Shown: positions 1-36,260 of the stretch, piece after piece | How the letters are laid out: each line of letters starts with the position of its first letter | How positions within the stretch are numbered: position 1 is the stretch's first letter | From: an uncultured Mucilaginibacter sp. | GTDB lineage: Bacteria; Bacteroidota; Bacteroidia; Sphingobacteriales; Sphingobacteriaceae | Direction of reading: 5' to 3' | Length of the DNA: 36,260 bases | Assembly (NCBI GenBank): GCA_903915155.1 | Contig: CAIWRU010000065.1 | Span: forward strand, 1-36,260 | Notes under the pieces: generated by a model | What the model was told of the DNA's origin: nothing | Database searches by the model: none | Seen by the model: only the letters and a program-made list of their open reading frames with translations | Made by a program: the position numbers and the translations under genes

Positions 1-1
1 C

Positions 2-943
2 GGCACATCCATCGCTCAAAAGAAAACCGACATGTCGGGCAATCCGGTTATACAAGGCTGGAATGCCGACCCCGAAGCTAAAATATTTGAAGGCCAATAT
101 TGGATATACCCTACCTACTCCGCACCTTATGAGCAACAGGTGCATTTTGATGCCTGGTCGTCAAAGGATTTGGTACATTGGACAAAGCATCCCGATATTA
201 TTGATACTGCCGCAGTAAAATGGGCCAAAAAAGCCATGTGGGCACCCGCTGTTACCGAGATGGGCGGTAAGTATTATTTCTTTTTGGGGGCGAACGATAT
301 ACACGATGATAAAACAGAGATCGGCGGTATAGGTGTTGGTGTTTCCGATAATCCCGCCGGGCCGTTCAAAGATCTTTTGGGCAGGCCGCTGGTAAACGAA
401 ATAAAGAACGGCGCGCAACCCATCGACCAGTTTATTTTTAAGGATCACGACGGGCAATACTACATGATCTATGGAGGATGGCAGCATTGCAACATCGTGA
501 AACTGAATAAGGATTTTACAGGGCTTACTCCTTTTGACGATGATACTATTTACAAATCCATAACCCCCGAAGGCTACGTAGAAGGTTCGGTGATGTTTAC
601 ACGTAAAGGTAAATATTATTTCATGTGGAGCGAAGGCGGCTGGACCGGCCCTAACTACCGGGTGGCATACGCCATTGGCAATTCACCCACCGGGCCGTTC
701 AAACGCATTGGGGTTGTATTGCAGCAGGACCCTAATGTAGCTACCGGCACGGGCCACCACTCCGTTATACAGATACCCGGAACAGATGATTGGTATATTG
801 TTTATCACCGCAGGCCCCTTGGTGAAACTGATGGTAACCACCGTGTAACCTGTATAGACCATATGTATTTTGATAAGGACGGATTGATCAAGCCGGTTAA
901 AATAACCTTTGAAGGCGTGGCTGCGGTACCTCTTGGCAAATAG
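2..943 (+). CDS. Glycoside hydrolase family 43 protein (5' end truncated by window edge)
   Basis: ORF reads in frame from the window edge (GTSIAQKKTDMSGNP...). GH43-like start NADPEAKIFEGQYWIYPTYS, then WSSKDLVHWTKH, WAPAVTEMGGKYYFF, EGSVMFTRKGKYYFMWSEGGW. Confidence 0.88.
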   Translation, partial: GTSIAQKKTDMSGNPVIQGWNADPEAKIFEGQYWIYPTYSAPYEQQVHFDAWSSKDLVHWTKHPDIIDTAAVKWAKKAMWAPAVTEMGGKYYFFLGANDIHDDKTEIGGIGVGVSDNPAGPFKDLLGRPLVNEIKNGAQPIDQFIFKDHDGQYYMIYGGWQHCNIVKLNKDFTGLTPFDDDTIYKSITPEGYVEGSVMFTRKGKYYFMWSEGGWTGPNYRVAYAIGNSPTGPFKRIGVVLQQDPNVATGTGHHSVIQIPGTDDWYIVYHRRPLGETDGNHRVTCIDHMYFDKDGLIKPVKITFEGVAAVPLGK

Positions 944-1068
944 CTGCAAGCTTACTGCCAATATGCTATCATTTTATGCTATTTTATTAAAGTTTCGGGC
1001 TGATATAATACTAAAATTTATTCCGCCAATCTTAAAGCTGCCAACGGCGCCCGAATAAAATGTATATT

Positions 1069-2274
1069 ATGAAAGCAATTTTTATACTTTGTTTATGCCT
1101 GCTATGCGAGCCCTTATTTGCGCAGGAGTTGTACACTTCGCCCAATGGCAAACAAACCGGATGGGCCAGCTTTGAAAACCCCACGGGTGAAAAAGGCAAG
1201 GCAGGGCTTGAAAATAAAGGTGCGAAAGGCCATGCCTTTAATGTATTGAAAGCGGGTGAAAGCATAACCTTGCTTAATGTGCAGGGCGCAGGTATTGTTA
1301 AACGTATATGGATGACCATGACAGACCAAAACCCGGTAATGCTGCGGTCGTTAAGGCTGGATATGTATTGGGACGGGGCTACGAAACCTGCTGTATCAGT
1401 GCCGGTCGGCGATTTCTTTGGCGTAGGATTGGGGCGAAAAGTGGCTTTTCAAAGCGCATTATTCGCCGACCCAGAAGGGCGATCGTTTAACAGCTATATC
1501 CCCATGCCATTCAGAAAGGGTGCGCGGATAGTTATTACCAATGAGGCCGATAAGGAAGTTATGCTGCTTTTTTATGATATTGATTTTTTACGGCTGGACA
1601 AGCTGCCAACTGATGCAATGTACTTTCATGCTTACTGGAGCCGAAATAATCATACCAAGTTGGGTGAGGATTTCGAGATATTGCCAAAGGTGGAAGGTAA
1701 AGGTCGTTTCTTAGGTTGTAATATGGGGATTATTGCCGATACAGTTGCTTATGGCAATAGTTGGTGGGGCGAGGGCGAAATAAGGATGTTTTTGGATGGC
1801 GATACGGATCATCCTTCAATATCGGGCACTGGAACAGAGGACTATATAGGAACCGGATGGGGCATGGGCACCTTTTCCCAGCTCTACCAGGGCTGTACTG
1901 TAGCCGATGCCAAAAAACACCAATGGGCCTTTTACCGCTACCACATTCCCGACCCTGTTTATTTTAATAAAGATTGCCGGATAGTTACCGAACAAATAGG
2001 AGGATCGGGCACTGATGATGTGCGCAAAATGGTAAAAGCCGGGGTGCAGGTACTGCCGGTTACAGTTGATATTTCTCCAAAACGAGAGGCGGTTCGGTTG
2101 GTAAAGTTGATGGACAAGTCCATCGATATCATGGACAAAAAGAACTTCCCCGATGGCTGGACAAATTTTTACCGCCTGGACAATTATACATCAACCGCTT
2201 ATTTTTATTTAGATAGGCCCGATGATAATTTGCCCCCATTAGCCCCTTTAAAGGATAGAGTTGAAGGGCTGTAG
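1069..2274 (+). CDS. DUF2961 (GH172-like) secreted protein
   Basis: Signal peptide MKAIFILCLCLLCEPLFAQ; GAGIVKRIWMT, RLDMYWDGATKPAVSVPVGDFFG and SGTGTEDYIGTGWG are typical of DUF2961/GH172. The ORF track start is 1060; the start at 1069 gives a cleaner signal peptide. Confidence 0.85.
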   Translation: MKAIFILCLCLLCEPLFAQELYTSPNGKQTGWASFENPTGEKGKAGLENKGAKGHAFNVLKAGESITLLNVQGAGIVKRIWMTMTDQNPVMLRSLRLDMYWDGATKPAVSVPVGDFFGVGLGRKVAFQSALFADPEGRSFNSYIPMPFRKGARIVITNEADKEVMLLFYDIDFLRLDKLPTDAMYFHAYWSRNNHTKLGEDFEILPKVEGKGRFLGCNMGIIADTVAYGNSWWGEGEIRMFLDGDTDHPSISGTGTEDYIGTGWGMGTFSQLYQGCTVADAKKHQWAFYRYHIPDPVYFNKDCRIVTEQIGGSGTDDVRKMVKAGVQVLPVTVDISPKREAVRLVKLMDKSIDIMDKKNFPDGWTNFYRLDNYTSTAYFYLDRPDDNLPPLAPLKDRVEGL

Positions 2275-2283
2275 AAAAAAAAC

Positions 2284-4416
2284 TTATCTATCCGCCACAC
2301 ACCTAAACCCTAAAGTAGCAGCCCTATCCCTGCCTGGTGACATTAACAGGTATTTCCCATGCTCATTCAGTTTATGTGCCTGCGGAAAATACCACATGCT
2401 GGTTTGCGCGTAATAATAACTGCCGCCGCGCAGTATGGCCGCACGGGTATGGTCGTCTGTATATTCATCCGTCCATTGCCAAACATTGCCTACCAAGTCG
2501 CGCACACCAAAGGGGCTTTTCTCCTTATAAGCAGTAACATCAGTCGGTGGCCGCATAGCTCGGTTATGATCGGCAGGCGGGATGATGGTTGAATCAGATC
2601 TGTTACCCGATGGATACAGCCGCCCGTCCATCCCCTGGGCGGCATATTGCCACTCCCATTCATGCGGCAATCGCTTCCCGGCCCATTTGGCGTAAGCACG
2701 GGCATCCTCAATACTTACATAGGTAACGGGCTTATTATCCCAGCCTTTCGGATAAGCGCCATTGCTCCAGTATTTTAAAAAGTTGTGCGCGGCTTTAGGC
2801 TGATAGTGTGTGGCATCCATAAACTTCTTAAACTGCAGGTTTGTAACAGGATACTGGTCGACATAAAACGACTTAATATCCATTAAACGGTGATGCAGCC
2901 TTCCGGCGGTTTTTTCCCATGGGTATTGTACATCCACACCTTTGGGTATGTCATCGCCCTCAATCATCACCCCTTTTACATCAAATTTAAAATTCTTTGC
3001 CGCAGGTATCAGCACCATACCCACAGGCGTTGTTTTATGCGGCACAGTTGGTGCTATATTCACCAAATGTTGCGGTAAAAATTGCCATTTGTTTGGCAGG
3101 CTGTTTAACGGCACTTTGGCCATTTGATTTATTTTCGAAAGAAAAGCGGGCAGATCGCTTTTGACAATGCTGTTATCATTCATCGCCAAAATAGCGCCGT
3201 AACCATAACCTTCCATCGCGAAGCTTAAAGTTATAGTATTGCCATTGCGGATAGGGTTAAGTTTTGTGCCATTCCATAGGTCGTAATATGTTATGCCGGG
3301 TTGGTAAGCCAATTGAATTTGTTGCCCCGATCTTGCTTTCTTATCACGATTAACAAATGTCCACAAGGTTTGCCCGTTGCCGGGGAATTTACTGGCGAAT
3401 ACACCAGCCTGCAAAACAGGCGTATGCGGCTCCCATCCTTCGCTATGGAAGATGTTCGGGTAGCGGCTATATATTAGGTGCATCCTGCGGATAATTTCGG
3501 CATAGCGTGGGGCCACGCCGTTCCATATCCCCCATATATTTTCCCAGGCGCAATAACCCATACCGTTGAACCAGGCATATTGCAGGTCGTCGGTTTTATT
3601 ATCGGCCCAGCGGTCGTTCACAATAGGCTGATGCAGCGGCTCCAGCCATTTATACAAGCTAACACCGGGGTTGTAAATATAATCATCATAATAGGCCCAG
3701 CTCATAGTGTTCCATTGCAGCATGTCTAAAGTTTTCAGGTTTATTTCGGGTTCCAGCGCTAAAGGGTATTTACCATTGCCATTATCCGCCCAAAAAAAGT
3801 CTTCGGGTATGCCGTACATAGTATCGCCATTCAGACCGTCTGCGCCTACTGCGGCCATTTCTTTGGTAAGCTCCGGCGCGATGGGGCCGGGATCGCGGGT
3901 GCCGTTATCCCATGGCATTATCGGGAAGAACACCTTTACGCCCCGACTGTGAAAGTCGGCTACCATTTGCCGTACACCTTTTATACCGCCGGGCATGTCG
4001 GCCACCATATCAAACTGGTCGCGGTTATCAATACCGATGTTTGGATAGGTGGGCCATATCAAAACCGCATCCAAACCCCCGTAACGTTTTTTAAGGTCGT
4101 TTAAATAACGGTCTACCGTATATTTCCCGGCAGCCGGGTCATAAAAATAACGATCCTCCACCATCATCTGCGTTTGAATGTAGCTCGACTGCGCCCATTT
4201 TAATCCCGCAAGGTGATATTTATCACCATTATAATCGATGGAATCCATTGCTTTCTTGCGCCAGTAAAGCATGCGTGTATGCCACTCGCTAAAATCAGCC
4301 GGTGTTTTTGGGCCTGCCAATAATTCCTTCCAGTTGCCTTGCAGGGCAGGTGCCTGGGCGAAAGCGGTTGTGACAGATATTAATATTAGTGTCGATAGTA
4401 AGGCTATTTTGCGCAT
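2284..4416 (-). CDS. Secreted TIM-barrel glycoside-hydrolase-like protein fused to a C-terminal SUMF1 (formylglycine-generating-enzyme-like) domain
   Basis: Signal peptide; N-terminal barrel-like region (GLDAVLIWPTYPNIGIDNRDQFD, GVKVFFPIMPWDNGTRD); C-terminal SUMF1 signatures FYVDQYPVTNLQFKKF, AGKRLPHEWEWQYAAQG, GNVWQWTDEY, ILRGGSYY, LGFRCV. Confidence 0.8.
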   Translation of the reverse strand: MRKIALLSTLILISVTTAFAQAPALQGNWKELLAGPKTPADFSEWHTRMLYWRKKAMDSIDYNGDKYHLAGLKWAQSSYIQTQMMVEDRYFYDPAAGKYTVDRYLNDLKKRYGGLDAVLIWPTYPNIGIDNRDQFDMVADMPGGIKGVRQMVADFHSRGVKVFFPIMPWDNGTRDPGPIAPELTKEMAAVGADGLNGDTMYGIPEDFFWADNGNGKYPLALEPEINLKTLDMLQWNTMSWAYYDDYIYNPGVSLYKWLEPLHQPIVNDRWADNKTDDLQYAWFNGMGYCAWENIWGIWNGVAPRYAEIIRRMHLIYSRYPNIFHSEGWEPHTPVLQAGVFASKFPGNGQTLWTFVNRDKKARSGQQIQLAYQPGITYYDLWNGTKLNPIRNGNTITLSFAMEGYGYGAILAMNDNSIVKSDLPAFLSKINQMAKVPLNSLPNKWQFLPQHLVNIAPTVPHKTTPVGMVLIPAAKNFKFDVKGVMIEGDDIPKGVDVQYPWEKTAGRLHHRLMDIKSFYVDQYPVTNLQFKKFMDATHYQPKAAHNFLKYWSNGAYPKGWDNKPVTYVSIEDARAYAKWAGKRLPHEWEWQYAAQGMDGRLYPSGNRSDSTIIPPADHNRAMRPPTDVTAYKEKSPFGVRDLVGNVWQWTDEYTDDHTRAAILRGGSYYYAQTSMWYFPQAHKLNEHGKYLLMSPGRDRAATLGFRCVADR

Positions 4417-4588
4417 GATGGTGCTAATTTAAAATAAAATGACGGCATGCTGAGCACTTGTTTAAGCATCCTACAAGCTAAGTATGCCTCTTCCCAACCA
4501 TACCGATATTAGAGCTGATACACAACCAAATTACTATTATATTAGCTATTTAAAAATAGCTGGGCACGTTGCACTTAAAATATCACTA

Positions 4589-5335
4589 ATGTACTTTATA
4601 CTATCAAAAGTATTGCTGTTTTTGCTTGTCCCGCTTTTGTGGATATTTGTGTTGCTTGTTATAGCCTTATTTGTAAAGAATACAAAATGCCGAAAGCGCA
4701 TTTTAATAGCATCGGTAATAGTATTGTATATATTTTCAACTCCTTTTCTTTTAAACCAGGTGGCACGTGCATGGAGTATTGAGCCTTTTTTGGCCAAAGA
4801 ACCAAAGGTTTACAGCTGTGCAATAGTTTTAGGCGGTTTTTCAGGGCCTGATAAAAATAACAATGGTTATTTTAATGGTGCGGCCGACAGGTTTATACAA
4901 GGGTTAAAAATATTAACTACCGGCAGGGCTAAACACATACTGATAACCGGCGGCAACGGGAGTTTGTTGCCCGGGCAGTTTAGCGAGGGTAACTGGGTTA
5001 AAACGCAATTAGATCAACTTAAAATTCAGGATAGCAGTGTATTAATAGAAAACAAATCGCGTAACACCATCGAAAACGCCATTTTTTCAAAAGCTGTATT
5101 GCAAAAAGCAGGATTACAGCCGCCTTATTTATTAATAACTTCTGATTTCCATATGCGGCGGGCGTACATGATATTTGAAAAAGAAGGGTACAAAGTTATA
5201 CCTTATCCCTGCAATTTTATGGCCGGGAATACAGTAATTAGCTTGTACGATTTTATCCCCAATGGCGGCTCGTTGGGTGGTTGGGAAATTTATCTTAAAG
5301 AGCTGGTAGGGTATGTGGTGGATAAATACAAATAA
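4589..5335 (+). CDS. YdcF family / DUF218 (ElyC/SanA-like) membrane protein
   Basis: Two N-terminal TM segments, then CAIVLGGFSG, ILITGGNG, IENKSRNTIENAIFSK, LLITSDFHMRRAYMIFEKEGYKVIPYP. The track start is 4484; 4589 (MYFILSKV) is a more plausible start. Confidence 0.82.
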   Translation: MYFILSKVLLFLLVPLLWIFVLLVIALFVKNTKCRKRILIASVIVLYIFSTPFLLNQVARAWSIEPFLAKEPKVYSCAIVLGGFSGPDKNNNGYFNGAADRFIQGLKILTTGRAKHILITGGNGSLLPGQFSEGNWVKTQLDQLKIQDSSVLIENKSRNTIENAIFSKAVLQKAGLQPPYLLITSDFHMRRAYMIFEKEGYKVIPYPCNFMAGNTVISLYDFIPNGGSLGGWEIYLKELVGYVVDKYK

Positions 5336-5338
5336 AAA

Positions 5339-5418
5339 GAACCAGGATTAAACGGATTTATGGGATTAACAAGATATCGCATCCTGAAAAATCTTTTTAA
5401 TCCGTTTAATCCAGGTTC
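5339..5418. repeat. Intergenic imperfect inverted repeat, family A copy 1
   Basis: Arms gaaccaggattaaacgga (5339-5356) and tccgtttaatccaggttc (5401-5418) are reverse complements with one mismatch. It lies between the convergent stops of the YdcF-like gene and kup. Confidence 0.85.
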
Positions 5419-5425
5419 AGACTCT

Positions 5426-7417
5426 CTACACCATATGCTCCAGCGTTACGGGGTCAATCCTTTTTAGCGCTATATTACTTACGGGTTTTACCACTAACGG
5501 TATTTTTTCTACGTACGTTTCGCTGGTATCAAGACCGAAGGTTTTGGCTTCGGAAAGCGCCAGCTTTTTTATGCTGAAATAGCTGTTCAGGATAAATGAT
5601 TCTGATATGCTGAACAGGTTGTTGTATGACAGGAATTTTTCCAAAATAACAAACTTGAAATCAGAGACCACCTTGAATTGCCTTAATGAAGGATAGGTGC
5701 TAATGATGCTCAACTCGCCGCGGCTCACCATATCCTCAACCACTTTGCGGAACAACACATTTACGCGCGGCTGTATGCGGAAACCTAATCGTAAATCAAC
5801 ACGGATGATCTTGCCTTCTTCAATATGATCCACACTGTACTCCATGGTATACGGTTCATCCGTAGTATCAATATGAATGAACCAGTACGTATCCGCCCGT
5901 TTAGGGCTTCGGCTCATGATCGAGTAAACGATCTTTTCTTCTATCTGCTTGCTATTGTTGGCTTTGGTCAGATAGATCAATTGGCTTGAATATTTAGGTA
6001 TGGTTTGATCGGCACTTAACGCATTCAGCATAGGTATCTGATCTTTCAGATCCACAAAATGCAAAAAGCGGTTATTGATCTTACGTGCCTTGAACCATAT
6101 ATACATGGTGAATATCAACCCGACCTCGAATACTACAAAGAACAAGCGTTTAAGCAGTTTAATCGCGTTAGCTACAAAGAAGGTAAACTCTACGCATAAA
6201 AACACACACAGGATAATAGTAACCAGCCATACAGGCCAATGCTTAACATAGCGCATAAAGTAGTACATGAGTATGGTGGTCATGAGCATGGCTATGGTAA
6301 TGGAGAAACCGTAAGCCGCTGTCATGTGTTCAGATGTTTGGAAGTAAAGCGTTACCGCAACGCAACCAAAACACAGCAGCCAGTTAATGCTGGGGATATA
6401 GATTTGCCCGCGGATGTTTGATGGATATTTTATGGTAATGCGCGGCCAAAAATTCATACTCACCGCCTCGCTTATGAGCGTAAATGAACCGCTTATGAGC
6501 GCCTGGCTGGCTATAATGGTTGCAAGGGTTGCAAGGGCCACGCAGGGTATCATAAATAGATGAGGCAAAGGCACTATTTGATAGAACGGGTTAATACCAA
6601 CAAATTTGGTGCCTGCGGGTTGCATTAAAACCCATGCACCCTGGCCCAAATAATTAAGCACCAGGGCCGTTTTAACAAATATCCAGCTCTTCTGGATGTT
6701 TTTACGGCCGCAATGACCAAGGTCGGAGTACAAAGCTTCGGCGCCTGTAGTACATAAAAACACCGCGCCCAATAATATTAAGATGTGAGGATTACCCACC
6801 AATAACCTATAACCATAATATGGACTCAGGGCTTTAAATATTTCAGGGTAGTGTGCTATTTGCATGCCGCCTAAAACGGCTATCATGATGAACCATATCA
6901 ACATTACCGGGCCGAACGCGGAGCCAACTACCTTCGTTCCAAACTGCTGGAAGAAGAAAAGCAGCAATATAATGCCAATAACAATACCAATGATAAGCCA
7001 GCTACCGGGTACAAATGAGGAAGCCAAAGACGGTACGTTGTTCAGGCCCTCAATTGCCGAGGTAACAGAGATGGGTGGGGTAATAATACCATCGGCCAAT
7101 AAAGTGCCTGCACCAATTATGGCCGGAATGGCCAACCATTTGCCATAGCGGCGAACAAGGGCATAGAGCGAAAAAATACCACCTTCGCCTTTGTTATCGG
7201 CCTGTAAGGTGATGACGATGTATTTGAAGGTAGTTTGCAGGGTAAGTGTCCAGAATATACAGGATATGGAACCTAAAACCAGTGTTTCGTTAACTGTTCC
7301 TCCCTCCGTTACAAGGGTTTGGAAAACATAAAGCGGAGACGTGCCAATATCGCCGAAGATAATACCAAGCGTTATCAGCAGCCCTGCGGCTGTGACTTTT
7401 TTTAAATGGGGATTCAT
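5426..7417 (-). CDS. kup: KUP/HAK/KT family potassium uptake protein
   Basis: N-terminus LGIIFGDIGTSPLYVFQTL and DNKGEGGIFSLYALVRRYG are Kup signatures; about 12 hydrophobic segments. Confidence 0.93.
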   Translation of the reverse strand: MNPHLKKVTAAGLLITLGIIFGDIGTSPLYVFQTLVTEGGTVNETLVLGSISCIFWTLTLQTTFKYIVITLQADNKGEGGIFSLYALVRRYGKWLAIPAIIGAGTLLADGIITPPISVTSAIEGLNNVPSLASSFVPGSWLIIGIVIGIILLLFFFQQFGTKVVGSAFGPVMLIWFIMIAVLGGMQIAHYPEIFKALSPYYGYRLLVGNPHILILLGAVFLCTTGAEALYSDLGHCGRKNIQKSWIFVKTALVLNYLGQGAWVLMQPAGTKFVGINPFYQIVPLPHLFMIPCVALATLATIIASQALISGSFTLISEAVSMNFWPRITIKYPSNIRGQIYIPSINWLLCFGCVAVTLYFQTSEHMTAAYGFSITIAMLMTTILMYYFMRYVKHWPVWLVTIILCVFLCVEFTFFVANAIKLLKRLFFVVFEVGLIFTMYIWFKARKINNRFLHFVDLKDQIPMLNALSADQTIPKYSSQLIYLTKANNSKQIEEKIVYSIMSRSPKRADTYWFIHIDTTDEPYTMEYSVDHIEEGKIIRVDLRLGFRIQPRVNVLFRKVVEDMVSRGELSIISTYPSLRQFKVVSDFKFVILEKFLSYNNLFSISESFILNSYFSIKKLALSEAKTFGLDTSETYVEKIPLVVKPVSNIALKRIDPVTLEHMV

Positions 7418-7469
7418 TGTTCTTTGTTTGTTTGTTTTGTTGTTTGTTGTATTAATTAGGGTATTTATT

Positions 7470-8711
7470 TCATTGTGTATTGTTTATATCAAGTGTAAAA
7501 TAAAAACGACTGCCTTCGCCGGCTCCGCTCTCAACGCCTATGTGGCCGCCCTGCGCCTCAATAAAATCCTTAGCAATGGCAAGGCCCAGGCCTGTGCCCG
7601 TTTTATCAGCATCGGCACCTGGTATGCGGAAATAGCGTTCAAAAATGCGGGCTACATACTTTTCGTCAATGCCCTGGCCAGTGTCCTTCACCGAAAACTC
7701 GATCGCGTTGCCTTGTTTTTTTACATTCAGGTTGACAGTGGCCTTTTCAGGGCTGTATTTTACCGCGTTTGATAACAGGTTGATCAGCACCCAGGTAGTT
7801 TTATCAAGATCGGCCATTACATGGGGCAGTGAATCCGGACAGTCGACCGCTATTGTTATCTCTTTCTGGTCGGCTAACGAGCGGATAGCCTTTACGGCAT
7901 AGTTAACAATATTTTTTGGGTGCGTATTGCCAAAATTCAGGTTTATTTTGCCTGTTTCAACCTGTGCGGTATCCAGCAGTTCGGCGGTTATCTGTAGCAG
8001 CCTATGGGTATCGGCATCAATATTTTGCAGCAATTGTTTTTGTTCGTTGTTTACTCCCCCAACACGCTCGTCTTCCAACAATTTAAGGCTCATGCGAATA
8101 GATGAAAGCGGCGTTTTCAGTTCATGCGAAATGGTTGCTATAAAGGTTGTTTTTGCATCATTCAACTGTTGCAGGTCGGTTATATTTTTAAGGATTATCA
8201 CTTTACCTATCACCTTGTAATCATTAGTAACTTCCAGCACATCCTTGGTAAAATAGCTTTCGCGGCCATCAGCAAAAATTTTCATTCTGCTTTGCTCAAC
8301 AAACAGCATATTGCGCAGCAGGTCGTTTTCCAATGCTATGTTTGGCGCGTATTGGCCTGTAAGCTTTTCTTCGGGCATACCTATAAGGGTACAGGCTACC
8401 TTGTTGGCAAAAATAATAAATTGTTTATCATCAATACCAATAATACCATCGGTCATTGAGTTAATGATGGTTTCAATCCTGCGTTTTTCAAAAAGTATGC
8501 TGGCCAGGTTGCTGTGCTCGTACTCATCAAGCTTGGCGGCCATTTGGTTAAAGGCATCGGCAAGGTCGCCAAATTCATCTTTAGCCGGGAAAACCAGGCG
8601 TTTGTTATAGTTTTTGTTCGATATTTCCTTTATGCCCTGCATCAGCTCCTTAACAGGGTTGGCAATGTAACCGGGGAAGTTTACCACAAAGCTAAAGGCT
8701 ATTAAAAACAC
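7470..8711 (-). pseudogene. C-terminal part (TM2-HAMP-PAS-HisKA-HATPase) of a frameshifted sensor histidine kinase
   Basis: NPVKELMQGIKEISNKNYNKRL (HAMP), TIINSMTDGIIGIDD (PAS), FIATISHELKTPLSSIRMSL (H box), DTGQGIDEKYVARIFERYFR and GTGLGLAIAKDF (G boxes). It starts at a weak GTG inside a TM helix and continues the upstream ORF in the -1 frame. Confidence 0.8.
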
Positions 8712-9181
8712 AGTGAACCAATAAGCGATACAATAATTATAGCGCCGTCGGCAGTGCCCGCTGCCACACTATTCTTGTGCTCAATAGCCGTCATGTTAAG
8801 CTGAATTATTTTGTACAGCAACCCGCGTATCTTAACGCTTTGTTCACTTATGGCCTGTGGGTCGGATAACCGTTTATAGGTTTCAAACGCCGAACGCAAT
8901 GAATCGGCTAACGGCCCTTCGCCGGGTTCGGTAATATTGTGTTCTTCCTGGTAAATATTCTTATCGATCGTCTGCATTTTTGTTGCAGTCGCTACTGTTT
9001 TTGGGTAATCAAGCGCCTGCTCAATATTTTTAGCATATACCAGTGTACGGTAATTATCCTTCAATATCGCTTTTGAATCGTTGGATAAACGGGTTAAATA
9101 ATAATCAGCTAACCCAGAACTGATGAGGGCCATCAGGAAAAGGAAACCGATGCCTAAACGGAGTTTGTTTTTTATGTTCAT
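8702..9181 (-). pseudogene. N-terminal part (TM1, periplasmic four-helix-bundle-like domain, start of TM2) of the same histidine kinase
   Basis: MNIKNKLRLGIGFLFLMALISSGLADYYLTRL...; ends ...IIIVSLIGSLCF* at a TAA in a T5 run. Shifting -1 continues the TM as LIAFSFVVNFPGYIANPVKEL. Confidence 0.78.
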
Positions 9182-10305
9182 GATAGTATTACCAGGTCGA
9201 TATTTGTTTTCGACATTTTGTTTAATAATTGTGTAAATACAGCTGTACGCATTACCAGCTGGTAGAATTTAAAATGCGGCTTACCAATACAAATGGTGGT
9301 GGCGTTATATTTTTCGGCAGTCTCCCATATAGTTTTAGCAATGTTGCTGCTTTTTATCTTTATCACTTCGCCGCCAAGCTGGCTGGCCAGTTTCATGTTG
9401 TTGATAAGGTGGCGCTGCGATGCAAGGTTTATCTTGTCGCTGCTTTCATTTGCGGTTTGCACATACAGTATGTACCATTTTGAGCGGTAGTACGACGCCA
9501 GCCTTGCCGTTTTCCTGATGATAACCTTGGCCGATGCTTCGTTGGTGCTAATGCAGCCAATAAATATCTCGGGCCTAAGTTTGATGTTTTTTGGCACTTC
9601 AATATCTATTTTCCGTTCCACCTGGTGCGCCACTTCGCGCAGGGCCAGTTCGCGTAGCTGCAATATGCGCTCGGTTTGGAAAAAGTTGTTGAGGGCTAGC
9701 GGTATTTTTTTCTCGTCGTAAATTTTACCTTCCTTCAGCCGGTCAATCAGTTCATCGGCGGTAAGGTCAATATTCACTACCTCATCGGCCAATTGCAATA
9801 CCTTATCGGGTATACGCTCATTAATGGTTGCTCCCGTTATTTCCTCCACCTCTTCATTCAGGCTCTCAATGTGTTGAATATTCACTGCGCTTATCACATT
9901 TATGCCCGCGTTCAGGATGGCCAATACGTCCTGCCAGCGTTTTTCGTTCTGGCTGCCTTCAATATTGGTGTGCGCCAACTCATCAACAATTACTACTTCG
10001 GGGCGCAGGTTAAGTATGGCGTTCAGGTCCATTTCATCAAGCTCCTTGCCCTTGTAAAACAGTTTGCGCCGCGGGATGATTGTTAAGCCGCCCAAATGTG
10101 CTTCAGTTTCTTTGCGCTTGTGTGTCTCGATGTAGCCGATCTTTACATCAATACCATTACGCATTAGGGCTTGTGCCTCCAGCAGCATACGGTAAGTTTT
10201 GCCCACACCGGCACTCATGCCGATATAGATCTTAAACTTACCCCGCCGTGATTTTTTGATCAGCTCAAGGAAATGTTCAACCGATTGTTCTTTCTCTGTT
10301 ATCAT
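9178..10305 (-). CDS. kdpD: KdpD-type potassium sensor (KdpD N-terminal domain plus USP-like domain)
   Basis: GKFKIYIGMSAGVGKTYRMLLEAQALMRNGIDVKIGYIETHKRKET, VIVDELAHTN and RWQDVLAILNAGINVISAVNIQHIESLN are KdpD hallmarks. The USP-like C-terminus includes YNATTICIGKPHF. Confidence 0.92.
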   Translation of the reverse strand: MITEKEQSVEHFLELIKKSRRGKFKIYIGMSAGVGKTYRMLLEAQALMRNGIDVKIGYIETHKRKETEAHLGGLTIIPRRKLFYKGKELDEMDLNAILNLRPEVVIVDELAHTNIEGSQNEKRWQDVLAILNAGINVISAVNIQHIESLNEEVEEITGATINERIPDKVLQLADEVVNIDLTADELIDRLKEGKIYDEKKIPLALNNFFQTERILQLRELALREVAHQVERKIDIEVPKNIKLRPEIFIGCISTNEASAKVIIRKTARLASYYRSKWYILYVQTANESSDKINLASQRHLINNMKLASQLGGEVIKIKSSNIAKTIWETAEKYNATTICIGKPHFKFYQLVMRTAVFTQLLNKMSKTNIDLVILS

Positions 10306-10370
10306 ATCTCTTTTTAAACGACATATCCGGCTACCGTTTTTGAACAGCAGCCGGAGTATTAATATCTATC

Positions 10371-10470
10371 AGCCCCCTCTAAATCTCCCCCGGAAGGGGA
10401 GACTTAAACTGCGCTGTTTTTTACCTTTTTTTTGCCCTTCCGCTTACCAGCGGAGAGGGTTTGGGTGGGG
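10371..10470. repeat. Intergenic C/G-block inverted repeat, family B (divergent subtype)
   Basis: agccccctctaaatctcccccggaagggga ... gcccttccgcttaccagcggagagggtttgggtgggg; fills much of the space between the kdpC fragment stop and the kdpD start. Confidence 0.75.
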
Positions 10471-10782
10471 TTACTTCATTTCATCCAATGCTACGTTCAA
10501 TTTTAAAACATTAACCTTTGGCGGCCCGAATAATCCCAATAAAGGCTGTTCGGTATTTTCAGCTACAAGGTTCGAAATTTTATCGGCAGGTATGTTTCTC
10601 ACTTTTGCGATACGTGCTACCTGTATTTGTGCCCCGGCCGGTGACAGGTCGGGGTCTAAGCCACTACCCGATGCGGTAACCAGTTCGGCAGGTATCTGCG
10701 CGCGGGTTACACCAGGGTTGTGCTTTAAGAAAACATTGATCAGCGAATCCACATTTTTTAAATAATCAGGGGTGATATTTTA
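10471..10782 (-). pseudogene. kdpC: Truncated kdpC (3' half only)
   Basis: NITPDYLKNVDSLINVFLKHNPGVTRAQIPAELVTASGSGLDPDLSPAGAQIQVARIAKVRNIP matches the KdpC C-terminal half (VTASGSGLDP). Two in-frame stops (TGA TAA) lie immediately upstream; the TM and N-terminal half are absent. Confidence 0.85.
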
Positions 10783-10973
10783 TCATAAGCAGTATCGATA
10801 GTGTCCTGTATTTTTTTCTGAATTTCACGATCAGTAACATCAGCAATGTACACATTTATAAATCCCTGCCGCGCCAATAAACTAAGTGAAAAAAGTTCTT
10901 TATTGTCAAAATCGAATGATTTATTTATGAAATATTGAGTGTCAATAAAAAGGTTTCGGCATACTAAATCCAT
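10758..10973 (-). pseudogene. Truncated PIN-like (possibly DUF4935-type) ORF, 5' fragment
   Basis: 71-aa ORF MDLVCRNLFIDTQYFINKSFDFDNKELFSLSLL... resembles the PIN N-terminal pattern (FIDT..). It ends by running out of frame into kdpC sequence. Confidence 0.5.
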
Positions 10974-11176
10974 AAGTAAAGATAATTTTCAGAAATTCCA
11001 GATATTAGTAAATCTACGAACATTATAATGTTCAAATACTATCGTCCCTTTTGTTTCTTAAGAAATCGGGGGTTAGGTTATACCCAAATTCCGCACCCTA
11101 CCTATATAATGGACTGATTTTCAGCCTGCGGTCGGCGTTTCCACCGCACAATCAATGTACAAAACCTTTCAAACGC

Positions 11177-11207
11177 AAAAAAGCCTCTAACTTTCGTTAA
11201 AGGCTTT
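11177..11207 (-). terminator. Rho-independent terminator downstream of tRNA-Met
   Basis: Minus strand AAGCCTTTAAC-GAAA-GTTAGAGGCTTTTTT: about 10-bp stem (one G-U), GAAA tetraloop, T run. Confidence 0.8.
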
Positions 11208-11219
11208 GCATTGACTGGG

Positions 11220-11292
<73 letters not shown>

Positions 11293-11436
11293 CTGTTTTG
11301 TTGTTATTACTTCTCGCTCATAACTGCGAAAAGTGTGCCAATTAAACCAAAAATGCAATTTACATCCCGTTTAAATTGGACTGCAAAGATATAATTCGTT
11401 TCTTTGCAGTCCAAATATTATTTGATTTATTTTTAT

Positions 11437-12312
11437 ATGGCCCACAAAGCAGGTTTTGTAAGCATTATTGGTAAACCGAACGCAGGTAAATCAACCCTGA
11501 TGAATGCGCTTGTGGGCGAAAAAATGTCCATCATTACCCCCAAGGCGCAAACTACGCGTCACCGTATTTTAGGCATTGTTAACGAGGATGATTACCAGAT
11601 AGTTTTTTCTGACACGCCCGGTGTGATAAAACCACACTACGCGTTGCACGAAAGCATGATGCACCAGGTTGATGGCTCGATAGTAGACGCCGACCTGATA
11701 CTGCTGGTAACCGATATATATGAAGAGTTTGACGAAGCCGACGTACTAAAAAAACTCGAAGGTTCATTAGCGCCCGTTGCGGTTCTCATCAATAAGGTTG
11801 ACCAAAGTGATGAGGAAACGGTTAAGGCCAAGGTTGAATTTTGGAAAGAAAAGTTAAACCCTAAGGCGATTTTCGCTATATCGGCACTGAAGGATTATAA
11901 TGTGTTGGCCGTAATGAATTTTGTTATTGAGCATTTGCCCGAGCATCCGCCGTATTATGAAAAAGATGCGCTGACTGATCGTAATGACCGGTTCTTCGCT
12001 TCGGAAATGATACGTGCGCAAATACTTAAACAATATAAAAAAGAAATACCATACAGTGCCGAGGTTATTGTGACGGCGTTTGTTGAGGGCGAAAAGTTAC
12101 ACCGCATCAGCGCCGAAATTATCGTAGAGCGCGATTCACAAAAAAATATAATAATTGGCGAAGGCGGTAAAATGCTTAAAATAGTAGGCACCTACGCCCG
12201 CCGCGACATGGAAGACTTTTTCCAGAAAAAAGTATTTTTGGAGATGTTTGTTAAGGTAATACCCGACTGGCGCAGCAAAAAGAATTACCTGAAGAAATTT
12301 GGGTACGAATAG
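11437..12312 (+). CDS. era: GTPase Era
   Basis: GKPNAGKSTLMNALVGEKMSIITPKAQTTRHRILGI, DTPGVIKPHYALHESM, NKVDQ, and KH-domain motif IIVERDSQKNIIIGEGGKMLK. Confidence 0.96.
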   Translation: MAHKAGFVSIIGKPNAGKSTLMNALVGEKMSIITPKAQTTRHRILGIVNEDDYQIVFSDTPGVIKPHYALHESMMHQVDGSIVDADLILLVTDIYEEFDEADVLKKLEGSLAPVAVLINKVDQSDEETVKAKVEFWKEKLNPKAIFAISALKDYNVLAVMNFVIEHLPEHPPYYEKDALTDRNDRFFASEMIRAQILKQYKKEIPYSAEVIVTAFVEGEKLHRISAEIIVERDSQKNIIIGEGGKMLKIVGTYARRDMEDFFQKKVFLEMFVKVIPDWRSKKNYLKKFGYE

Positions 12313-12330
12313 TAGCAAGTACAAAGTAGT

Positions 12331-12430
12331 AAGTCTTGAGTCCAAAGTCAATTCTTATTACGTTAAACAAAAATTTGTCGTGAGTTGTATTGACTACAGA
12401 CTCAAGACTACAGACTTAAGACTTAAGACT
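12331..12430. repeat. Intergenic imperfect inverted repeat between era and der
   Basis: aagtcttgagtccaaagtcaat versus ttgactacagactcaagact...; core gtcttgagtc/gactcaagac is reverse complementary. Confidence 0.7.
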
Positions 12431-12435
12431 TAAAC

Positions 12436-13737
12436 ATGAGTAACATAGTAGCCATAGTGGGCAGGCCCAACGTAGGCAAATCGACCTTATATAACCGCTT
12501 AACCGAAAGCCGCAAGGCCATAGTTGATGACTTTAGCGGCGTAACGCGCGACAGGCATTATGGCATATCGGAATGGACCGGCCATAGCTTTACTGTTATT
12601 GATACCGGCGGCTATGTGGCCAACTCGGAAGATGTATTTGAAGCCGCCATCCGCGAACAGGTAATTATTGCCATTGAAGAAGCCACCGTAATTTTATTTA
12701 TGGTTGATGTTACTACCGGCATTACCGATCTTGACGATGAAATTGCCACACTTTTGCGTAAAGGGAAAAAGCCTGTTTTTGTGGTGGTGAACAAGCTTGA
12801 TAACACTTCATTGTTAGCCGACTCGATGGTATTTTACAGTTTGGGACTGGGTGAGTTGTACAACATATCGTCAATGACCGGCTCGGGAACGGGTGAGTTG
12901 CTTGATGAGGTGGTTAAGCATTTTGATGATGAGCCAACCGAACCCAATACATTGCCAAAATACGCCATTGTGGGCAGGCCAAATGTGGGTAAATCATCCA
13001 TCATTAACTCGCTGATAGGTAAGGAAAGAAATATAGTTACCCCTATTGCCGGTACTACGCGCGATTCCATCCACATACACTACAACCAGTATGGCCATGA
13101 TTTTATGCTGATTGATACAGCCGGGATGCGCAAAAAAACCAAGGTGAAGGAGAACATCGAGTTTTACTCGGTAATGCGTACCATTAAAGCCCTGGAAGAA
13201 GCCGATGTGGTTATCCTGATGATAGATGCCGTTGAAGGCATTGAATCGCAGGATATCAATATTTTTCACCTTGCCGAAAAGAACAAGAAAGGCATTGTTA
13301 TTGTGGTTAATAAGTGGGACCTGATTGAAAAAAATAACAAAACCATAAAGGTTTTTGAAGATATGATACGCCAAAAGATAGCGCCGTTTACCGATGTGCC
13401 TATCGTATTTACTTCGGTTACCGAAAAACAACGCGTGTTAAAGGTGATTGAAACTGCAAACGAAGTTTACGCCAACCGCGCGAAACGTATCCCAACCTCA
13501 AAACTGAACGAGGTGCTGTTGCCGATCATTGAGGCTATGCCACCGCCATCCATCAAAGGCAAATACGTTAAGATAAAATACATTACCCAAATTGCAGGCA
13601 CATCGCCCATGTTTGCGTTCTTTTGCAATTTGCCGCAATACGTTAAGGAACCTTACTATCGCTTTGTTGAGAATAAGCTGCGCGAAAACTTTGACTTTAC
13701 CGGCGCACCGGTACAGATATGGTTCAGGCAGAAATAA
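12436..13737 (+). CDS. der: Ribosome biogenesis GTPase Der (EngA)
   Basis: Two tandem GTPase domains: [31 protein letters not shown] and [34 protein letters not shown]-terminal KH-like region. Confidence 0.97.
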
Positions 13738-13739
13738 TA

Positions 13740-13851
13740 GGAGCCAGGATTTGAAGGATTTTTTTGGATTTACAGGATATATAAACAGGCTTAATTGAAG
13801 GCAGTATAAACCACATCCTGAAAATCTCTTTAATCCGTTAAATCCTAGTTC
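13740..13851. repeat. Intergenic imperfect inverted repeat, family A copy 2
   Basis: ggagccaggatttgaaggatttttttggatttacaggat ... atcctgaaaatctctttaatccgttaaatcctagttc; lies between the convergent stops of der and the S41 peptidase gene. Confidence 0.8.
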
Positions 13852-15441
13852 TTACTTCACCGCAGCAATCGCTTTCTTAAAGCCCACGTCATCGTCATTT
13901 ATGGCTTGATAATATGCCTGGTCGCCCCATTTAAAACGGGCTGCGTATGCCTTTATAAATGTTTTTATGGGCTGCCGCGATAGGGCTATATCATTCGAAT
14001 CCATTTCTTTTATCGTACCCGATGCGTATTGAATAAAGTCACCGAAAGTATCTTCACTTACCTGGTACTGCTTAACAAAATCATCAGCCGAGGCATATTT
14101 GCTTATGATGGGTTGCAGCTGATCTATCACAAAAGCGGTAAACAGCAGGTTATCATTCAGTTGCTGAACTAAATTAGTATCCTCAGCGGTATCGGCAGGT
14201 ACAAAAATATCGGGCATAATGCCCCCGTGACTATAAACTGCTTTCCCACTTAGCGTATGATAAGGCGATTGCTTTTTGAAAATGCTGTCGTTCAGGTTAC
14301 TTTGCTCCGAAAATAGCTCTCCCTTGTTCATTCTTGCATTCAGTTCGTTATGATAATTTTCAACACCGCCTGCATATGATTTTTGTATTGATCTGCCCGA
14401 TGGCGTGTAATACCTTGCCACGGTTAAATTCACGGCAGATTTATCGGGGAACGAGAATTGCTCCTGTACTAAACCCTTACCAAACGAACGGCGGCCAATA
14501 ATAACGGCCCTGTCCAAATCCTGCAAAGCGCCGGCCAGTATCTCACTCGCCGAGGCGGAATATTCATCTATCAGCACAGCTAGTTTTCCCTGTTGAAATT
14601 CGCCGGAGTCGGACGCAAAATAATCCGTACGAGGTTCATGTACACCCTTGGTATAAACTATCAGCTGGCCTTTCGTTAAAAACTCATCGGCCAGCGCGGT
14701 AGCTGTGTTCAAATAGCCGCCGCCATTACCACGTATGTCCAAAACAAGCTTTTTCATGCCCTGCTGTTTCAGGCTTGCCAGGGCATCGCGAAAATCGTTA
14801 TCGGTGGTGGAAGCAAACTTGCTTATTTTTATATAACCTATGTTTGGCGCCGCTATATAAGAAGCATCAATGCTGCTCATATCCACATAGCCGCGTTTAA
14901 ATGTAAAAACTTTTGTTCCGGTAATATCAGGGCCCGAAACTGTAAACGTAAGCGAGTTATCTTTAGCGGATGTAAAAACCTTATCTACCCGCTGAACCGT
15001 AAGCCCTGTACCCGAAAAACTTTTGTTGTTAACATAAAGTATGCGATCACCGCTCACCAGGCCTGCCTTAGCCGCGGGGCTATCGCTATAAACCTGTGTA
15101 ATAAAAAGGGTATCGCGTAATAATTGGTATTCAATGCCATCAAAGCCGCCTTCCAGTTTTTCATTTATGGCCTGTGCCTGTTTCGGCGGCAAGTACATGG
15201 AATGCGGGTCGAGGTTTTGCAGCAGGTTGTTAGCGGCCACCCCCTCCACGCTGTCGACATTTACCGAATCGACGTACTTTTGCCTTACCAGTTGTAAAAC
15301 CTTTGCTATTTTATCGTTATTGCCTTGTGAAAATCCAATTCCCTGGTCAAAAAAATGTCCGTTGGCCATGATCAACCCAAGGGTTATGCCAAACAAAATC
15401 AATATTACCGACCTGAAAATTATGCCCGCCGTCTTTTTCAT
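13852..15441 (-). CDS. S41 family C-terminal processing peptidase (PDZ domain)
   Basis: N-terminal TM; VRQKYVDSVNVDSV; PDZ-like DSPAAKAGLVSGDRIL; catalytic region LVLDIRGNGGGYLNTA, DEYSASASEILAGALQDLDRAVIIGRRSFGKGLVQ. Confidence 0.93.
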   Translation of the reverse strand: MKKTAGIIFRSVILILFGITLGLIMANGHFFDQGIGFSQGNNDKIAKVLQLVRQKYVDSVNVDSVEGVAANNLLQNLDPHSMYLPPKQAQAINEKLEGGFDGIEYQLLRDTLFITQVYSDSPAAKAGLVSGDRILYVNNKSFSGTGLTVQRVDKVFTSAKDNSLTFTVSGPDITGTKVFTFKRGYVDMSSIDASYIAAPNIGYIKISKFASTTDNDFRDALASLKQQGMKKLVLDIRGNGGGYLNTATALADEFLTKGQLIVYTKGVHEPRTDYFASDSGEFQQGKLAVLIDEYSASASEILAGALQDLDRAVIIGRRSFGKGLVQEQFSFPDKSAVNLTVARYYTPSGRSIQKSYAGGVENYHNELNARMNKGELFSEQSNLNDSIFKKQSPYHTLSGKAVYSHGGIMPDIFVPADTAEDTNLVQQLNDNLLFTAFVIDQLQPIISKYASADDFVKQYQVSEDTFGDFIQYASGTIKEMDSNDIALSRQPIKTFIKAYAARFKWGDQAYYQAINDDDVGFKKAIAAVK

Positions 15442-15654
15442 ACACTATCTACACAAAGTTAATAATTTGGGTTGAGTTTTTGACCGCGCTATGGCTCAAA
15501 CATTTACGTGACAGTAAATTTTACAAAAGTTTAACTGCAAAGCATTCGGATTAGCCCCGGTTTTCCGTTCCCGGGCATTTTTAGAGAAATAAAAATCCAA
15601 AAAAACGCATAATCTGTTACATCTTGTTTAATTTTGCGACATAATTCAACGCTG

Positions 15655-16470
15655 ATGGAATTTACCACCGAAAAAAGCTCGTACTACAACAACCTGGAAA
15701 AAATGCCGGTTGCGGAAATACTGGAGCATATGAACGCCGAGGACCAAACCGTGCCGCTCGCAGTTGCAAAGGCCTTGCCGCAAATTGAAAAGTTGGTGAC
15801 CATAACCGCCGAAAAAATGAAACAAGGCGGCAGGCTATTCTATATTGGCGCGGGTACCAGCGGCAGGCTGGGTGTGGTGGATGCATCGGAATGCCCGCCA
15901 ACGTTTGGTGTGCCTGCCGATTGGGTGGTAGGTATTATAGCCGGGGGTGATGTGGCTATACGTAAATCGGTTGAAAATGCTGAAGATGATCCGCAGCAAG
16001 CATGGCAGGACCTACTTGCCTATAACATTAGTGATAAAGATGTGCTGGTAGGCATAGCGGCATCGGGCACTACGCCTTATGTTATCGGCGGGTTGCAAAT
16101 GGCCACCGCGCACAATATTACCACGGGCTGTATCGTGTGTAATAGTGGCAGCCCCGTTGCCGCTGAGGCTAAATACCCGGTTGAAGTAATTACCGGCCCG
16201 GAATTTTTAACAGGATCGACCCGTATGAAGGCTGGTACCGCGCAAAAGCTGGTGTTGAATATGTTGAGTACGGCTACTATGATACAACTGGGCCGCGTAA
16301 AAGGCAATAAGATGGTTGATATGCAACTGAGCAACATCAAACTGGTTGCCCGTGGCACCCGCATGGTGATGACTGAAATCGGTGTCGACGAACAGACCGC
16401 CACCGACTTATTAAAACAGGAAGGCAGTGTAAGAAAGGCTGTAGAATTTTATAATTTAAACAAAAATTAA
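15655..16470 (+). CDS. murQ: N-acetylmuramic acid 6-phosphate etherase
   Basis: GGRLFYIGAGTSGRLGVVDASECPPTFGVP, GIAASGTTPYVIGGL and EVITGPEFLTGSTRMKAGTAQKLVLNMLST are MurQ signatures. Start chosen at 15655. Confidence 0.95.
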   Translation: MEFTTEKSSYYNNLEKMPVAEILEHMNAEDQTVPLAVAKALPQIEKLVTITAEKMKQGGRLFYIGAGTSGRLGVVDASECPPTFGVPADWVVGIIAGGDVAIRKSVENAEDDPQQAWQDLLAYNISDKDVLVGIAASGTTPYVIGGLQMATAHNITTGCIVCNSGSPVAAEAKYPVEVITGPEFLTGSTRMKAGTAQKLVLNMLSTATMIQLGRVKGNKMVDMQLSNIKLVARGTRMVMTEIGVDEQTATDLLKQEGSVRKAVEFYNLNKN

Positions 16471-16503
16471 AAGTCGCTAAATTTTGACTTTTGAATTAAA
16501 CAA

Positions 16504-17070
16504 ATGCACGAAATAGAACCATATTACCGCTGGAGGGATGACTATGTAGCATCGGAGGACGAATTTTCGCCGTTCTATGCTACACAGTACAACGAGTTTG
16601 AGTTTGATAAGCAGATATACAACTATTTACTGCATCCGCAATGGGATTCGTTTGGCTCGAATACCTTATACCTTAAGGTACTGTACGTTGATTATGACCG
16701 CTCATACACCATTATTGAGCTGATAGGCGAATGGAACGATGCTATTAACAACGATATTATGCTAATGAAGCGCGAACTGTTAGACCTGATGGTTGACCAG
16801 GGCATCAGTTATTTTATACTGATAGGCGAAAATGTGCTCAACTTTCATGCTTCGGACGATTGCTATTATGAAGAGTGGTTCCAGGATATTGACGACGGGT
16901 GGATAGCCGGTGTAAATTTCAGGGACCATGTGATAGATGAGTTTAAACGGAATAACATCGATTACTATATAAACTTTGGCGGCGAACTTGATGATGTGAA
17001 CTGGCGGGCGCTAAAACCCTTGCAGGTATTTAAGAAAGTTGAAGAACAACTGACAAAACGGCTGAATTGA
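16504..17070 (+). CDS. Hypothetical acidic protein (188 aa)
   Basis: Intact ORF with typical codon usage, 33 bp after murQ. Rich in D/E/Y; no recognised domain. Confidence 0.75.
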   Translation: MHEIEPYYRWRDDYVASEDEFSPFYATQYNEFEFDKQIYNYLLHPQWDSFGSNTLYLKVLYVDYDRSYTIIELIGEWNDAINNDIMLMKRELLDLMVDQGISYFILIGENVLNFHASDDCYYEEWFQDIDDGWIAGVNFRDHVIDEFKRNNIDYYINFGGELDDVNWRALKPLQVFKKVEEQLTKRLN

Positions 17071-17133
17071 TCATCGGTACAGGATTTGATATTAAACTAT
17101 TGCTATAAGTTTGTATCAAACTAAGCGTTATGA

Positions 17134-17159
17134 TTGTAATACAGTAAATCATAAATTTG
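17134..17159 (+). promoter_or_regulatory. Candidate Bacteroidetes promoter (TTG ... TAnnTTTG) for the BI-1 family gene
   Basis: TAAATTTG at 17152-17159 matches the -7 consensus TAnnTTTG. The upstream TTG spacing is shorter than consensus. Confidence 0.35.
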
Positions 17160-17196
17160 TATAACTAAAAACGAAAAAAATAAATTTTAATAAAAA

Positions 17197-17931
17197 ATGG
17201 AAAGTAATAACCCCAATTACGTTTACGACAGCGTAGTACAATTAGACGACAGCGCAACAGCATCGCGTAAGTACTTAGCCAAAGTTTTTGCATGGATGTT
17301 TGCCGCATTAGGAATTTCAGCGTTTGTTGCATTTGAATTCTTTCTTACCCCAAGCTTAATGAGTTTAATAATTGACCCTGTTAGGGGTGGATTTACAGGC
17401 TTAGGTTATGTGGCAATATTTGCACCTGTAGTTTTCTCATTAGTAGCCAATTTTGGATATACCAGGGTGTCATATCCTGTTATGGTTGTATTGTTCATAG
17501 CTTATGCAGCAACAATAGGCGTAAGTCTTAGTGTTTTAGGGCTTATTTATACAGGCGCTTCAATATTCAGTATGTTTTTAACATCTGCATTATTATTTGG
17601 TATCATGTCTGTTGCTGGTTATACCACAAATACCGACCTGACAAAAATGGGTTCGATTCTTATTATGATATTTATAGGTGCATTTGTTGCAAGTCTTGTA
17701 AATTTCTTTATTGGCAGCAGCCAATTACAGTATATCATAAGCTTCGTTTTTGTAGCTGTACTTATCGGGCTTACAGCATATTATATACAAATGCTGAAAA
17801 GGATCGGAGCCGGTATTGAATACGGAAGCGCTGAATCAAAAAAACTGGTTATAATAGGCGCGTTCGTACTTTATACAACATTCATCAACTTATTTATGTC
17901 GATGATGCGTTTATTCGGCAGAAGAAGATAA
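17197..17931 (+). CDS. Bax inhibitor-1/YccA family membrane protein
   Basis: Seven hydrophobic segments; YLAKVFAWMFAALGISAFVAF near the N-terminus, GAFVLYTTFINLFMSMMRLFGRRR at the C-terminus. Confidence 0.92.
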   Translation: MESNNPNYVYDSVVQLDDSATASRKYLAKVFAWMFAALGISAFVAFEFFLTPSLMSLIIDPVRGGFTGLGYVAIFAPVVFSLVANFGYTRVSYPVMVVLFIAYAATIGVSLSVLGLIYTGASIFSMFLTSALLFGIMSVAGYTTNTDLTKMGSILIMIFIGAFVASLVNFFIGSSQLQYIISFVFVAVLIGLTAYYIQMLKRIGAGIEYGSAESKKLVIIGAFVLYTTFINLFMSMMRLFGRRR

Positions 17932-17954
17932 TCGTTAAACAAATTATTCAAAAA

Positions 17955-17983
17955 AGCTGCCTTAAAAAAAGGCGGCTTTTTTT
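17955..17983 (+). terminator. Rho-independent terminator after the BI-1 family gene
   Basis: agctgcctt-aaaa-aaaggcggcttttttt hairpin with T run. Confidence 0.85.
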
Positions 17984-18070
17984 ATGTACAAAAAATCGAA
18001 ATGACACAAGGGTTATATGAGGATAAGAAGCGCTATTGCATATTACAACAATATTGCGCACATTTGCACT

Positions 18071-18180
18071 GCTTATAGAGAAAGACGGAGGGATTAGACC
18101 CTGCGATGTCTTAGCAACCTGTGCTTCACAAGGTGCTACATTCTACTTAGCCCGTTCAAAAAGGGTTAAGACAGATAAGC
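18071..18180 (+). ncRNA. SAM riboswitch (SAM-I / S-box) upstream of metH
   Basis: gcttatagagaaagacggagggattagaccctgcgatgtcttagcaacctgtgcttcacaaggtgctacattct...gataagc. S-box core (GGAGGGA..GACCCTGCGATG..TTAGCAACC..GGTGCTAcaTTC) and closing P1 gcttat/ataagc. Confidence 0.93.
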
Positions 18181-18225
18181 GAAAGTCAGATAAACACCCG
18201 ACTTTTCGACATAAGCGTATTTTTT

Positions 18226-18339
18226 AGTAGCAAGTAGTTAGTATCAAGTAGCAAGACAACTTTGTCTATTCTATTTGATTCCAACTAAACCAGGCGCTAA
18301 TTTTTAGTACTTGATACTTGATACTAACTACTTGATACT
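18226..18339. repeat. Imperfect inverted repeat (family C) in the metH leader
   Basis: agtagcaagtagttagtatcaagt (18226-) versus acttgatactaactacttgatact (18316-18339): 22 of 24 reverse-complementary positions. The right arm is identical to 36213-36236. Confidence 0.85.
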
Positions 18340-18346
18340 GTTCCAA

Positions 18347-21300
18347 ATGGATATTAGAAAAGAATTAGAAAAACGCATCCTGGTTATCGACGGGGCAATG
18401 GGCACCATGATACAGCGGTACCAGCTTACCGAGGCCGATTTCCGTGGCGAGCGTTTTCGTGACCATGCTTCCGACCTGCAGGGGAATAACGACCTGTTGA
18501 ATATCACCCGCCCGGATGTGATACGGGCCATCCATGCCGAATATTTGGATGCCGGGGCTGATATTATTGAGACTAATACCTTCAGTACACAAGTAATATC
18601 GCTTGCCGATTACCATTTGCAGGAACTTGCTTATGAATTGAGCTATGAAAGTGCGCGCATTGCCCGCGAGGTTGCCGATGAATACACCAAAAAAAATCCA
18701 TCAAAACCGCGCTTTGTGGCGGGTGCCGTTGGGCCGACAAACCGTACTGCTTCCCTGTCGCCTGATGTGAACGACCCGGGTTATCGTGCCGTTACTTTTG
18801 ACGATCTGGCCGAAGCTTATTACACGCAGGTCCGCGGTTTGGTTGATGGCGGCTCTGATCTTTTATTAGTTGAAACCATATTTGATACCCTGAATGCCAA
18901 AGCGGCATTATTCGCTATACAGCGTTATAAAGATGAGTGCGCGGCTGCCGGAAAAGATTATGCGCCATTCCGTGGCGAGGGTGCTATCATGATATCGGGT
19001 ACTATAACCGATGCATCTGGTCGTACCTTATCGGGGCAAACGGTTGAAGCTTTCTGGAACTCTATCCGCCATGCTAATTTGTTATCGGTTGGTTTGAATT
19101 GCGCTTTGGGTGCTAAGGAAATGCGCCCGCACTTGGAGGAGCTTTCAACAATCGCTAATGCCTATATATCGGCTTACCCTAACGCGGGATTACCAAATGA
19201 GTTTGGTCAGTACGACGAAACCGCGCATGAAACCGCACACCAGGTTGATGACTTTATGAAAGCCGGGTTGGTGAATATAGTGGGTGGTTGTTGCGGCACT
19301 ACGCCAGAGCATATTAAATGTATTGCCGATAAAGCTGCCAAATATCCCGCAAGGAAAAAACCGGAAATAGCACCTTACATGCGCTTAAGCGGGTTGGAAG
19401 CGGTTACGCTTACGCCTGAAAGTGTTTTTATGAATGTGGGCGAGCGTACCAATATTACCGGCTCGCCAAAGTTCTCGAAGCTGATATTGGGCGAAGATTA
19501 CGAGGCTGCGCTTACCGTTGCCCGCCAGCAGGTGGAAGGCGGTGCGCAGGTGATCGACATTAACATGGACGAGGGCATGATCGACTCGGAAGCGGTGATG
19601 GTTAAATTCCTGAACCTGGTGGCTTCTGAACCTGATATTGCCAAGCTGCCCATAATGGTCGATTCGTCCAAATGGACGGTTATTGAAGCCGGACTGAAAT
19701 GTTTGCAGGGAAAGGGTATTGTAAACTCCATATCGCTGAAAGAAGGCGAAGAGAAATTTAAAGAATCGGCGCACAAGATATTAAGCTACGGTGCTGCCAC
19801 TGTGGTGATGGCTTTTGACGAAACTGGCCAGGCCGATTCATTAGCGCGAAGGATAGAGATCTGCCAGCGTTCGTATGACATATTGGTTAACGAAGTGGGT
19901 TTCCCACCGCAGGATATTATTTTCGACCCGAATATTTTAACCGTTGCCACCGGGCTTGAGGAACACAACAACTATGCGGTAGACTTTATTGAAGCCACCC
20001 GCTGGATAAAACAAAACCTGCCTTATGCTAAAGTTAGCGGCGGGGTAAGTAATATTTCGTTCTCGTTTAGGGGTAATAATACGGTGCGCGAGGCGATGCA
20101 CTCAGCTTTCCTTTATCACGCTATAAAGGCCGGGATGGACATGGGTATTGTTAATGCCGGAATGCTCGAGGTTTACCAGGAAATACCAAAAGACCTGCTG
20201 GAACTGGTTGAAGATGTACTGTTAAACCGCCGCCCCGATGCTACCGAGCGATTGGTTGAATTTGCCGACACCATAAAATCCAAAGGAAAAGAAATAGTGC
20301 GCGATGAAGAATGGCGCAAAAACCCGGTTGAAGAGCGCTTATCGCATTCATTGGTTAAGGGTATTATTGAGTATTTGGATGCCGACGTGGAAGAAGCTCG
20401 CCAGAAATACGCCAAACCGCTGGAAGTAATTGAAGGCCCGCTGATGGACGGCATGAACATCGTAGGCGATCTGTTTGGGTCGGGTAAAATGTTTTTGCCA
20501 CAGGTGGTAAAATCGGCCCGTGTAATGAAAAAGGCGGTGGCTTACCTGCTGCCATTCATCGAACTGGAAAAACAACGTGTACTGGCATCGGGTGAAGATA
20601 CTGCTGCTGATGCCCGCGCCAATGCCGGTAAAATTTTAATGGCCACAGTTAAGGGCGACGTACATGATATTGGTAAAAACATTGTAGGCGTTGTATTGGC
20701 CTGTAATAACTTCGAGGTTATTGACCTTGGGGTGATGGTGCCTGCACAACGCATAATTGATGAAGCTATTAAGCAGGAAGTGGATATTATCGGCCTCAGC
20801 GGTTTGATAACGCCATCGCTTGATGAAATGGTTCATTTTGCCAAAGAGATGGAGCGCCAGAACTTTACTATTCCGCTTATTATTGGCGGGGCTACTACAT
20901 CGCGCATACATGCTGCAGTGAAAGTCGCGCCCAATTATTCGGGGCCTGCTATACATGTTTTGGATGCATCGCGCAGTGTGACGGTTTGCAGTAATTTGAT
21001 GAGCGAAACCGGCAGGGACGAATACATAAAAGGCATAAAAGACGAGTACGAAAAAGCGCGCGAAGCGCATTTGAATAAAAAATCGGACAAGCGTTTTGTG
21101 AGTATTGATAATGCGCGCGATTCAAGGTTTAAGATCAACCTGAACGGTATGATGCCGCCTAAGCCGACCTTTACCGGCACAAAGATTTTTGAGGCGTTTC
21201 CGCTGGATGAGTTGGTGCCATATATTGACTGGACACCGTTCTTCCATACCTGGGAACTGCGCGGCAGCTTCCCGAAAATATTTGATGATAAGTTTGTAGG

Positions 21301-22069
21301 TGTTGAGGCGAAGAAACTGTATGATGATGCGCAGGCATTATTGAAGAAAATTGTGGATGAAAAACTGTTACAGGCGAATGCAGTTATTGGCTTTTGGCCT
21401 GCCAACAGTATTGGTGATGACATTGAATTATATACCGATGAATCACGCACGCAGGTTTTGGAAACCATTTATACCCTTCGCCAGCAGGTCGAAAAGGTTA
21501 AGGGCGAACCTTATTACGCCTTGTCGGACTTCATCGCTCCAAAAGATAGCGGGATAGCCGATTACTGGGGTGGTTTCGCGGTTACTACCGGTATAGGCTG
21601 TGATGAGTTGGTTGCCGAGTTTGAAAAGGACCATGACGATTACAACAGCATTATGGCCAAAGCCCTTGCCGATCGCCTTGCTGAAGCCTTTGCCGAAAAA
21701 ATGCACGAGTTGGTGCGCAAGGATTTCTGGGGTTATGCTAAAACTGAAGCACTGGATACCGTTGAGCTAATAAAAGAAGAATACCAGGGCATACGCCCGG
21801 CACCGGGTTATCCCGCGTGTCCGGATCATACGGAGAAAATAACCTTATTTGAATTGCTGAAAGCCGAAGATAACGCCCACATGCACCTTACCGAAAGCCT
21901 GGCCATGACACCGGCTGCATCGGTAAGCGGGTTTTACTTTGCTCATCCACAGTCGAGGTATTTTGGATTAGGGAAAATTAGTAAGGACCAAGTAGAGGAT
22001 TATGCAAGGCGGAAAGCGATGAGCGTTGATACAGTAGAAAGATGGCTGGGGCCGAATCTTAATTATTAG
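18347..22069 (+). CDS. metH: Cobalamin-dependent methionine synthase
   Basis: [29 protein letters not shown], pterin-binding [15 protein letters not shown], cobalamin-binding [31 protein letters not shown], activation domain [15 protein letters not shown]. The track start (18311) is a TTG inside the repeat; ATG 18347 preferred. Confidence 0.96.
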
Positions 22070-22157
22070 CCCCCCAGCCCCCTAAAGGGGGAGTTATTAA
22101 ACAGAATTATATAAATTTAACCAATCAAAAATTCCCCCTTTAGGGGGTTAGGGGGCT
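22068..22157. repeat. C/G-block inverted repeat, family B, filling the metH-metF gap
   Basis: agccccccagccccctaaagggggag ... ttccccctttagggggttagggggct; overlaps the metH TAG and ends one base before the metF ATG. Confidence 0.85.
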
Positions 22158-22158
22158 A

Positions 22159-23115
22159 ATGAAAATCACCGAACATATCGCCAATGCCAAGGGAAAGACA
22201 CTATTCTCTTTCGAACTTATCCCACCATTAAAAGGCCAGAGTATCCAAGGCATTTATGATGCAATTGATCCGCTGATGGAATTCAAACCGCCCTTTATTG
22301 ATGTAACCTCATTGCGCGAGGATTTTATTTATAAGGAGCATGAGAATGGTTTGCTAGAGAAGTTAAGCTACCGTAAACGGCCGGGTACTATCGCCATTTG
22401 CGCTGCAATTATGAATAAATATGGTGTTGATACGGTGCCACACCTGTTATGCGGAGGCTTTACGAAGGATGAAACCGAGAACGGCCTTGTCGACCTGCAA
22501 TTTTTGGGCATTGAGAATGTATTAGTTCTGCGTGGCGATGCACGGCGTGGCGATACTTCGTTTGTACCTACGCCAAACGGCCATTGCTATGCTACCGATC
22601 TGTTGGAACAGGTGGTAAATATGAACAACGGTATCTACCTGCATGAACATAACGACGCCAGCCTTAAAACTGATTTTTGTATAGGCATTGCGGGCTATCC
22701 CGAAAAGCATTTCGAGGCGCCGAATATGAAATCTGATTTCAAATACCTGAAGCAAAAGGTTGATATGGGGGCCAAATTCATCGTTACCCAAATGTTTTTC
22801 GATAACCAGAAGTATTTTGATTTTGTGAATACCTGTCGCGCAAATGGTATTGATGTGCCCATTATACCGGGGCTTAAACCTGTCACTGGCTCAAAGCAAT
22901 TGGTTAACCTGTCAAAAACGTTCCATATCGATATGCCCGATGACTTGACCGATGCCATAACTGCCTGCAAAACCGAAAAGGATGTAAGGGATGTGGGTAT
23001 TGAGTGGACGATAAACCAGTGCAGGGAGCTAATAAAATTTGGTGTGCCGGTGCTGCATTTTTATACCATGAGTAATGCCGGGCCTACGAAAAGGATAGCT
23101 GAGGCGATATTTTAG
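22159..23115 (+). CDS. metF: 5,10-methylenetetrahydrofolate reductase
   Basis: FSFELIPPLKGQ, DVTSLRE, LCGGFTKDETENGLVDLQFLGIENVLVLRGD, AKFIVTQMFFDNQKYFDFV, PIIPGLKPVT. Confidence 0.95.
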   Translation: MKITEHIANAKGKTLFSFELIPPLKGQSIQGIYDAIDPLMEFKPPFIDVTSLREDFIYKEHENGLLEKLSYRKRPGTIAICAAIMNKYGVDTVPHLLCGGFTKDETENGLVDLQFLGIENVLVLRGDARRGDTSFVPTPNGHCYATDLLEQVVNMNNGIYLHEHNDASLKTDFCIGIAGYPEKHFEAPNMKSDFKYLKQKVDMGAKFIVTQMFFDNQKYFDFVNTCRANGIDVPIIPGLKPVTGSKQLVNLSKTFHIDMPDDLTDAITACKTEKDVRDVGIEWTINQCRELIKFGVPVLHFYTMSNAGPTKRIAEAIF

Positions 23116-23207
23116 AGCCGATTGTCAGCCTTATTCCATGTTTGAAATATATTGGTTGAAGCCAAAACTTAAGTGTTTAGCTTAGTGTTTCAATTAAAAT
23201 TTCTATC

Positions 23208-24002
23208 ATGGACTTACAACTAAAAGATAAAATAGCATTAGTAACCGGGTCGACCGCAGGTATTGGTTACGCCATTGCCAAAAGCCTGGCTGCGGAAGGT
23301 GCAAGGGTAATAGTTAACGGGCGTACCAAAGAACGCGTTGACGCGGCTATTGAAAGCATTAAATCGGCAACAGGTAATAACCAGGTTACCGGCGCAATTG
23401 CCGATTTTTCTGTACCTGAACAGATCGCAAACCTTATTAACCAGATACCCGAAGTTGATATTTTAATTAACAACGTTGCCATATTCGAGCCTAAGGCATT
23501 CGATGATATTCCCGACGAAGACTGGTTGAAATTTTATGAAGTGAATGTATTGAGCGGTGTGCGATTATCGCGGGCTTATTTTAGTAAGATGCTGGCGAAG
23601 AACTGGGGTCGTATTATATTTATATCAAGCGAGTCGGCGGTTCAGATACCCTCCGAAATGATCCATTATGGCATGACAAAAAGCGCGCAATTAGCTATTT
23701 CGCGCGGTTTGGCCGAGCTTACCAAAGGCACCAATGTAACCGTAAACTCGGTATTGCCGGGGCCTACATTATCAGAAGGTGTTGGCGGATTCATTGATCA
23801 GCTGGCGAAAGACCAAAATAAAACGGTGGAGCAGATAGAAGAAGACTTTTTCAAAACCATGCGCCCTACATCCATTATCCAGCGCTTTTTAACACCTGAT
23901 GAAGTGGCTAATATGGTAACCTATTTGGCAAGCCCGCTGGCTTCGGCTACCAATGGTGCAGCGATACGTGCCGAGGGCGGTTTGCTGAAAACGATGCTAT
24001 AA
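23208..24002 (+). CDS. SDR family NAD(P)-dependent oxidoreductase
   Basis: LVTGSTAGIGYAIAKSLAAEGARVIVNGR (TGxxxGIG), DILINNVAIFE (NNxA variant), SS...YGMTKSAQ (S-YxxxK). Confidence 0.93.
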   Translation: MDLQLKDKIALVTGSTAGIGYAIAKSLAAEGARVIVNGRTKERVDAAIESIKSATGNNQVTGAIADFSVPEQIANLINQIPEVDILINNVAIFEPKAFDDIPDEDWLKFYEVNVLSGVRLSRAYFSKMLAKNWGRIIFISSESAVQIPSEMIHYGMTKSAQLAISRGLAELTKGTNVTVNSVLPGPTLSEGVGGFIDQLAKDQNKTVEQIEEDFFKTMRPTSIIQRFLTPDEVANMVTYLASPLASATNGAAIRAEGGLLKTML

Positions 24003-24016
24003 TGCTGGCAGATAGC

Positions 24017-25363
24017 TTACTCCAAACCGTATTCTTTCAATTTACGGTATAAAGTAGCAATGCCAATATTTAACAGCCTTGCCGCTTCGGCGCGGTTACC
24101 TGCGGTATGGTTCAGCACGCGTTGGATGTGGAGTTTTTCAACTGATGCCAGGTCGAATGCCGAAAGGTTGCCAGACGCTTTAGGCAATGCTGCATCAAAT
24201 TCATAAGGCAACAACGAGGCATAAAGCTCGTTGCTGTCGCAAAGGATAACCGCGCGTTCAATAATATTCTTTAGCTCGCGCACATTGCCCGGCCAGTCAT
24301 AGGCTTCCAGTTTTTCTAAAAAATCCGGGGTGAAGCCTGTTATATGCGCATTGACTTTGGTAGCAAAATGGTGCACAAACATTTTGGCCAGCAAGCCAAT
24401 GTCTTTCTTCCTGTCGCGCAATGCGGGCAGCGTAACCTGGAAAACCGACAAGCGGTAAAACAGGTCGGAGCGGAAATGATCCTGGGCTACTTCGTCCTGC
24501 AGATTGCGGTTTGTGGCAGCTAATATGCGTACACTTACTTTGGTAGTTTTGGTATCGCCTATTTTTATAAACTGCTGCGATTCAAGCACCCGCAATAATT
24601 TGGCCTGCAGGTCATGATCAAGTTCACCAATTTCATCCAAAAAGATAGTGCCGCCGTTGGCTTCTTCAAATAAGCCTTTTTTATCTTTCACTGCGCCGGT
24701 AAACGCGCCGGCTTTGTGGCCAAACAACTCGCTTTCCAAAAGTTCTTTGCTAAAGGCACTGCAATTAATAGCTACAAACGGTTTTGCATTGCGCGGGCTG
24801 GCCTGGTGGATAGCTTCGGCAAAAACCTCTTTGCCAGTGCCTGTTTCGCCCAAAATAAGTACGGTGGTATCGGTAGTGGCTACGCGCTGGGCCAGTTTAA
24901 TAGCGGCAGTAATGGCCGGTGAAGTGCCTATGATACGGTCGAACCCGAATTTACTGCTTAGCTTATTTTCCAGTTCGAGGACACGCCGCTGCAAAACTGC
25001 CTTGTCCATGGCCTTGTTTACCAGCGGAATTATTTTTTCGTTGTCATCACCCTTGGTTATATAATCGAAGGCGCCGTTTTTTATGGCAGTTACACCATCG
25101 TTAATGGTGCCGTATGCCGTTAGTACAATAATTTCAATGGCGGGATAAGCGGCCTTGATGGTTTTGGTTAGGTCGATGCCGTTACCGTCGGGGAGTTTTA
25201 CGTCGCTTATCACTACATCAACCACTTCATGTTCTAGCCTTCGCAGGCCATCTTTCGCGGTTGAGGCTTCCAGTACGTCAAAATCTTCCAGCTGTAAAAT
25301 ACGTGCAAGCAGTTTGCGCAAACGCTCCTCATCATCAATAACCAATAATTTACCTTTCGACAT
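24017..25363 (-). CDS. Sigma-54-dependent response regulator (REC-AAA+-Fis HTH)
   Basis: REC domain LLVIDDEERLRKLL, VISDVKLPDGNG; AAA+ ILGETGTGKEVFAEAIH and ELFGHKAGAFTGA (GAFTGA loop); Fis-type HTH NRAEAARLLNIGIATLYRKLKEYGLE. Confidence 0.96.
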   Translation of the reverse strand: MSKGKLLVIDDEERLRKLLARILQLEDFDVLEASTAKDGLRRLEHEVVDVVISDVKLPDGNGIDLTKTIKAAYPAIEIIVLTAYGTINDGVTAIKNGAFDYITKGDDNEKIIPLVNKAMDKAVLQRRVLELENKLSSKFGFDRIIGTSPAITAAIKLAQRVATTDTTVLILGETGTGKEVFAEAIHQASPRNAKPFVAINCSAFSKELLESELFGHKAGAFTGAVKDKKGLFEEANGGTIFLDEIGELDHDLQAKLLRVLESQQFIKIGDTKTTKVSVRILAATNRNLQDEVAQDHFRSDLFYRLSVFQVTLPALRDRKKDIGLLAKMFVHHFATKVNAHITGFTPDFLEKLEAYDWPGNVRELKNIIERAVILCDSNELYASLLPYEFDAALPKASGNLSAFDLASVEKLHIQRVLNHTAGNRAEAARLLNIGIATLYRKLKEYGLE

Positions 25364-25496
25364 GGTAACAGATTTTGTGCAAATGTGAGAATTTATTCGG
25401 GGATTGGAAATTGTTTAGTTAAACACCCGACAAACATTCCTAGTTCATCGCCCACATCATCAAAATTTCACATTAATATTTGCATCTTGCAGGTAA

Positions 25497-26840
25497 ATGC
25501 CTGCGTTAAAATTTCCGCTCAGAAAACAAATAGCTTATGCCTGCGGCATGATAGGTTGGAGCATGATGTCCAACCTTATTATTGTAATGTTGCCTTACTT
25601 TTATTTGCCGCCCAATAATTCTGGGTTAGTCCCACTTATACCACAGTTAATATTGTTCGGGGTAATAAATATTATGTCAATTATTTTAATATCGGGGCGG
25701 TTTGTGGATGCGGTTTTTGATCCAATAGTCGCTTCATTTAGTGACCGGAGCCAAAACCCTAAAGGCCGCCGCATCCCGTTTATGAAATGGGCCATTTTAC
25801 CCGCGGTATTTTTTTGCTGTCTTACATTTTTCCCCCCGGTAAGAGGAGAAAGTACACTCAATGCTATATGGCTGGGTTGCACAATGGTGCTATTTTTTAT
25901 GAGCTTTACTGCTTATATTATTCCATACAACGCGCTATTGCCCGAATTAACCGAAACCGCGGATGAAAAAGTAAAGTTATCATCATTTCAGCAGGTGGGT
26001 TTTGTTTTGGGGATGGTAATCGCCGGGCTGGTTAATAATTATGCCGATTTGGTGCAGCGCTTTTTTCATGTTACCAGTCGCGATACAGCGGTACAATATA
26101 CCATTGGCGGCTTAAGTGTTTTTGCGGGGATAGTAATGCTGATACCTGTGCTGTATATTAACGAAAAGAAATATTCAACTAGCAAACCCTCGCATTTGCC
26201 ATTGTTGCCGGCCATACGCAAAACCTTTAGTAACCGTAATTTTAAGTATTACCTTATTTCGGATTTTTCGTTCTATATGGCGCTGAGCATCATATCAAGC
26301 GGGTTACTGTATTTTGTAACGGTGCTGCTTCACCTGCCCGAATCAGAGGGTGGGCCATTGCTGGGCGTGATGGTGGTAGTGTCGCTCATGTTTTACCCGC
26401 TTATTAATTATTTGTCGAGAAAGATCGGCAAAAAGCCTATCGTATTGTTTTCGTTCGGTGTGCTTAGCCTGGTGTTTGTGGCTTTTTATTTTTTGGGAAA
26501 GTTCCCCATATCAGCACATGCCCAAATTTATACGCTGCTTATCGCAGCCAGTTTCCCGCTGGCAGCTTTGGGGATTTTGCCTAACGCTATACTCGCCGAA
26601 ATTGCGCAGGACGATGCCATAAAAACAAAGGAAAACCGTGAAGGGATGTTCTTTGCGGTAAAATACCTATTTGTAAAATTAGGGCAAACGCTGGGCATAG
26701 CCTTGTTTGCCTTCTTAACTATTTACGGAAAAGACCCGGGCAATGATTACGGCCTGCGCCTGAATGGCGCATGTGGCTTTGTACTTTGCGCACTGGCAAT
26801 GCTATTCTTCAGCCGCTTTACGGAAAGAGGTAGAAAGTAA
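25497..26840 (+). CDS. MFS / GPH (glycoside-pentoside-hexuronide:cation symporter) family transporter
   Basis: QIAYACGMIGWSMMSNL, GRFVDAVFDPIVASFSDRSQNPKGRRIPFMKW (GPH-like), about 12 TM segments. Confidence 0.88.
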   Translation: MPALKFPLRKQIAYACGMIGWSMMSNLIIVMLPYFYLPPNNSGLVPLIPQLILFGVINIMSIILISGRFVDAVFDPIVASFSDRSQNPKGRRIPFMKWAILPAVFFCCLTFFPPVRGESTLNAIWLGCTMVLFFMSFTAYIIPYNALLPELTETADEKVKLSSFQQVGFVLGMVIAGLVNNYADLVQRFFHVTSRDTAVQYTIGGLSVFAGIVMLIPVLYINEKKYSTSKPSHLPLLPAIRKTFSNRNFKYYLISDFSFYMALSIISSGLLYFVTVLLHLPESEGGPLLGVMVVVSLMFYPLINYLSRKIGKKPIVLFSFGVLSLVFVAFYFLGKFPISAHAQIYTLLIAASFPLAALGILPNAILAEIAQDDAIKTKENREGMFFAVKYLFVKLGQTLGIALFAFLTIYGKDPGNDYGLRLNGACGFVLCALAMLFFSRFTERGRK

Positions 26841-26852
26841 TTGTTGGCTAAA

Positions 26853-28091
26853 TTATCTGCCGATATTATTCGGCCTTACATATACCAGTTGCATGGTGTT
26901 GATGTTACGCATGGCAAATGCTGCTTCGCAATAGCACAGGTAATAGTTCCATTTACGGATGAAGGTATCATCAAATCCTAAAGCTTTAACTTTCGGCAGG
27001 TTGGCGTTAAACGCGTCGAACCAAAGTTTTAGCGTTTTGGCGTAGTCAAGGCCTATATCTTTCAGATCGACGAGTGTGAGATCGCCGGTACGGTTTATGG
27101 CGCTGTTTATAGCCCCTACTGACGGCAGTAATGAGCCGGGGAAAATATGTTTTTGTATCCAGTCGACACCGTTTTTCAAACTATCATATCTTGAATCGGG
27201 CGACGTGATTACCTGCAAGGCTAAAATGCCATTCTTTTTTAATAGGCCGTTCACTTTTTTGAAGTAGACTTCCATATAATTGTGGCCCACGGCTTCCAGC
27301 ATTTCAACCGATACGATCTTGTCGAACTCGCCTTCCATCTGGCGGTAATCTTTTATCAATATGCTAACGCGATCAATTAAACCCGCGGCTTCAACACGTT
27401 CGACAGCTAGTTTATGCTGCTCCTCGCTTATGGTTAACGAGGTTACTTTGCAGCCGTAGGTTTTGGCCATATAAATTGCATTACCGCCCCAGCCGCTGCC
27501 AATCTCTAACACATGGTCGGTTGGTTTTAAGTGCAACTGGCTGCACAACCTTTCGTATTTAGCTATTTGTGCTTCCTGCAAGCTTAATCCATCCTTATAA
27601 AAATAAGCGCTGGAATAGGTCATTGTTGGGTCGAGGAAACTGGCGAAGAAATCGTTGTTCAAATCATAATGCGCCGAAATATTTTTGCGCGAACCCTCAA
27701 TGCTATTGGCCCTTTTAAAGTGCCATACTTTATTAAACAATTTTAGCAGGTTAAGCCCAATGGCTTGTACGTTACTGCCCGATACGCCCGGCGCGTTCCC
27801 GATATTCAGCAGCACCCATTTTATTACATTAGTAATGTTGTCAGTATCCCACAAACCATCCACATAAGCCTCGCCAAAACCAATATCGCCAAAAAGTATA
27901 ATGCGTTTATAAAACTCATTATTATTGATCGTCATATTGGCTGTTATATGCCCCTCGCCTGTACCAAAAGTTAATTGCTGACCGTCGGCTAAAGTTAAAT
28001 TCAAATGGCCCTTATCCATTTTGGCCATCAGGTTTAAAACAATGTCCTGGTAAAAACTACTTTTTTTAACAAGTGTAAGCGTATTAGGCAT
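26853..28091 (-). CDS. Cyclopropane-fatty-acyl-phospholipid synthase family protein
   Basis: FGEAYVDGLWDT, ISAHYDLNNDFFASFLDPTMTYSSAYF, VLEIGSGWGGNAIYMAKTYGCKVTSLTISEEQHKLA, IVSVEMLEAVGHNYMEVYFKKV, WNYYLCYCEAAFAMRNINTMQLVYVRP. Confidence 0.95.
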   Translation of the reverse strand: MPNTLTLVKKSSFYQDIVLNLMAKMDKGHLNLTLADGQQLTFGTGEGHITANMTINNNEFYKRIILFGDIGFGEAYVDGLWDTDNITNVIKWVLLNIGNAPGVSGSNVQAIGLNLLKLFNKVWHFKRANSIEGSRKNISAHYDLNNDFFASFLDPTMTYSSAYFYKDGLSLQEAQIAKYERLCSQLHLKPTDHVLEIGSGWGGNAIYMAKTYGCKVTSLTISEEQHKLAVERVEAAGLIDRVSILIKDYRQMEGEFDKIVSVEMLEAVGHNYMEVYFKKVNGLLKKNGILALQVITSPDSRYDSLKNGVDWIQKHIFPGSLLPSVGAINSAINRTGDLTLVDLKDIGLDYAKTLKLWFDAFNANLPKVKALGFDDTFIRKWNYYLCYCEAAFAMRNINTMQLVYVRPNNIGR

Positions 28092-28151
28092 ATTATAGTC
28101 GTTTGTGATTTTTTTAATAATATACGGAGGAATGGAATAAAAAGGTTTTTA

Positions 28152-28976
28152 CTAAGATATAGAATTTGCTTTATATGGCCTATATAACTCTTTTTGAAGA
28201 TGTTTGTCAGCTTCTTTTTTATGATACGGTATTTTCTTCAACCATAATTTTAAAGCCTGCCAGTGAATAGCGCCAATAATTTTTAAGGTAATAAGAGGGA
28301 AACTAAAAAAATAGAGCAACAGGTTGGCATCGGTTAAGGGTTTGCGTACCCCGCTTAGTGTGCTGATGAAAAAGCGATTGCCCTGCTTATCGTAGTCATC
28401 AATCCTAACCTGCAATTTTTCGCCGGGGATATGCAGGTCGAAATCAAAATTGGTATCCATCTCAGTAAATGGCGATACATAAAAATACTTGGTGGTATTT
28501 AGTTTGAATTGCCCGGCCTGCATGGTATCGGCACCCAAAAAATAAGGCTTCATCTCCAGGAAAGTATTACAAACCTCCACTATTGAGCAAAGAATATTAT
28601 CCTGCTCATCATAACAAAAATAAAACGATACCGGGTTAAACTGGTACCCGGCAGTGCACAGGTTGGTAAGCACCATTATGCGGCCATTGCCAATAGTAAC
28701 ACCATTGCTTTGCAGGTAATCAGTAATATGCTGCCGAATGTTTTTTGATGTATCAGGGTTTTCCTTTGGCAGTTGGAGATGGTCCTTATCGCGAAAATTG
28801 AACAGGTTGAATTTGTTGCGGCTCATGAATTTGAGCCGCTTGCTTAGGCTGCCTATCTCATCCAAATCGAGGTAAAACATAAACACGCTGTAATGGAACC
28901 TGTGCCCCCTGGGCGCAAGGCGGTGGTGCATTACCGTTGCTTTATATAAACACGAATTGATAGCAGCATTTGCCAT
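28152..28976 (-). CDS. DUF1365 domain-containing protein
   Basis: MHHRLAPRGHRFHYSVFMFYLDLDEI, FRDKDHL, LCTAGYQFNPVSFYFCYD, EVCNTFLE are DUF1365 motifs. Confidence 0.93.
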   Translation of the reverse strand: MANAAINSCLYKATVMHHRLAPRGHRFHYSVFMFYLDLDEIGSLSKRLKFMSRNKFNLFNFRDKDHLQLPKENPDTSKNIRQHITDYLQSNGVTIGNGRIMVLTNLCTAGYQFNPVSFYFCYDEQDNILCSIVEVCNTFLEMKPYFLGADTMQAGQFKLNTTKYFYVSPFTEMDTNFDFDLHIPGEKLQVRIDDYDKQGNRFFISTLSGVRKPLTDANLLLYFFSFPLITLKIIGAIHWQALKLWLKKIPYHKKEADKHLQKELYRPYKANSIS

Positions 28977-28991
28977 AGGTGAATATACGAT

Positions 28992-30323
28992 TTATACCGG
29001 CGGCTGGATGATTATGCTTTCATCATACACTGGCTTGCCCAATAATTGCGAGCATAAATTTACGGCGCTGGTAAAAGCATCCTCGTGAAAACCATAGTTA
29101 AAATAGCTGCCGCAGAAATATATGGGGCCGCTTTCATTTAGTTTATGCAATTCCTTTTGGGCGTTAATGGCGGGCACATCAAATAGCGGGTGATGGTAGT
29201 CTATCTCCTTAATTATTTTCCCAGGGTCGATATTGTTGTGCGGGTTTATCGATACGAAATAATTCTTTTTGTCCGATACCTGCTGTAGGCTATTCATCCA
29301 GTAGATAGTAGTGGGTACCAATTTTTTGTTTTGCAATTGTATGCTGTAGTTCCAGCTGCTCCACGCCAGTTTGGTTTTTGGCATTATGCTTTCATCAGTA
29401 TGCAGAACAGCTTTATTGTATTGATATTTAAAGTTGGATAACAGGCGCTTTTCATCGGCTGTAGGCTTATCCAGCATGGCCAGGGCTTCATCGCCATGCG
29501 CGGCAATAATAACGCGGTCGAATCGCTCCTGTGAGCCGTCAGCCGCTGTTACGGTCACCGTGCCATCCTCATTTTTTGATACTCTGACAGCCTTGCGGCT
29601 TAAATGTATTTTATCCTTAAACGGCTTTATCAAAATTTCGCGGTACGACTGGCTGCCTTTTTCAAGGGTATACCATTGGTGTTGTGAATCTAAACCTAAA
29701 AAGCCGTGGTTCTGAAAAAAGCGTATCAATGTCACAACAGGAAAATCCAGCATCTGCTCCATCGGCGTCGACCATACGGCCGAACTCATGGGCACCAAGT
29801 ATTTCCACAGCATATCATCGCCATAGCCAAATTCCTTAATGTATTGGCCGATGGAATAGTTGGCATATTTTGGGTCGTCGACTATCTTAACGCTTTCCTT
29901 ATTAAATCGGCCTATCTGCATCAGCATTTTAAGGTACGAGGGGCTGAATATATTTTTTCGCTGTGCAAATAAATGGTTCAGGCTTGAGCCGCTGTATTCC
30001 AGTTTAGTAGGTAAATGCTGCACGCTGAACGACATTTCGGTTTTCTTTACCGGCGCTTTTAGCTCATCGAACAACCGGCACAAGTTTGGGTAAGTTTTAT
30101 AGTTGAATACCATAAAACCGGTATCGATATAAACCGGGTTACCGTCTTCATCAACAGTTACCGTATTGGTGTGGCCCCCTGTATAATCGTTTTGCTCGTA
30201 AAAGGTAAGTTCGGAATGCTTATACAAAAAATGCCCGCAGCCCATTCCCGCAATGCCTGTTCCTATGATAGCCGTGCCGCCCCCTAACCCCCGAAAGGGG
30301 GAACTATTTTCAATATCTTTCAT
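28992..30323 (-). CDS. FAD/NAD(P)-binding amine oxidase-like protein
   Basis: TAIIGTGIAGMGCGHFLYKHSELTFYEQNDYTGGHTNTV, DTGFMVFNYKTYPNLCRLFDEL, PIYFCGSYFNYGFHEDAFTSA. The track start is 30374; ATG 30323 is preferred. Confidence 0.92.
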   Translation of the reverse strand: MKDIENSSPFRGLGGGTAIIGTGIAGMGCGHFLYKHSELTFYEQNDYTGGHTNTVTVDEDGNPVYIDTGFMVFNYKTYPNLCRLFDELKAPVKKTEMSFSVQHLPTKLEYSGSSLNHLFAQRKNIFSPSYLKMLMQIGRFNKESVKIVDDPKYANYSIGQYIKEFGYGDDMLWKYLVPMSSAVWSTPMEQMLDFPVVTLIRFFQNHGFLGLDSQHQWYTLEKGSQSYREILIKPFKDKIHLSRKAVRVSKNEDGTVTVTAADGSQERFDRVIIAAHGDEALAMLDKPTADEKRLLSNFKYQYNKAVLHTDESIMPKTKLAWSSWNYSIQLQNKKLVPTTIYWMNSLQQVSDKKNYFVSINPHNNIDPGKIIKEIDYHHPLFDVPAINAQKELHKLNESGPIYFCGSYFNYGFHEDAFTSAVNLCSQLLGKPVYDESIIIQPPV

Positions 30324-30372
30324 GTATATAGTTATAATTACGCCTTGCTCCCCCTTCAGGGGGTTGGGGGGC
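30279..30372. repeat. C/G-block inverted repeat, family B, overlapping two coding ends
   Basis: gccccctaacccccgaaagggggaac (30279-30304) and gctcccccttcagggggttggggggc (30347-30372) are near reverse complements. Confidence 0.85.
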
Positions 30373-31483
30373 AAATAGTATTTAAAAATTGTAGAACTGT
30401 GTATGTCGATAACTGCCCGCCCGGCCCATTTAAATTAAAATCGAAGCCATGCGTTGCCCAGGGGATCTGCAACCAGTAATGTTTAACACCGTTTTGCTGT
30501 AGCTTTTCATTCAGGCGGCGGCTATGTTCAGGCGAAACTAATACATCGTTGCTGCCGTGTATAATGAGCGTTGGCGGCGATTGTTTATCCACAAAAACCA
30601 ATGGCGAGCAATCAAAATATTTTTGCGGCACTTTTGCATACGGGCCACCGATATAATCCTCCATCACTTTGCGCGAATCCATAATAAGCGGATTCGAGCG
30701 AATTGAATATCCCCAAACCATATCGGCAGGGCCATAAAAATCAATTACACCTTTTATTCTTTTATCGTGCAAAGTATAAGCAGCCAGCAAAGCTATCTGC
30801 GCTCCCGCTGAACGACCAATCAGGATAAAGTTACCGGTATCGATATGTAATTCATCCGCATGCGACCTAAGGTATTTTAGGGTATTGGTAACATCCTCAA
30901 TAGGTGCGGGCGTTTGCCATTTTGGTGCCATACGGTAATTGATAGAAGCTACATTGTAACCCTTAGTTGCCAGGTAACTATTTAATTCGGGTAATTGCTG
31001 ACTGTCGCCTCCGGCCCATGAGCCGCCATGTACCACAATTACACAAGGCCTTTTGCCAATCACCTGCGTAGGGTAAAAATCAAGGCTCAAGCTGGTATCG
31101 GCATACTTAACATAGGTGAGTGTATGGTAAGGCACTTTAACCGTGCCTGCAAATAGTTTAAAAAAGCTAAATGGCGCGCCGCTGTCGGTAGTTATGGTGT
31201 TAAATGCCTTATCAAAATTTTCGCGTAAGTTGCTTGCAACGGTATATGCCCTTGCAATTGGCGAAATGAATAATATAAGCGCGAGAACGCCAATTACGGT
31301 ACCTGCTGTTTGGTATTTACTCACCCAAAAACCGGTTAACAGCAGCGCAATTGTTATTGCCGCAAATACCCAGCAAAATTCCGTTACGCCAATGGCCAAC
31401 AACCACAAATGGTACTCAAAAGCCTTGAAAATAGCGAGCAAGGAAATAAGAAATAGTACTACAATAAATATCAGCCGGGTCAT
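30356..31483 (-). CDS. Membrane-anchored alpha/beta hydrolase (esterase-like)
   Basis: N-terminal TM segments; PCVIVVHGGSWAGGDSQQ (HGGSW oxyanion-like), LIGRSAGAQIALLAAY (GxSxG), LIIHGSNDVLVSPEHSRRL, ATHGFDFN. Confidence 0.92.
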   Translation of the reverse strand: MTRLIFIVVLFLISLLAIFKAFEYHLWLLAIGVTEFCWVFAAITIALLLTGFWVSKYQTAGTVIGVLALILFISPIARAYTVASNLRENFDKAFNTITTDSGAPFSFFKLFAGTVKVPYHTLTYVKYADTSLSLDFYPTQVIGKRPCVIVVHGGSWAGGDSQQLPELNSYLATKGYNVASINYRMAPKWQTPAPIEDVTNTLKYLRSHADELHIDTGNFILIGRSAGAQIALLAAYTLHDKRIKGVIDFYGPADMVWGYSIRSNPLIMDSRKVMEDYIGGPYAKVPQKYFDCSPLVFVDKQSPPTLIIHGSNDVLVSPEHSRRLNEKLQQNGVKHYWLQIPWATHGFDFNLNGPGGQLSTYTVLQFLNTICPPTP

Positions 31484-32514
31484 GCGTTTGTTTTGTGGAA
31501 TAAATAATGACTAACCAACCATTCGTTACCCTGGTTGTAGTTCCAAAGTTCGGCACAAGCTAAATAAAATAAGCGCCAGTACACCCACCATTTTACGGCC
31601 TGGTCCTTGCCATAGGTTTCTTCAAATAAAGGCATGATCTGCGCCTTGTGTTTATCCATATTTGCCAACCAGGCTTCGGAGGTTTTGGCATAGTTGGTGC
31701 CGTTTACGTGCCAGTGCTTTTCCACCACAAGGTCGTCATTAAAATAAAACATCAGGTCGTCGCTGGGCATAATGCCGCCGGTGAAAAAGTATTTGCTCAT
31801 CCAGTCGGTTTCGTCCTTCACCTCGAACAAGTAGGTAAATTCCTTATGCGTAAAAATGTGTATCCAAAGCTTCCCGTCAGGTTTTAGAAACGAGGCCACT
31901 TTTTTAAGCAGCAGGGTGTAATTGCGCATATGCTCAAACATCTCCACCGAAACCACCCTGTCGAAAGTCTCCTCAATGGTAAATGTGTTCATATCGGCAG
32001 TAATAACCGTAAGGTTTTTTATACTGCGCTTTGCCGCCTGCTCATCAATATAAATTTTTTGTGTGCGCGAGTTTGATACCACCTTAAACGTGCTGCCGGG
32101 ATATTTAGCCGCCATGTATAACGATAATGAACCCCAGCCGCAGCCCAGTTCCAATACGTGCTGGCCATCGTGTAAACCGGCGCGCTGGCAGGTAAGCTCG
32201 AGCATATCATCTTCGGAAGTATCAATATCTGTAACCCCTGCTTTCCAGTAACCCGATGAATATTTAAGGTTTTTACCCAGGCAATACTGGTAAAACTGCG
32301 TAGGCACTTCGTAATGTTGTTGGTTGGCGTCGGCTGTATTAACCGCTATGGGCGACGCTTTAAGCTGCGCGATGAGCGCCATTAAATGCGCTTGTTGCAA
32401 TTCAACATCGCCTTTGTTTTCATCGGCCAAACGCTGTTGTAATAATTTGCGGATGCCTTTACGGAGCAGAAAATCGGGTATTTTATCTTGTTCAATTAAT
32501 TTATCGTACCACAT
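31480..32514 (-). CDS. Second cyclopropane-fatty-acyl-phospholipid synthase-like class I SAM methyltransferase
   Basis: QQHYEVPTQFYQYCLGKNLKYSSGYW, VLELGCGWGSLSLYMAAKYPGS, VVSVEMFEHMRNYTLLLKKV, GGIMPSDDLMFYFND. Overlaps the next gene by an ATGA-type junction. Confidence 0.92.
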   Translation of the reverse strand: MWYDKLIEQDKIPDFLLRKGIRKLLQQRLADENKGDVELQQAHLMALIAQLKASPIAVNTADANQQHYEVPTQFYQYCLGKNLKYSSGYWKAGVTDIDTSEDDMLELTCQRAGLHDGQHVLELGCGWGSLSLYMAAKYPGSTFKVVSNSRTQKIYIDEQAAKRSIKNLTVITADMNTFTIEETFDRVVSVEMFEHMRNYTLLLKKVASFLKPDGKLWIHIFTHKEFTYLFEVKDETDWMSKYFFTGGIMPSDDLMFYFNDDLVVEKHWHVNGTNYAKTSEAWLANMDKHKAQIMPLFEETYGKDQAVKWWVYWRLFYLACAELWNYNQGNEWLVSHYLFHKTNA

Positions 32515-32641
32515 GTAATAGTTAGGGTTGCGTTTGTAGAGGTATACGTTGTGGATACAATATCGGATTTAGGAATTGGAAATTTGTATTGATTTTTTGT
32601 TAGCAGAGGATTTGAAAAGGGCAAACTTTTAAAGTGTGCGG

Positions 32642-32665
32642 GAGATGCAAAAAGCATTGCATCTC
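32642..32665. repeat. Short hairpin repeat GAGATGCAA-n6-TTGCATCTC
   Basis: Perfect 9-bp arms gagatgcaa / ttgcatctc around aaagca. Confidence 0.75.
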
Positions 32666-32703
32666 TACATTTATAATTATCGTCATCTAGAGGGTTAAAG
32701 GGA

Positions 32704-33081
32704 CTAATACTCTCCGATGGACAACAGCACCAACGTACAGGCATATTCAGTTTCAATACCTTTTTCATTGGCCATTCTACGCAGTTCGCTATTTTCGGTA
32801 CCGGGATTAAATATGATGCGTTTGGGCTGGGTATTCAATATATAATCATACAACGGCGGCTGGTTTTGCGGGCCTACGTATAAAGTAATGGTATGAATAT
32901 CATTGTGTACGGCTTCGGCTTTCTCAATAGGCACTCCAGCCACTTCGCCGGTTCTAATGCCCACGTTTACAATGCTGTGCCCGCTTTTCACCAGGCGGTT
33001 GGCAGCAAGGTAAGCATAGCGCGCCGGGTTAGGGGTAGCGCCTAAAACCAATGTTTTTTTATTTTCTTTTTTTGATTCCAC
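32704..33081 (-). CDS. CoA-binding protein (CoA_binding_2/YccU-like)
   Basis: KTLVLGATPNPARYAYLAANRLVKSGHSIVNVGIR, PKRIIFNPGTENSELRRMANEKGIETEYACTLVLLSIGEY. Confidence 0.88.
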   Translation of the reverse strand: MESKKENKKTLVLGATPNPARYAYLAANRLVKSGHSIVNVGIRTGEVAGVPIEKAEAVHNDIHTITLYVGPQNQPPLYDYILNTQPKRIIFNPGTENSELRRMANEKGIETEYACTLVLLSIGEY

Positions 33082-33179
33082 CGATTATATTTTTTGATTT
33101 CACCGATTATTGCTTTTGATTTCGCCGATGCTCTTGTCAAAAATCGGTGCAATCATTCTCCAATCTGTGTAATCCTAAG
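33074..33179. repeat. 22-bp-period tandem repeat (3 units) plus imperfect inverted arm
   Basis: gattccaccgat (33074), gatttcaccgat (33096), gatttcgccgat (33118) at exact 22-bp spacing. The inverted partner aatcggtgcaatcat follows, then caatctgtgtaatcctaag. Confidence 0.75.
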
Positions 33180-33644
33180 TAATAATGCGATTTGGCCCGA
33201 GTGGTATATATGATGCTGAATCAATCCTTCTATTAAAGCTTCATAGCTTACACCTGTACCCAGTTCGCGGTTTCGCTTATCGTTTATCAGTTCGTCCCAT
33301 TGTTCGGGCGCAAAGTTCTCGATAACGCTCTGCAAATTTACGTTAACCAGCTTCAGATCATTAACATAATTCTGCCATTTTTGTTCGTCGGGTGCGCCGG
33401 TATCGGGCCAGTCGCCGCTACTGGGTACGCCTGCGGTTAAGCCGTTCATGCGGTCCATCACTTCCTCAGTCCAGGCAATCATGTGCAGCACAATTTCGGC
33501 AATATTGTGAACAGAGCCGGGCGGCTTTTCATAAGCTGCTTCAAAAGTAACAGGGGCCAGTATGTCATAAACATTCGGGCCGTACCAGGGGTCGCCTGAA
33601 AGGACCTGTGTGAGTTGAGCGATAAGTTTTTCGGCAGTGTTCAT
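33153..33644 (-). CDS. DinB-like superfamily protein
   Basis: HNIAEIVLHMIAWTEEVMDRM, EGLIQHHIYHSGQIALLLR: His pattern of the DinB/DUF1572 fold. Confidence 0.85.
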   Translation of the reverse strand: MNTAEKLIAQLTQVLSGDPWYGPNVYDILAPVTFEAAYEKPPGSVHNIAEIVLHMIAWTEEVMDRMNGLTAGVPSSGDWPDTGAPDEQKWQNYVNDLKLVNVNLQSVIENFAPEQWDELINDKRNRELGTGVSYEALIEGLIQHHIYHSGQIALLLRITQIGE

Positions 33645-33718
33645 GGGTATTAGTGTATGGTGATTACGGTTATAAAACTAATGGTTTTGATGGTTTGTTT
33701 AACATTTTTTAAATACCC

Positions 33719-35266
33719 CTATAACACCTTTGCCGCTGCTACTGCGCAGTTTATCCCATCAATAGCTGCCGAAATTATACCGCCTGCATACCCCGCGCCT
33801 TCGCCGCAGGGATATAAGCCGCTTATTTGGGGATGCTGCAAGGTTTCCTTATCCCTCGGTATTTTTACGGGCGATGAGGTGCGGCTTTCCACACCTACCA
33901 ATATGGCTTCGTTGGTATAATAGCCTTTCATTTTCTGCCCAAAAGCAGGTAATGCCTTTCGCAGCCGTTCATTTATCCAGCCGGGCAATACCTCTTTTAG
34001 CTGCACGCTTTTTGTACCGGGCAGGTAGGAGTTTTTGGGCAGATCACTTGATAATTTACCATTCACAAAATCAACCATACGCTGGGCCGGGGCTACTAAA
34101 CTGCCACCACCTGCGGTAAAGGCTATGCGTTCAATTTCCTGCTGAAAGCGGAGCATTCTGAAGGGATCGGCTTCATCGCCTTTTATATCCTCCAAATTAA
34201 TTTGCACCACCGTGCCCGAGTTGGCATAAGGGTTATTACGTTTTGACGGGCTCCAACCGTTCACTACTATCTCGTCGGCTTCGGTAGCACATGGGGCAAT
34301 GATGCCACCGGGACACATGCAGAAAGAGAATACGCCCCGACCATCTACCTGCTCAACCAAACTGTAATACGATGGCGGCAGATCATCGCCTCGTACATCA
34401 CAATGGTATTGGGCGCGATCAATTATTTCCTGCGGATGCTCAATGCGTACACCTAATGCAAATGGCTTTGCTTCTATCAATATATTTTGGCTGTGCAACA
34501 TTTCAAATACATCGCGGGCTGAATGACCTGTGGCGAGTATCACTGCATCAGCATTTATTTTTTCGCCTGTTGCCAGTTGTACGCCTTTTATCTTTCCAAA
34601 TTCAACCAGCAGCGACGTAACCTTTGCATCAAACCTCACCTCTCCCCCTGCATTTAATATGGTTTCGCGTATAGCGGTTATTATTTGTGGTAATTTATTG
34701 GTGCCGATATGCGGGCGGGCATCAACCAAAATATCTTCAGTTGCGCCATGTGCTACAAATATCTTCAGCACTTCGTTCACATCGCCACGCTTGGTTGATC
34801 GGGTGTACAGCTTGCCATCAGAATAGGTACCTGCGCCACCTTCGCCAAAGCAGTAATTGCTTTCGGGGTTCACCAGGCCTTGTTTGTTGATGTTGGCCAG
34901 GTCGCGGCGGCGGTCTTTCACTTCTTTGCCACGCTCGATAATGATGGGTTTTAAACCTAACTCAATGCATTGCAACGCGGCAAATAATCCGGCAGGACCA
35001 GCGCCCACTATAATCACCGGTTTGGCTTGTTTTATATCAGGATAATTAACGGTATAAGTTTCGGGAAGAGAAGGCTCATCTACATAAACCTTTAACTGCA
35101 TGCGGTAAACCACTTTACGACCGCGCGCGTCAATTGATCGCTTTACTATTTTTATGCCGGTAACGCGTTTTGCGGGGATGTTTAATGCCGATGCGGCGAG
35201 GCCGGTTAATACCGCCTCATCTTCATGCTGACCCGGAGGGCAGGTGATCTCTGTTTCTTTTATCAT
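33719..35266 (-). CDS. NAD(P)/FAD-dependent oxidoreductase (uncharacterised FAD-dependent dehydrogenase, COG2509-like)
   Basis: PVIIVGAGPAGLFAALQCIELGLKPIIIERG, CFGEGGAGTYSDGKLYTRSTKRG, DAVILATGHSARDVFEML, LYPCGEGAGYAGGIISAAIDGINCA. Confidence 0.92.
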   Translation of the reverse strand: MIKETEITCPPGQHEDEAVLTGLAASALNIPAKRVTGIKIVKRSIDARGRKVVYRMQLKVYVDEPSLPETYTVNYPDIKQAKPVIIVGAGPAGLFAALQCIELGLKPIIIERGKEVKDRRRDLANINKQGLVNPESNYCFGEGGAGTYSDGKLYTRSTKRGDVNEVLKIFVAHGATEDILVDARPHIGTNKLPQIITAIRETILNAGGEVRFDAKVTSLLVEFGKIKGVQLATGEKINADAVILATGHSARDVFEMLHSQNILIEAKPFALGVRIEHPQEIIDRAQYHCDVRGDDLPPSYYSLVEQVDGRGVFSFCMCPGGIIAPCATEADEIVVNGWSPSKRNNPYANSGTVVQINLEDIKGDEADPFRMLRFQQEIERIAFTAGGGSLVAPAQRMVDFVNGKLSSDLPKNSYLPGTKSVQLKEVLPGWINERLRKALPAFGQKMKGYYTNEAILVGVESRTSSPVKIPRDKETLQHPQISGLYPCGEGAGYAGGIISAAIDGINCAVAAAKVL

Positions 35267-35309
35267 GGTGCTGCCGGGTTTTTATCCCGGATGGTGCAAA
35301 GATAAGATT

Positions 35310-35377
35310 TAGTGATTGGAGATTAGTGGTTAGAGATTAGGAAAATAATGCGGCTTCTTAACTAATCTCTAATCTCC
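35310..35377. repeat. Intergenic imperfect inverted repeat (GGAGATTAG...CTAATCTCC)
   Basis: ggagattagtggttagagattag ... ctaatctctaatctcc; arms are reverse complementary with a small indel. Confidence 0.75.
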
Positions 35378-35533
35378 AGCCTCTGATCTCTACCCTCAAA
35401 ACCGTCCGCTTGCATACGACAACCGTTCGAAAACGAACAGTTTCGTAGAAGCTTATTTTTTTATTTAATTGATAATCAGCGATTTAATTTAAGGGTATCA
35501 ATTTTGGCATAGGTGTATCAAATACGGAAGACG

Positions 35534-36097
35534 ATGAACACCGAGAATTACTTAAGCTTGATTTGGGAAGGATGCCTTCGGAACGAGCGCAAATACCAGG
35601 AGTTATTTTATAAGCTGCTTGCCCCCAAGATGATGGCCGTTTGCATGCGCTACGCCAAAGACAGGGATGAAGCCCAGGATATATTACAGGAAGGTTTTGT
35701 GAAGCTGTTCAAAAACCTGCACAACTACCGCGGCGAGGGAAGTTTGGAAGGATGGATACGCATTATGGTGCACAGCGCAATATCGCGTTACCGCAAGGCT
35801 AAAACCATGGTACTTGTGGATGATTTTGGCGAAGACAGCAACATGCAAGCCGGCACCAGCCGCAACGGCAACACGCTGGAAGCCGAAGATATTTTAGCGC
35901 TGATACAGGAACTACCCGAAACCTACCGCGCAGTATTTAACATGTATGCTATTGAAGGCTACTCGCACCAGGAAATAGGCGAAACCTTAGGTATGTCAGA
36001 ACTTTTATCGCGTACCACGTTGTGCAGAGCACGGGGGATATTGAAAAGGAAATTGCAGGAAATGGAGCACAGGGAATTGTGCTGTATGGCGGTGTAA
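35534..36097 (+). CDS. RNA polymerase sigma-70 family (ECF-like) sigma factor
   Basis: MAVCMRYAKDRDEAQDILQEGFVKLFKNLHNYRGEGSLEGWIRIMVHSAISRYRK (region 2), LPETYRAVFNMYAIEGYSHQEIGETLGMSELLSRTTLCRARGILKRKL (region 4). Confidence 0.93.
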   Translation: MNTENYLSLIWEGCLRNERKYQELFYKLLAPKMMAVCMRYAKDRDEAQDILQEGFVKLFKNLHNYRGEGSLEGWIRIMVHSAISRYRKAKTMVLVDDFGEDSNMQAGTSRNGNTLEAEDILALIQELPETYRAVFNMYAIEGYSHQEIGETLGMSELLSRTTLCRARGILKRKLQEMEHRELCCMAV

Positions 36098-36121
36098 GCC
36101 CCTCCATTTATGCCCTAAACG

Positions 36122-36236
36122 AATTAGTGACCGGTTTGCGCCTGCATTAGCCATCACTAATTCACTGATCACTAATAGCAAGTATGCCTGCCCTATCGGA
36201 AAAAGTCTTGCGACTTGATACTAACTACTTGATACT
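36122..36236. repeat. Composite intergenic repeat after the sigma factor gene (includes a family C arm)
   Basis: attagtga...tcactaat inverted segment, then gtcttgcgacttgatactaactacttgatact. The segment 36213-36236 is identical to 18316-18339. Confidence 0.65.
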
Positions 36237-36260
36237 CCTTAATTAACTTTACTATAATAA

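What the first reader, a model, noticed from the sequence alone, without database searches (positions are those of the whole stretch)
10471..10973. Deletion-like junction: 5' half of a PIN-like gene joined to the 3' half of kdpC; kdpFAB absent
On the minus strand a 71-aa PIN-like ORF runs into recognisable KdpC C-terminal sequence (NITPDYLKNVDSLINVFLKHNPGVTRAQIPAELVTASGSGLDP...) with stops TGA TAA just upstream in the kdpC frame. The KdpC TM and N-terminal half and all of kdpA/kdpB are missing, while kdpD follows directly. Both genes are on one strand and truncated at the same point (about 10770-10785), as expected from a single deletion that removed the PIN 3' end through the kdpC 5' half.
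Basis: partly seen in the sequence, partly recalled or inferred. Interest (0 to 1): 0.72.

Follow-up and report, generated by a model that had tools for sequence, protein, structure and literature searches.

The report
Potassium pump operon lost by rearrangement
In this Mucilaginibacter genome a chromosomal rearrangement has destroyed the genes of the Kdp potassium pump, leaving half of kdpC fused to the front of an unrelated nuclease-like gene; it is an ordinary case of gene loss, although it leaves the bacterium with only one recognisable potassium importer.

Summary
The minus strand carries the first 67 codons of a PIN_12 gene, joined at 10773/10770 to the last 98 codons of kdpC. kdpA and the kdpC 5' half are absent from the whole assembly, and no protein passes the kdpB cut-off. 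The interpretation as one simple deletion is only partly right. In the nearest relatives the kdp locus reads RR–kdpA–kdpB–kdpC–kdpD–HK–kup, with a small gap that can hold kdpF. The tRNA-Met–era–der–…–metH–metF block lies elsewhere, 595 kb away in one complete genome. In the window that block, with the PIN fragment at one end and an SDR gene at the other, sits where kdpFAB should be; the kdp response regulator is still present at 24017-25363. So a 13-kb block was relocated into the kdp locus and kdpFAB was lost, in one event or two. Secondary decay is visible: the neighbouring histidine-kinase gene has a one-base frameshift that relatives lack. kdpD, the response regulator and kup remain open. 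No TrkH/KtrB-type or second Kup protein was found, so Kup may be the only K+ importer. Verdict: real, lineage-specific gene loss by rearrangement; ordinary, low novelty. Read mapping could not be checked.

The parts
10761..10973 (-). 5' fragment (71 codons, 67 homologous) of a PIN_12-type gene; GC 30.5% against 44% for the window
   Evidence: Pfam PIN_12 1-56/172; 48% identity to an intact G163 PIN gene; GC
10770..10773 (-). Junction 1: end of PIN homology / start of kdpC homology, at most 3 nt ambiguous
   Evidence: DNA and protein alignment to relatives
10474..10770 (-). kdpC 3' half (98 codons); N-terminal membrane half missing
   Evidence: Pfam KdpC 86-182, E=2.6e-35; only kdpC match in the genome
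9178..10305 (-). kdpD, short Bacteroidota form (KdpD sensor domain, no kinase domain), intact
   Evidence: Pfam KdpD E=5e-91; 91% identity to nearest relatives
7470..9181 (-). Kdp-associated histidine kinase, split by a 1-nt frameshift at about 8702-8707 (ORFs 8702-9181 and 7470-8711)
   Evidence: Relatives read TGTTTTTTA, window TGTTTTTA; one open frame, nearly full length, in 81 of 92 loci, most of the others being partial matches
5426..7417 (-). kup K+ transporter, intact, the only Kup match in the assembly
   Evidence: Pfam K_trans; genome search
24017..25363 (-). Sigma-54 response regulator that precedes kdpA in relatives; marks the other flank of the lost genes
   Evidence: 90% identity to the regulator in the kdp loci of G104 and G165; Pfam
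11218..23115 (+). Relocated block: tRNA-Met (11218-11292, minus), era, der, S41 protease (minus), SIS-domain sugar phosphate protein (murQ-like), two further genes, metH, metF
   Evidence: Contiguous and unlinked to kdp in G104, G103, G095, G164, G072
23208..24002 (+). SDR-family gene between metF and the response regulator; its stop is 14 bp from the regulator's stop (junction 2 region)
   Evidence: Not found after metF or beside the regulator in relatives; Pfam

Best explanation
This is a degenerate kdp locus. A block carrying an accessory PIN gene, tRNA-Met, era, der … metH, metF and an SDR gene was moved by illegitimate recombination into the region between the kdp response regulator and kdpC. 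kdpF, kdpA, kdpB and the 5' half of kdpC, together with the 3' end of the PIN gene, were lost in that event or in a later deletion. The kdpC remnant lacks its membrane half and has no partner subunits, so no Kdp pump can form. The event is recent relative to the species split, and regulatory decay has begun with the kinase frameshift. Shown: both fragments, the junction, absence of kdpAB, and the relatives' gene orders. Inferred: that the block moved rather than the kdp flanks, the order of steps, and loss of function.
For: Nearest relatives have RR–kdpA–kdpB–kdpC–kdpD–HK–kup on one strand. Their era–metF block is elsewhere (in complete G072 kdpD is at 5.093 Mb and era at 5.690 Mb). In the window the regulator and kdpC keep order and orientation, with the block between them. 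kdpA is present in 114 of 119 good-quality genus genomes but not here. There is no kdpA, no kdpB over cut-off and one truncated kdpC. PIN and kdpC homologies meet within 3 nt. The remnant's dN/dS of about 0.12 is still like intact kdpC (0.08-0.13), as expected if the loss is recent. The kinase frameshift was seen in no other locus compared.
Against: No intermediate genome was found, so relocation and deletion cannot be ordered. The assembly is a draft (222 contigs) and no reads were available. The kinase frameshift lies in a T run and could be a sequencing error. A closer relative with an intact locus is not held; synonymous divergence of kdpC and kdpD from the nearest ones is already 0.8-1.7.
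Confidence: 0.8

Rival explanations
1. One reading: one deletion removed the PIN 3' end, kdpFAB and the kdpC 5' half from a genome in which PIN and kdpF were already neighbours.
For: Both genes lie on one strand and are truncated at one point without long microhomology. Junction 1 by itself looks exactly like this.
Against: No relative has PIN, tRNA-Met or era next to kdp. The window also shows a second novel adjacency, SDR–response regulator. An earlier relocation would be needed, so this can only be the second step of two.
Confidence: 0.35
2. Assembly chimera: C65 wrongly joins unrelated pieces.
For: Draft assembly; reads unavailable.
Against: Both flanks of the missing segment (regulator and kdpC) are on the contig in the right order and orientation, so two independent misjoins would be needed. 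The lost parts (kdpA, kdpB, kdpC N-terminus) are on no other contig of a 99.68%-complete assembly. There is no shared repeat at the junction.
Confidence: 0.1
3. The short kdpC is an intact gene with a reduced function.
For: Its dN/dS is about 0.12, and an ORF with a GTG start exists.
Against: The N-terminal membrane half and kdpA/kdpB are missing. Relatives have full-length kdpC. The low dN/dS is explained by the shared history before truncation.
Confidence: 0.03

Closest known systems
kdpFABC–kdpD–HK loci of Mucilaginibacter (e.g. strain X5P1, L088; M. xinganensis MAG, L089)
   Same: kdpD, kinase, kup and response regulator homologous (72-91% identity) and in the same relative order and strand
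   Different: The window lacks kdpF, kdpA, kdpB and the kdpC 5' half, has the era–metF block in their place, and has a frameshifted kinase
kdpA and kdpE pseudogenes in Francisella tularensis (PMC6584805)
   Same: Broken kdp genes in one lineage while relatives keep them
   Different: There by pseudogenes; here by rearrangement with complete loss of kdpA and kdpB
PIN_12 domain proteins (Pfam PF16289)
   Same: N-terminal third homologous
   Different: Two thirds of the domain and the rest of the protein are missing

Membership tests
KdpC (PF02669) | Sequence match to the family over its cut-off | tested here: met
   122 bits against cut-off 24.1
KdpC (PF02669) | Full-length protein including the N-terminal membrane part | tested here: not met
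   Profile positions 1-84 absent here and elsewhere in the genome
Kdp pump (KdpFABC) | kdpA and kdpB present | tested here: not met
   No kdpA match; no kdpB over cut-off
PIN_12 (PF16289) | Complete PIN domain over the curated cut-off | tested here: not met
   22.2 bits against 32; positions 1-56 of 172
KdpD sensor family (PF02702) | KdpD domain complete | tested here: met
   Positions 1-210 of 210, E=5e-91
Integrative element at tRNA-Met | Direct repeat of the tRNA 3' end and an integrase | tested here: not met
   No second copy of the tRNA 3' end (14-20 nt) in the window; no integrase seen among the genes around the junctions

The most novel reading that the evidence does not exclude
After loss of the Kdp pump, the orphaned kdpD and sigma-54 regulator (and possibly the kinase, if its frameshift is a sequencing error) persist as the K+/osmotic control of kup, which would be the cell's only K+ importer.
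Probability: 0.12. Interest if true: 0.45.

Novelty: new member of a known kind. Interest (0 to 1): 0.2.

Why it matters
It is a clean, lineage-specific loss of a pump that nearly all good-quality genomes of the genus keep, and it leaves a genome with Kup as the only K+ importer found (no KdpA, no TrkH/KtrB, no second Kup). That makes a simple test of whether Kup alone supports growth at low K+ and of what the orphan KdpD and regulator do. Otherwise it is ordinary genome decay.

Tried and rejected
Insertion of a mobile element at tRNA-Met: no att-like repeat, and no integrase seen near the junctions. Phage or plasmid origin of the PIN gene: no plasmid match and one weak phage match. PIN 3' end elsewhere in the genome: the only other PIN_12 gene (contig C31) is a different full-length gene. 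Relaxed selection on the remnants: dN/dS gives no clear signal. G142 as a second kdpFAB loss: its kdpD lies at a contig end, so uninformative. Literature search for kdp loss in Mucilaginibacter found nothing relevant.

Full report
Observation. On the minus strand, 10761-10973 encodes 71 codons, of which 67 match the start of a PIN_12 gene (48% identity to an intact 427-codon gene in G163). It stops in a TAA that overlaps the kdpC frame. The kdpC frame is homologous to KdpC from 10770 down to 10474, profile positions 86-182. Alignment with six intact kdpC genes places the start of kdpC homology at CCTGATTATTTA (10770), and PIN homology ends at 10773. There is therefore at most a 3-nt overlap, without long microhomology.

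Genome-wide. The window is the whole contig C65 of a 222-contig, 99.68%-complete assembly. KdpA has no match. The kdpB model finds only weak matches to other P-type ATPases. KdpC is found once, truncated. In the genus (Mucilaginibacter, by the record titles of the relatives) kdpA is present in 114 of 119 good-quality genomes, so the absence is unusual but not unique. TrkH/KtrB is absent and Kup is found once, against two copies in each of three relatives.

Relatives. The nearest loci (G104 = strain X5P1, G165, G072; kdpD about 91% identical in G104 and G165) read response regulator – short gap (which can hold kdpF) – kdpA – kdpB – kdpC – kdpD – histidine kinase – kup on one strand. More than 50 loci hold kdpA, kdpB and kdpC together with kdpD at full length. 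A number of loci are cut by contig ends, and L161 has 10 kb upstream of kdpD without kdpABC. The block tRNA-Met–era–der–S41–SIS gene–two genes–metH–metF is contiguous in G104, G103, G095, G164 and G072, and is not adjacent to kdp (in G072 595 kb apart). In the window this block, extended by the PIN fragment and an SDR gene, occupies the place of kdpFAB. The regulator's 90%-identical orthologue is at 24017-25363, 14 bp from the SDR stop.

Interpretation. A single deletion explains junction 1 but not the presence of the block between regulator and kdpC. A relocation is needed, with kdpFAB lost in the same event or afterwards. I cannot order the steps, because no intermediate is held. A chimera would need two independent misjoins that happen to restore the order and orientation of the kdp flanks, plus absence of the lost genes from all other contigs; I consider it unlikely, but reads were not available.

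Consequences. KdpC without its membrane half and without KdpA/KdpB cannot make a pump (inference from the known architecture of KdpFABC). The neighbouring kinase has a one-base loss in a T run that splits it into two ORFs; 81 of 92 loci carry it in one nearly full-length frame, and most of the others are partial matches or cut. The remnant kdpC still has dN/dS of about 0.12, like intact copies, so the loss is recent or the signal is mostly pre-loss history. kdpD, the regulator and kup are open. Broken kdp genes in one lineage have a precedent in Francisella, where kdpA and kdpE are pseudogenes in some strains (PMC6584805).

Verdict. Real, lineage-specific, explained by rearrangement and gene loss. 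Low novelty.

Noticed in passing
8702-8711: One-base frameshift in a T run splits the Kdp-associated histidine kinase; relatives have a single frame. Could be decay or a sequencing error.
   Followed up: partly
25364-25497: The MFS gene beside the response regulator lies about 20 kb from it in G104 and G072, so a further deletion or insertion separates the lineages here.
   Followed up: no
5426-7417: Kup appears to be the only K+ importer found in the assembly: no KdpA, no TrkH/KtrB, no second Kup.
   Followed up: partly
22065-22160 and 18220-18340: Interspersed palindromic repeats with many copies in congeners.
   Followed up: no
23208-24002: SDR gene without a syntenic match in relatives; nearest copies are about 68-70% identical at unrelated loci.
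   Followed up: no
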